A stretch of 47,818 nucleotides of DNA, taken from the NCBI GenBank assembly GCA_021201475.1, contig JAJQEV010000089.1, positions 1 to 47,818 on the forward strand. The letters are read 5' to 3'. This stretch comes from Clostridiales bacterium. GTDB lineage: Bacteria; Bacillota; Clostridia; Oscillospirales; Oscillospiraceae. The notes under the pieces are model-generated. The model was not told the DNA's origin. It saw nothing but the letters and a program-made list of their open reading frames with translations, and made no database searches. Made by a program: the position numbers and the translations under genes. Of the stretch, positions 1 to 47,818 are shown piece by piece; position 1 is the stretch's first letter, and each line of letters begins with the position of its first letter.

Positions 1-92
1 CCGCCCATGGCGGCTGGGTACGATTGCCGTTCCGCCCTCGCCGTTGGCGGGCGGAGCGTGCAATTTTGTAGTCCAACGATGGAGAACATCTG
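1..92 (-). repeat. Dispersed palindromic intergenic repeat, copy 1
   Basis: Read on the minus strand, this stretch matches 29831-29924 on the plus strand almost end to end. Both begin CAGATGT, share an ACAAAATTGC block, then a GC-rich hairpin (GCCCGCC / GGCGAGGGC here), and end with an almost identical block of about 27 bases containing GGCAATCGTACCCAGCC and a GCCGCCATGG palindrome. The ends are conserved, while the hairpin arms vary but keep their complementarity, as expected for a mobile or RNA-level palindromic element. The copy may continue to the left of the window. No coding capacity is seen. Confidence 0.75.
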
Positions 93-286
93 ACCGCACG
101 GCTATGTTATTCCCCTTAACCCAGGATGGATTATATCTTCAAGTTTAGTAACATTGTCGAAAAGGATAGGGAGCGCAGCGGAATCGCCGCTTGACAGCGA
201 AGCTGGCGGGTCGCAAGGCCAGACTGCGGGGTTTCTTTGGAACATTTGACTGGAACTTGATTTCCGTGGAACCGGCTCACTTTCCC

Positions 287-315
287 TTGACATTTCCCGG
301 CGCAAACGGTAGACT
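287..315 (+). promoter_or_regulatory. Sigma-A-type promoter of the GDSL esterase gene
   Basis: A consensus -35 TTGACA (287-292), a 17-base spacer and TAGACT (310-315) lie 40 bases before the esterase start. The remainder of the 355-base gene-free left edge holds the repeat at 1-92 and roughly 190 bases (93-286) in which I see no convincing feature. Confidence 0.75.
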
Positions 316-355
316 GAAAAGGAGAAAAAGGCCCCGCTTCGGGGCGGAGGAAAGG

Positions 356-1012
356 ATGAGCGTGATGAAAAAACATATACTCTGCCTGGGCGACTCCAAC
401 ACCCACGGCTACTGCGCCGATCCCACCGACTGCGCCGACGGCGGTTCCCGATTCAATGAGGACGAGCGCTGGCCCTGCCGCCTCCAGGCAGCCCTGGGGC
501 CGGACTACCTGGTGACGGAGGAGGGGCTGTCCGGCCGTACTACGGTGTTCCCCGACCCGCTCCACGAGAGCATGGACGCCCTGCCGGTGCTGTATGCCCT
601 CCTTAAGAGCCACGAGGCTATTGACCTGCTCATCATCATGCTGGGCACCAACGACACCAAGGACCGCCTGAGTGTCAACGCCGCCTGCATTGGCCTGGGC
701 ATGGAGCGGCTTGTGCGCAAGGCCATGAGCGTGGACTGCTGGGGCAGTCACAAGCCGAATATTCTAATTGTCGCCCCGCCTCCCATTGGGCGGCAGATGC
801 GGGACCCAGCTATGGGTACCGGCTGCGCCGAGAAGTCGGAAGGGCTGGCCGCCGCCTTTGCTCAGACCGCAGAAGTGACGGGCTGCCACTTTATGGACGC
901 AGCGGGCTGTGAGTTCAACCAAATCGATTTTATGCACCTGACGCGCCGGGGGCACGCCCAGCTGACCGCCCGCCTGGCGGAGCTGGTGCCCGACCTGATG
1001 CCCCAGGGATGA
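356..1012 (+). CDS. SGNH/GDSL-family esterase
   Basis: 218 residues, cytoplasmic, with no signal peptide. It has the SGNH blocks in order: GDSN near residue 14 (nucleophile Ser), a G-x-x-GRT block, GTND (oxyanion Asn) near residue 98, and D-x-x-H near the C-terminus (catalytic Asp and His in DFMHLTRRGH). It is closest in layout to the arylesterase/acyl-CoA-thioesterase-like SGNH hydrolases. The start at 356 is chosen because GGAGG lies 6 bases upstream; the reading frame is open further upstream but has no other ribosome-binding site. It sits beside nagB-nagA, convergent with them, so removal of O-acetyl groups from amino sugars or sialic acids is a reasonable inference but not shown. It has its own promoter and a shared terminator. 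Confidence 0.85.
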   Translation: MSVMKKHILCLGDSNTHGYCADPTDCADGGSRFNEDERWPCRLQAALGPDYLVTEEGLSGRTTVFPDPLHESMDALPVLYALLKSHEAIDLLIIMLGTNDTKDRLSVNAACIGLGMERLVRKAMSVDCWGSHKPNILIVAPPPIGRQMRDPAMGTGCAEKSEGLAAAFAQTAEVTGCHFMDAAGCEFNQIDFMHLTRRGHAQLTARLAELVPDLMPQG

Positions 1013-1022
1013 TATAGTATAT

Positions 1023-1062
1023 GTCCCCAGGACTTTGAACAGTCCTGGGGACGCACTCTTTT
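1023..1062. terminator. Bidirectional terminator between the esterase gene and nagB
   Basis: A perfect 12-bp stem, GTCCCCAGGACT (1023-1034) with AGTCCTGGGGAC (1041-1052), closes a 6-base loop and is followed by CTCTTTT on the plus strand. It sits between convergent genes and ends just before the nagB stop codon. Confidence 0.85.
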
Positions 1063-1063
1063 C

Positions 1064-1789
1064 TCAAATCTTGGACAGGGCGGCTTCGTCCGCCACCAGG
1101 ATGAAATCCTTGTGGAGTTGGAGGATGGAGGCCGGTACCTGGGGGGTGATAGGGCCGAAGAAGGCCCGCTTCACGATTTCCGCCTTCCCTGCGCCGGAGA
1201 CCACCATCACCACCCGCTGGGCCTGCATAATGTCGCTGACGCCCATGGTGTAGGCAAACCGAGGTACATCCTCCTCCCGCTGGAAGAAGCGCTTGTTGGC
1301 CTGGATGGTGGCGTCGGTCAGCGCCACCTTATGGGTGCTCTTGGGGAAGTGATCGTCCGGCTCATTGAAGCCGATGTGGCCGTTGGGGCCGAGGCCCAGC
1401 AACTGGAGGTCGATGCCCCCAATTCCCTGAATGATGGCGTCATAGCGGGCACACTCCTCTTCCGCATTGAGGTTCGTGCCGCAGGGAACGTTGGTGTTGG
1501 CCAAGTCGATGTTGACCTGGTCAAAGAGGTGGTGGCGCATGAAGTAGCTGTAACTCTGGTCGTTGGCGGCATCTAGCCCCACATACTCGTCCAGGTTCAC
1601 CGTGCGCACCTGGCGGAAGTCAATGTCTCCCTTTCGGTACCAGTCGACGAGTTGCCTGTAGGTGCCGACAGGGCTGGAGCCAGTGGCCAGGCCCAGCACG
1701 CAGTCGGGCTTCAAAATGACCTGGGCGGAGAGGAGGTTGGCCGCCTGGCGGCTCATGTGGTCATAGTCTCTGGCGGAAAGGATTTTCAT
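1064..1789 (-). CDS. nagB: Glucosamine-6-phosphate deaminase
   Basis: 241 residues, the usual length for the short Firmicute form. It converts glucosamine-6-phosphate to fructose-6-phosphate and ammonia, the last step that feeds GlcNAc into glycolysis. Visible family signatures are LGLATGSSP near residue 33 (phosphate binding), NLDEYVGL near residue 67 (catalytic Asp) and LGLGPNGHIGFNEPD near residue 132 (Asn/His/Glu active-site loop). It lies 18 bases downstream of nagA on the same strand, so the two form a nagAB operon, presumably under the RpiR-type regulator encoded divergently at 4479. I see no truncation or missing residue. Confidence 0.97.
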   Translation of the reverse strand: MKILSARDYDHMSRQAANLLSAQVILKPDCVLGLATGSSPVGTYRQLVDWYRKGDIDFRQVRTVNLDEYVGLDAANDQSYSYFMRHHLFDQVNIDLANTNVPCGTNLNAEEECARYDAIIQGIGGIDLQLLGLGPNGHIGFNEPDDHFPKSTHKVALTDATIQANKRFFQREEDVPRFAYTMGVSDIMQAQRVVMVVSGAGKAEIVKRAFFGPITPQVPASILQLHKDFILVADEAALSKI

Positions 1790-1807
1790 AGCAGATTCCT
1801 CATTTCT

Positions 1808-2923
1808 TTAGCGGATACGGTTGCCGTCGATATAGACGGCATTCACGTTCAGTTGGCTGTCCAGCATCACCAGGTCGGCCCGCTTCCCCGGCGTGAGGGA
1901 ACCGATTTCGCTGTCCTGGTGAATCACCTTCGCCGGGGTCAGGGTGGCGGCGGTGACGGCGGCCTCCAGGGGCACTCCGAAGGAGACGGCACGGCGCAGC
2001 CCGTCCATCAGGTGGATGGAGGAGCCTGCCAGGGTGTCGGTGCCGGAGAGTGTGGCCCTGCCGCCCTTCATGGTGATGGGCTGGCCGCCCAGCACATAGT
2101 CCCCGTCCGGCATACCGGCGCAGCGCAGAGAGTCAGAGATCAGCACCAGTTTCTCCCCGAACAGACGGTGGGTCAGCCGCACCATGGCCGGGTGGACATG
2201 GTGCCCGTCGGCAATCAGTTCCACCGTGGCCCCGGCGTCGCTGGCGGCGGCAATGACCCCCGGCTCCCGATGGTGCAGGGCGGGCATGGCGTTAAACAGA
2301 TGGGTGGCATGGCTGGCCCCCGCATCATAGGCGGCCATGGCGGTATCATAGTCCGCCGTGGTGTGACCCAGGGACACCGTGGCAACCCTTGACGCCTCCT
2401 GGATAAAGGGGATGGCCCCCGGCTCCTCCGGGGCGACGGTCACCAGCCGGACGAGGCCGCCGCTGGCATCGTTGAGCCGCCGGAACAGGCCAATATCCGG
2501 GGCGTGGAGGTTCGCCGGGTTCTGCGCCCCCCGCTTGGCGTAGCTCAGGAACGGCCCCTCCAGGTTGACCCCGGCTACCTTCGCCCCGTCGGCGGGGCGG
2601 ACAAAGTCCCGGACAGTGCGCATGGCCCGGGTCAGCTCCGGCTCCTGGAGGGTCATGGTGGTGGGACACCAGGCGGTGACGCCCCCCGCCGCATAGTACC
2701 GGGATAAGGCGAGCATCCCCTCCGGGTCGCCGTCGCTGGCGTCCGCCCCTACGGCGGCGTGGGTATGGATGTCGATGAGGCCCGGAATCACATAGCCGCC
2801 TTCGGCGTCCAGGTCGCCGGGGCCGGTCACGGCGGAGCCCGCGGCGATGATTTTTTCAGAAAATGCGATGCCGCCCTCCACAAATGCGCCGTCCAGGAAT
2901 ACCCTGGCGTTGGTTATGCGCAT
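1808..2923 (-). CDS. nagA: N-acetylglucosamine-6-phosphate deacetylase
   Basis: 371 residues. It removes acetate from GlcNAc-6-phosphate to give the substrate of NagB. Amidohydrolase-superfamily features are visible: DIHTHAAVGAD near residue 50, the EGPFLS metal-ligand Glu, GHTTADYDTA, HATHLFNAMPALHHREPG (His ligands), and ISDSLRCAGMPDGDY carrying the catalytic Asp. A GTG three codons upstream is in frame, but it overlaps the AAGGAG sequence. The ATG at 2923 lies 8 bases after AAGGAG and is the better start. It is the first gene of the nagA-nagB operon. The leader carries a TTGCAT-N17-TATGAT promoter beside the operator palindromes described at 3022. Confidence 0.96.
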   Translation of the reverse strand: MRITNARVFLDGAFVEGGIAFSEKIIAAGSAVTGPGDLDAEGGYVIPGLIDIHTHAAVGADASDGDPEGMLALSRYYAAGGVTAWCPTTMTLQEPELTRAMRTVRDFVRPADGAKVAGVNLEGPFLSYAKRGAQNPANLHAPDIGLFRRLNDASGGLVRLVTVAPEEPGAIPFIQEASRVATVSLGHTTADYDTAMAAYDAGASHATHLFNAMPALHHREPGVIAAASDAGATVELIADGHHVHPAMVRLTHRLFGEKLVLISDSLRCAGMPDGDYVLGGQPITMKGGRATLSGTDTLAGSSIHLMDGLRRAVSFGVPLEAAVTAATLTPAKVIHQDSEIGSLTPGKRADLVMLDSQLNVNAVYIDGNRIR

Positions 2924-2989
2924 GGCAACCACTCCTTCCGGTTCCTACTTGTGGGGAGAGGGAAAGCCCACCTCCCCGTCTATACCTAT

Positions 2990-3018
2990 ATCATACGCAA
3001 AAATGCGCCAAGATGCAA
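2990..3018 (-). promoter_or_regulatory. Promoter of the nagAB operon
   Basis: On the minus strand TTGCAT (3018-3013), a 17-base spacer and TATGAT (2995-2990) lie about 67 bases before the nagA start. The first GAAAAT/ATTTTC palindrome begins directly upstream of the -35 element, where a bound regulator could block or help RNA polymerase. Confidence 0.7.
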
Positions 3019-3021
3019 GAG

Positions 3022-3106
3022 GAAAATAAAAATAATTTTCAGCGATGGAGAAAATTTTCAAGAAAAGATGAAATCTTTCCTACGCCGTGATTGAAAAAAG
3101 TTTTCA
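3022..3106. promoter_or_regulatory. Operator cluster for an RpiR-type regulator (three GAAAA/TTTTC palindromes)
   Basis: Three inverted repeats share the half-site GAAAA: GAAAAT-N7-ATTTTC (3022-3040), GAAAATTTTC (3050-3059) and TGAAAA-AAG-TTTTCA (3092-3106). The first abuts the nagAB -35 element and the third overlaps the -35 element of the opposite promoter. RpiR/MurR-family regulators commonly bind palindromes of this TGAAA/TTTCA type. The encoded RpiR protein two genes downstream is therefore the likely ligand-responsive binder of both promoters. The assignment is inferred from position and motif. Confidence 0.65.
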
Positions 3107-3119
3107 CCGATGGTATAAT
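3091..3119 (+). promoter_or_regulatory. Promoter of the epimerase-rpiR-yesL operon
   Basis: TTGAAA (3091-3096), a 17-base spacer and a perfect TATAAT (3114-3119). The third operator palindrome covers the -35 element and the start of the spacer. The leader to the epimerase start is about 90 bases. Confidence 0.8.
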
Positions 3120-3215
3120 GAAGAAAACGCCTGGATGCCCGTATGTGGAGGGCAGCAACGATTTCCGGGTGGTCACCTATCAGTCTGTGTCATGTTGAGA
3201 AAGGATGAGGCTAAT

Positions 3216-4424
3216 ATGGACAAGAACGCATTTCAGGCCCGCCACCAGTGGGTCAGGGACGAGTTAACGCGCTGTGTGGACTTCTGGCTCCGGTACGGCA
3301 TGGATCGGGAGCATGGCGGTGTGTACACCTGCCTGGACCGGACGGGGAAGATTTATTCCACCGACAAGAGCGTCTGGATGCAGGGCCGGTGCGGCTGGAT
3401 CTTCGCCTATCTCTGCACCCAGTACGGCCAGCGTCCGGAGTGGCTGGAGGCATCCCGCTCCTGCCTGGATTTCCTGGAGGAGCATTGCGTCAACCATGAC
3501 GCCGGAGGGCGGCTCTACTTCACCGTCACCGGCGACGGCAGGCCCCTGCGCCAGCGCCGGTACTGCCACTCCGAGAACTTCTACACCATCGCCAATGCGG
3601 AGTATTACGCCAACACCGGCGACACTGTCCGCATTGAGCGGGCCCGCCGGGCCTATGACATGGTCTACAAGCTGAACAACGGCCTGATTCAGGACCCCAC
3701 CGGCCTGGGCTCCAAGATTATCCCGGAAACCCGCTCCAGCCGGGCCTTCGGCGATCCGATGATTTACCTGAACGTCACCGCCGTCATGCGCCGTTGCGAC
3801 CCGGAGAATAAGGCCCTCTACGACCAGCGGGCTCAGGAGTGCGTGGACAATATTCTGAAGTACCACTATAAGCCGGAGCTGAAGTGCGTGCTGGAGACGG
3901 TGGGGATGCACGGCGAATTGCAGACAGACACCACCGCCGGGCGGGTGGTGAATCCGGGCCACGACATCGAGGGCAGCTGGTTCCTGGAGGAGCAGGCCAA
4001 CTACACCGATGACGACTCCCTCCGTCAGGTGGCCCGCGACATCTTCCACAACGCCATCAACGCCGGTTGGGACGACGAATACGGCGGCCTGCTGTACTTC
4101 ATCGACTGCATGGGCTGCCCGCCGGAGGCCTACGAGCATGACATGAAGCTGTGGTGGCCTCACAACGAGATTTTGATTGCCTCCATGATGTTCTACCGGG
4201 ATACCGGGGACGAGCAGTACCTGGACTGGTTCAACAGAACCGCCGATTATGTGGAGCATCACTTTGCCGACCCGGAGTACGGCGAGTGGTACGGTTATCT
4301 CCGTCGGGACGGCCTGCCCACCATGCCCGCCTGTAAGGGCAGCACCTTCAAGGGTCCCTTCCATGTGCCCCGCTGCCTGATCACCCTGGACAAGCTCATG
4401 GACGAAATCGAGGCCAGGCCGTAA
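3216..4424 (+). CDS. AGE-family N-acylglucosamine 2-epimerase
   Basis: 402 residues, typical of the N-acylglucosamine 2-epimerase / cellobiose epimerase (alpha/alpha)6-barrel family. It is predicted to interconvert GlcNAc and ManNAc or a related free sugar. Conserved aromatic and His motifs are visible: HSENFYTIANAEYY near residue 120, HDIEGSWFLEE near residue 250 and HDMKLWWPHNEIL near residue 308, then KGPFHVPR at the C-terminus. The frame is open upstream, but the start at 3216 follows GATGAGG by 5 bases. It shares an operon with the RpiR regulator and stands divergent from nagAB, which points to ManNAc/GlcNAc use. No nanA, nanK, nanE or transporter gene is present in the window, so the pathway is incomplete here. 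The exact substrate cannot be told from sequence. Confidence 0.88.
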   Translation: MDKNAFQARHQWVRDELTRCVDFWLRYGMDREHGGVYTCLDRTGKIYSTDKSVWMQGRCGWIFAYLCTQYGQRPEWLEASRSCLDFLEEHCVNHDAGGRLYFTVTGDGRPLRQRRYCHSENFYTIANAEYYANTGDTVRIERARRAYDMVYKLNNGLIQDPTGLGSKIIPETRSSRAFGDPMIYLNVTAVMRRCDPENKALYDQRAQECVDNILKYHYKPELKCVLETVGMHGELQTDTTAGRVVNPGHDIEGSWFLEEQANYTDDDSLRQVARDIFHNAINAGWDDEYGGLLYFIDCMGCPPEAYEHDMKLWWPHNEILIASMMFYRDTGDEQYLDWFNRTADYVEHHFADPEYGEWYGYLRRDGLPTMPACKGSTFKGPFHVPRCLITLDKLMDEIEARP

Positions 4425-4478
4425 CGGCGCCCCTTGGACAGTACAGCCAACGCAAACAAATCATGGAGGAGGAACACG

Positions 4479-5378
4479 ATGGCACTCCAGCAGCAGCAAC
4501 AGCAGCAGCCGGCAGAGGGCAACATCTTCGCCTATATCGGCAACGGCTATTACCACTTTACTGCCGCAGAGCGAAAGGTGGCCGACTATGTACTCAACCA
4601 CAGCACCGAGGTGCAGTATATGTCCATTTCCGACCTGGCGGAGGAGTGCGGCGTGGCGGAGGCCACCGTCTCCCGGTTCTGCCGCCAGTTAAAGCTGAAG
4701 GGCTACAACGCCTTCAAACTGGCCCTGGCCAAGGCCACCGTAGCCGAGCAGGGCAGCGTCGCCCCTGTGCTGGAGGGGCAGGAGGGAAACATCGGCCCGG
4801 AGGACAGCCTCTCCGAGCTGTGCCGCAAGATTTACGCTGCCCAGACCGCCGCCATCGGGCAGAGTATGTCCCTGATTCGGCCTGAGGCCGTCAACCGGGC
4901 GGTGGAGCTGCTTTGGACGGCGGAGCGGGTCTACTGCATGGGCCAGGGCGGCTCGCTGATTCTGTCCTGGCAGGCGGCCCACCTGTTCTCCACCGTCTCC
5001 CCCAAATTCCACTTCTCTCAGGACTCCCACCTCCAGGCCACCACCGCCGCCCTGCTGACGGAGCGGGACGCCATCCTGTTCTTCTCCTACTCCGGCTCCA
5101 CCAAGGACATTACGGAGCTGATGGGGCTTGCCAAAAAGCGGGGGGCCAGCATCATCCTGGTTACCCGGTTCTCCAAGTCGCCGGGGGCCGCCCGGGCCGA
5201 TGTGGTGCTCCAGTGCGGCTCCTTTGAAAGCCCCCTCCAGCTCAGCAGCATCCCCGCCGAGATGGCGCAGCTGTATGTGGTGGACGTGCTCTACAATGAA
5301 TTCATCCGCCGGGACCCGGAGACCGCCCGCAGAAATCAGGAACGCATCGCCGAGGCGCTGGCAGAGAAGCACATCTGA
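4479..5378 (+). CDS. RpiR/MurR-family transcriptional regulator
   Basis: 299 residues. The N-terminal winged HTH of the RpiR family (residues about 15-90, including YMSISDLAEECGVAEATVSRFCR) is followed by a SIS sugar-phosphate-binding domain (about 130-260; RVYCMGQGGS and FFSYSGSTKDITELM are the ligand-loop segments). The start at 4479 follows GGAGGAGG; an upstream in-frame ATG lacks a site. It is likely the local sensor of an amino-sugar phosphate and binds the palindromes at 3022-3106. Residues 4-10 are seven consecutive glutamines encoded by CAG/CAA, an odd low-complexity tract directly after the start that could be length-variable. It lies 54 bases after the epimerase gene in the same operon. 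Confidence 0.93.
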   Translation: MALQQQQQQQPAEGNIFAYIGNGYYHFTAAERKVADYVLNHSTEVQYMSISDLAEECGVAEATVSRFCRQLKLKGYNAFKLALAKATVAEQGSVAPVLEGQEGNIGPEDSLSELCRKIYAAQTAAIGQSMSLIRPEAVNRAVELLWTAERVYCMGQGGSLILSWQAAHLFSTVSPKFHFSQDSHLQATTAALLTERDAILFFSYSGSTKDITELMGLAKKRGASIILVTRFSKSPGAARADVVLQCGSFESPLQLSSIPAEMAQLYVVDVLYNEFIRRDPETARRNQERIAEALAEKHI

Positions 5379-5436
5379 TTCACGCCCCCCACACCGGAAC
5401 CGGCCACATTCCAACGCTACAGTGAGGCAGACTGTC

Positions 5437-6096
5437 ATGTTTCGACAAGTATTTAACCCTGACAACCTATTCTGGCGGTTTATCAGCAAATGCGTGGATT
5501 TTGTGGGGCTGAGCCTGTTCTGGGCGGCGCTGAGCCTGCCCGTTGTCACTGCAGGCCCTGCCACTGCCGCCCTGTATTACACCGTCGTCAAAACCTTCCG
5601 CCACGGGGAGGACGGAGCCTTCGGGATGTTCTGGAAGTCCTTCGTGCAGAATCTGCGCCGGGGTATCCCGGCCACCCTGATTTTCCTTCCGATGATGGTG
5701 TTTATCTTCTATGGCTACGCGGTCATGCACGCCAACGCCACCTCCGACCTGGGCGTGGTCATGTTTGTAGCCTACTATGTGGCCCTGGTCGTTCCGGTGG
5801 GGCTGTTCTGCTACCTGTTCCCCGTCATGGGCCGGTTCGACCTAGGGCTGAAAGAGCTGTTCCGGACCTCCTTCGCCCTGTGTATCCGCCACCTGCCCAC
5901 CACAGTCATCCTGGTGCTGCTGGTGGTGGAGCTGGTGATTTTCGTGCTGGAACGATGGTGGCCCATCTTCTTTGTGCCGGTGCTGACCATGTTGCTGTTC
6001 TCGCTGTTCCTGGAACGCATCTTCCCCAAGTATCTCAATGAGGAGGAGCGCGCCGTTCTGGAGGACCGCTTTCCGAAGGATGAGGATGAGAAGTGA
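5437..6096 (+). CDS. YesL/DUF624-family membrane protein
   Basis: 219 residues with about five hydrophobic segments and short cytoplasmic ends. It begins MFRQVFNPDNLFWRF, the usual start pattern of DUF624 (YesL) proteins. The family is commonly encoded within carbohydrate-utilisation operons of Firmicutes, but its biochemical role is unknown. The frame is open upstream inside rpiR; the ATG at 5437 is preferred because it fits the family N-terminus, although its ribosome-binding site (GTGAGG, 9 bases upstream) is only moderate. It is the last gene of the operon, 58 bases after rpiR and followed by a strong terminator. Confidence 0.85.
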   Translation: MFRQVFNPDNLFWRFISKCVDFVGLSLFWAALSLPVVTAGPATAALYYTVVKTFRHGEDGAFGMFWKSFVQNLRRGIPATLIFLPMMVFIFYGYAVMHANATSDLGVVMFVAYYVALVVPVGLFCYLFPVMGRFDLGLKELFRTSFALCIRHLPTTVILVLLVVELVIFVLERWWPIFFVPVLTMLLFSLFLERIFPKYLNEEERAVLEDRFPKDEDEK

Positions 6097-6110
6097 CCCC
6101 CTTTACGAAG

Positions 6111-6157
6111 AAAGGGAACCTCATGATGCCTGCATCAGAGGTTCCCTTTGTATTTTT
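6111..6157 (+). terminator. Rho-independent terminator after the yesL-like gene
   Basis: A long stem, AAAGGGAACCTC with GAGGTTCCCTTT, is extended by TGATG/CATCA around a 4-base loop (6111-6149). It is followed by GTATTTTTATTT. Confidence 0.9.
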
Positions 6158-6196
6158 ATTTACCTGACAGGGGCAGGTTCCCTGCCGGCCCTGTTC

Positions 6197-6955
6197 TTAT
6201 TCCTTCCACAGATAGTGCATGAAAAGCGGAATCTGCTGATTCCAACTCTCGCTGGAATAGGTGCCTCCTCTTTGCTGATAGGGGTAAACGCTGCATTCCT
6301 GCATCACAAACAGCCGGTTCAGCTGGAGAGAGCAGCCGACCTGCTTGGACAGGTCCGCCCGCGTCTCTCCTTCCTCGCCGCCCCAGCTCAGGAACAGGCG
6401 GGTGTTGGAATCCACATAGCTGTTTGCAATCATGCAGCTCAGGTTGCGATAGCCTACGGAGAAATCGCAGGACAGACAGGCCGCCTTGGAGAACCAGCGG
6501 TTATATTTCGCCAGGGCGTACAGCGCCAGAGTGCCCCCCATCCCGCAGCCGCCAATGGCGGTGCAGAGGCGGAAGGGGTTGGTGCGGTACCGCTCGTCAA
6601 TGACCGGCTTCAGCTTGTAGAGGATCCACTGAATGACCTCGTCGCCCCTGCCGGCCTTTTCCGTCCCATCCTGCTGGGGGTCGGAAAAGGGATTGTACTC
6701 CCGGTCAGTTTCCCCCGCATCCTGGGGGCCGCCGATGGAAACGACGATCATTTCCTTATCCCAGCTATCCATAAAGGTCGCCATGCTGGAGGCCACGCCG
6801 CCCGCCTCATCCTGGCAGGTGAAGGCGCTGACGCCATCCAGTAAGTACATCACGGGGTACAGTTCATCCCCCTTGTGATAGCCGCTGGGCAGCCAAACCT
6901 GTATCTCACATTCCTGGTCTTGGAGACTTCCCGGTATCGTAAAGGTCTCAATCAT
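6197..6955 (-). CDS. Esterase-D-like alpha/beta-hydrolase lacking the catalytic Ser and His
   Basis: 252 residues with the fold pattern of the putative esterase family (PF00756: esterase D, enterochelin esterase): YPVMYLLDGV near residue 33, a DEVIQWILYKLKPVIDERY helix, then the nucleophile-elbow region. In active members the elbow reads G-x-S-x-G-G. Here it reads G-C-G-M-G-G, with Gly138 (codon 6542-6544) where Ser is expected. Near the C-terminus the usual Gly-Gly-His-x-W segment reads GGTYSSESW, without His. Both catalytic positions are therefore lost while the frame is intact, suggesting a pseudoenzyme, perhaps a binding protein. The start at 6955 follows GGAGG. It is convergent with the amino-sugar operon and has its own promoter at 7060. 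Confidence 0.8.
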   Translation of the reverse strand: MIETFTIPGSLQDQECEIQVWLPSGYHKGDELYPVMYLLDGVSAFTCQDEAGGVASSMATFMDSWDKEMIVVSIGGPQDAGETDREYNPFSDPQQDGTEKAGRGDEVIQWILYKLKPVIDERYRTNPFRLCTAIGGCGMGGTLALYALAKYNRWFSKAACLSCDFSVGYRNLSCMIANSYVDSNTRLFLSWGGEEGETRADLSKQVGCSLQLNRLFVMQECSVYPYQQRGGTYSSESWNQQIPLFMHYLWKE

Positions 6956-7059
6956 GCAAATGCTCCTCCAAACTCGTCTGGCGCTTACTATGAGAACGTT
7001 GGCCGCGCTGCGCACGGCATCTTACCGTGCCGGGGCCATCCCATTCATCAGCTTTATTT

Positions 7060-7088
7060 ATCTTACCACAGCTTGTCAGCTCTGTAAA
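7060..7088 (-). promoter_or_regulatory. Promoter of the esterase-like gene
   Basis: On the minus strand TTTACA (7088-7083), a 17-base spacer and TAAGAT (7065-7060). The leader contains a GCACGG/CCGTGC hairpin at about 7013-7032. The gene-free stretch 6956-7266 otherwise holds an A/T-rich block (7100-7190), which lies upstream of this promoter and could act as an UP element, and the lipoprotein terminator. Confidence 0.6.
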
Positions 7089-7221
7089 GGTCATTTCATA
7101 AGTTCGGAACTTTTCCTCATTCCAGCGTCATTTTGTCCAAATTTTTGTTTATTTTTCAGGTTCTTCTTCCAATTTTTCGCTTGTTTTTTCAGGCTGGGCG
7201 TTTCACAGCCGCTGCAGCACG

Positions 7222-7257
7222 CAAAAGAACCCGCCCAGCGTCGCTGCCATAGCGGGT
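7222..7257 (-). terminator. Probable terminator after the lipoprotein gene
   Basis: On the minus strand, ACCCGC (7257-7252) pairs with GCGGGT (7234-7229) around an internal CAGC/GCTG stem and is followed by TCTTTTGC. Confidence 0.6.
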
Positions 7258-7266
7258 CCTCTCAGA

Positions 7267-8160
7267 TTATTGAATCGTGTAGGTCAGGGCGCTGACGCCT
7301 GTCACCTCATCCAGGTCGCTGGTGTAGGAGTTGACAGAGCAGAAGCAGTACACCCAGCTGCCGCTGGTGATTTCCAGGCTGCCCTCTCCGGTCAGGCTGG
7401 GCTCCTGGGCCTGGCGAATGTATCTGGGCGCTTCATCGAAAGCCTCGTCCAGGACATAAATCTCCCACGTGACATCCTCGCTTCCCTCTGCGTTTTGTAT
7501 GGTAAAGCTGTATGTGCCGGACTCCGTTGCCTCAAAGGCATAACAGCTTTCAAAGGCATCCTCAGAGGTGATGACAACCCCGTCCGCAGAGGAATCGGCG
7601 GAATCGTTCAGTGCTTCGCTGAACGTGCCGGAGGACACCTCCTCCACCGTCTGGAACACCAACATCCGGCTGCTGCCCTCATCCAGCGGGTCGCCGGTGA
7701 AGGCGTTCACCGAGCAGATGCAATAGACCTGGCTCCCCGCCGTCAGGGTCAGCGTCCCGCTCTCTGTCAGACAGGGGTCATAGGCCTGGGGAATGTAGCG
7801 CGTCGCGTCCTCAAAGGCTTCTTCCAGAACATAGACCTCCCAGGTGACTTCCGCGCCGTCCGCATTGGCCACCGTGAACGCATAGCTGCCGGTCTCCGGC
7901 ACGGAGAAGGTGTAGGCAGAATCATAGGCGTCTGTACTGTCAATAATCAGCCAGGGCTCGGCTTCCGCCTCTGACGTTTCTTCGGCCTCTGCCTCCGCTG
8001 AAACTGCGCCGGAGGATTCGGCCGGGGATTCTTCCGCCTGACTTGCCACCGAGGATACAGTTTCTTCCAGGGTATCTCCGTCGTCTGCGACCCGGCCACA
8101 GCCGGCCAATAGGGCAGCCATCAGCGCCGCCGTTAAGAATAAGGAAACTCGCTTCTTCAT
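7267..8160 (-). CDS. Secreted lipoprotein with two tandem homologous domains
   Basis: 297 residues. The N-terminus is a lipoprotein signal: KKR, a hydrophobic stretch and the lipobox LLAGC, with Cys21 to be lipidated. A Glu/Ser/Ala-rich linker of about 45 residues follows, then two homologous domains of about 95 residues. Each runs GxYxFTxxNAxG, VTWExYVLxEAF, a RYIxQAxxPxLT segment, and a xxGSxVYCxCSVN turn before its end. The two copies are clearly an internal duplication, each with a conserved Cys-x-Cys pair. I do not recognise the family; the beta-rich pattern resembles small extracellular sensor or carbohydrate-binding-like modules, but this is a guess. The start at 8160 follows AGGAGGAG; an upstream in-frame ATG lacks a signal sequence. 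It is transcribed alone from the promoter at 8186. Confidence 0.82.
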   Translation of the reverse strand: MKKRVSLFLTAALMAALLAGCGRVADDGDTLEETVSSVASQAEESPAESSGAVSAEAEAEETSEAEAEPWLIIDSTDAYDSAYTFSVPETGSYAFTVANADGAEVTWEVYVLEEAFEDATRYIPQAYDPCLTESGTLTLTAGSQVYCICSVNAFTGDPLDEGSSRMLVFQTVEEVSSGTFSEALNDSADSSADGVVITSEDAFESCYAFEATESGTYSFTIQNAEGSEDVTWEIYVLDEAFDEAPRYIRQAQEPSLTGEGSLEITSGSWVYCFCSVNSYTSDLDEVTGVSALTYTIQ

Positions 8161-8185
8161 ACTGGCTCCTCCTGTTCTTTTCTGT

Positions 8186-8214
8186 ATCATACTACCAGGC
8201 GGCCGACTGTGCAA
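8186..8214 (-). promoter_or_regulatory. Promoter of the lipoprotein gene
   Basis: On the minus strand TTGCAC (8214-8209), a 17-base spacer and TATGAT (8191-8186), 26 bases before the start codon. Confidence 0.75.
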
Positions 8215-8290
8215 CAACAAACCGGTAACAACTCCGGGAAGACCTTACAACTGCCGCAAGCACAGGCGGGGAGCGGGTTTATCCCGTCGA

Positions 8291-9265
8291 TCACTCATTC
8301 TCCAGGAGCTCGGTGTAGAACTCCGCATAATCCGTGCGGCCCTGCTTCACAGCTTCGATCGCGGCCCGGGGATGCTGGTTCAGCTTGCCCGTCAGCAGGT
8401 ATGGAATGTCATAGCCCCAAACAACGCCGGATTCCCGCAGGGGGAGGATTTGATTTTGCAGAAAACGGAATATGGGGTAAACATTGTACTGGGGATTTTT
8501 CAGGAAACTGAGCAGCAGTTCCATGGAGCAGTTGCCGCAGCCGCGGCCCATGCCGTTCATCGTGGCATCCAGGTAGGAAACGCCGTTGGACAGCGCCTCA
8601 ATGGTGTTTGCAAAGGCCAACTGCTGGTTGTTGTGGGCGTGGATGCCGATTTGCTTGCCGTACTTTTCGCCCACCTCCAGGTACTGCTCTGAAAGGCGGC
8701 GCACCTGCTCCGGCACCAGGCTACCGTAGCTGTCCACCAGGTAAATCACGTCCACAGGGCTGTTGCCCAGCATCTCCAATGCCTGGGCCAAATCGGACTC
8801 CTTCGCCTTGGACACGGCCATGATGTTGCAGGAGACCTCGTATCCCTTCTTCTTTGCGTCCTCCACCATGCGGATGGCGGTGGGCATTTGGTGGATGTAG
8901 GTGGCCACACGAATCAGGTCAATGACGCTGTCGGAGCGGTCCACGATGTCCGTTTCGTAATCGGTGCGGCCCACATCGGCCATGACGGCGATTTTCATAT
9001 CGGAGTTGTTGTCGCCCACCACGGCGCGGATGTCCTCCTCGTTGCAGAACTTCCACTTGCCGAACTTGTTGACGTCAAACAACTCCTTGGACGCCTTGTA
9101 GCCGAACTCCATATAGTCAACGCCCGCCTTGACATTTGCACGGTACAGCGCATTCACAAACTCATCCGTAAACTCAAAATTATTGACCAGACCGCCGTCA
9201 CGCAGAGTTGCATCCACCACACGGATATCGGAACGAACAGTCATCAAATCACCCTTCTGTGCCAT
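8291..9265 (-). CDS. HMGL-like (DRE-TIM) aldolase family protein
   Basis: 324 residues forming one TIM-barrel domain of the HMGL/pyruvate-carboxyltransferase family. The metal-binding signature VDATLRDGG is near residue 17, and IGIHAHNNQ (the His-x-His ligands) is near residue 200. The layout is closest to 4-hydroxy-2-oxovalerate aldolase-like and homocitrate-synthase-like proteins, but no partner acylating dehydrogenase or hydratase is present, so the reaction cannot be named. It should be a divalent-metal C-C lyase or condensing enzyme acting on an oxo-acid. The start at 9265 follows GGAGGA by 7 bases; two further in-frame ATGs upstream lack sites. It is monocistronic, divergent from fbp, with a promoter at 9312-9339. 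Confidence 0.82.
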   Translation of the reverse strand: MAQKGDLMTVRSDIRVVDATLRDGGLVNNFEFTDEFVNALYRANVKAGVDYMEFGYKASKELFDVNKFGKWKFCNEEDIRAVVGDNNSDMKIAVMADVGRTDYETDIVDRSDSVIDLIRVATYIHQMPTAIRMVEDAKKKGYEVSCNIMAVSKAKESDLAQALEMLGNSPVDVIYLVDSYGSLVPEQVRRLSEQYLEVGEKYGKQIGIHAHNNQQLAFANTIEALSNGVSYLDATMNGMGRGCGNCSMELLLSFLKNPQYNVYPIFRFLQNQILPLRESGVVWGYDIPYLLTGKLNQHPRAAIEAVKQGRTDYAEFYTELLENE

Positions 9266-9311
9266 AGAAATTTCCTCCATATTCTTTGATGCTTCAAAAA
9301 GCCACAACGCT

Positions 9312-9339
9312 AGAATACCATATTTCCCCCAAAAGTCAA
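9312..9339 (-). promoter_or_regulatory. Promoter of the HMGL-like gene
   Basis: On the minus strand TTGACT (9339-9334), a 16-base spacer and TATTCT (9317-9312). Confidence 0.6.
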
Positions 9340-9429
9340 CCCTTTTCTCAGGTGTTCGCGCCTGGGGGAAGCGGTGAGGCAGGATACGGTAGCGGCACAG
9401 CCCTGCTGCAAAAAAGTTGTATAAACGGA

Positions 9430-9458
9430 TTGAGAACGCAGCCCATCTGTGGTATGAT
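9430..9458 (+). promoter_or_regulatory. Promoter of fbp
   Basis: TTGAGA (9430-9435), a 17-base spacer and TATGAT (9453-9458). The leader is about 90 bases. No riboswitch-like fold is obvious in it. Confidence 0.7.
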
Positions 9459-9552
9459 AGGACTTAAGAAAATGTGGGTGCTGAGCCTGTCCGTTCAGCC
9501 ACGCATTTCCCAAACGTTGGGTTCCGTTGCACGATAATAAGGAGGAATCTGA

Positions 9553-11559
9553 ATGAACACCCAACAACCATTGACCGATGAGCAGCTGCGCTATCTGCGC
9601 CTGCTGGCTGAAAAATATCCCACTGTGGCAGCCGCCTCCAGTGAGATTATCCGAATTGAAGCGCTGCTGCGCCTGCCCAAGGGTACGGAGCACTTTATGA
9701 GCGACCTTCATGGCGAGCATGAGGCGTTCCTTCACATCCTCAACAGCGCCTCCGGCGTCATACGGGAGAAAATCGACCAGCTGTTTGCCGACACGGTGCC
9801 CGCTCGGGAGCGGGCAGATTTGGCCACCCTGATTTACTATCCTGAGCAGAAGCTGCCGGAGCTGAAGGCCCGCCAGGAGGATTTGAACCGGTGGTACGCC
9901 ACCACCCTGCTGCGGCTGGTGGAACTGTGCCGCCTGGTTTCCAGCAAACACACCCGCTCCCATGTGCGCAAATGCCTGCCGGAAAGCTGCGCCCACATCC
10001 TGGATGAGCTGCTCCACGCCCACTTTGAGGACCATGACAAGCAGCTTTACTACAGAGAAATCATTCAGAGCATTATCCGCTACGACCGGGCGGACGCCTA
10101 CATCACCCGGTTCTGCCAGCTCATCAAGCGGCTGGCGGTGGACAGGCTGCATATCGTGGGAGACCTCTTTGACCGGGGGCCGCGGCCCGACCTGATTTTG
10201 GACGAGCTGATGGAGTACCACGATGTGGGCATCCAGTGGGGCAACCATGACGTGGTGTGGATGGGGGCCGCTGCGGGCAGCCCTATCTGTATCCTGACGG
10301 TGCTGAAAACCACCCTCTCCTACAACAATCTGGAGATGCTGGAAACGGGCTACGGCATCAGCCTGCGCACTCTGGATCAGATGGCGGAGCGGGTCTACGG
10401 CGGGTCGGACGTGACACTGTGGCGGCCTTACGGCGGCAATCAGAGCCGCTGGGAGGAGATTGCCCGAATGCATAAGGCCGTCACCATCCTGATGTTCAAG
10501 GTGGAGGCCCAGGTCATCGCCAGGAACCCGGACTTCCAGATGCAGGGACGGGACTACCTGAACCAAATCGACTACGGGAACGGAACCGTCCTCTGCCGTC
10601 AAGCGGCACTTCCGCTGTGCTCCCTGTGCGGCGGCAAGCGGTATCCCCTCCGGGACAGGGACTTCCCCACGGTGAATCCGGCCTGCCCCAGCACCCTTAC
10701 CGGCGAGGAAGTGGAGGTGCTGGACGACCTGGTGCGGGGCTTCCGCCAGAGTGAAAAGCTCCAGCGGCACGTTCATTTCCTTTACGCACAGGGGACGGTG
10801 TACAGCTGCTGCAACGGCAACCTGCTCTATCACGGCGCAGTCCCCATGACCGAGACGGGCGAGTTCGCCGCCGAGACCTTTGAGGGCCAGTCCTACAGCG
10901 GCCGGGCCCTGTTCGACTACTGTGACCGCCGGTGCAGGCAGGGCTATTTCGCCCCGGAGGGCAGCCTTGAGCGCCAGGCGGGGCAGGACTTTTTGTGGTA
11001 CCTCTGGTGCGGTCCCCTGTCCCCCATCTTTGGGCGCAGCGCCATGACCACCTTTGAGCGGCTGTACATTGCCGACAAGTCCACCCACGCCGAGGTAAAA
11101 AATCCTTACTATTCCCATATCAACGGCCCGAATGCGGCGGAGGTGGCGGAGCGGATTTTGCAGGAGTTCGGCCTCACCGGCCCCGGCTGCCACATCATCA
11201 ACGGCCATGTGCCGGTGCGGGCCATCGAGGGGGAAAGCCCCGTCAAGGGCGGCGGCAAGCTGATCGTGATCGACGGCGGATTCTGCCGGGCCTACCACAG
11301 CAAAACCGGCATCGCCGGATACACCCTCATTTCCAGCAGCCGCGGGCTGACCCTGCGCACCCATCAGCCCTTTGAAAGCACTGAGAAGGCCATCCGGGAC
11401 GATGAGGACATAGACAGCCAGAGCGAGCACATTTACACCTCCCCCCAGCGGGTACTGGTGCGCCAGACCGACGAGGGCGAGGCGGAGGCTGCCCGCATCA
11501 CCGACCTGGAGCGGCTGGTGCAGGCGTACCAGAGCGGCCTGCTCCACGAGGCGACCTGA
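9553..11559 (+). CDS. fbp: Fructose-1,6-bisphosphatase, class III
   Basis: 668 residues, the characteristic length of the Firmicute class III enzyme (Bacillus Fbp type). It hydrolyses fructose-1,6-bisphosphate to fructose-6-phosphate for gluconeogenesis, in the cytoplasm. Metallophosphatase motifs are present: SDLHGEHEAF near residue 50, GDLFDRGPRPD near residue 204, GNHDVVW near residue 230, and a C-terminal NGHVPV segment. The start follows TAAGGAGG by a normal spacing. It is monocistronic and convergent with the M50 gene, with only 20 bases between the two stop codons and no obvious terminator hairpin there, so read-through antisense transcripts are possible. The long open frame on the opposite strand is a composition artefact. 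Confidence 0.96.
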   Translation: MNTQQPLTDEQLRYLRLLAEKYPTVAAASSEIIRIEALLRLPKGTEHFMSDLHGEHEAFLHILNSASGVIREKIDQLFADTVPARERADLATLIYYPEQKLPELKARQEDLNRWYATTLLRLVELCRLVSSKHTRSHVRKCLPESCAHILDELLHAHFEDHDKQLYYREIIQSIIRYDRADAYITRFCQLIKRLAVDRLHIVGDLFDRGPRPDLILDELMEYHDVGIQWGNHDVVWMGAAAGSPICILTVLKTTLSYNNLEMLETGYGISLRTLDQMAERVYGGSDVTLWRPYGGNQSRWEEIARMHKAVTILMFKVEAQVIARNPDFQMQGRDYLNQIDYGNGTVLCRQAALPLCSLCGGKRYPLRDRDFPTVNPACPSTLTGEEVEVLDDLVRGFRQSEKLQRHVHFLYAQGTVYSCCNGNLLYHGAVPMTETGEFAAETFEGQSYSGRALFDYCDRRCRQGYFAPEGSLERQAGQDFLWYLWCGPLSPIFGRSAMTTFERLYIADKSTHAEVKNPYYSHINGPNAAEVAERILQEFGLTGPGCHIINGHVPVRAIEGESPVKGGGKLIVIDGGFCRAYHSKTGIAGYTLISSSRGLTLRTHQPFESTEKAIRDDEDIDSQSEHIYTSPQRVLVRQTDEGEAEAARITDLERLVQAYQSGLLHEAT

Positions 11560-11579
11560 CGCCTGTCAGCAGGCAGCCG

Positions 11580-12191
11580 CTATGCCGCCCGTTGCTGGAA
11601 CAGCAGCCACAGCACCAGGAACAGCAGCGAAGGGTTCCCCTCCAACGCCAGGGCAGTGCCCGGCACGAGGGCCAGCATCAGCAACACCGTCACCAGGTAG
11701 TGAAAGACCCCTTCGGCGCCTGCACCCAGCCCTGCCAGCTCCAGCAGGGAGAGGAGAATGCGCCCGCCGTCCAGCGGCGGGAAGGGCAGCAGATTGAACA
11801 GCCCCAGAATCAGGCTCGCCCCGGCAAAGAGCTGCGCCTGCGGCATCTGGGGAAGGGCCAGCGCCACGGCAAAGGCGCACAGGAGGTTGACCGCCGGCCC
11901 CGCAGCGGCCACCACAAGCCGCCGGAGGGGCCGGTGCAGCTCCTCCAGCAACAACTCCGCGCCGCAAAAGGTGATGCGCACAGCCCGCACCCTGATCCCC
12001 AACAGGCAGCAGGCGCACAAATGCCCTCCTTCATGGAGGGCGGCGGAGAGCAGTACGGTGGCCATCAGCCGCCCCGAGGTGAGCATACAAAACAGCGTCA
12101 GCAGAAAGACAGCGCCGGAGGACAGAAAGCAGCGGCCAAACCAAACGCCTCCGGCGCTTAGCTCAGGCTTCGGAAATCTGCCCATTCCCAT
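11580..12191 (-). CDS. M50-family intramembrane metalloprotease (SpoIVFB-like)
   Basis: 203 residues with about five membrane segments. HEGGH (the HExxH zinc motif) lies inside the second hydrophobic segment, near residue 55, and LLPFPPLDGGRIL near residue 135 supplies the third zinc ligand. This is the site-2-protease layout used by SpoIVFB, which cleaves pro-sigma factors in sporulating Firmicutes. It overlaps the upstream gene by 29 bases, so translation is probably coupled. The start at 12191 follows GGAGG by 9 bases; another ATG lies two codons later. SpoIVFB normally has a SpoIVFA partner just upstream, and the one-helix protein at 12163 occupies that place. The sporulation role is inferred from family and context. 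Confidence 0.85.
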   Translation of the reverse strand: MGMGRFPKPELSAGGVWFGRCFLSSGAVFLLTLFCMLTSGRLMATVLLSAALHEGGHLCACCLLGIRVRAVRITFCGAELLLEELHRPLRRLVVAAAGPAVNLLCAFAVALALPQMPQAQLFAGASLILGLFNLLPFPPLDGGRILLSLLELAGLGAGAEGVFHYLVTVLLMLALVPGTALALEGNPSLLFLVLWLLFQQRAA

Positions 12192-12570
12192 TTTCTTCCG
12201 CCTCCGGCACCGTGGCTTCCGGCGCTGCTTCGCTTTCTCCGGCTGCGTCTGAAGATTCGGCCTCGGCATCCTCCGCCTCCTGCGGCGAAAAGACGGCGGC
12301 GCACCAGTCCTCCAGCGCGCCGGTCAAATCCCCGTCCGTCATCATCTGCCCCAGGTCGGAAAATGCCTGCTCAAAGTCCGTTTGGGACAAAATGAGCGTT
12401 TCACAGGCGGCTTTCCACTGCGCGACCGCATTGGGCAGCAGCCAGCCGCACAGTCCAACAACCAGCGTGATAGCAAGGGTGGCAAGCAGGCGCAGGATCT
12501 CCCTGGCATACCAGGGTCGGCGCATTCCCTTCCCTTTCGTGAAGCGGTTTCGTTCCCGTTTGACATCCAT
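12163..12570 (-). CDS. Single-pass membrane protein, possible SpoIVFA-position partner
   Basis: 135 residues. A basic cytoplasmic N-terminus (residues 1-25) is followed by one membrane segment (about 25-45, LATLAITLVVGLCGWLLP), a predicted helical part, and an acidic Glu/Ala/Ser-rich tail. I do not recognise a named family. The order (one-helix protein, then M50 protease, overlapping) matches spoIVFA-spoIVFB, and the helical stretch after the membrane segment (TDFEQAFSDLGQ) recalls SpoIVFA/M23 proteins. However, the peptidase-like M23 domain is absent. It may be a shortened SpoIVFA or an unrelated regulator. The start at 12570 follows GGAGG by 8 bases; an in-frame GTG five codons upstream overlaps that site. 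Confidence 0.65.
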   Translation of the reverse strand: MDVKRERNRFTKGKGMRRPWYAREILRLLATLAITLVVGLCGWLLPNAVAQWKAACETLILSQTDFEQAFSDLGQMMTDGDLTGALEDWCAAVFSPQEAEDAEAESSDAAGESEAAPEATVPEAEENGNGQISEA

Positions 12571-12704
12571 CCAATGAGCCTCCACCCTGTCCGAACTCTC
12601 TCCACAGTGTATGCGCGGCGGGGCGGGATAGAACGCAGATGCGGCAGCGCTTTCTGAGCCTTGCGGTCAGCAGCGAGGAGAAATTGCCCGTTTACCATTT
12701 ATAA

Positions 12705-12736
12705 AAAGTAAGCACAGGCGTTTTCAGCCTGTGCTT
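12705..12736 (-). terminator. Terminator of the two-component operon
   Basis: On the minus strand AAGCACAGGC (12736-12727) pairs with GCCTGTGCTT (12719-12710), followed by ACTTTTT. The 5' arm overlaps the last codons and the stop codon of the histidine kinase gene. Confidence 0.85.
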
Positions 12737-14070
12737 TTCCGTTCCTCCACCTGCTCCGGCGCTACCGGCAGCATGACCCGCAGGGAAAACCGCCCGTCCT
12801 CCGCCCGGATGGAGAGGTCCCCGCCGTACCGCTTTGCGATGCGCTGCACCGTTTTCAGGCCAAAGCCGTGGAAACGCCGGTCCTCCTTGGTGGTCAGGGG
12901 CAAGCCGTCCCGAAACTGAAGCCGCCCCTGGAAGCTGTTCTCCATCTGGATGAACAGCAGGCCGTTCCGGCGGAAAATCTTCAAATCGATGATACGGCGC
13001 CGGGGGTTTTCCAACGCGCTGACGCTCTCGATGGCGTTATCCAGGGCGTTGCGCAGGATGAGGTACAGGTCGCCGGTCTCCAGCAGCTCCAGCCCAGTGC
13101 AGTCGGCCACGCACTGGATTTGAATCTGCCGCTCCCGGCAGTAGAGGCTCCGCTCCATCAGCGCGGCGTTCAGCGTCTCGTTGTCCGTCTGGGTGCTTTC
13201 GTCGTAGACCTGGAGGTTTTCCGCGATTTGATCCAGCAGGTCGTCCCGATCCGTGCCCTCCTCCTTGTCGATCATCTCAGCCACCTGATGCTTCAAATCA
13301 TGCATCAGGCGGGTCAACTCGTTCATATTCTGGCGGCTGCTCTGGAGCTGCTCATGGCGCAGCTGCCGCACATAGCTTTGCATATCCAACTCGTGCTGGA
13401 GGGCCAGCGCCCGCCGCTGGTTCACCTGAATCCACAGCATCGAGGCGCAGCAGAGGATCTCATACACCTGGCAGAAGGGGAACAGTGGGCTGGCGGCGCT
13501 CTCATTCACCACCTTGACCGCCACGCTGGTACACGCCGCCACCAGATACACCAGACAGGTCACCGCCGTCAGCCGCAGGTTATTCACCTGATATTCGCCG
13601 TCCTCACAGAGAGGGCGGATGCAGGTGCGGTAAAAGAAGCAATAGGCCATGGGAACGGTGACCAGCTCCACCACCGCATCCACCAGAATGCCCTCATAGG
13701 GGATAAGGCCGGCGAGCAGCAGCTGCGAGGCGGAGGAGATATGCTGCACACACAGGGTCAGAGCGGCGCAGTAAATCATTTCATTCCGGTTCACTGGGCA
13801 ACACAAGGCCAACAGCACTGCAGAGAGTACGGCAAAGACCACCGTATAGATGCAGCAGCTCACCACAATATAGTCTGCGCTTTGCCAGATCACCTTGACA
13901 GTGCCCCAATTCATCAGCACAAGGGAGCCCAACTCCGCCAGCCCGCAGAACGGGAGAAAACGCCACAGAAAATGCTCCCGCTTCCGGTGGGGCAGAATGA
14001 ACAGCATACAGGCCCCCAGCATCTCTGTGATGTACTGATTCCCGCTGAGGGCCTCAAACAGGGCGGTCAT
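12724..14070 (-). CDS. AgrC-like sensor histidine kinase (GHKL type)
   Basis: 448 residues. About six membrane segments occupy residues 10-215, with no extracytoplasmic PAS or Cache domain, followed by a short coiled coil and a GHKL kinase core. RLMHDLKHQV near residue 260 carries the phosphorylated His. LRNALDNAIES near residue 337 is the N box, and HGFGLKTVQRIAKRYGG near residue 400 is the G box. This is the AgrC/BlpH layout, usually a receptor for a small peptide. The start overlaps the response-regulator stop (ATGA) and follows GGAGG. No agrB or agrD-like peptide gene is recognisable in the window, so the signal is unknown. It works with the LytTR regulator encoded just upstream. Confidence 0.92.
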   Translation of the reverse strand: MTALFEALSGNQYITEMLGACMLFILPHRKREHFLWRFLPFCGLAELGSLVLMNWGTVKVIWQSADYIVVSCCIYTVVFAVLSAVLLALCCPVNRNEMIYCAALTLCVQHISSASQLLLAGLIPYEGILVDAVVELVTVPMAYCFFYRTCIRPLCEDGEYQVNNLRLTAVTCLVYLVAACTSVAVKVVNESAASPLFPFCQVYEILCCASMLWIQVNQRRALALQHELDMQSYVRQLRHEQLQSSRQNMNELTRLMHDLKHQVAEMIDKEEGTDRDDLLDQIAENLQVYDESTQTDNETLNAALMERSLYCRERQIQIQCVADCTGLELLETGDLYLILRNALDNAIESVSALENPRRRIIDLKIFRRNGLLFIQMENSFQGRLQFRDGLPLTTKEDRRFHGFGLKTVQRIAKRYGGDLSIRAEDGRFSLRVMLPVAPEQVEERKSTG

Positions 14071-14774
14071 GTGGTTCCTCCGACATAGTCCGACAGCTCC
14101 TGCAAAAACAGCTTGCGCCGGGGGCGGCTGATTTTCAGTCGGCAGCCTCCGGCCGTCAGTTCGTTCTGCCCCACCCAGGTGACAAAGCGGAGGTTCACCA
14201 GCAGGCTGTTGTCACAGCGGGAAAAGGCGCAGCCTTCCAGCTGCTCCTCTGCCTCCTTCATGGTGCCGCCGGTTTCAAAAGTGCCGTCCTCCGTGTGGTA
14301 AAACAGCTTGTGCTTGATGACCTCCACATAAATCAGCCGGTCAATGACGATGCGCCACTTCCCGTCCCGGGTGGAAATCAGCAGACTTTTCGGCCGCTGC
14401 CTGGGGAGGCGCTCCAGCAGCAGCCCCATCCGCAGTTCAAAGGCGTCGTAGTTCAGCGGCTTAACCAGGAAGTCCATGGCCTGCACCTCGTAGCCCTTCA
14501 GGGCAAGCTGGGCCATCCGCGTCACAAAGACCAGAATCACATCGGCGTCCTGCGCCCGAATCCGCCGCGCGGTCTCCATGCCGTCAATGCCGGGCATGAC
14601 AACATCCAGGAAGATAATGTCATACTGTGGCCTGTACTGCTCCAGGAACGCCACGCTGTCAGGATAAAAGCTGGCCTGGAAGTCCAGACTATGCTCCTGA
14701 CGGTAACGCTCCAGGAACTGCTTCATCTGTTCCATGGCTTTCGGGGAATCTTCTACAACGGCAATCGTGATCAT
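14067..14774 (-). CDS. LytTR-family response regulator
   Basis: 235 residues. A receiver domain (residues 1-120) has the acidic pair at VVEDS and the phospho-acceptor Asp in IIFLDVVMPGIDGMETA near residue 58. It is followed by a LytTR DNA-binding domain (about 135-230; LISTRDGKW, DRLIYVEVIKHKLFYHT, FSRCDNSLLVNLRFV). Such regulators bind paired direct repeats upstream of target promoters. The start is taken at 14774 (MITIAVVEDS); an ATG four codons upstream (14786) is also possible, and the ribosome-binding evidence (AAAGGG, GAGAGG) does not settle it. It is the first gene of a two-gene operon with the GHKL kinase. The promoter is at 14838-14866. Confidence 0.93.
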   Translation of the reverse strand: MITIAVVEDSPKAMEQMKQFLERYRQEHSLDFQASFYPDSVAFLEQYRPQYDIIFLDVVMPGIDGMETARRIRAQDADVILVFVTRMAQLALKGYEVQAMDFLVKPLNYDAFELRMGLLLERLPRQRPKSLLISTRDGKWRIVIDRLIYVEVIKHKLFYHTEDGTFETGGTMKEAEEQLEGCAFSRCDNSLLVNLRFVTWVGQNELTAGGCRLKISRPRRKLFLQELSDYVGGTT

Positions 14775-14837
14775 GACGGGGGCCATCCCTTTCTGTCCTC
14801 TCTCATCAGGTTCAAAAAACGTTCCTGTTTCATGGTC

Positions 14838-14866
14838 AGTATAACACAATTCTCCCTCATTGGCAA
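14838..14866 (-). promoter_or_regulatory. Promoter of the LytTR/GHKL operon
   Basis: On the minus strand TTGCCA (14866-14861), a 17-base spacer and TATACT (14843-14838). Confidence 0.7.
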
Positions 14867-14971
14867 GCCGCTTGCAAAGGGGAAAGCGTGGCAACACCGA
14901 TTTTCTCGGAGTGCAGCAGTGCGTATCGTTGGCGGGCAGCCTTCTCTCTGGAGCGGTCACAATGCAGAAAC

Positions 14972-14988
14972 TCCCGCTGGCAGCGGGA
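14972..14988 (-). terminator. Weak terminator-like hairpin after the small acidic protein gene
   Basis: A TCCCGCT/AGCGGGA 7-bp stem with a 3-base loop is followed on the minus strand by GTTTCTG. The U-tract is poor, so this may be only a pause site. Confidence 0.35.
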
Positions 14989-15001
14989 TGGCTCGATAGT
15001 T

Positions 15002-15202
15002 TTATTCTGATTCCTTCTCATCCGTTTCTTCATGAGAGGTTGGAGGCTGTACATTGTAGATTCCATAGCCGTCGTCATCAAAGCGGCTCCAGACGTTTGC
15101 CTCAATGCCGGGGCGCTGCTTGTGTTGTAACGCATCTGACGGCTGTTCAGGGGCAGGATTCCCCTGCGTATTTGAGGGGCTGATTTTCTCGTTTTCTTTC
15201 AT
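15002..15202 (-). CDS. Small acidic protein of unknown function
   Basis: 66 residues, hydrophilic, rich in Glu, Gln, Asp and Pro, with a YGIYNVQPP segment in the C-terminal half and no membrane segment or Cys. It is probably disordered. GGAGG lies 11 bases before the ATG, a somewhat long spacing. I do not recognise a family. The evidence for coding is the ribosome-binding site, the intact frame in a gap between divergent regulatory regions, and a hairpin downstream. It could instead be a chance frame. Confidence 0.45.
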   Translation of the reverse strand: MKENEKISPSNTQGNPAPEQPSDALQHKQRPGIEANVWSRFDDDGYGIYNVQPPTSHEETDEKESE

Positions 15203-15352
15203 GGCGCTTTCATCCTCCGTTTATTTTCTATTCGCCCTCTTTGGGGCCGTCTGAGGCATTATCCCACTCGTTTTGCCTGGCATAGCACGGTTGATAAAGC
15301 CGTTTACGCCTTCGCATTGCGGTCTGAAATAATAAACACATCTGAAAAGTGC

Positions 15353-15382
15353 AAAAAAACGAGTGAATTGTTTCCAATTCAC
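15353..15382 (-). terminator. Terminator of tRNA-Pro
   Basis: On the minus strand GTGAATTG-GAAA-CAATTCAC, an 8-bp stem with a GNRA-type loop (15382-15363), is followed by TCG and seven T residues (15359-15353). Confidence 0.95.
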
Positions 15383-15389
15383 CCGCTTT

Positions 15390-15466
15390 TGGTCCGAGTG
15401 TTGAGATTCGAACTCAAGGCCTCTTGAACCCCATTCAAGCGCGATACCAAACTTCGCCACACCCGG
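15390..15466 (-). tRNA. tRNA-Pro (anticodon GGG)
   Basis: A complete cloverleaf can be folded by eye: acceptor CCGGGTG/CACTCGG with discriminator A and an encoded CCA; D stem GCGA/TCGC; anticodon stem CTTGA/TCAAG around the loop ATGGGGT (anticodon GGG); a 5-base variable loop; T stem TTGAG/CTCAA with TTCGAAT. It decodes CCC (and CCU by wobble) proline codons, fitting a GC-rich genome. It is a single-gene unit with its own terminator. Confidence 0.97.
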
Positions 15467-15690
15467 AAGATGCCGTCCCTGACAGCTCAATTATCATATC
15501 ACACTCCGGCAGAAAATGCAAGCCCCCAATTTTGTTTTTTCAGGATTTTTCTGTGCGGGGCGGCTCTCTTTAAAAAAGGAGAGATTGTTCGCCGGGCGGC
15601 CGAGGGGCGCCCCTGGTGAAGGTGGAGGGACCCCCGCTCTCCATCAACCCGGCAGCCACCTCCGTCGGAGGCAAACCTTGATTCGCTTCC

Positions 15691-16815
15691 TTAATTCCTG
15701 TCTAAGGGGGAAGCGTTATTCGCATTCTTCCTGAGCCGCCCGTTGATGAACTCCGCCCCCAGGTTGTACAGCACGGCAAACACCGGCACCCCCAGAATCA
15801 TCCCGGCGAAGCCGAACAACTCCCCGCCAATCACGATGGCAAACAGCGTCCACATGGTGGACAGCCCCACCGTGTTGCCCAGGATCTTCGGACCAATGAC
15901 GTGACCGTCCAGCTGCTGAATCACCAGCACCAGAATCGCGTACAGGGGAACGCTTCCCGGCGAGGCCAGCAGCAGGATCACGCCGCCGATGATACCGCCG
16001 ATGATTGGCCCCACGATAGGCACAATGTTGGTCACACCGATCAGCACGCTGATGAGGGGCGTAAAGGGGATGCGCAGCAGCCCCAGCACCACCGCACTGA
16101 GCAGGCCAATCACTGCGCTGTCCAGAATCTTCCCGGCCAGGAAGCTGGTCAGCATCCGGTCAGACAGGTGGTAAACCTTGCTGAGCCACCGCTGGCCCTC
16201 TGTGGGCAGCAGCGCGTGGCATACCTTCTTCAGCTGTCGCACCATCTGCTGCTTCTCCAGCAGGATATAGATGGCCGACACCACCGCTGTGATGACTGTC
16301 ACCAGGCCGTTGCCGATGGCTCTGCCGTAGGCGAACAAATTGCTGGAATAATTTTCGATCAGGGTGAGAATCTCCTCCCAGATGGTCTGCCAGTCGGAGA
16401 ACAGGGAATCCACAAGGGTATCGTCCACCATGATGTCCACTGGCAGCTGGTTTAGCAAATCCTCCAGATTGGCCAGATAGGCGGGGACATTCTCCATAAA
16501 GCTCTCCGCGCTGAGCTGGAGCTGAGGCACTACCATGGCAATCAGCAGCCAAATAACCAGCACGACCCCCACCAGCACCGCAAACACGGACAGCGCCCGG
16601 TTCTTCAGCCAGTGCTCCTCCAGATAGCGGGTGGGAATGTCCAGCAGCCAGGCCAGAGCGATGCCCACCAGGAAGGGGAACACTGTGTCCAGGGCGACCA
16701 TACACAGCTGCACAAACCAGGACAAATGCTCCAAAACCTCGTAAAAGGCCACCGCTGTGACCGCAACTAGCAGCCAGGGCGCCACCTGCTCCAGCAGCTT
16801 CCTCATCCGCTTCAA
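15691..16815 (-). CDS. AI-2E/PerM (YtvI-like) family membrane permease
   Basis: 374 residues with about eight membrane segments: two N-terminal pairs, a soluble stretch at about 110-165, then a cluster that includes the family-typical segments near IVPIVGPIIGGIIGG and LDGHVIGPKILGNTVGLSTMWTLFAIVIGGELFGFAGMILGVP. The family (PF01594) includes AI-2 exporters, sodium/proton antiporters and the sporulation protein YtvI, so the substrate is unknown. The start is TTG at 16815: AAAGGGG lies 8 bases upstream of it, whereas the ATG three codons later is too far away. It is divergent from argF. No terminator is clear downstream, where a GC-rich stretch (15550-15690) holds no gene that I can support. 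Confidence 0.88.
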   Translation of the reverse strand: MKRMRKLLEQVAPWLLVAVTAVAFYEVLEHLSWFVQLCMVALDTVFPFLVGIALAWLLDIPTRYLEEHWLKNRALSVFAVLVGVVLVIWLLIAMVVPQLQLSAESFMENVPAYLANLEDLLNQLPVDIMVDDTLVDSLFSDWQTIWEEILTLIENYSSNLFAYGRAIGNGLVTVITAVVSAIYILLEKQQMVRQLKKVCHALLPTEGQRWLSKVYHLSDRMLTSFLAGKILDSAVIGLLSAVVLGLLRIPFTPLISVLIGVTNIVPIVGPIIGGIIGGVILLLASPGSVPLYAILVLVIQQLDGHVIGPKILGNTVGLSTMWTLFAIVIGGELFGFAGMILGVPVFAVLYNLGAEFINGRLRKNANNASPLDRN

Positions 16816-16847
16816 GAAAATCGCCCCTTTCCCGACGTACTGTTTTT

Positions 16848-16856
16848 ATTATACCA
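16848..16856 (-). promoter_or_regulatory. Extended -10 promoter of the AI-2E-family gene
   Basis: On the minus strand TGG followed by TATAAT (16856-16848) matches an extended -10 element. No good -35 is present at the usual distance. Confidence 0.55.
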
Positions 16857-16950
16857 CATGGCGCCTCAAAATGATGTCCGAATTGTAAAATATTCCGAAT
16901 CGAACCACAGCTCCCGGTGGATTGTTTTTCAGAAAAACGGCCGTTCCCCA

Positions 16951-16979
16951 TTGCAAGCGCGTCCAAAATCCGCTAAAAT
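16951..16979 (+). promoter_or_regulatory. Promoter of argF
   Basis: TTGCAA (16951-16956), a 17-base spacer and TAAAAT (16974-16979), 36 bases before the start codon. No clear ArgR box was found. Confidence 0.65.
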
Positions 16980-17015
16980 AGAAAAGTATACTTGACTGCT
17001 CCAGGAGGAATTGTG

Positions 17016-17999
17016 ATGAACGTAACTGGTAAGAGCTTCCTCAAGCTGCTGGATTTTACCCCGGAGGAAATCCAGGGCTTCCTGACACTGGCCGCCGATT
17101 TAAAGGCACGGAAGAAGGCCGGCATCCCTCATCGTATCCATGAGGGGAAGAATATCGCACTGATTTTTGAGAAGACATCCACCCGCACCCGCTGCGCCTT
17201 TGAGGTGGCCGCCCGGGATCTGGGGATGGGGGTCACCTATTTGGATCCCTCTGGCTCCCAAATCGGCAGAAAGGAATCCATCGCCGATACCGCCCGGGTG
17301 CTGGGCCGGATGTTTGACGGCATCGAGTACCGTGGCTTTGACCAGGAAATCGTGGAGGAGTTGGCCCGTTACGCGGGCGTCCCCGTCTGGAACGGCCTGA
17401 CCAACGAGTTCCACCCCACCCAGATTCTGGCGGACTTCCTGACGATTCAGGAGCATTTCGGCTACCTGAAGGGCATCCACCTGGTCTACCTGGGGGACGC
17501 CCGGTACAATATGGGCGACTCCCTGATGGTGGGCTGCGCCAAGATGGGGATGCACTTTACCGCCTGCGCCCCGGAGTCCTACTTCCCCGATCCGGCACTC
17601 ATCCGAACCTGCCAGGCCATCGCCGCCGAGACCGGGGCCACCCTGGATTTTGTGACCGACCCTGTGGCCGCCACGAAGGGGGCGGACGTGCTGTACACTG
17701 ACGTGTGGGTGTCCATGGGCGAGCCGGTGGAAGTCTGGGAGGAACGTATCCGCGACCTGGCCCCCTACCAGGTGAATCAGGCCCTGATGGACAACGCCGG
17801 GCCCCAGGCGAAATTCATGCACTGCCTCCCCGCCTTCCACGACCATAAGACCACCATCGGCAGGGAGATGGGCCTGCGCTTCGGGCGGGATGCCATGGAA
17901 GTCAGCGACGAGGTGTTTGAAGGCCCGCAGTCCATCGTCTTTGACGAGGCGGAGAACCGGATGCACACCATTAAGGCGGTCATGGCGGCTACGCTGTGA
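17016..17999 (+). CDS. argF: Ornithine carbamoyltransferase
   Basis: 327 residues, a normal length. It joins carbamoyl phosphate and ornithine to citrulline (arginine biosynthesis, or the reverse in arginine catabolism). Signatures: [12 protein letters not shown] near residue 52 (carbamoyl-phosphate binding), [16 protein letters not shown] near residue 127, and MHCLPAFHD near residue 268 (the HCLPA ornithine-site motif). The start at 17016 follows AGGAGG by 7 bases; an upstream in-frame ATG at 16992 lacks a site. It stands alone without other arg genes or arcA/arcC, so anabolic use is more likely. The gene is closed by a strong terminator shared with trxA. Confidence 0.96.
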
Positions 18000-18013
18000 C
18001 CCTGTCAACAGAC

Positions 18014-18061
18014 AAAGCGCCTGATTCCAAACCTGTACGGTCAGGAAGCAGGCGCTTTTTT
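18014..18061. terminator. Terminator between argF and trxA
   Basis: AAAGCGCCTG (18014-18023) pairs with CAGGCGCTTT (18049-18058), followed by a T run into 18061. A smaller inner pairing is possible. It lies between convergent genes. Confidence 0.85.
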
Positions 18062-18064
18062 CGC

Positions 18065-18388
18065 TTATGCCAAAGCGGCGTCAATCAGCTCGGTGAAGCT
18101 GTCCTTGGGGCGGACGCCCACCAGCTTGTCCACCTCTTCGCCGTTTTCAAACAGCATGACGGTGGGAATGCTCATAATGCCGTAGCGGGTGGCGAGATCC
18201 ATTTCCTCGTCAATGTCCACCTTGCCCACGGTGACCTTGCCGTCATAGTCCTCCGCCAGCTCCTCAATGACCGGGGCCAGCATCCGGCAGGGACCGCACC
18301 AGGTGGCCCAGAAGTCCACCAGCACAAGGCCCTTCTGGGCCAGTGCTGCGTCAAGAGTCTCCTGCGTGAAGTGTATCAAATTTGCCAT
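18065..18388 (-). CDS. trxA: Thioredoxin
   Basis: 107 residues, with one thioredoxin fold carrying the redox motif WCGPC (residues 28-32), the cis-Pro segment SIPTVMLFENG and the buried Asp in VLVDFWATWC. It reduces disulfides in cytoplasmic proteins. It lies 9 bases downstream of the thioredoxin-reductase-like gene and is surely co-transcribed and paired with it. All expected residues are present. Confidence 0.97.
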   Translation of the reverse strand: MANLIHFTQETLDAALAQKGLVLVDFWATWCGPCRMLAPVIEELAEDYDGKVTVGKVDIDEEMDLATRYGIMSIPTVMLFENGEEVDKLVGVRPKDSFTELIDAALA

Positions 18389-18397
18389 ATCTGTTTC

Positions 18398-19255
18398 CTA
18401 CCTTTCTAAAATAGACGCTTCCGCGTCCTCTGCGGCGGTCAGGGCAGCCACCTGCCCTTCTCCCACCGCTTTGGCAATTTGGAAGGGCTTGCCGGTGCAG
18501 TCCCCGGCGGCGTAGACCCGGGGCAGATTGGTGCGCCCGCTGCGGTCAACGGCGATATAGCCGTCCCGGAAGGCCAGCCCCGGCAGCAGGTCGCCGGGGG
18601 CCACGGCGCTGCGCAGCAGGAACACCCCCTCGCAGGGGAGCCTCGCTCCGTCGGCCAGTACTGCCTCCACCCGGTCTGCCCCCTCAATTTCCAGTCGCCC
18701 GGCCCGGACAAAGGGGATATCCTCCGGCAGACCCTCCGGCCGTTTGGCGGCCACATAGGTCACCTGGCAGCCGATGGAGGACAGCCACGCCGCCTCCTGG
18801 GGAGCGTCCGAACTCCTGCCGATGACCACCACGCTGCGCTTCCGGTACAGCATCCCGTCGCAGACAGCGCAGTAGCTGACCCCACGGCCCAGCAGCCGCT
18901 CCTCGCCGGGGATATGCTGCACCGGAGTGACGCCGGAGGTGACGATCAGGGAGTGCCCCTCCGCCACGTCCTGCCCCACGGTCAGGCACCAGTTCCTGCC
19001 CATGTCCAGGGCGGACAGCGCCTTGCCGGTGAGGAACTCCGCCCCCAATGCGTCCGCATGGCTTTGCAGCTTGTCCAGCAGCTCCGCGCCGGTGACGCCG
19101 GGAAGGCCGGGGTAGTTGTCAATGCGCTCTGCCTTCGCCAGCGGGCTGGCCGACGGCGGGTTGGATACCACCAGCACCTTCAGGTTCCGGGAGCGCCCCG
19201 CAATGGCGGCGGCCAGCCCCGCCGGGCCGCTGCCGAGAATGAGTAAATCGTACAG
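18398..19255 (-). CDS. Thioredoxin-reductase-like flavoprotein, possibly ferredoxin-dependent
   Basis: 285 residues, shorter than classical TrxB (about 305-320). It has the FAD site GSGPAGLAAA near residue 9, the redox CAVCDG near residue 129, and the C-terminal AAGDCTGKPFQIAKAVGEG flavin segment. The NADPH-binding motifs of TrxB are not visible: the second Gly-rich loop reads VVIGRSSDAPQEA rather than GxGxxA, and the HRRxxxR motif is replaced by YVAAKRPEG. That loss is the hallmark of the pyridine-nucleotide-independent flavin thioredoxin reductases of Clostridia (FFTR, ferredoxin-linked). The family N-terminus (YDLLILGSG) and AGGAGG 7 bases upstream point to a rare CTG start at 19255, since no ATG, GTG or TTG fits. 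It is operonic with trxA. Confidence 0.85.
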   Translation of the reverse strand: MYDLLILGSGPAGLAAAIAGRSRNLKVLVVSNPPSASPLAKAERIDNYPGLPGVTGAELLDKLQSHADALGAEFLTGKALSALDMGRNWCLTVGQDVAEGHSLIVTSGVTPVQHIPGEERLLGRGVSYCAVCDGMLYRKRSVVVIGRSSDAPQEAAWLSSIGCQVTYVAAKRPEGLPEDIPFVRAGRLEIEGADRVEAVLADGARLPCEGVFLLRSAVAPGDLLPGLAFRDGYIAVDRSGRTNLPRVYAAGDCTGKPFQIAKAVGEGQVAALTAAEDAEASILER

Positions 19256-19288
19256 AGGGATCCCTCCTGTCGTTCTGTCTCTGCCCTC

Positions 19289-19317
19289 ATTATAATACAG
19301 TTGGGCGAAAACTGCAA
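19289..19317 (-). promoter_or_regulatory. Promoter of the trxB-like/trxA operon
   Basis: On the minus strand TTGCAG (19317-19312), a 17-base spacer and a perfect TATAAT (19294-19289). The transcript would begin about 27 bases before the CTG, excluding any start codon further upstream. Confidence 0.8.
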
Positions 19318-19435
19318 GCGGTTTGTGCGAACAAATCGCACTGACGGGCGGTTCCTGCGGCACATGGCATTATTATAACCAAACCACTCCAAACCGGCAG
19401 CGGATGGTTCTGTTTGAATCTACAATCCGTCCCCC

Positions 19436-19464
19436 TTGCAAAACCGCAGACTTTCGCCTATAAT
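19436..19464 (+). promoter_or_regulatory. Promoter of glnS
   Basis: TTGCAA (19436-19441), a 17-base spacer and TATAAT (19459-19464). The leader is only about 26 bases, so there is no room for a T-box leader. Confidence 0.8.
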
Positions 19465-19496
19465 AAGGAGGAGATTGAGATTGAGGAGTGTGCTCC

Positions 19497-21179
<1,683 letters not shown>

Positions 21180-21207
21180 GGGACGCAGAACTGCATCAAA
21201 TGAGAAA

Positions 21208-21239
21208 AAAGCGTGACCTGCGACAGCAGGTCACGCTTT
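21208..21239. terminator. Bidirectional terminator between glnS and the atp operon
   Basis: A perfect 14-bp stem, AAAGCGTGACCTGC/GCAGGTCACGCTTT, with the 4-base loop GACA. On the minus strand a run of six T residues follows (the end of the atp operon); on the plus strand the stem ends in TTTG. Confidence 0.92.
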
Positions 21240-21261
21240 GTGCTTGCCTTTGGAGCGCGGT

Positions 21262-21678
21262 TCAGAACCGCTCTCCCCGCTTCACCTTGAGCCGGTTCAT
21301 GGCTCTGGCCAGGTTCGCCTGGGTCAGCCGGTACTCCTGCATCCCCTTGCGCTGGCGCAGCTCCTCCTGCGCCTGCTCATAGGCGCGGCGGGCGCGGGCC
21401 TCGTCAATCTCCTCCGGCCGCTCCGCCGTTTCCACCAGAACCCAAACCCGGTCCCCGTTGACGTGGGCAAAGCCGGCGCCCACAGCGCCGATGCGCGGCT
21501 CCGGCTCCCCCGGCACCCGGAAGCGGAGCATTCCCGGCTCAATGGCTGTCACCAGTTCAGAGTGGCCCGCCAGAACGCCCAACTCGCCGTCCAGGGCGGG
21601 GATGGTCACGCTCTCACAGGGGCCGGTGTAGAACACCCGGTCGGAGGCCAGCACCTCCAGATGAAACTCCGCCGCCAT
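21262..21678 (-). CDS. atpC: ATP synthase F1 epsilon subunit
   Basis: 138 residues. The N-terminal beta-sandwich (residues 1-85; VTIPALDGELGVLAGH is the family signature) is followed by a C-terminal helical hairpin (about 90-135) that in other species can block rotation. It sits at the foot of the central stalk with gamma. Its ATG comes one base after the atpD stop codon and has little ribosome-binding site of its own, so translation is coupled to atpD. It is the last gene of the operon, directly before the terminator at 21208. Confidence 0.95.
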   Translation of the reverse strand: MAAEFHLEVLASDRVFYTGPCESVTIPALDGELGVLAGHSELVTAIEPGMLRFRVPGEPEPRIGAVGAGFAHVNGDRVWVLVETAERPEEIDEARARRAYEQAQEELRQRKGMQEYRLTQANLARAMNRLKVKRGERF

Positions 21679-21679
21679 C

Positions 21680-24003
<2,324 letters not shown>

Positions 24004-24016
24004 AGCGTGCCTCCGC

Positions 24017-25786
24017 TTATACCTGGGCCCCAAGCTGGGACTGAATGAACTCCTTCGCCAGCGCGGCGATCTGCTGCCGCAGGGTAGGGGACATCTCCCT
24101 GCTGCGATCCAGCTCCCGCTGAATCTCACCATGCTGTGCCCGGAACCAGTCCAGCATCTGGGTCTGCATCCCCTTGATGTCCTTTAACGGCACCTCCAGG
24201 AATGCCTGACTCAGGGCGGCCACCAGGGTAATGACCTGGTCGGCCATGGTCAGGGGATGATACAGCGGCTGCTTTAAGAGCTCCATCAGCCCCTCGCCGT
24301 ACACCAGCTGCCGCTTGGTGGTATCGTCCAGGTCGGAGGAGAACTGGGTGAAAATCTCCATCTCCCGATACTGGGCCAGATCAATACGGATGGAGCCGGT
24401 AGCCGTTTTCATGGCCTTGGTCTGGGCTGCGCCGCCCACACGGGACACGGAAAGGCCCACGTTGACGGCGGGCCGCTGCCCGGAGAAGAACAGGTCGGAC
24501 TCCAGGAAGATCTGCCCGTCGGTGATGGAAATGACGTTGGTGGGAATGTAGGCAGACACGTCCCCAGCCTGGGTCTCAATGATGGGCAGGGCCGTGAGGG
24601 AGCCGCCGCCGTTTTCCTTCGACATCTGGGCGCTGCGCTCCAGCAGCCGGGAGTGGAGGTAGAACACGTCGCCGGGATAGGCCTCCCGCCCGGGAGAGCG
24701 ATCCAGCAGCAGCGACAGGGTACGGTAGGCTACCGCGTGCTTGCTCAGGTCGTCGTAGACCATCAACACGTCCTGCCCACTGTGCATAAAATACTCGCCG
24801 ATGGCGGTACCGGCATAAGGGGCAATGTATTGCAGCGGTGCGGAGTCGCTGGCCGTGGCCGCCACCACGATGGAGTAGGATAGGGCGTCGTGCCGCCTCA
24901 GGATGTCCACAATCCGGGCGATGGTGGAGGACTTCTGGCCGATGGCCACATAGATGCAGATGACGTTCTTGTCCTTCTGGTTCAGGATGGTGTCCAGCGC
25001 CAGGGAGGTCTTGCCGGTCTGCCGGTCGCCGATGATCAGCTCACGCTGGCCCCGGCCGATGGGGAACATGGAGTCGATGGCCAGGATGCCCGTCTCCAAC
25101 GGGCGGTTCACGGATTGCCGCTCCACAATGCCCGGCGCAGGGGATTCGACGGGGTAATAACCGTCGGATTGGATGTCGCCCCCGCCGTCGATGGGCGCGC
25201 CCAGGGCGTTCACCACCCGGCCCAGATAGCCCCGGCCCACGGGCACGCCGGCGTTCTTGCCGGTGCGGGCCACCCGGCTGCCCTCGTGGATGTCCAGGTC
25301 ATTGCCGAACAGAATCGCGCCGATTTCGTCCCGGCGAATCTCCTGCACCATGCCCTTGGTGCCGGTATCGAAGAGGATGATTTCGCCATAGGCGGCATGG
25401 TCAATGCCGCTGATGGTGGCGATGCCGTCCCCTACGGTCTTGACGGAGCCCACCTCAGTGTACTCCGCCGTCAGGTCGAACTGCTCCAGCTCCGTTTTCA
25501 GGATGGAAATCAGGTTGTCGTTATTGGGGATATAGGCCGTTTCCAGCTTCTCCCGCAGCTGCTTCAGCCGCCCCTGGGTGGACCAGTCGAACTCCTCGTC
25601 CCCCACCGTCAGACGGAAGCCGGAGCCCAGGGAGGTGTCCTCCACCAGGGTCAGGTCAAGCGTCCCCTCAGGGCAGTGCCGCTGGGCGAAGGCCCGGATG
25701 CCCGCCAATTGGGCCTCGGTGGGTTTCGTCACATAGGTCAGGGTGACGGGGACGCGGCTGCCCGTTTCAGCGGTTTTCTGCGCCAT
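24017..25786 (-). CDS. atpA: ATP synthase F1 alpha subunit with an N-terminal delta/OSCP-like domain
   Basis: 589 residues, about 85 more than typical AtpA (about 500-505). Ordinary alpha sequence begins near residue 88 ([14 protein letters not shown], then [13 protein letters not shown]). It continues through the P-loop GDRQTGKTS near residue 255 and the Arg-finger region, so the core is normal. The extra segment (about 11-83) matches the C-terminal domain of the delta subunit: a [14 protein letters not shown] strand-helix start, a V-x-D-x-S-L-x-x-G-F core ([15 protein letters not shown]) and the closing [10 protein letters not shown] helix. No separate atpH occurs in the operon, although its normal place is between atpF and atpA. 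The ATG at 25786 follows GGGGGAG and overlaps the end of atpF by 20 bases. The fusion reading is inference from motif alignment by eye. Confidence 0.93.
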
Positions 25787-26264
25787 CTAACTCCCCCGCC
25801 TTCTGCAAAAACTGGTCATAGAGGGCGCTGTCGCCCTCCGCGCCTGCACCCGCCACCACCTTGGCGGCGGTGTCCAGCATCAGCTCGGTCAATTCCGTCT
25901 GGGCCTGGCGCAGGATGGCGTCCCGCTCCTGTTGGGCGTCCTGCTCCGCTTCCTTCACAATGCTGTCCGCCTTCTCCTGGGCGTCGCTGAGGATGCGCTC
26001 ATACTCCTCCGTAGCCCGCTGCTGGGCGGTGGCCAGGGTCTTGGCCCGTTCGATGGCCACGTTCTGCTGCTCCTCCAGGCGGGCGCGCTCCAGCGCTTCC
26101 GCGTTGGTCTTGGCTTTCTCCGCGTCAGCCAGACTTTGCTCCACCAACTCCTGCCGCTGCTCCAAAATCTTCTGTACCGGCTTGAACAGGGTGAAGCGCA
26201 GGCCAATGAACAGTACCAGCAGGTTGATTACAGTAAAGATTAAATTATAGTTGACCTCTAGCAC
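25767..26264 (-). CDS. atpF: ATP synthase F0 b subunit
   Basis: 165 residues. One N-terminal membrane helix (about 5-27, [18 protein letters not shown]) is followed by a long charged right-handed coiled coil forming the peripheral stalk, of normal length. No delta domain is fused to it, unlike the mycobacterial b-delta protein. The start is GTG at 26264, preceded by GGGG at 6 bases. It follows atpE by 18 bases, and its end overlaps the atpA start. Its C-terminus would normally dock on delta; here it probably docks on the delta-like head of AtpA. Confidence 0.93.
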
Positions 26265-26282
26265 AATGGTCCCCGCCTTCCA

Positions 26283-26495
26283 TTACAGTTGGAGGACGCA
26301 GAGCAAGGCGATGACGAAGCCGTAGATGGCCGTTGCCTCTGCCAGCGCGCAGCCGATGATAAGCAGCGTCATAATTTGGCTACTGGCCTCCGGCTGACGG
26401 GCCACTGCGTCCACAGCGTGAGAGGTTGCGAGACCGATGCTGAGCCCTGCGCCTGCACCACACAAAACAGCGATTGCTGCACCAATTGCGAGCAT
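26283..26495 (-). CDS. atpE: ATP synthase F0 c subunit
   Basis: 70 residues in two membrane helices joined by the polar loop ARQPE (residues 33-37). The ion-carrying Glu is in ALAEATAIYG in the second helix. The Gln found at the matching position of the first helix in sodium-type rings is Ile here (GLSIGLATS), and the residue after the Glu is Ala rather than Ser, so proton coupling is more likely than sodium coupling. AAAGGAG lies 9 bases upstream of the ATG. A gap of 104 bases separates it from the DUF1622 gene. Confidence 0.95.
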   Translation of the reverse strand: MLAIGAAIAVLCGAGAGLSIGLATSHAVDAVARQPEASSQIMTLLIIGCALAEATAIYGFVIALLCVLQL

Positions 26496-26599
26496 AGTAA
26501 AAAACTCCTTTCATAGTTCAAACGGTTGAGTGAATGGGTTACGATGGTTTCAGTGTTTTTTTATGGATGGAACGACTGCCGGCAGGCAATGGTGACCGC

Positions 26600-26938
26600 C
26601 TAGTCAACCTTGGTCTCCTCCCGCTCCTCCTTGATTTCCCAATGAATCAGGAAGGTCAGCGCCGCCCGGAGGGCGATGATCCCGGCCACGGTCAGGATCT
26701 CCGTCCACTCCCGCACGACCACTGTGCGGAGGATCTCGCTGCCCAGCTTGAACTCCAGCCCGGTGGCAAAGCCCTGGGCCAGCTTCAGAACCGTTCTGGG
26801 ATTCCGGCGCACATAGTTGTAAACGCCCTGGGCCCCGGAGATGATAATGACGGTCACGCCGACGATTTCAAACAGGATAATCGCAAGCTCCGCCACCTCG
26901 TTCAAGATGGTTTCCATAAAGGTGATGACAGCGTCCAT
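26600..26938 (-). CDS. DUF1622-type membrane protein inside the atp operon
   Basis: 112 residues with three hydrophobic segments (about 12-38, 57-75 as an amphipathic stretch around GLEFKLGSEILRTVV, and 80-100). The pattern, a first helix ending in G-x-x-x-Y-x-x-R-R, then LxLGLEF-like and I-x-R-x-x-L-x-F-x-I-x-W-E-I motifs, fits the DUF1622 family, whose function is unknown. It lies between atpB and atpE on the same strand with gaps of 85 and 104 bases, so it must be transcribed with ATP synthase. In other genomes atpI-like proteins assist c-ring assembly or Mg/Ca transport from a place upstream of atpB; this protein is not AtpI. A role in F0 assembly is an inference. The ribosome-binding site (AAGGCG) is weak. 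Confidence 0.8.
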   Translation of the reverse strand: MDAVITFMETILNEVAELAIILFEIVGVTVIIISGAQGVYNYVRRNPRTVLKLAQGFATGLEFKLGSEILRTVVVREWTEILTVAGIIALRAALTFLIHWEIKEEREETKVD

Positions 26939-27023
26939 AGCTTCGCCTTCTGTCCGTAAAAATTTGCCCCTGATACGCGGCCCTGAGCCGCAGGCGCGGG
27001 GCAGCCCTTCGCCTGCGCCGGGT

Positions 27024-27698
27024 TCACTCGATGGCTTCCTTGATGTAAATGCTGGTCAGGAACACAAAGACATACGCCTGGAGGATGCCGTCGAAGATGT
27101 CGAAATACAGGCTGGCAATCATGGGGAACACCGCCGGCACCACCGCCTCGATGAGCTTCATGATGACGAATGCGCCCAGCACGTTGCCGAAGAGCCGCAT
27201 ACACAGGGACAGGGGCCGGGTAATCAAATCCAGGATGTTGAAGGGAACCACCACTGGCACCGGCTCAAGAAAGCTGTGAAGCCAGCCCTTCGTTCCCCTG
27301 GCTCGGATGGACGCCACCTGTACCAGAACGATGCTCATCACCGCCAGGGCGATGGTGACGTTCAAGTCCTTGGTGGGGGGCTTGAAGCCGAAGATGCCAA
27401 TGAGGTTGGCAAACCCGATGTACAGCAGCACCGTGATGAGATAGGGGACATAGCTGCGGCCTTCCTCCCCCACCATATCGGTGACGATGTCCTCCAACTT
27501 GGTCACGCAGAACTCCACCGCCGCCTGCCGCTTGCCGATGTCCCGCACCTTCAGGTTGCGGGTCAGCAGAAAGCTGCCCAGCAGCAGCACCGCCATGATG
27601 ATCCACGTCACCACAGTGGATTCCAGGATGTCTATCCCGCCGATGGAAAAGGCGATTTCACAGTTCAACTCCTCCATGACCTTTTCCGCAATGCTCAT
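27024..27698 (-). CDS. atpB: ATP synthase F0 a subunit
   Basis: 224 residues with five or six membrane helices. The essential Arg lies in RPLSLCMRLFGNVLGAF near residue 157. The C-terminal helix pair ends in FLTSIYIKEAIE, as in other bacteria. The start at 27698 (MSIAEKVMEEL) is preferred; the frame runs further upstream through the leader hairpin but has no better site. AAAGGA lies about 12 bases upstream. It is the first gene of the operon; atpI is not seen upstream. Confidence 0.95.
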   Translation of the reverse strand: MSIAEKVMEELNCEIAFSIGGIDILESTVVTWIIMAVLLLGSFLLTRNLKVRDIGKRQAAVEFCVTKLEDIVTDMVGEEGRSYVPYLITVLLYIGFANLIGIFGFKPPTKDLNVTIALAVMSIVLVQVASIRARGTKGWLHSFLEPVPVVVPFNILDLITRPLSLCMRLFGNVLGAFVIMKLIEAVVPAVFPMIASLYFDIFDGILQAYVFVFLTSIYIKEAIE

Positions 27699-27726
27699 AT
27701 CTTTTTCACTTCCTTTATTCTGGTTT

Positions 27727-27753
27727 TTTGCGCAACGCCCCGCGTTGCGCAAA
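27727..27753 (-). promoter_or_regulatory. Strong leader hairpin upstream of atpB
   Basis: A perfect 12-bp stem, TTTGCGCAACGC/GCGTTGCGCAAA, with a 3-base loop lies in the 5' leader between the promoter and the atpB ribosome-binding site. No T run follows it on the minus strand, so it is not a classical terminator. It may stabilise the long atp mRNA or tune translation of atpB. Confidence 0.7.
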
Positions 27754-27785
27754 GGATAATGTACTCCCTTCGGGACTCCACGGCT

Positions 27786-27793
27786 ATTATAGC
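27786..27793 (-). promoter_or_regulatory. Promoter (-10) of the atp operon
   Basis: On the minus strand TGC followed by TATAAT (27791-27786) is an extended -10. The matching -35 is poor, but the 100 bases upstream (27800-27900) are strongly A/T rich, unlike the rest of the window. That fits an UP element driving a high-output operon. Confidence 0.6.
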
Positions 27794-27933
27794 ACGTTTT
27801 TCAAAAAAGGGTACTCCAATTTTTCATTTTTTAAATTTTTGTTCATTTTTGATTCACTTACCAATATGACATTTTCAAATATCAAGGTACCTAACTTTTT
27901 AACTGTGAAAAACACGCCGTTCTGTCTGGGCGG

Positions 27934-28629
27934 TCAGCCCTCCCCGCCCACGAAGCGGTAGCCCACGCCCCGCACCGTCTTGATGTAGCGGCTGTGTTCC
28001 GGCGTGTCCCCCAGCTTCTGGCGGAGGGTGCGGATGTGGATGTCCAGCGTCCGAGTCTCGGTACCGGCGCTGCTGCCCCAAATCTGCTCCAGCAGTTCCC
28101 GTCGGGGCACCGTGCGACCGGGCCGCTCCATCAGGTAGCGCAGCAGCTCAAATTCCTTAAAGGTCAGCTCCACAGGGACGCCGTCCACCCGCACCTCATG
28201 GCGGCCCGTGTCCACGGTCAGGCCGGGGCAGGTGAGGCAGCTATCCTGCGGCTCCCTGTGGGTGCGCCGCAGGATAGCCCGCACCCGAGCGCACAGCTCC
28301 AGCACGCTGAAGGGCTTTGTGATGTAATCGTCCGCACCGGCGTCCAGCCCGGCGATTTTGTCCGCCTCCATGTCCCTGGCGGTCAGCATAATGACCGGCA
28401 CGTCCCGCAGGGCGGCGTCCGAACGCATCCGCTTCACCGCGCTGACGCCGTCCAGCCCGTCCATCATAATGTCCATCAGCACCAGGTCGGGGCGATCTTC
28501 CTCCATGGCTTCCAGCGCCGTTACCGCGTCCCGGTATTGGAACGTCCGGTAGCTCTGGCTCTCCAGAGCGTAGGCAAGCAGCCGCCGAATGCTCTCGTCG
28601 TCCTCTACGATAAAAATGCGCTCCTGCAT
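27934..28629 (-). CDS. OmpR/PhoB-family response regulator, orphan
   Basis: 231 residues. The receiver domain (1-120) has the acidic pair in FIVEDDES, the phospho-acceptor Asp in LVLMDIMMDGLDG near residue 51 and Lys in YITKPF near residue 101. The winged-helix domain (135-228) ends in the typical RTLRQKLGD and IKTVRGVGYRF. The ATG at 28629 follows GGGAG by 9 bases; an ATG three codons upstream touches that site. No histidine kinase lies beside it. It is divergent from the 2-hydroxyacid dehydrogenase and lies upstream of the atp promoter without an evident terminator between, so some read-through into atp is possible. Confidence 0.93.
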   Translation of the reverse strand: MQERIFIVEDDESIRRLLAYALESQSYRTFQYRDAVTALEAMEEDRPDLVLMDIMMDGLDGVSAVKRMRSDAALRDVPVIMLTARDMEADKIAGLDAGADDYITKPFSVLELCARVRAILRRTHREPQDSCLTCPGLTVDTGRHEVRVDGVPVELTFKEFELLRYLMERPGRTVPRRELLEQIWGSSAGTETRTLDIHIRTLRQKLGDTPEHSRYIKTVRGVGYRFVGGEG

Positions 28630-28771
28630 TGAATCCATCTCCCATCTGCGCCGTGATGACTGCTTCCCATTATAACGATATTTTGCCCCAAACGCTATCC
28701 GCATTTTGCATGAAAATCGGAAACAGGTGCACACTAACGGCATGACCTCATCATCATAGAAGGGACGCGCC

Positions 28772-29758
28772 ATGAAGCTATTTGTTTACAGCTATCGCCA
28801 GCAGGACGAGCAGATGGAATTTGACGCCTTCAGCCGGGAGACGGGCATCGCCTACGCCGCCACACACCTGCCGCCCACGCCGGAAACTGCCGCCCTGGCG
28901 GAGGGGTGCGACGCCGTCACCGTCTTTCTCACCCCTGTGGGGCGGGAGGTGCTGGAGCGCTGGGCCGGGATGGGGGTGGCCTATGTCTGCGCCCGCACCA
29001 TCGGCTACGACTATATCGACCTGGATGCTTGCCGCAGCCTGGGGCTGCGGGTCTGCCACGCCCTGTACCCGCCGGAGGCAGTGGCCAACTACAGCCTGAT
29101 GCTGGCCATGATGCTGCTCCGGCAGGTGCCCTACACCATGCAGAGTATGCGGATGCAGGACTACACCCTCCGGGGCAAGCTGGGCCGGGACCTGTCCAGC
29201 TGCACTCTGGGGGTCGTCGGTACCGGACGCATCGGCTGCACCCTGGCCAGGAACGCCCGCGCCATGGGGGCCGACGTGCTGGGCTTTGACCAGTACCGGA
29301 ACCCGGAGACCGCAGCTTTTTTGCGCTACGTCGGGCTGGAGCAGCTGTTCCGGGGGAGCGACGTAATCTCCCTCCACTGCCCCAGCACCGCCGAGAACTA
29401 CCACCTCGTCAACCAAAAGACCATTGGACGGATGAAAGAGGGAGCCCTCCTCGTCAACACCGCCCGGGGGGATCTGATCGACACCGACGCCCTGATCGAC
29501 GGGCTGGAATCAGGCAGGCTGGGGGGTGCGGCCCTGGATGTGCTGGAGGAGGAGCATGGCCTGTTCTACCAAAACCTCAGCGGGGTACCAATCGCCAACC
29601 GGCGGATGGCTGTCCTCCGCAGCTTCCCCAACGTGATTCTGACCCCTCACATCGCCTTTTACAGCGCGGAGAGTATTCATGCCATGGTGGAGAGTGTGTT
29701 CTCCTTTCTGGCGGAGGCGGAGTTGGGGGACTCCTCCGGCTACGAGGTCAGGTTGTAA
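28772..29758 (+). CDS. D-isomer-specific 2-hydroxyacid dehydrogenase (D-lactate dehydrogenase-like)
   Basis: 328 residues. The Rossmann NAD site GVVGTGRIGCTLA is near residue 148, with catalytic Arg in NTARGDLID near residue 231, Glu in LDVLEEEHG near residue 259 and His in LTPHIAFYS near residue 292. The VLEEEHGLFYQN stretch is typical of the D-LDH/VanH group, which reduces pyruvate to D-lactate, but other 2-oxo acids are possible. GAAGGGA lies 6 bases before the start. It is divergent from the orphan response regulator, with 142 bases between, so that regulator may control it. Nothing nearby suggests a vancomycin-resistance cluster. Confidence 0.9.
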   Translation: MKLFVYSYRQQDEQMEFDAFSRETGIAYAATHLPPTPETAALAEGCDAVTVFLTPVGREVLERWAGMGVAYVCARTIGYDYIDLDACRSLGLRVCHALYPPEAVANYSLMLAMMLLRQVPYTMQSMRMQDYTLRGKLGRDLSSCTLGVVGTGRIGCTLARNARAMGADVLGFDQYRNPETAAFLRYVGLEQLFRGSDVISLHCPSTAENYHLVNQKTIGRMKEGALLVNTARGDLIDTDALIDGLESGRLGGAALDVLEEEHGLFYQNLSGVPIANRRMAVLRSFPNVILTPHIAFYSAESIHAMVESVFSFLAEAELGDSSGYEVRL

Positions 29759-29830
29759 AATGCGATGTCATCACCTTAAAATGCAATCTATCCAGGGGTG
29801 AGGAAACTGACATAGCAGTACAGTTCAGTT

Positions 29831-29924
29831 CAGATGTCCACGATCAAAGGACAACAAAATTGCCGCCCGTCCCGCCGTAAGGCGGGGGACGTGGGCGGCA
29901 ATCGTACCCAGCCGCCATGGACGG
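29831..29924 (+). repeat. Dispersed palindromic intergenic repeat, copy 2
   Basis: This is the second copy of the element at 1-92, in the opposite orientation. It starts CAGATGT, has ACAAAATTGC, a CCCGCC/GGCGGG hairpin, then GGCAATCGTACCCAGCC and a GCCGCCATGG palindrome. It lies just after the 2-hydroxyacid dehydrogenase gene at the start of a 530-base gene-free stretch (29759-30288). Confidence 0.75.
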
Positions 29925-30013
29925 CAGTCTCAGCAGGTATCAAGCCACATCGTCTGTTGCCTGCGCTGCCACGGAGCGTCAGAGACAAGGCGAAGTCGGC
30001 AGTGGGATAAGAG

Positions 30014-30120
30014 GAGGGTTCTTAGGGGGGAGTGAGGCCCCGAAGCTCCCCCCTGAGCCGCCCTCTTTTGCTACTTTTCTCGGCGGAGCGAGAAAAGTAG
30101 GCCATGCCCTGGCAAGGGCA
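30014..30120. other. Cluster of three consecutive hairpins in a 530-base intergenic region
   Basis: Three stem-loops follow one another: an outer GAGGG/CCCTC with inner AGGGGGGAG/CTCCCCCCT (30014-30065), CTACTTTTCTC/GAGAAAAGTAG (30071-30100), and TGCCCT/AGGGCA (30105-30120). They lie between the D-LDH-like gene and the end of the butyryl-CoA gene cluster, which run towards each other. They could act as a terminator zone or be a multi-hairpin repeat element. The short open frames across this stretch look like composition artefacts. Between 30121 and 30241 I see only an A/T-rich GGAAAAA/TTTTTCC inverted repeat (about 30173-30190). Confidence 0.6.
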
Positions 30121-30241
30121 AACGCTTTATTTTTTATGGTATCCATATCAAAGGAATGAATGGCCCCTGTCAGGAAAAAACGTTTTTCCTTTATCCATCC
30201 TGGTCTAAAGAGGAACCAATAGCCAAGCGGCCAGGGGCAAC

Positions 30242-30276
30242 CACTAATCACTAACCACTAGCTACTAGCCACTAGC
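30242..30276. repeat. Tandem 7-bp repeat, five units
   Basis: Five contiguous heptamers read CACTAAT, CACTAAC, CACTAGC, TACTAGC and CACTAGC, 12 bases after the acyl-CoA dehydrogenase stop codon on its downstream side. The units differ at one or two positions. No spacer structure is present, so it is a micro/minisatellite, not a CRISPR. Confidence 0.85.
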
Positions 30277-30288
30277 AGCTCCGCGCCC

Positions 30289-31428
30289 TTACTGCACTCC
30301 CATGGCCCGGGAAATGACGATTTTCTGGGCCTCCGAGGTGCCCTCGTAAATCTCAGTCACCTTGGCGTCCCGCATCATCCGCTCGATGGGATAGGCCCGG
30401 GTGTAGCCGTAGCCGCCGAAGAGCTGGAGGCAGGCCCGGGTCACCTCATTGGCGTTCTCTGAGGCGAACAGCTTCGCCATGGCCGCCTCCTTGCCGAAGG
30501 GCTTGCCCCCGTCCCGCAGGGCGGCGGCTCGCCAGGCCATCAGCCGGGCGGCGTCCGTTTTCGTCTGGAGGGAGGCCAGCACGAACTGGGTGTTCTGGAA
30601 CTGGGAGATGCGTTTGCCAAACTGCACCCGCTGGCCGACGTACTCCTTCGTCTGGTCAATGGCCCCCTGGGCGATGCCTACGGACTGGGTGGCGATGCCG
30701 ATGCGGCCACAGTCCAGCCCGGACAGGGCGATTTTCATGCCCTCGCCCTCCCGGCCCAGCCGGTCGCTGGCGGGCACCCGGCAGTCCTGCAAAATCACCT
30801 CGCAGGTGGCGCTGGCGTGGAGGCCCATCTTCTCCTCCGGCGGGCCTACGGTGAGGCCGGGATTGTCGGCACTAACTAAGAAGGCGGTGATGCCCTTCGT
30901 CCCCTTTGTGCGGTCAGTGGAGGCCAGGATGATGTAAAGCCCCGCGTGGCCCGCGTTGGTGATGAAGGTCTTGCTGCCGTTCAGGACATAGTCCTCCCCC
31001 TCCCGGACGGCCATGGTGCTGACGGTGGCGGCGTCAGTGCCCGCGTCCGGCTCCGTCAGGGCGAAGGAGCACAGGGTGTCCCGGTTCATCCGGGGGAGCC
31101 ACTGGGCCTTCTGCTCCGCCGAGCCGAACCGGTTCAGCAGGTACATACACAGCCCCCCGTGGACGGAGGTGATGACCGCCGTGGAGGCGCAGCACTTGGC
31201 CAGCTCCTCCAACATCAGAACGTAGCTCACCGTGTCCCCCCCGGCGCCGCCGTACTCTCTGGGGCAGCAGATGCCGAAGAAGCCGTAGCGGAACAGCTTG
31301 TCCACCGTCTCCTGGGGGAAGCGGCTGTCCCTGTCGATCTCCGCTGCGATGGGGGCCACCTCGTTCTGGGCGAAGTCACGGGCCAGCTTCTGCACCAGCT
31401 GCTGCTGAGGTGTCAGGTCAAACAACAA
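30289..31428 (-). CDS. bcd: Short-chain acyl-CoA dehydrogenase (butyryl-CoA dehydrogenase-like)
   Basis: 379 residues, the exact size class of butyryl-CoA dehydrogenases. It reduces crotonyl-CoA to butyryl-CoA, or the reverse, with FAD. Visible motifs are CSFALTEPDAGTDA near residue 122 (FAD site), the FGKRISQFQ segment, QLFGGYGYTRAYP near residue 340, and the catalytic Glu in IYEGTSEAQK near residue 365. GGAGG 8 bases upstream selects a TTG start at 31428, overlapping the hbd stop by 11 bases. An ATG 23 codons earlier would lie inside hbd. It is the last gene of the thiolase-hbd-bcd cluster. No etfB-etfA follows, although such enzymes need electron-transfer flavoprotein. Confidence 0.9.
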   Translation of the reverse strand: MLFDLTPQQQLVQKLARDFAQNEVAPIAAEIDRDSRFPQETVDKLFRYGFFGICCPREYGGAGGDTVSYVLMLEELAKCCASTAVITSVHGGLCMYLLNRFGSAEQKAQWLPRMNRDTLCSFALTEPDAGTDAATVSTMAVREGEDYVLNGSKTFITNAGHAGLYIILASTDRTKGTKGITAFLVSADNPGLTVGPPEEKMGLHASATCEVILQDCRVPASDRLGREGEGMKIALSGLDCGRIGIATQSVGIAQGAIDQTKEYVGQRVQFGKRISQFQNTQFVLASLQTKTDAARLMAWRAAALRDGGKPFGKEAAMAKLFASENANEVTRACLQLFGGYGYTRAYPIERMMRDAKVTEIYEGTSEAQKIVISRAMGVQ

Positions 31429-32281
31429 CTTTCTTGCCTCCCTCGTAGCGGTAGAAGCCGCGGCCGACCTTCTTGCCCAGCCAGCCTGCGTCCACATAGT
31501 TCTGGAGCAGGGGGCAGGGATGATACTTCTCCTGGCCGAAGCCCTCGTAAATCACCTGCTGGATGGACAGCACCGTGTCCAGCCCGATGAGGTCTGCCGT
31601 CTCCAGCGGCCCCATGGGGTGGTTCATGCCGTAGCGCATCACGTTGTCAATGCCCTCCACCGTGGCGGTGCCGTCGTACAGGCACCAGATGGCCTCATTG
31701 ATGAGGGCCTGCAGCACCCGGTTGGAGACGAAGCCGGGCACGTCCCGCACCTCCACGGCCACCTTGCCCAGTTCCCTGGCCAGGATGGTGACCTGCTTCA
31801 TGGTGTCCTTGCTGGTGGCAAGGCCGGGGATGATTTCCACCAGCTTCATCACAGGGACCGGATTCATAAAGTGCATCCCCACCACCTTCTCCGGCCGATG
31901 GGTGTAGGAGGCCAGCCGGGTGATGGGCAGGGAGGAGGTGTTGCTGGCGAAGATGCAGCTGCCCTGGCAGATGCCGTCCAGTTCCTTCAGCACGGAGCCT
32001 TTCAGCCCCTCGTCCTCCGCCAGGGCCTCAAACACCATGTCGCACCGCTCCGCGTCCCGGAGGCTGTGGGAGGCGTGTACGTCCTTCAGCACATGGGCCA
32101 CGCTCTCCTCCGTCCGGCGGCCCTTGGCCACCGCCCGTTTCAGCCGCTCGGCAATGTTGCGGATGCCCTGCTCCGGGGCGGTATGATCCAGATTGTTCAG
32201 CAGGGTGATGTGCCCGGCTTCCGCCATCACCTGGGCGATGCCCTGGCCCATCTGTCCTGCGCCGATCACCATGATTCTCAT
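31418..32281 (-). CDS. hbd: 3-hydroxybutyryl-CoA dehydrogenase
   Basis: 287 residues. The N-terminal NAD-binding domain starts at once with MVIGAGQMGQGIAQ. ASNTSSLPIT near residue 115 and GMHFMNPVPVMKLVEII near residue 137 (catalytic His-Glu region) are diagnostic, and the C-terminal domain has DVPGFVSNR and NHPMGPLETADLIGLD. It reduces acetoacetyl-CoA to 3-hydroxybutyryl-CoA. AGGAG lies 8 bases before the ATG. It is 45 bases after the thiolase gene and overlaps bcd. Confidence 0.95.
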   Translation of the reverse strand: MRIMVIGAGQMGQGIAQVMAEAGHITLLNNLDHTAPEQGIRNIAERLKRAVAKGRRTEESVAHVLKDVHASHSLRDAERCDMVFEALAEDEGLKGSVLKELDGICQGSCIFASNTSSLPITRLASYTHRPEKVVGMHFMNPVPVMKLVEIIPGLATSKDTMKQVTILARELGKVAVEVRDVPGFVSNRVLQALINEAIWCLYDGTATVEGIDNVMRYGMNHPMGPLETADLIGLDTVLSIQQVIYEGFGQEKYHPCPLLQNYVDAGWLGKKVGRGFYRYEGGKKVVV

Positions 32282-32326
32282 AGTCCGTTCTCCTGTTTTA
32301 TCTGGTGGTTTCTCTGATATAGTTTG

Positions 32327-33520
32327 TTATTCTACAGTGATCCAGACGGCGTCGCCCTGGCCCATGCCGGAGCAGATGGCGCACACGCCGCTGCGCTGGC
32401 CCCGGCGCTTCAGTTCCCAAATCATGGTCATCAGGACTCTGGCCCCCGTGGCGCCGATGGGGTGGCCCACCGCCACGGCGCCGCCGTTGACGTTCACCTT
32501 GGCGTCCATCTCCTCCCAGCTCATGCCCAGGATCTTCAGGCCGCTGACCAGGGGGACGGCGGCGAAGGCCTCGTTGATTTCCATCACGTCAAAGTCCTTC
32601 AGGGTCAGGCCGTACTTATCCATCAATGCCTGAATGGACAGGCCCGGCACCGTGGAGATATAGCGGGACTCCCGGGACACCTGGGCGTAGCCCCGGATGG
32701 TGGCCAGCACCGGCACACCCAGCGCCTCGGCATGGCTCCGACTCATCACCACCACGGCGGAAGCGCCGTCATTGGTGCCGGGGGCGTTGCCTGCGGTGAT
32801 GGCCCCGTCGGGGACAAACAGGGGTTTCAGCTTCGCCAGGCCCTCCATAGTGGTGCCGGGGCGGGGGGCCTCGTCCTTGGAGACGGTAATGGTGGCCTTC
32901 CGCTGCTTGACCTCCACGGGGAAGCGCTCGTCGTCAAAGGCGCCCTTTTCCTCGCCTTCGGCCCACTTCTGCTGGCTGCGGACGGCCCAGCGATCCATCT
33001 CCTCCCGGGTGACGCCGTACTCCGTGGCCACCTGGCCGCCGATGACCGCCATGTGGACGTCATTCTCCGGGCACCACAGCCCGTCCTTCACCATGGAATC
33101 CACCATCTTGCCGTCGAACATCCGCTGGCCCCAGCGGGCGCTGGGCAGCAGATAAGGCGCATTGGACATGGACTCCATGCCCCCCGCCACGATGGTGTTG
33201 GCGTCTCCGGCCTTGATGATCTGGGCGGCCAGTTCCACCGCCTTCAATGCGCTGCCGCACACCTTGTTGATGGTGAAGGAGGGGACGTTGTGAGGGATAC
33301 CTCCCTTGACGGCCGCCTGCCGGGCGGGTACCTGCCCCACCCCTGCGGGCACCACAATGCCCATGATGGCCTCGTCTACCATGTCGCCGGTGATATGGGC
33401 CCGGGAAAGAGCCTCTTTGATGGCCATGCCGCCCAGTTCCGGGGCCTGATAACCTGCCAATACGCCGCCGAACTTGCCGAACGGCGTCCGCGCTGCGCTT
33501 ACAATTACGATTTCTTCCAT
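32327..33520 (-). CDS. thlA: Acetyl-CoA acetyltransferase (thiolase)
   Basis: 397 residues, the usual thiolase length. It condenses two acetyl-CoA to acetoacetyl-CoA, the entry step of butyrate formation. The acyl-enzyme Cys is in NKVCGSALKA near residue 90, His in NGGAVAVGHPIGATGAR near residue 352, and the second Cys in CAICSGMGQG near residue 380. GGAGG lies 5 bases before the ATG. It is the first gene of the operon, with promoter at 33592-33620. The middle of the pathway (crotonase) is not encoded here. Confidence 0.95.
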   Translation of the reverse strand: MEEIVIVSAARTPFGKFGGVLAGYQAPELGGMAIKEALSRAHITGDMVDEAIMGIVVPAGVGQVPARQAAVKGGIPHNVPSFTINKVCGSALKAVELAAQIIKAGDANTIVAGGMESMSNAPYLLPSARWGQRMFDGKMVDSMVKDGLWCPENDVHMAVIGGQVATEYGVTREEMDRWAVRSQQKWAEGEEKGAFDDERFPVEVKQRKATITVSKDEAPRPGTTMEGLAKLKPLFVPDGAITAGNAPGTNDGASAVVVMSRSHAEALGVPVLATIRGYAQVSRESRYISTVPGLSIQALMDKYGLTLKDFDVMEINEAFAAVPLVSGLKILGMSWEEMDAKVNVNGGAVAVGHPIGATGARVLMTMIWELKRRGQRSGVCAICSGMGQGDAVWITVE

Positions 33521-33591
33521 ACTGCCCTCCAGGTAAATGGTTCGCTGCGGTTCGTATCCTCCTGCAGCGTCCCATTCTAGTTTTCTTCTCT

Positions 33592-33620
33592 AGATTACAT
33601 TGTCTTGTTCCGTTTGTCAA
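33592..33620 (-). promoter_or_regulatory. Promoter of the thiolase-hbd-bcd operon
   Basis: On the minus strand a consensus TTGACA (33620-33615), a 17-base spacer and TAATCT (33597-33592). Confidence 0.75.
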
Positions 33621-33650
33621 GGGCGAATTGCCGTTTTTTCCGGCCGGGCC

Positions 33651-36365
33651 TCAGTCCTCCGCAGTGGCCTCCTCCGTGGCCCCGTCCGGTTGGGCGCTGT
33701 CGGCGGCTTCGCCGCCGGAATCGCCCTGGTCTGTGTCGCCGCTGTCAGACCCGGTGGAACCGGAGGACTCCGCTGTGCCGGAGGACTCGGTGGACGTGTC
33801 GCCCTCGGTGGTTCCGCCGGAACTTTCCGTGGCGCTGCTCTGAGTGCTGTCGACGGAATCAGTGCTGTCAGAACTATTGGAGCGGTTAGAGTTGCTGGAG
33901 TTCTTCTTGCTGTCGGAGGACTTCTCCCCCGCGCAAATGCCCTCCGCCTGGTACTCCTCCACGGTTTTCAGGCTCTCCTTGATGTTGGCCTGGGCCGCCG
34001 CACCTGTCCGGGTGTAGTCCAGCGCCACTACCTTTTCCGTGGACGTGCAATTGCTGCCCGCGATTTTCCCGCTGGACTTGCAAATGGTCAGATAGGTGTG
34101 TACCGTGCAGACAGTGGAGGGCTCGTCCCCCTTGACGTAGGTGCCGGTGGCCACACAGCCCGCCTCCCGGCAGGCGTCTGTGGGTATCCCGCCGGAGGCG
34201 GTGCAGTACTCCGCCGTCACCGTCTCCACATCGTAGGTCATCTCCTCCGGCACCTTCTGCTTGCAAATCAGGGACATGATTTCCTGCCAGATCTCGGTGG
34301 AGGGGTTGCCGGAATAGCTGATCTTCTCCTGACTGTCGTAGCCGCTCCAGACGGCGGCAGTGTAGTCGCTGCTGTAGCCGCAGAACCACCGGTCATAGTC
34401 GTTGGTGGTGGTGCCGGTCTTGCCTGCCACATCCACGCCGCTGATGTTGGCGACGCCATAGGCGGTGCCGTCCGGGTCTTCAATCACGGCCCGAAGCATC
34501 TCCGTGATATAGTAGCAGGTGCTCTCGCTGAGGACGGCGCTGGCGGAGGCGGTGCCGCTGACGGTGACGACGCCGTCTGCGTCCACGTCCGCCGTGTAGC
34601 CGTCAGTGGCCAGGATGATGTGTCCCTGGGCGTCCAGCACCACGGTGTAGAGGTAGGGGGAGGTATAGCTGCCGCCCCTGGGGAAGGTGGCGTAGGCCGC
34701 CGCCATCTCATAGGTGGACACGCCTCTGGTCTGGCCGCCCAGGGCCAGGGGGGCGTAGTCAAGGTCTTCCTCCTCCAGGCTGGTGATGCCGAAGCGTTCC
34801 GTCAGGTAGTCATAGGCTGTCTGAATCCCCTCTTTGTCCAGCACCTTCACTGCCAGAGTGTTCAGCGACTCCACCATGCCGTCCCACACCGTGGTCAGGC
34901 CCCGGTAGTACCCTTCCGAGTTGGAGGGCCAGAGCTTGTCGTTGGAGTCTACCTTAAAGGGGGAGTCGTCCACCACGGAATAGGGGGTGATCAGGCCCTC
35001 CTCCAGCGCAGGGGCGTAGACCGACAGGGGCTTGATGGAGGAGCCGCTGGGCCGTTTGGTGTCCGTGGCGCAGTTCCAGATGCGGTTGCCCTCCTTCTCC
35101 CCCACGCCGCCGGCCAGGGCCACCACTGCACCGGTGTCGTTGTCCACAATGGTGATGGCGGACAGCAGCTCCTGTCCACTGGCGGAGTTATAGTCGGCGA
35201 AATAGCTCTCATCCTCGTAGATAGTGTCCACGGCGCTCTGCACGTCCGGGTTCAGGCAGCTGTAAATTTGCAGGCCGCCGGAATAGAGCAGGTTAGTGGC
35301 CGTCTGACTGTCATAGCCGTAGGTTTCCTCCAGGTCGGCGATGACCTGCTCCACCACGGCGTCCGTGTACCAGCTATAGGTATCATCGGGGGAGGACGTG
35401 GTGGTGCTACTGGAGGAGGTGCTGTTCAGCGCCACCTCGATTTGATCCAGCGTTTCGTCATAGACGTAGGTGACGGTGCCGTCCTCGTCCGTCTCTGTCA
35501 GGAATACCAGATTGCCTTCCTCGTCCGTTTCAGTGACGAAGCCCAGCTCGATCAGGGCTTCGTTGGCCGCTTCCTCTGTGATCATCTCCTGATCCAGCAT
35601 CTGACTGATGACGATTCTTGCCCGGTCATGGTTCTTCTCCGGCCGGGTGTAGGGGTCATAGAGGGAGGGGTTGTTGGTGATGGAGATCAGGGAGGCGCAC
35701 TCCGCCAGGCTCAACTCACTGAGTTCCTTGCCAAAATAGGTCTCCGCTGCCGTTACTACGCCGTAGCAGCCGTGACCCAGATAAATTTCATTCAGGTACC
35801 ACTCCATGGTCTCCTCCTTGGAGTGGGTGCTGTCAAACTCCAACGCCTCGAAGATCTCCAGAACCTTCCGCTTCACCGTCACCTCGTCCTGCTGGGTCAG
35901 GTTCTTGATGAGCTGCTGAGTGATGGTGCTGCCCCCCTGGACGTCCTGCCCGGTGAACATATAAACCACGGCCGCCGCTGTGCGCACCCAGTCCACGCCG
36001 TGATGCGTCCAGAACCGCTTGTCCTCAATGGCCACCGTGGCGTTGACCAGCATTTCGGGGATGTCCTCATACGACACCCACACCCGATTCTCCGTCGCAT
36101 ACAGCGTTTGCAGGGTCTGATAGCTTTCCGTGTCTTCATCGTAGTAGTAAATGCTGGAGGAGAGGTCCGTGTCACTGGCCACCAGGTCAAGGCTGGAGCT
36201 TTCCACCTGGGGCAAAATCACGTCCTGAATATAGCTGGCCGCATAGCAGGCCAGCATCCCGACGGTCAGCATCCCCACCAGCAGCAGCGTTCCAAGGACG
36301 ATAAAAAACCATTTCAGGAACGCCTTGACCACGTGGCCCGCGCTCCGCTTATTTGTATACGCCAA
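33651..36365 (-). CDS. Class A penicillin-binding protein (PBP1A-like)
   Basis: 904 residues. A short cytoplasmic tail and one membrane anchor (about 15-45) are followed by a GT51 glycosyltransferase domain with EDKRFWTHHGVDW, GGSTITQQLIKN and EWYLNEIYLGHG. The transpeptidase domain follows with SGSSIKPL (catalytic Ser-x-x-Lys), SLN and KTGTT. It builds and cross-links peptidoglycan outside the membrane. After the catalytic domain come a Cys-containing stretch and a tail of about 90 residues made almost only of Ser, Thr, Gly, Asp and Glu, probably a disordered wall-spanning region. The start is TTG at 36365, 9 bases after AGGAGG; the ATG twelve codons upstream precedes that site. The long open frame on the opposite strand is an artefact. 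Confidence 0.93.
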   Translation of the reverse strand: MAYTNKRSAGHVVKAFLKWFFIVLGTLLLVGMLTVGMLACYAASYIQDVILPQVESSSLDLVASDTDLSSSIYYYDEDTESYQTLQTLYATENRVWVSYEDIPEMLVNATVAIEDKRFWTHHGVDWVRTAAAVVYMFTGQDVQGGSTITQQLIKNLTQQDEVTVKRKVLEIFEALEFDSTHSKEETMEWYLNEIYLGHGCYGVVTAAETYFGKELSELSLAECASLISITNNPSLYDPYTRPEKNHDRARIVISQMLDQEMITEEAANEALIELGFVTETDEEGNLVFLTETDEDGTVTYVYDETLDQIEVALNSTSSSSTTTSSPDDTYSWYTDAVVEQVIADLEETYGYDSQTATNLLYSGGLQIYSCLNPDVQSAVDTIYEDESYFADYNSASGQELLSAITIVDNDTGAVVALAGGVGEKEGNRIWNCATDTKRPSGSSIKPLSVYAPALEEGLITPYSVVDDSPFKVDSNDKLWPSNSEGYYRGLTTVWDGMVESLNTLAVKVLDKEGIQTAYDYLTERFGITSLEEEDLDYAPLALGGQTRGVSTYEMAAAYATFPRGGSYTSPYLYTVVLDAQGHIILATDGYTADVDADGVVTVSGTASASAVLSESTCYYITEMLRAVIEDPDGTAYGVANISGVDVAGKTGTTTNDYDRWFCGYSSDYTAAVWSGYDSQEKISYSGNPSTEIWQEIMSLICKQKVPEEMTYDVETVTAEYCTASGGIPTDACREAGCVATGTYVKGDEPSTVCTVHTYLTICKSSGKIAGSNCTSTEKVVALDYTRTGAAAQANIKESLKTVEEYQAEGICAGEKSSDSKKNSSNSNRSNSSDSTDSVDSTQSSATESSGGTTEGDTSTESSGTAESSGSTGSDSGDTDQGDSGGEAADSAQPDGATEEATAED

Positions 36366-36445
36366 TCTGCTGTACCTCCTGAAAAACAATATATGATGCA
36401 AACGGGAGCTCCGCCTGCCCCGGCAGATGCAGCCGTCTTTCGCCT

Positions 36446-36474
36446 ATTATACCACGGCTGTCAATTCCTTACAA
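36446..36474 (-). promoter_or_regulatory. Promoter of the PBP gene
   Basis: On the minus strand TTGTAA (36474-36469), a 17-base spacer and TATAAT (36451-36446). A closer TTGACA is only 7 bases from the -10 and cannot pair with it. Confidence 0.7.
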
Positions 36475-36567
36475 TGCTGTTGGAACGTTTTTTTGTTTAC
36501 TTTTGTGAAACATGGGGCATACTGGATATATCCTGCGCTACATCTACCGTATGAAAGGAGCCTCCCT

Positions 36568-36894
36568 ATGAACAAGCACCGCCTCACCCTCCTGCTGACC
36601 GCCTGCGTCACAGCCCTGAACCTGACCCTGGCCGCCGCCCTCACCCCTCAGGCGGAGAGTGCCGACCTCTCCTACGCTGCCGCCGCCCCTGTGGATGCCG
36701 AAGCGGACAGCGACGGCTATCTGCTGCTGGCCGTGGACGGCAAGGTCTGCGTCTATCAGGACGGAGCGCTGCTGATGCGAACCGAAATCGACGTCTCCCT
36801 GCTGCCCGCCGCCGACAGGGCCGACCTGGCCGCCGGTATCTGCGCCGCGGATGCCTTCGCCCTGGCCGCCTATCTGGAGGATTTTGGGGCGTAG
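36568..36894 (+). CDS. Exported protein with a BofC-C-like domain
   Basis: 108 residues. The N-terminus is a secretion signal (NKHR, then a hydrophobic run of about 20 residues, with cleavage probably after AAALT or ESA). The body, from GYLLLAVDGKVCVYQDG to IDVSLLPAADRADLAAGI, matches the pattern of the BofC C-terminal-like domain found in small exported Clostridial proteins (Y-x-L-K-x-y-x-G-x-V-a-V-y, then D-x-x-v-x-x-L-P-x-x-D-x-x-x-L-x-x-G-I). BofC itself acts in sporulation signalling, but the role of these stand-alone forms is unknown. AAAGGAG lies 7 bases before the ATG at 36568, and the upstream extension of the frame is not supported. It stands between the divergent PBP gene and the DUF1292 gene. 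Confidence 0.72.
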   Translation: MNKHRLTLLLTACVTALNLTLAAALTPQAESADLSYAAAAPVDAEADSDGYLLLAVDGKVCVYQDGALLMRTEIDVSLLPAADRADLAAGICAADAFALAAYLEDFGA

Positions 36895-36957
36895 AGGCGG
36901 CCACGGGCCGCCTGGGGGTACGCCATAGAAATTTTACGCAAAATCCCAGCGTTCCCC

Positions 36958-36986
36958 TTGCAATTTTCTCCGTTTCGGGGTATAGT
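36958..36986 (+). promoter_or_regulatory. Promoter of the DUF1292 gene
   Basis: TTGCAA (36958-36963), a 17-base spacer and TATAGT (36981-36986). Confidence 0.7.
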
Positions 36987-37071
36987 ATCAATATCATCAG
37001 ATGCGAACGGCGTTTCTCCCCCTGCGGGCAAAAGCTGTCCGGCTGACAGAACGCAGAATGGAGTCCTTTTT

Positions 37072-37422
37072 ATGAGCGATGAACAGACAATGCTGCCCGA
37101 GGACGATGGCCTGCCCGAAGATTTGAACGGCACTTTTATGACCCTGATCGATGAGGAGGGCAACGACCTGGAGTTGGAATACGTCGATACTCTGGAGTAT
37201 AACGGCGGCATTTATATGGCCTTCTATCCCACCGTGCCAGAGGGCGTAGACCCAGACACTGTGGAGGACGATGAGGATTATGGCCTGATTATCCTCCGCG
37301 TGGTTTCGGTGGACGGCGAGGATCAGCTGGAAACCATCTCCGATGAGGTGGAGTTGCAGGCCGTCTATGACAGGCTGATGGAGGAGCTGTTTGAAGAGGA
37401 TGAGGAAGAAGAGGGCGAATAG
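37072..37422 (+). CDS. DUF1292-family acidic protein (YrzB-like)
   Basis: 116 residues, very acidic, ending in a Glu/Asp run. The core, TLIDEEGNDLELEYVDTLEYNG, then YMAFYP and DYGLIILRVV, then a DEVELQAVYDRLMEEL end, is the DUF1292 pattern. The family is widespread in Firmicutes and often found beside yrrK/yrzL; its function is not established. GGAG lies 8 bases before the ATG at 37072. It is followed after about 20 bases by the 6S-RNA candidate. Confidence 0.85.
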   Translation: MSDEQTMLPEDDGLPEDLNGTFMTLIDEEGNDLELEYVDTLEYNGGIYMAFYPTVPEGVDPDTVEDDEDYGLIILRVVSVDGEDQLETISDEVELQAVYDRLMEELFEEDEEEEGE

Positions 37423-37442
37423 CATCCCCCCTTGGCGCATAT

Positions 37443-37655
37443 CCTAATCTCCGTTTCAGGCTGCACGGAACCGTATCGCCCTGCTTGGTGCGTGATGGCT
37501 CCTCTTTTAAACCCACATTTCTTAAACGGGACGCTTACCTCTCGCAGTGGATTGCAGGCCTCCCAGCCCATTTCGGATGGCCTGGAAGTTGGAAGCAGTA
37601 AAAGCTGCGGGGCGGCGACCCACCTGCCCTAATCGTGCAGGTTTAAACCGGAGTC
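37443..37655 (+). ncRNA. ssrS: Structured small RNA, candidate 6S RNA
   Basis: A gene-free stretch (37423-37850) contains an RNA of about 200 bases with a rod-like fold visible by eye. A closing stem pairs TCCGTTT...CTGCACG (37450-37467) with CGTGCAG...AAACCGGA (37634-37652). An inner stem pairs GCCCTGC (37478-37484) with GCGGGGC (37607-37613). A large internal bubble contains TTTTAAACCCAC on the 5' side and GGAAGCAGTAAAAGC on the 3' side. The apical hairpin carries a TTCG loop (about 37564-37582). Size, closing stem, open central bubble and single long rod match 6S RNA, which binds sigma-A RNA polymerase. I found no convincing promoter just upstream. Other structured RNAs are not excluded. 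Confidence 0.6.
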
Positions 37656-37678
37656 ACACGGCCAAAGCGGGGTTTCTT

Positions 37679-37708
37679 GCCATGCGCGAAGCGCATGGCA
37701 GGTTTTTT
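37679..37708 (+). terminator. Terminator after the 6S-RNA candidate
   Basis: GCCATGCGC-GAA-GCGCATGGC, a 9-bp stem (37679-37699), is followed by AGG and a run of six T residues (37703-37708). Confidence 0.93.
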
Positions 37709-37750
37709 GCGTTTTTTGGGAAAAATCGCCGCGCTTTTTGAGAATTCATC

Positions 37751-37779
37751 TTGAATTTTGGGGCAGTATCGTTTATAAT
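37751..37779 (+). promoter_or_regulatory. Promoter of the foldase-like gene
   Basis: TTGAAT (37751-37756), a 17-base spacer and a perfect TATAAT (37774-37779). Confidence 0.8.
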
Positions 37780-37804
37780 GCCTGTGGACTATTTTGCGAT
37801 TGCG

Positions 37805-37824
37805 TGCCGCAGCACACTGCGGCA
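37805..37824 (+). promoter_or_regulatory. Leader hairpin of the foldase-like gene
   Basis: TGCCGCAG-CACA-CTGCGGCA, an 8-bp perfect stem in the 5' leader about 13 bases before the GGAGGG ribosome-binding site. There is no T run, so it is not a terminator. Confidence 0.5.
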
Positions 37825-37850
37825 TACGGTTTTTGGAGGGAATTAACACA

Positions 37851-39461
37851 ATGAGCGAACAGACGAGCAAAAACGAAAAGGCAAAGAGCAGCCGGAAGCA
37901 GAAGCAGCTGGATCAGGCCCTGGCCGGCCTGTCCGGAAAGGAGCGCCGCGCCGCCGAAGAAAAGCAGCGGGAAAAGCGCAGAATGCGCATTTACATTGCC
38001 ATTGGCGTCATCATTGCCGTGCTGGTGGTCGGGCTTTTGACCTGGGACTCCGGCATCATCCAGTCCCATGCCCCCGCCCTCACCGTTGGCGGCGAGAGCT
38101 ATTCCTCTGTAGAGGTGGGGTACTATTTCAACTCTACCTATAACAGCATTTACTCCTATGCCAGCTACTACGGCCTGGACACCTCCGTCTCCCTGAAGGA
38201 GCAGGAGGCATATTCCGGTTGCACCTGGTATGACTATCTGCTGGACTCTGCCACAGAGAGCCTGACCTCTGTCAGCATTCTGGCTCAGGAGGGCGAGGCC
38301 GCAGGATATGAGCTTTCCGAGGAAGGGGAAGCCGAGGTGGAGGAAGCCATGGAGGAACTGGCCGAGGAGGCTTCGGAGAACGGCGTCAGCGAAGCCTACG
38401 TTCTGCGGGCCTACTATGGCCGCTTTATGACGAAGAAGATTTACAAGAACCTGGTGCGGGAGTCCGTCTATGCCTCCGAGTATGCCGAGTATGTCACCGA
38501 TTCCTTTGAAGTCACTGAGGACGACCTGGAAGAGTACTATGAGGAAAACGCCGACACCATTGACACCTATGACTATGAGTGCTACCTGATTAACGCCACG
38601 GCGGACAGCACCACCGATGATGACGGCAACACGGTGGACCCCACCGAGGAGGAGACCGCCCAGGCTCTGGAGGACGCCACCAACCTGGCGGACGAGTTGG
38701 AAGCCGCCTTTGCCGACGATGATGACGATGCCGTTGCCACTCTGGTGGCGGAGAACGATCTCAGCTCCTACTCCAGCATCTCCCCCTCCTACTTCTCCTC
38801 CTATGACTTTGGCGAGTGGCTGACGGACGCGGACCGCGCCGAGGGCGACACCACCATCATCACCCTCACCTCCACATCCACCTCGGACGACGATGAGGAG
38901 GAAGAGGTGGAGACCGTCACAGGCTACTATGTGCTGAAGTTCAACAGCCGCGTCCGGGATGACTATTACGGCGTCAACCTCTACGACCTTGAATTGGAAG
39001 CGGAAGAGGTCGAGTCCGAGGATGACGAGGATGAGGATGCGGAAACCGTCTATGACATGGATACCGCGCTGGAAAATATCACGGTCTACCGCGATCTGTG
39101 GCTCCAGATGGGCGGCAACGGCGAAGCCTTCGCCAGCGTGGCCCTCACCAACTCCTCCTCATCCTCCGCCTCCAACGGCGGCCTGACCGAGAATGTCTAC
39201 AAGGGCAAGATGACGGATGTGATCGATGAGTGGCTGTTCGGCGGCGACGCGCCGGAGGTCGGCTCCTACGAGATTTTGGAGGACACGGAGAACAACTGCT
39301 ATTACCTGGTCTATGTGGACAGCTATCAGGAGCTGTATTACTGGCAGACCTCCGCAAAATCCTCCATCCAGAGCGATCGCTATAGCGACTGGTACACCGA
39401 GACTGCGGAGAACTACGAGGTTTCCACCACCGCCTTCCTCTCCACGCTGACGGTGATTTGA
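37851..39461 (+). CDS. Membrane-anchored SurA/PrsA-like foldase-type protein
   Basis: 536 residues. A Lys/Arg/Glu-rich cytoplasmic N-terminus (1-45) is followed by one membrane segment (about 47-66, IYIAIGVIIAVLVVGLLTW) and a long acidic outer part. The outer part begins APALTVGGESYSSVEVGYYFNSTYN, the way SurA_N-type chaperones begin, with helices around residues 130-215. Its middle is rich in Asp, Glu, Thr and Ser, and a C-terminal module resembles a second copy of the chaperone core (VIDEWLFGGDAPEVGSYEILED, then YYLVYVDSYQE). No complete parvulin (PPIC) active site can be picked out, so isomerase activity is doubtful. It is most likely a surface chaperone. GGAGGG lies 10 bases before the ATG at 37851. 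Confidence 0.7.
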   Translation: MSEQTSKNEKAKSSRKQKQLDQALAGLSGKERRAAEEKQREKRRMRIYIAIGVIIAVLVVGLLTWDSGIIQSHAPALTVGGESYSSVEVGYYFNSTYNSIYSYASYYGLDTSVSLKEQEAYSGCTWYDYLLDSATESLTSVSILAQEGEAAGYELSEEGEAEVEEAMEELAEEASENGVSEAYVLRAYYGRFMTKKIYKNLVRESVYASEYAEYVTDSFEVTEDDLEEYYEENADTIDTYDYECYLINATADSTTDDDGNTVDPTEEETAQALEDATNLADELEAAFADDDDDAVATLVAENDLSSYSSISPSYFSSYDFGEWLTDADRAEGDTTIITLTSTSTSDDDEEEEVETVTGYYVLKFNSRVRDDYYGVNLYDLELEAEEVESEDDEDEDAETVYDMDTALENITVYRDLWLQMGGNGEAFASVALTNSSSSSASNGGLTENVYKGKMTDVIDEWLFGGDAPEVGSYEILEDTENNCYYLVYVDSYQELYYWQTSAKSSIQSDRYSDWYTETAENYEVSTTAFLSTLTVI

Positions 39462-39488
39462 CCCTTCACAAACCGCAATGTATAAAAT

Positions 39489-39527
39489 ATCCCTCTCCAC
39501 CCATACTGGGTGGGGAGGGATTTCTTT
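39489..39527 (+). terminator. Terminator whose 3' arm contains the next gene's ribosome-binding site
   Basis: A 14-bp stem, ATCCCTCTCCACCC (39489-39502) with GGGTGGGGAGGGAT (39508-39521), around a 5-base loop is followed by TTCTTTG. The 3' arm holds GGGGAGGG, the only ribosome-binding site for the TSUP gene that starts 5 bases later. Confidence 0.8.
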
Positions 39528-39888
39528 GTCTCGCAAAGCTGTCAACTGGAAATGCGGGGTCAGCGGAGCGCTGGCCGGGTTCTCCAACGGGTTCTTCGGT
39601 GCGGGAGGCGGCATGGTGCTGGTACCCCTGCTGCTGGGGTGGGTCAGGCTGGAGGAGAAGAAGGCGTTCGCCACCTCCGTGGCGGTGATTTTGCCCATTT
39701 GCGCCATATCCTGCGCCGTGTACTGGTGGAAGGGGCTGCTGGACCTGGGTGCGGCGCTGCCCTTCCTCCTCAGCGGCGCGGTGGGAGGTTGGCTTGGGGG
39801 ACGCTGGTATGACCGGGTCAGCGGCAAGCTGCTGCGCCGGGCCTTCGCTCTGCTGACCATCTATGGGGGGATTCGATGCCTGTTTTGA
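39526..39888 (+). CDS. TSUP (TauE/SafE) family permease, N-terminal half
   Basis: 120 residues with four membrane segments. It carries the family repeat signature GALAGFSNGFFGAGGGMVLVPLLL near the start and a GGWLGGRW loop. The TSUP family (PF01925) moves sulfonates, sulfite or other small organic anions; a full protein has two homologous halves in about 250 residues. Here each half is its own gene. A TTG start at 39526, 6 bases after GGGAGGG, is preferred to the ATG at 39478, which lies before the terminator hairpin. The gene overlaps the second half by 13 bases. Confidence 0.8.
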   Translation: MSRKAVNWKCGVSGALAGFSNGFFGAGGGMVLVPLLLGWVRLEEKKAFATSVAVILPICAISCAVYWWKGLLDLGAALPFLLSGAVGGWLGGRWYDRVSGKLLRRAFALLTIYGGIRCLF

Positions 39889-40244
39889 ACCTGTTGGCCG
39901 GTCTGGCCACCGGCGTGCTGTCCGCCTTCGGCATTGGCGGGGGGACGCTGCTTTTGCTCTACCTGACCTTTTTAGCCGGATTCTCCCAGCAGACCGCTCA
40001 GGGAATCAATCTGCTGTATTTCCTGCCCACCGCCGGAGCCTCCCTGCCCCTGCATCTGAAGCGGGGAGCCGTCGACCGAAGGCTGGCGCTGGTGGGCGGG
40101 GTCTGCGGCTGTGCAGCCGCCATCGGTGGCTCCCTGCTGGCCTCGATTCTGGAGCCGGGCTTCCTGCGCCAGTGCTTTGGTGTGTATTTAATTGCCACAG
40201 GCTGCGTTACCCTGTTTGGAGGGAAGCGAGCCTCCGGCCAATGA
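39876..40244 (+). CDS. TSUP (TauE/SafE) family permease, C-terminal half
   Basis: 122 residues with four membrane segments, starting with GLATGVLSAFGIGGGTLLLLYL, the same glycine-rich repeat as the partner gene. The ATG lies inside the last codons of the first half (ATGCCTGTTTTGA overlap), so translation is coupled, and the two products probably assemble into one eight-helix carrier. The substrate is unknown. A recent frameshift in one ancestral gene is also possible, but both halves keep complete ends. It is followed by a terminator at 40258. Confidence 0.82.
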   Translation: MPVLNLLAGLATGVLSAFGIGGGTLLLLYLTFLAGFSQQTAQGINLLYFLPTAGASLPLHLKRGAVDRRLALVGGVCGCAAAIGGSLLASILEPGFLRQCFGVYLIATGCVTLFGGKRASGQ

Positions 40245-40257
40245 CATTATGTGCAAA

Positions 40258-40287
40258 ACCGGTGCGGGCCAAACGGCCCGCACCGGT
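40258..40287. terminator. Bidirectional terminator between the TSUP and YhgE-like genes
   Basis: A perfect 13-bp stem, ACCGGTGCGGGCC/GGCCCGCACCGGT, with the loop AAAC lies between convergent genes. The plus side continues GTATTG and the minus side has TTTTGC. Confidence 0.85.
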
Positions 40288-40307
40288 GTATTGCAAGTCG
40301 GCTGAAC

Positions 40308-42875
40308 TCAGTACAGCCCGAACAGCCGCAGCAGCTTTTGCCAGAAGTTCAGCGTCTCCGCTACTTCCTCCCCCGCTTCCTCCGCCTCCTGGACGGAGAT
40401 GGCCTCCGTCTGGATGACGAACTGGACGGCATCCACATTGGTGTTCTTCTCCGACACGAAGGAGACCGTGTCCTCCGCGCCGCCCTTTAGCTCCTCCAGC
40501 ATGGTATCGATAGTGTCGCTGACCTGGGTATCCATATCAGAGGTCTCCTCCCGCAGGGTGGAGGTACCGTTATACAGTTCGCTGGTTCCGTCATACAGGC
40601 TGCCCGCCCCATCGCTCAGGGTCAGGGTGCCGTCATACAGGCTGCCGGCCCCGTCCGCCAACTCGGACGCGCCGCCGGTCAGCTGTCGAACCCCGTCCCG
40701 CAGGGTAGCAACGCCCTCCAGCAGTTCCTCCGTTCCCTGGTACAGGATCGTGCTGCCCTGATACAGGGAGGCAAGGCCCGCATACAGGGCATCCGCCCCG
40801 TCGCTGAGGGCGTCCGCGCCGTCCTTCAGGCTGTCCGCGCCGTCGGCCACCTCGTCCGCCCCGGAGGACAAGGCGTCGGCCCCGTCGGTCAACTGAGATG
40901 CGCCGTCGTACAGGCTGCTGGCCCCGTCATACAGAGTATCGGTGCCGCTGACTAGGGCCGCGCTGCCCTGGGTCAGGGCGGTAACGCCCTCCATCACCTG
41001 GCTGTACCCGGCCACCACCTGGGCCACACCAGAAGTGTAGCTTTGGATGCCTTCGTCCAGGGCGGTGTACTGAGTCACCAGTTCGTTGACGCCGTCGGCC
41101 AGTTGGGCCAGGCTGGCAATCGTTCCGCTGAGGGTAGTGACCAGCGTACCAATGGCCGTGTCAAACTCTCCATAGGCCGTCTCCAGCGCCGCCGCCCCCT
41201 CGGCCAGGGTATCAACGGAGCCGGAAACCGTGTCCAGATAGCTTTCCATCCCGCTGATAGCGCCGTTGCTGCCGGTCAGGAGGGTGACGACCTGTTGGAG
41301 GGTGGCAATGGTGCTTTCCAGCTCCGCCGCCGTATCCTCGTAGCCGGACACTCCGGAGATTTGGCTCAGCTGGGTTTGCAGTGCGGCGATTTGTGCGGTC
41401 AGAGAACTGATTGCCGCGGTGTTGCCCTCCGTCAGCGTGTCAATGTCCAGGCCGTTAGCCGCCATGGCGGTCTTGTACTGCTCATAGCTCACGGCGGACT
41501 GGAGGGCGGCGGCCCCATCCGCCAGGTCGCTGATGGACTGACTGATTTGACCTGATGCTGTCACAAGGCTGCTTAGCTCCTCCGCGCTGGCGGAGACGCC
41601 GCTGAGACCCGCCTGAATCTGCTCCAGCGCCGCCAGCACCGCCGCGCTGCCGTCCGTCAGCGTGTCCGACTGGCTGTCCAGCGCCTCCAGACCGGCCTGC
41701 ACCTGGGCAAGCCCCGCCTGCAAATCGGCAATGCCGCTGTCCAGCTCCTCTGCGCCGCTTTGCAGCGCCGCCGTGCCATTCACCAGACTGGAAGCTCCGC
41801 TTTCCACCGCCGCAGCGCCGTCGACTAGCCCGCCTGCGCCGTCCGCTACCTGACCTGCGCCCTCCGCCAGCGCGGAAGCGCCGTCAGCCAGGGAGGAAGC
41901 GCCATCCTGCAGGTCGGCCGCACCCTTCTTTGCCTCGCCTGCGCCGTCGGCCAGCTCAGAAGCGCCGCCCGTCAGCTCGTCTGCGCCGTCCGCCAGTTCA
42001 TCGGTGCCGGTATCCAGCGCAGAGACGCCGTCCGCCAGCTCAGCGGCCCCGTCCTGCAAGTCGGAAGCGCCGTCGGCCAGCGCGGAAGCGCCCTCTGCCA
42101 GGTCAGACGCGCCGTCCGCCAGCGCTCCTGCGCCGTCGTCCAACGCGACAGTGGCATCCATCAGCGCCGTGACCTGCTCCAGCAGTTCCTCGTCATCGAT
42201 TTCAATGCTCAGGTTCAGCCGGATACCGTTGATGGCAATGCTGTCCATCTCAAAGTCGGTGACATCCGCCGTCACTGCGGTATCCAACCCGTTGCCGGGG
42301 AGGACAGTGAAGGTCAGCTGCTTCTCGCTGCCCACGTTGGCAATGGTGGCGTCCGGGGCGGTGATGTTTGTGCAGTGCTCCGTGTCCAGCGTCAGCGACA
42401 CCTGGAGGGCGTAGGCGTCGAAGAAGTCCCCGGCGCAGGCCTCGTTCTCCGTGATGGAGAGTTGAATCTCCAGCGCGCCGCTCTGCCCGGCCAGCTCCGC
42501 CGGGTCGCATTCCGCGCCGTCCAGATAGTAGCGGATGTCAATGCTCCAGGGAATCTCCCGGTCTTTTAGCTCCCCCTGGTAGTAGACCTTCTCTGCCGTG
42601 GTGGTGAAGGTGATCTCATCCCCGTTCTGGGTGATGTCGTCCAGGGTGTTCAGCGCCTTGATAGAAACATAATCGCCGTAGTCCAGAATATCCCCACTGC
42701 CGAAGCTGTTGACGACATAAATCTCCTGCACCGCGCCGGTGGCATCCAGGTTGATGTAGACAACCTCCTCCTTCTCGGAAGGGGTATCGCTCACAGCTCC
42801 GGCACTCAGCGGCAGCCCCGCCGTCAGCGCTGCGGCCAGCGTCAGGGCCGTGGCCCGTTTCAGTAGCTTCCTCAT
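40308..42875 (-). CDS. Secreted YhgE-like heptad-repeat protein
   Basis: 855 residues. A signal sequence (1-27) is followed by a beta-rich domain (about 30-235) and then a very long region built from seven-residue units of the type L-x-D-G-A-x-x (for example ALADGAS, DLQDGAA, SLYDGAS), covering residues about 245-440 and 655-800. A less regular coiled-coil part lies between them. A short hydrophobic C-terminal end (FWQKLLRLFGLY) closes it. The repeats are those of YhgE/Pip and other wall-spanning Firmicute proteins and predict a long helical fibre outside the membrane. The ATG overlaps the MMPL stop (ATGA), and AAGGAGG is 7 bases upstream. Coupling with MMPL suggests the two work as one envelope system. 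At DNA level it is a 21-base quasi-repeat and may vary in length. Confidence 0.85.
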   Translation of the reverse strand: MRKLLKRATALTLAAALTAGLPLSAGAVSDTPSEKEEVVYINLDATGAVQEIYVVNSFGSGDILDYGDYVSIKALNTLDDITQNGDEITFTTTAEKVYYQGELKDREIPWSIDIRYYLDGAECDPAELAGQSGALEIQLSITENEACAGDFFDAYALQVSLTLDTEHCTNITAPDATIANVGSEKQLTFTVLPGNGLDTAVTADVTDFEMDSIAINGIRLNLSIEIDDEELLEQVTALMDATVALDDGAGALADGASDLAEGASALADGASDLQDGAAELADGVSALDTGTDELADGADELTGGASELADGAGEAKKGAADLQDGASSLADGASALAEGAGQVADGAGGLVDGAAAVESGASSLVNGTAALQSGAEELDSGIADLQAGLAQVQAGLEALDSQSDTLTDGSAAVLAALEQIQAGLSGVSASAEELSSLVTASGQISQSISDLADGAAALQSAVSYEQYKTAMAANGLDIDTLTEGNTAAISSLTAQIAALQTQLSQISGVSGYEDTAAELESTIATLQQVVTLLTGSNGAISGMESYLDTVSGSVDTLAEGAAALETAYGEFDTAIGTLVTTLSGTIASLAQLADGVNELVTQYTALDEGIQSYTSGVAQVVAGYSQVMEGVTALTQGSAALVSGTDTLYDGASSLYDGASQLTDGADALSSGADEVADGADSLKDGADALSDGADALYAGLASLYQGSTILYQGTEELLEGVATLRDGVRQLTGGASELADGAGSLYDGTLTLSDGAGSLYDGTSELYNGTSTLREETSDMDTQVSDTIDTMLEELKGGAEDTVSFVSEKNTNVDAVQFVIQTEAISVQEAEEAGEEVAETLNFWQKLLRLFGLY

Positions 42876-44956
42876 AGGGATTCCTCCTTTTGTTCAGCGG
42901 TTGCAGGCGCAAACCGGGCGTGCAGAGTGGTTTTTCCGATCAGGCCGTCCAGCAGATACAGCAGCCCCGGCAGCACGAACAGCACCAGCGTCAGGGACAG
43001 CAGGCTGCCCCGCCCGATGAGGGTACCCAGCTGGGCGATGATGCCGTGGCTGGAGACAGCCCCTATCATAAAGCCAATCACTGCCAGCACAACGCCGGAG
43101 GTCAGCATGGAGACCGTCACCGCAGAGATGGCCTCCTGCAGGGCACGCTTCTTCCCCATCTCCCGACGGTACTCCATGTAGCGGTCGGTCAGGAGGATGG
43201 CGTAGTCCACCGTGGCGCCCAGCTGGATGCTGCCGATGATGAGGTTGGAGACGTAGAACACCGTGGAATCGGTGAAGTAGGGGACTGCCTGGTTGATCCA
43301 TATAGCCGTCTCAATGGTCAGCACCAGGATCACCGGCAGAGAAATTGACTTCATCGTCAGCAGCAGCACCAGGAAGATGGCCACGATGGCCAGCAGATTC
43401 ACCCGCAGCAGGTCGGCGGTGATGCTGGTTTTCAGGTCGCAGGCCACGACGCCCTCCCCCGCCAGGTAGTAGCTGTCGGGATAGTAGCTCTGGGCCGTCT
43501 CCCGGATGGTGTCCACCAGGGCGAAGGTGGCCTCCCCCTCGTAGTCGGCGTCCACCGTCAGCACCATACGGCTGTAGTTGTCCGACACCAGCTGAGATAA
43601 GGTGTCCTCATCCAGGTAAGCCTCAGGGATTTCCTGGCCCACCGAGTCCACATAGGACAGGATGCTCTTCACCTCCGGAATATCGTGAAGGGCATCGCTC
43701 AGCGCCCGCTGGGTGGCCAGGTCGCCGTTGGGCACCATCAGCACATAGGTATCGCTCTTGCCGAACACCGCCTCGATGGCGGCGGTGTCCTGGCCGTATT
43801 CGGTGTCCTCTCCGAAGATGTGGGAAGACCCGTAATAATAGGAGTTGGCGCTGGAGGCCAGGAAACTCGGGGCCATCACCACCAGAAACACCACCACCAT
43901 GGGAATCATAATCCGGGTGACCACCCGGGCAAAGCCGTGGAAGTCCGGCATAAAGCTGCGGTGGCGGAGCTTATCCAGCCATTTGCTGGCTGCCAGGATG
44001 AACACCGGCATGAACAGGAACACCGTAATCAGGCTGATGGCTACCCCTTTCGCCAGCACCAGCCCCAGATCCGGGCCCAACTGGAACTCCATAAACACCA
44101 GCGCCAGGAAGCCCAGCACTGTGGTCAGCCCGCTGGAGAGGATGGAGGTGGTGGACTTGCAGAGGGCCTCCACCATGGCCTCCTTCGTATCCGGCTGCTC
44201 CAGCCTGCACTCCTCGAACCGGTGAATCAGGAACACGGAGTAGTCCAGGGAGACCGCCATTTGCAGCACCGGCCCCGCCGCATTGGAGGCAAAGGAGATC
44301 TCGCCAAATATCAGATTCGTCCCCATATTGATGACCACCGCCACCAACAGGCCCAGCAGCACCACCACCGGCTCCAGCCAGGAGGTGGTGGTCAGCATCA
44401 GAATGAGGAAGGCGAAAGCCACGCCCACCACCGTAATCATGGCGACTTCGGACTCCGTGCTGCTGGTGGACAGGGCAGTGGAAACGGCGTCGCCGGTCAT
44501 GGCCCCGTCCTCCCCGATGACCGCCCGAATGGCGTTCACCGCCGCCACCAGGCTGTCTTCATCCAGGGTGACGCTGAACAGCGCCGCACCGTCCTGGTAG
44601 TAGGTTTCCACCGTGTCGGTGTCCAGCGTCTCAATGGGCTGGACGATGTCCACCGCGTCGTCCAGCCAGGACACGCTGAGGACGCCTTCGCAGGCTTCGA
44701 TTTGCTCCTTATAGTCCAGGGCCTCCGGAATGGTCACATCCGGCACCATCACCCGGGCGTTGGGGATACCGCCGGAAAACTCGTCTTCCATCACCTCCAG
44801 GGAGATGGTGGAGGCGGTGCCCTCCGGCAGATACTCTGACAGGTCGTAGTTGACCCCTACATCGTCCATCAGGAAGAAGCATATCACTGTGGCAATCAAA
44901 AAGAACACCATGATTTTTTTGGGGTTGTTCACCACCCCCCGGTAAAAAGCCCTCAT
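42872..44956 (-). CDS. MMPL/RND-family transporter
   Basis: 694 residues with twelve membrane helices in the RND duplication: one helix, a large outer loop (about 35-165), five helices, a second helix-loop (about 375-510) and five helices. The functional Asp-Tyr pairs are in VSLDYSVFLIHRFEE near residue 240 and ATVDYAILLTDRYME near residue 580, the MmpL signature for proton-driven transport. Relatives export lipids, siderophores or drugs. GGAGGAGG lies 7 bases before the ATG. It overlaps the genes on both sides by 4 bases and is controlled by the divergent TetR gene. The substrate is unknown; a lipid or amphiphile is likely. Confidence 0.92.
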   Translation of the reverse strand: MRAFYRGVVNNPKKIMVFFLIATVICFFLMDDVGVNYDLSEYLPEGTASTISLEVMEDEFSGGIPNARVMVPDVTIPEALDYKEQIEACEGVLSVSWLDDAVDIVQPIETLDTDTVETYYQDGAALFSVTLDEDSLVAAVNAIRAVIGEDGAMTGDAVSTALSTSSTESEVAMITVVGVAFAFLILMLTTTSWLEPVVVLLGLLVAVVINMGTNLIFGEISFASNAAGPVLQMAVSLDYSVFLIHRFEECRLEQPDTKEAMVEALCKSTTSILSSGLTTVLGFLALVFMEFQLGPDLGLVLAKGVAISLITVFLFMPVFILAASKWLDKLRHRSFMPDFHGFARVVTRIMIPMVVVFLVVMAPSFLASSANSYYYGSSHIFGEDTEYGQDTAAIEAVFGKSDTYVLMVPNGDLATQRALSDALHDIPEVKSILSYVDSVGQEIPEAYLDEDTLSQLVSDNYSRMVLTVDADYEGEATFALVDTIRETAQSYYPDSYYLAGEGVVACDLKTSITADLLRVNLLAIVAIFLVLLLTMKSISLPVILVLTIETAIWINQAVPYFTDSTVFYVSNLIIGSIQLGATVDYAILLTDRYMEYRREMGKKRALQEAISAVTVSMLTSGVVLAVIGFMIGAVSSHGIIAQLGTLIGRGSLLSLTLVLFVLPGLLYLLDGLIGKTTLHARFAPATAEQKEESL

Positions 44957-45276
44957 CCTGTCGCCTCCTCCGTCCTGGGGCAGGCTATCCCCGTCACATG
45001 GAATGTACTGCGTCCGCTGGTCACTGTCAGGGTAAGCCCCTGGCAGTCTACCCGGCCCACGGCGGAAAAGACGAACTCCTTCGACAGGGCCCGTAACCTG
45101 CCCCGGAGGGTACAGGAGCCGTCCCGGTTCAGGATGCCCTCCACCGGTTCCCGTCTGCCCATCACGGTCAGGATGCCAGTGAGGGCCGGGCCGCCCAGGG
45201 TCAGTTCCAGGAAGCCTCTCCGCATCCCCATGGGGGTCTGCACCTGAATCCTGTATCGATACTGCATTTGAGGCAT
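44953..45276 (-). CDS. Small protein of unknown function, first gene of the MMPL operon
   Basis: 107 residues, with no membrane segment or signal sequence. It has an alternating beta-strand pattern (MQYRYRIQVQTPMGMRRGFLEL, then LTGILTVMGRREPVEGIL, then FSAVGRVDCQGLTLTVTSG), suggesting a small beta-barrel. I do not recognise the family. GGGG lies 6 bases before the ATG at 45276; a GTG four codons upstream overlaps that site. Its stop overlaps the MMPL start (ATGA), so it is translated with the transporter. It could be a soluble ligand carrier or an enzyme accessory to transport; this is a guess. Confidence 0.7.
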   Translation of the reverse strand: MPQMQYRYRIQVQTPMGMRRGFLELTLGGPALTGILTVMGRREPVEGILNRDGSCTLRGRLRALSKEFVFSAVGRVDCQGLTLTVTSGRSTFHVTGIACPRTEEATG

Positions 45277-45307
45277 AAAAATCCCCACCCTTCCCTATTA
45301 AATTTCA

Positions 45308-45337
45308 TTATAAATCCGCGTTCCATAAAAGGAAACG
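45308..45337 (-). promoter_or_regulatory. Promoter and probable TetR operator of the MMPL operon
   Basis: On the minus strand TATAAT (45313-45308) has only a weak -35 at 17 bases (TTTCCT, 45336-45331). An imperfect inverted repeat GTTCC-N6-GGAAAC (45321-45337) covers the spacer and the -35. This is the natural place for the divergently encoded TetR repressor to bind. Confidence 0.55.
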
Positions 45338-45414
45338 GTCAAATTGCCTGCTTTGGGTAAAGTTCGTATTTGGAAATGCCAGTTCTCATTCCGGACAGAT
45401 GTCCCATTTCCCTG

Positions 45415-45443
45415 TTGCAGTAATTGTAAAATCCATGTATAAT
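45415..45443 (+). promoter_or_regulatory. Promoter of the TetR gene
   Basis: TTGCAG (45415-45420), a 17-base spacer and TATAAT (45438-45443), 21 bases before the start codon. Confidence 0.75.
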
Positions 45444-45464
45444 AATAGCAGGGGGGTGCATGGC

Positions 45465-46097
45465 ATGAAACAGGAGGATAAATCGCAGCAGACGAAGCTC
45501 CGCTTTGCCGAAGCGCTGAAAGCGCAACTGCGGCAGAAGCCGCTGACGAAAATTACGGTCAGTGAGCTGGTAACGGCCTGCGGCCTGAACCGTAAGACCT
45601 TCTACTACCATTTCACAGATATTTACGACCTGCTCAGGTGGATGCTGGAGCGGGAAACGATGGAGGCGGTTCGGCAGTATGACCTGCTGGTGGAATACGA
45701 GGAGGCCATACTGTATGTTCTGGATTATATCGAGAAGAATGAACCCATCCTTCAGAACATTTGCCACAATGGGGGGAGGGAACAGCTGAAAGACTTTTTC
45801 TTTGCCAACTTTGTAGGCATTTACCGGCAGGTTATTGAGCAAGTGGCGGAACGGAACCACCTGTCCCTTTCTCCGGAATTTCTCCTGCTCCAAAGCCATT
45901 TTTACGCTGAGGCCGTAGCCGGCCTGATGCTGGAGTGGATCGAAAAGCAAATCGTGATGGAGCGGAAGCAGGCTGTGTTGTACATCAACGCGATTTTGCG
46001 TGCTTCCATCCCCGCCACGCTGGAGTCGATGGGCAGCAATGGTGCCTTTCCGGACAGCCCTGGATTAGAATTTGACAATTCTATGGGAATCAGGTAG
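45465..46097 (+). CDS. TetR/AcrR-family regulator
   Basis: 210 residues. The N-terminal HTH (residues about 8-55) has TKITVSELVTACGLNRKTFYYHFTD, with the typical recognition helix ending YYHF. The rest is an all-helical ligand and dimer domain without recognised sub-family marks, most like the DhaS-type group. The ATG at 45465 has AGGGGGG 8 bases upstream. It is divergent from the small-protein/MMPL/YhgE-like operon and is presumably its repressor. Its last codons contain the guaA promoter, whose TAGAAT -10 includes this gene's stop codon. Confidence 0.92.
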   Translation: MKQEDKSQQTKLRFAEALKAQLRQKPLTKITVSELVTACGLNRKTFYYHFTDIYDLLRWMLERETMEAVRQYDLLVEYEEAILYVLDYIEKNEPILQNICHNGGREQLKDFFFANFVGIYRQVIEQVAERNHLSLSPEFLLLQSHFYAEAVAGLMLEWIEKQIVMERKQAVLYINAILRASIPATLESMGSNGAFPDSPGLEFDNSMGIR

Positions 46098-46100
46098 AAT
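46072..46100 (+). promoter_or_regulatory. Promoter of guaA inside the end of the TetR gene
   Basis: A consensus TTGACA (46072-46077), a 17-base spacer and TAGAAT (46095-46100). The leader is about 48 bases, too short for a purine riboswitch. Confidence 0.75.
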
Positions 46101-46154
46101 GACAGAGAAGAAATGTGCGGACGCTATGCGCCCGCTGACATAGGAGGTTTTGTT

Positions 46155-47696
46155 ATGGCACACCAGATGGTGGTAGTTCTGGACTTTGGAGGACAGTACA
46201 ACCAGTTGATTGCCCGCCGCGTCCGGGAATGTCAGGTCTATTGCGAAGTGATTCCTTATACAACACCCCTTGAGACCGTCAAGGCGTTGAACCCCATCGG
46301 CATCATCTTCACCGGCGGGCCCAACAGCGTCTACTTGGAGGACGCGCCCAAGGTGGACCCGGCGATTTTCACCTGGGGCGTACCTGTGCTGGGCATCTGC
46401 TACGGCTGCCAGCTGATGGCCCAGGAGCTGGGGGGGCAGGTCGTCCCCGCCCAGGACGATTCCGCCCGGGAGTACGGTAAGACCTCTACTTTCTATGACA
46501 CTTCCTGCAGGCTGTTTGATGGCCTGCCCGACAGCGGCATCTCCTGGATGAGCCACAGCGACTATATGGCGAAGGTGCCGGAGGGCTTCCGGCTGGTGGC
46601 CCACTCTGCCGCCTGCCCCAATGTGGCCATTGCGGACGAGGCCCGGGGCTTCTACGGTGTGCAGTTCCACCCGGAGGTCAACCATACGGAGCACGGCTCC
46701 CAAATGCTGCACAACTTCCTCTATCGGGTCTGCCACGCACAGGGCGACTGGACCATGGGGGACTACTGCAAAACCGCCATCGCGTCCATTCGGGGAAAGG
46801 TCGGAGACGGCAAGGTGTTGCTGGCCCTGTCCGGCGGCGTGGACTCCTCCGTGGCGGCGGCGCTGCTGGCGGAGGCGGTAGGCGACCAGCTGACCTGCGT
46901 CTTTGTGGATCACGGCCTGATGCGCAAGGACGAAGGCGACGAAGTGGAGGCCGCCTTTGCCAAGTGGAACATCCACCTGATTCGCATGAACGAGGAGGCG
47001 CGGTTCCTCCGGGAGCTTGACGGGGTCACCGACCCGGAGCAGAAGCGGAAAATCATCGGGGAGCAGTTCATCCGCGTCTTTGAGCAGGTGGGCAAGCAAA
47101 TCGGCTCCGTGGACTACCTGGTGCAGGGGACGATTTACCCCGACGTTATCGAATCCGGCAAGGGCGACGCCGCCGTCATCAAGAGCCACCACAACGTGGG
47201 CGGCCTGCCGGACTATGTAGACTTCAAGGAAATCATAGAGCCGCTGCGGATGCTCTTTAAGGACGAGGTGCGCCAGCTGGGCCGGGAACTGGGCCTGCCG
47301 GACTACCTGGTAAACCGCCAGCCCTTCCCCGGCCCCGGGCTGGGTATCCGCATCATCGGCGACATTACCAAGGAGAAGGCGGACATCCTGCGGGAGGCCG
47401 ACGCCATCTTCCGGGAGGAAATCGCCAGGGCCGGGCTGGACAGCCAGATCGACCAGTACTTCGCCGTGCTGACAGACACCCACTCTGTGGGTGTCATGGG
47501 CGATGGGCGGACGTATGACTACACCCTGGCGCTGCGGGGCGTCACCACCAGCGATTTTATGACCGCCGACTGGGCCAGGATACCCTATGAGGTGCTGGAT
47601 ACGGTGTCGGTGAGAATCGTCAATGAGGTGAAGCATATCAATCGGATTGTGTATGATGTGACGTCGAAGCCGCCGGCGACGATTGAGTGGGAATAA
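46155..47696 (+). CDS. guaA: GMP synthase (glutamine-hydrolysing)
   Basis: 513 residues, full length. It aminates XMP to GMP. The N-terminal class I amidotransferase domain (1-195) has Cys in [12 protein letters not shown] near residue 82 and His-Glu in QFHPEVNHT. The ATP-pyrophosphatase domain has the PP-loop [11 protein letters not shown] near residue 227. The C-terminal dimer domain ends in KPPATIEWE, the family's normal end. The ATG at 46155 follows AGGAGG. The last codons (GAGTGGGAA TAA) form the sequence at which guaA-specific genomic islands are known to integrate in many bacteria. Confidence 0.97.
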
Positions 47697-47715
47697 TAAA
47701 ATCTTAGTTTCACAG

Positions 47716-47756
47716 TCCCGAAAAACGTTGAAATTACAGCGTTTTTCGGGATTTGT
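47716..47756 (+). terminator. Terminator of guaA
   Basis: TCCCGAAAAACG (47716-47727) pairs perfectly with CGTTTTTCGGGA (47740-47751), followed by TTTGTCATTTT. The loop is 12 bases. Confidence 0.85.
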
Positions 47757-47768
47757 CATTTTCACTGG

Positions 47769-47818
47769 CTACAAACTGGCTACATTTGAAGCCTTTTTTG
47801 TAGCCAGACGCTCACGGC
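47769..47818 (-). CDS. Possible C-terminus of an integrase gene, cut by the window edge
   Basis: On the minus strand an open frame enters from the right edge and ends RERLATKKASNVASL followed by a TAG at 47771-47769. Fifteen residues cannot identify a family. The place, convergent with and directly next to the 3' end of guaA, is where tyrosine recombinases of guaA-integrated islands are found, and the basic, small-residue ending fits such enzymes. The DNA here also has a direct repeat (CTGGCTACA twice, at 47765 and 47776) and an inverted copy (TGTAGCCAG, 47799-47807). These could be recombinase arm sites or a terminator-like fold. Confidence 0.3.
   Translation of the reverse strand, partial: RERLATKKASNVASL

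Follow-up and report, generated by a model that had tools for sequence, protein, structure and literature searches.

A natural fusion of the delta C-terminal domain to the ATP synthase alpha subunit in an Oscillospiraceae genome, and the wider series of architectures to which it belongs

The DNA analysed, referred to here as the window, is a stretch of 47,818 nucleotides from a Clostridiales bacterium of the family Oscillospiraceae (contig JAJQEV010000089.1, assembly GCA_021201475.1). It carries an F-type ATP synthase operon on its minus strand, in which the gene order determined by homology was atpB - DUF1622 - atpE - atpF - atpA - atpG - atpD - atpC. Homology placed atpB (a subunit; exact start not fixed) at 27024..27752, the atpD (beta) open reading frame, the true start of which is uncertain, at 21680..23278, and atpC (epsilon) at 21262..21678. 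Pfam analysis identified atpE (c subunit, 70 aa; 26283..26495) and atpF (b subunit, 165 aa; 25767..26264), which overlaps atpA by 20 bases; the start of atpG (gamma; 23089..24003) was inferred at MANAREIK within a longer open reading frame. All of the operon genes gave full Pfam matches, and epsilon keeps its C-terminal helix domain (PF00401). The gene between atpB and atpE (26600..26938), assigned to DUF1622 by Pfam, was confined, among the loci compared, to the window and 13 loci of close relatives. The c subunit lacks the helix-1 glutamine and the serine after the key glutamate that we take to mark Na+-type c subunits, so that coupling to H+ would be likelier.

The atpA gene (24017..25786) was found to be an open reading frame of 589 aa, with Pfam and NCBIfam matches, that joins the delta C-terminal domain (deltaCTD) to alpha. 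It begins with ATG, and GGCGGGGGAG lies immediately upstream. Since the NCBIfam atpA match covered only residues 89-583, 88 residues were extra, close to the approximately 85 counted in an earlier note on this DNA. These residues comprise a head (25544..25777) and a short linker (25523..25543), around which no in-frame ATG, GTG or TTG was found, leading to the N-terminal helix kept by the alpha subunit proper (24020..25522, from residue 89). When isolated, head residues 5-81 matched positions 96-172 of the 172-position PF00213 OSCP profile (E 1.3e-7) with a score of 32.3 bits, compared to the Pfam cut-off of 22.3, and the match was limited to the C-terminal part of the profile (95-172). This result upheld the earlier assignment of residues 11-83 to the delta C-terminal domain, as did the motifs D-x-S-L-x-x-G-F and G-R-L-x-x-L, which were present as previously written. 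The predicted fold of the head, one of the two points on which the note held that the assignment could be refuted, matched ATP-synthase delta/OSCP chains. In 72 aligned heads G56 was invariant and P22, F57, D67, G72 and R73 were each conserved in at least 90%. The head is therefore described as a delta C-terminal domain; full membership of the delta/OSCP family is not claimed. Codon alignment of six close relatives (15 pairs) gave dN/dS values of 0.167 for the head, 0.136 for residues 83-110 and 0.100 for the rest, and the head is under purifying selection. The alpha motifs were invariant across 41 aligned fused alphas, and the score of AtpA against the N-ATPase alpha profile TIGR03324 was 589 bits, under the cut-off of 750.5.

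No atpH gene was found in the operon between atpF and atpA, in agreement with the earlier note, and the gene order by homology confirmed its absence. AtpF was unfused, as claimed; PF00430 was its sole match over a cut-off and there was no OSCP match, so it is not a b-delta fusion. The genome is a draft of 129 contigs, listed as 100% complete, in which the AtpA head was the single OSCP match at E<=0.001 and still at E<=10. Neither a complete atpH nor a separate delta N-terminal domain (profile 1-94) was detected anywhere in it at E<=10, so that the second refuting condition of the note did not overturn the assignment either. There was one atpB match in the whole genome. Two distant relatives of F1 alpha/beta (27% similarity) were located on another contig and, from their similarity and frame lengths, are probably A/V-type subunits. 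An rnfC homologue (E 1.3e-149) was also present, which fits an organism living on small ion gradients, as context and not as proof.

AtpA length and delta presence, for which the note had proposed a survey across Oscillospiraceae, were compared in the 32 genomes of the genus. An OSCP match was obtained in 23 of these, 21 of them above the cut-off; it began at profile position 93 or later in 22 and at 73 in one, so no genus genome has a whole delta and OSCP, wherever seen in the genus, is C-terminal only. Open frames of 589-635 aa contained 18 of the 23 matches, and the other five were in frames of 100-507 aa that were broken or cut. In the remaining nine genomes, two of which are only 76 and 80% complete, the best alpha match was only 2.7e-28 (28-29% identity), which amounts to no F-type alpha; members of the genus can therefore do without the F-type enzyme.

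Among the matches listed (150 alpha rows, to E ~1e-155), 68 of the 141 family genomes with an F-type alpha had a fused one, as scored by frame length and query start alone and with nine long frames ambiguous. Across the phylum (398 genomes) the fusion was rarer: at least seven genomes besides that of the window carried it among the matches listed (E to ~4.5e-180), and an OSCP match was present in all seven fused frames, in one case under the family cut-off. The one-contig genome G294, from another class of the phylum, encodes a deltaCTD-alpha fusion as its sole OSCP match at E<=0.05. Six genomes (G070, G118, G155, G180, G039 and G182) had a second F-type alpha beside the fused one, and three fused-alpha genomes (G405, G478 and G635) had a whole separate delta elsewhere. 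The long frames of G413, G527, G330, G400 and G226 were rejected as fusions, since ordinary separate deltas were seen once the loci were fetched, and the G552 candidate for a delta-alpha fusion proved to be a b-delta frame.

In a FastTree phylogeny of 151 alpha rows, three of them mislabelled, the seven architecture labels required at least 20 changes, compared to 66 when shuffled. A single origin of the fused alphas was rejected: on a tree thinned to 81 rows, the AU test excluded one clade of them (p 1.8e-125). The test used a quick LG+G4 model and groups defined with an earlier tree already in view, and it does not distinguish gain from loss. The thinned set was drawn from 147 rows, with L007, L009, L023 and L147 left out. 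Members of the window's genus were scattered over different parts of the alpha tree, which suggests horizontal movement.

The relatives of the window form a graded series of architectures that includes full delta-alpha fusions, tandem heads, mini-deltas, b-deltaCTD and b-deltaCTD-alpha chains. The named loci comprised 57 deltaCTD-alpha, six full delta-alpha, 16 separate delta and one broken frame; they are the best 80 of 354 relatives and no census, the head having supplied one of the six search patterns. Three broken frames (L007, L009 and L023) had been mislabelled as bCTD or miniCTD, and the script placed a fourth, L151 from G005, in the separate class. Full delta-alpha fusions were found in records not marked as MAGs from Anaerosacchariphilus polymeriproducens and Parasporobacterium paucivorans. 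CTD-only forms were present in such records from Floccifex porci, Lachnospiraceae NE2001 and AC2031, Lachnoclostridium An181 and Helcococcus sueciensis, although the Helcococcus head (L093) passes only at a looser cut-off and gave no match at 1e-5. The ratio of N-terminal to C-terminal identity was 0.77 in full fusions (80/91 pairs, 14 rows) and 0.90 in separate deltas (363/630 pairs, 36 rows), a weak sign that the N-terminal domain may be decaying in the full delta-alpha fusions. Two delta C-terminal domains lie in tandem ahead of alpha at L128:4041-6068, and stand-alone deltaCTD genes of 72-81 aa lie between atpF and atpA at L177-L180 and L195. At L132-L134 a b-deltaCTD frame is beside a plain alpha.

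The b-deltaCTD-alpha form was represented by nine distinct chains (L129, L130, L131, L145 and L181-L185), which measure 736-812 aa when counted from the first start codon, each with a second b gene alongside. All four chains scanned with Pfam contained an alpha domain and the C-terminal domain of OSCP, and three contained PF00430; a separate b profile matched the b part in seven of the nine, and all nine had a b-like hydrophobic N-terminal stretch. In such chains every alpha would come with a membrane anchor of its own. Literature searches, which were little aimed at these forms, found no paper on b-deltaCTD-alpha, tandem-head, mini-delta or gamma-beta arrangements.

Other unusual arrangements were observed among the same loci. 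Gamma and beta share a single frame of 766-767 aa at L132:4067-6367, L133:6573-8876 and L134 2969-5272 (counted on the minus strand), and the two frames scanned contained both PF00231 and PF00006. A conserved AAGGAGGCGAA plus ATG/TTG is located at the gamma-beta junction, which predicts both a rotor-stator gamma-beta chain and free beta. The second half of a 348-aa frame downstream of atpE (L202:2616-3662) holds a full delta, and a separate b was not found; this is a probable b-delta fusion in Bacillota. No delta was found between b and a headless alpha of 522 aa at L207:3089-5111; a full delta is on another contig of that genome. In the one-contig genome G116 the operon is present in two copies, and the alpha frame of one of them (L147) is broken.

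It is established that b contacts delta through the b C-terminal region (PMC6131620), and the tails of the b subunits were compared across these classes, with the broken-frame rows L007, L009 and L023 left out here and in the comparison of alpha helices. The b-tail motif was present in 30/36 separate-delta, 12/14 full-fusion, 67/79 CTD-alpha and 5/6 mini-delta rows, and in none of the nine separate b genes beside b-deltaCTD-alpha chains and none of the three b-deltaCTD frames; shuffled tails gave 0.1-1.8 per class. This motif was widened after the tails had been seen with a narrower version, which was present in 28/79 CTD-alpha, 11/14 full-alpha, 14/15 near and 4/21 other separate-delta rows. 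Thus b retains the tail when the delta domain belongs to a different chain and lacks it when b bears the domain itself, a pattern in favour of the head docking b. Judged by its motif, the AtpF tail of the window (25791..25823) is of the usual delta-binding kind, and from these sequence comparisons the head very likely docks the b dimer (b2). In ordinary enzymes delta is bound by the N-terminal helix of alpha (PMC6131620 and PMC12229609); this helix was more variable in the fused rows, a set that is also more diverse.

The closest known counterpart is an engineered enzyme. Ueno et al. (2025) removed the delta N-terminal domain from Bacillus PS3 FoF1 and attached the remaining C-terminal domain to alpha (PMC12229609; PDB 9jc1). 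According to that paper, the numbers of b2 stalks and a-subunits in the product reached three each and averaged two, although three-stalk particles were very rare in cryo-EM and some classes had one stalk. The H+/ATP ratio was 5.8 compared to 3.0, equivalent to protons per ATP doubled on average and threefold at most; synthesis needed only half the proton-motive force, and pumping driven by ATP was reduced. The authors concluded that the delta N-terminal domain restricts ordinary enzymes to one stalk. The full model of the window AtpA (mean pLDDT 73, low in places) had the three chains of 9jc1 as its best structural match, with 48-49% identity in the structural alignment, and a fused-alpha profile aligned with 9jc1 over positions 11 to 571 of 583. 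In both enzymes the delta C-terminal domain sits on the alpha N-terminus via a short linker, without the delta N-terminal domain, in 9jc1 as three copies. The two differ in that the epsilon C-terminal domain was also removed from the engineered enzyme, whereas the window enzyme is natural; stalk number was measured for PS3.

The same paper reports a natural fusion without the delta N-terminal domain in Acidaminococcus fermentans and "similar features" in UniProt G4Q3K6 and A0A1I2C5T3 (PMC12229609). By this description these are natural fusions like that of the window in other organisms, and the earlier view that the arrangement was undescribed is consequently not right. No other description of an alpha-delta fusion was found in a literature search confined mainly to open sources. 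The fusions of another class of the phylum (G294, G336 and G427) may be relatives of these published cases.

Likenesses to other known systems were partial. Delta is also joined to a neighbouring subunit in mycobacteria (PDB 7jg5 and others; PMC5709465), but there it is fused to b, whereas in the window the delta C-terminal domain is on alpha. N-ATPases, the alternate F1Fo enzymes, likewise have no delta gene and are described in PMC5706428 as prone to horizontal transfer and as having a longer b subunit. Their b is about 250 aa and their order beta-epsilon-first, compared to the 165-aa b and usual a-c-b-alpha-gamma-beta-epsilon order of the window. The sequence tables of the six Chloroflexus aurantiacus entries PDB 9itj-9itu list 12 delta and 18 alpha chains, and two deltas per three alphas suggests, by inference, a natural two-stalk F-type enzyme; unlike the window, delta is a separate 157-aa chain there. 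The literature search found no paper on these entries.

In ordinary enzymes the delta C-terminal domain grips the b dimer by its C-terminal ends, and the delta N-terminal domain binds the alpha N-termini, on the symmetry axis atop F1. A delta C-terminal domain covalently attached to every alpha would give each alpha its own stalk dock, and the N-terminal domain, no longer needed for attachment, would have gone. Loss of this symmetry-breaking domain could then admit extra b2 stalks and a-subunits and raise the number of protons per ATP. By analogy with the engineered enzyme we lean slightly towards more than one, and up to three, b2 stalks, each bringing an a-subunit. With such a 'low gear' a small proton-motive force would suffice for ATP synthesis or, with the enzyme running backwards, each ATP would move many protons against a small gradient. 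Opinion is evenly balanced on whether the fused enzymes are natural low-gear rotary ATPases, in which H+/ATP is set by stalk number and not by c-ring size alone. The multi-stalk argument, also by analogy, would be stronger for the b-deltaCTD-alpha clade than for the window, since those chains fix one anchor per alpha. The earlier note had posed the puzzle of three heads facing one b dimer. That picture is probably wrong, given that each engineered head can take its own b2 and a-subunit (PMC12229609), and more than one b dimer may solve the puzzle.

The main alternative is a single-stalk enzyme in which one of the three heads holds the sole b2 and the other two are empty or packed on F1. In its favour are the single atpB and single atpF of the operon, a b tail of ordinary type and the absence of any sequence feature from which stalks could be counted; the engineered enzyme itself also gave one-stalk classes and very few three-stalk particles. 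Even so, removal of the N-terminal domain and fusion sufficed in that enzyme for extra stalks and a doubled H+/ATP (PMC12229609), and the b-deltaCTD-alpha chains of relatives place an anchor on each alpha. A single stalk is consequently a real but somewhat doubtful possibility. It is improbable that an internal start or proteolysis yields an ordinary alpha and a small free delta domain with one dock. The stand-alone deltaCTD genes of relatives demonstrate that a free domain can be its own gene, and 67/79 CTD-alpha rows have an in-frame ATG, GTG or TTG near the junction; however, the window has none there, an ATG with a loosely defined Shine-Dalgarno sequence was present in only 7/79 CTD-alpha and 1/14 full-alpha rows, and the gamma-beta frames of relatives, with their conserved internal start, provide a contrast.

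Decay of the operon to a non-functional state, or an assembly artefact, is more improbable still. The 129-contig state of the draft, the broken frames in the fused gene at four related loci (L007, L009, L023 and L151) and the lack of the enzyme in 9/32 genus genomes are in its favour, but it conflicts with purifying selection on both head and core, with the invariant alpha motifs and full Pfam matches, and with the same layout in a one-contig genome (G294) and in records not marked as MAGs. The open frames of 18 of the 23 genus matches, together with G294, argue that the fusion is not a lone assembly accident. Taken as a whole, the reading of an alpha that carries its own stalk dock, possibly in a multi-stalk enzyme, is the probable one.

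The accepted picture of an ordinary F-type ATP synthase has a single peripheral stalk and a single a-subunit, which makes H+/ATP a consequence of c-ring size. The enzyme of the window is a further natural case of a kind of fusion in print since 2025, inside a far wider series of architectures, and it shares the exact design of the laboratory multi-stalk enzyme. The graded series suggests that the delta C-terminal domain was relocated more than once in evolution, mostly without the symmetry-breaking N-terminal domain, and the b-deltaCTD-alpha chains would fix stalk number by covalent arithmetic. The existence and purpose of natural multi-stalk ATP synthases thereby become directly testable, also in cultivated relatives.
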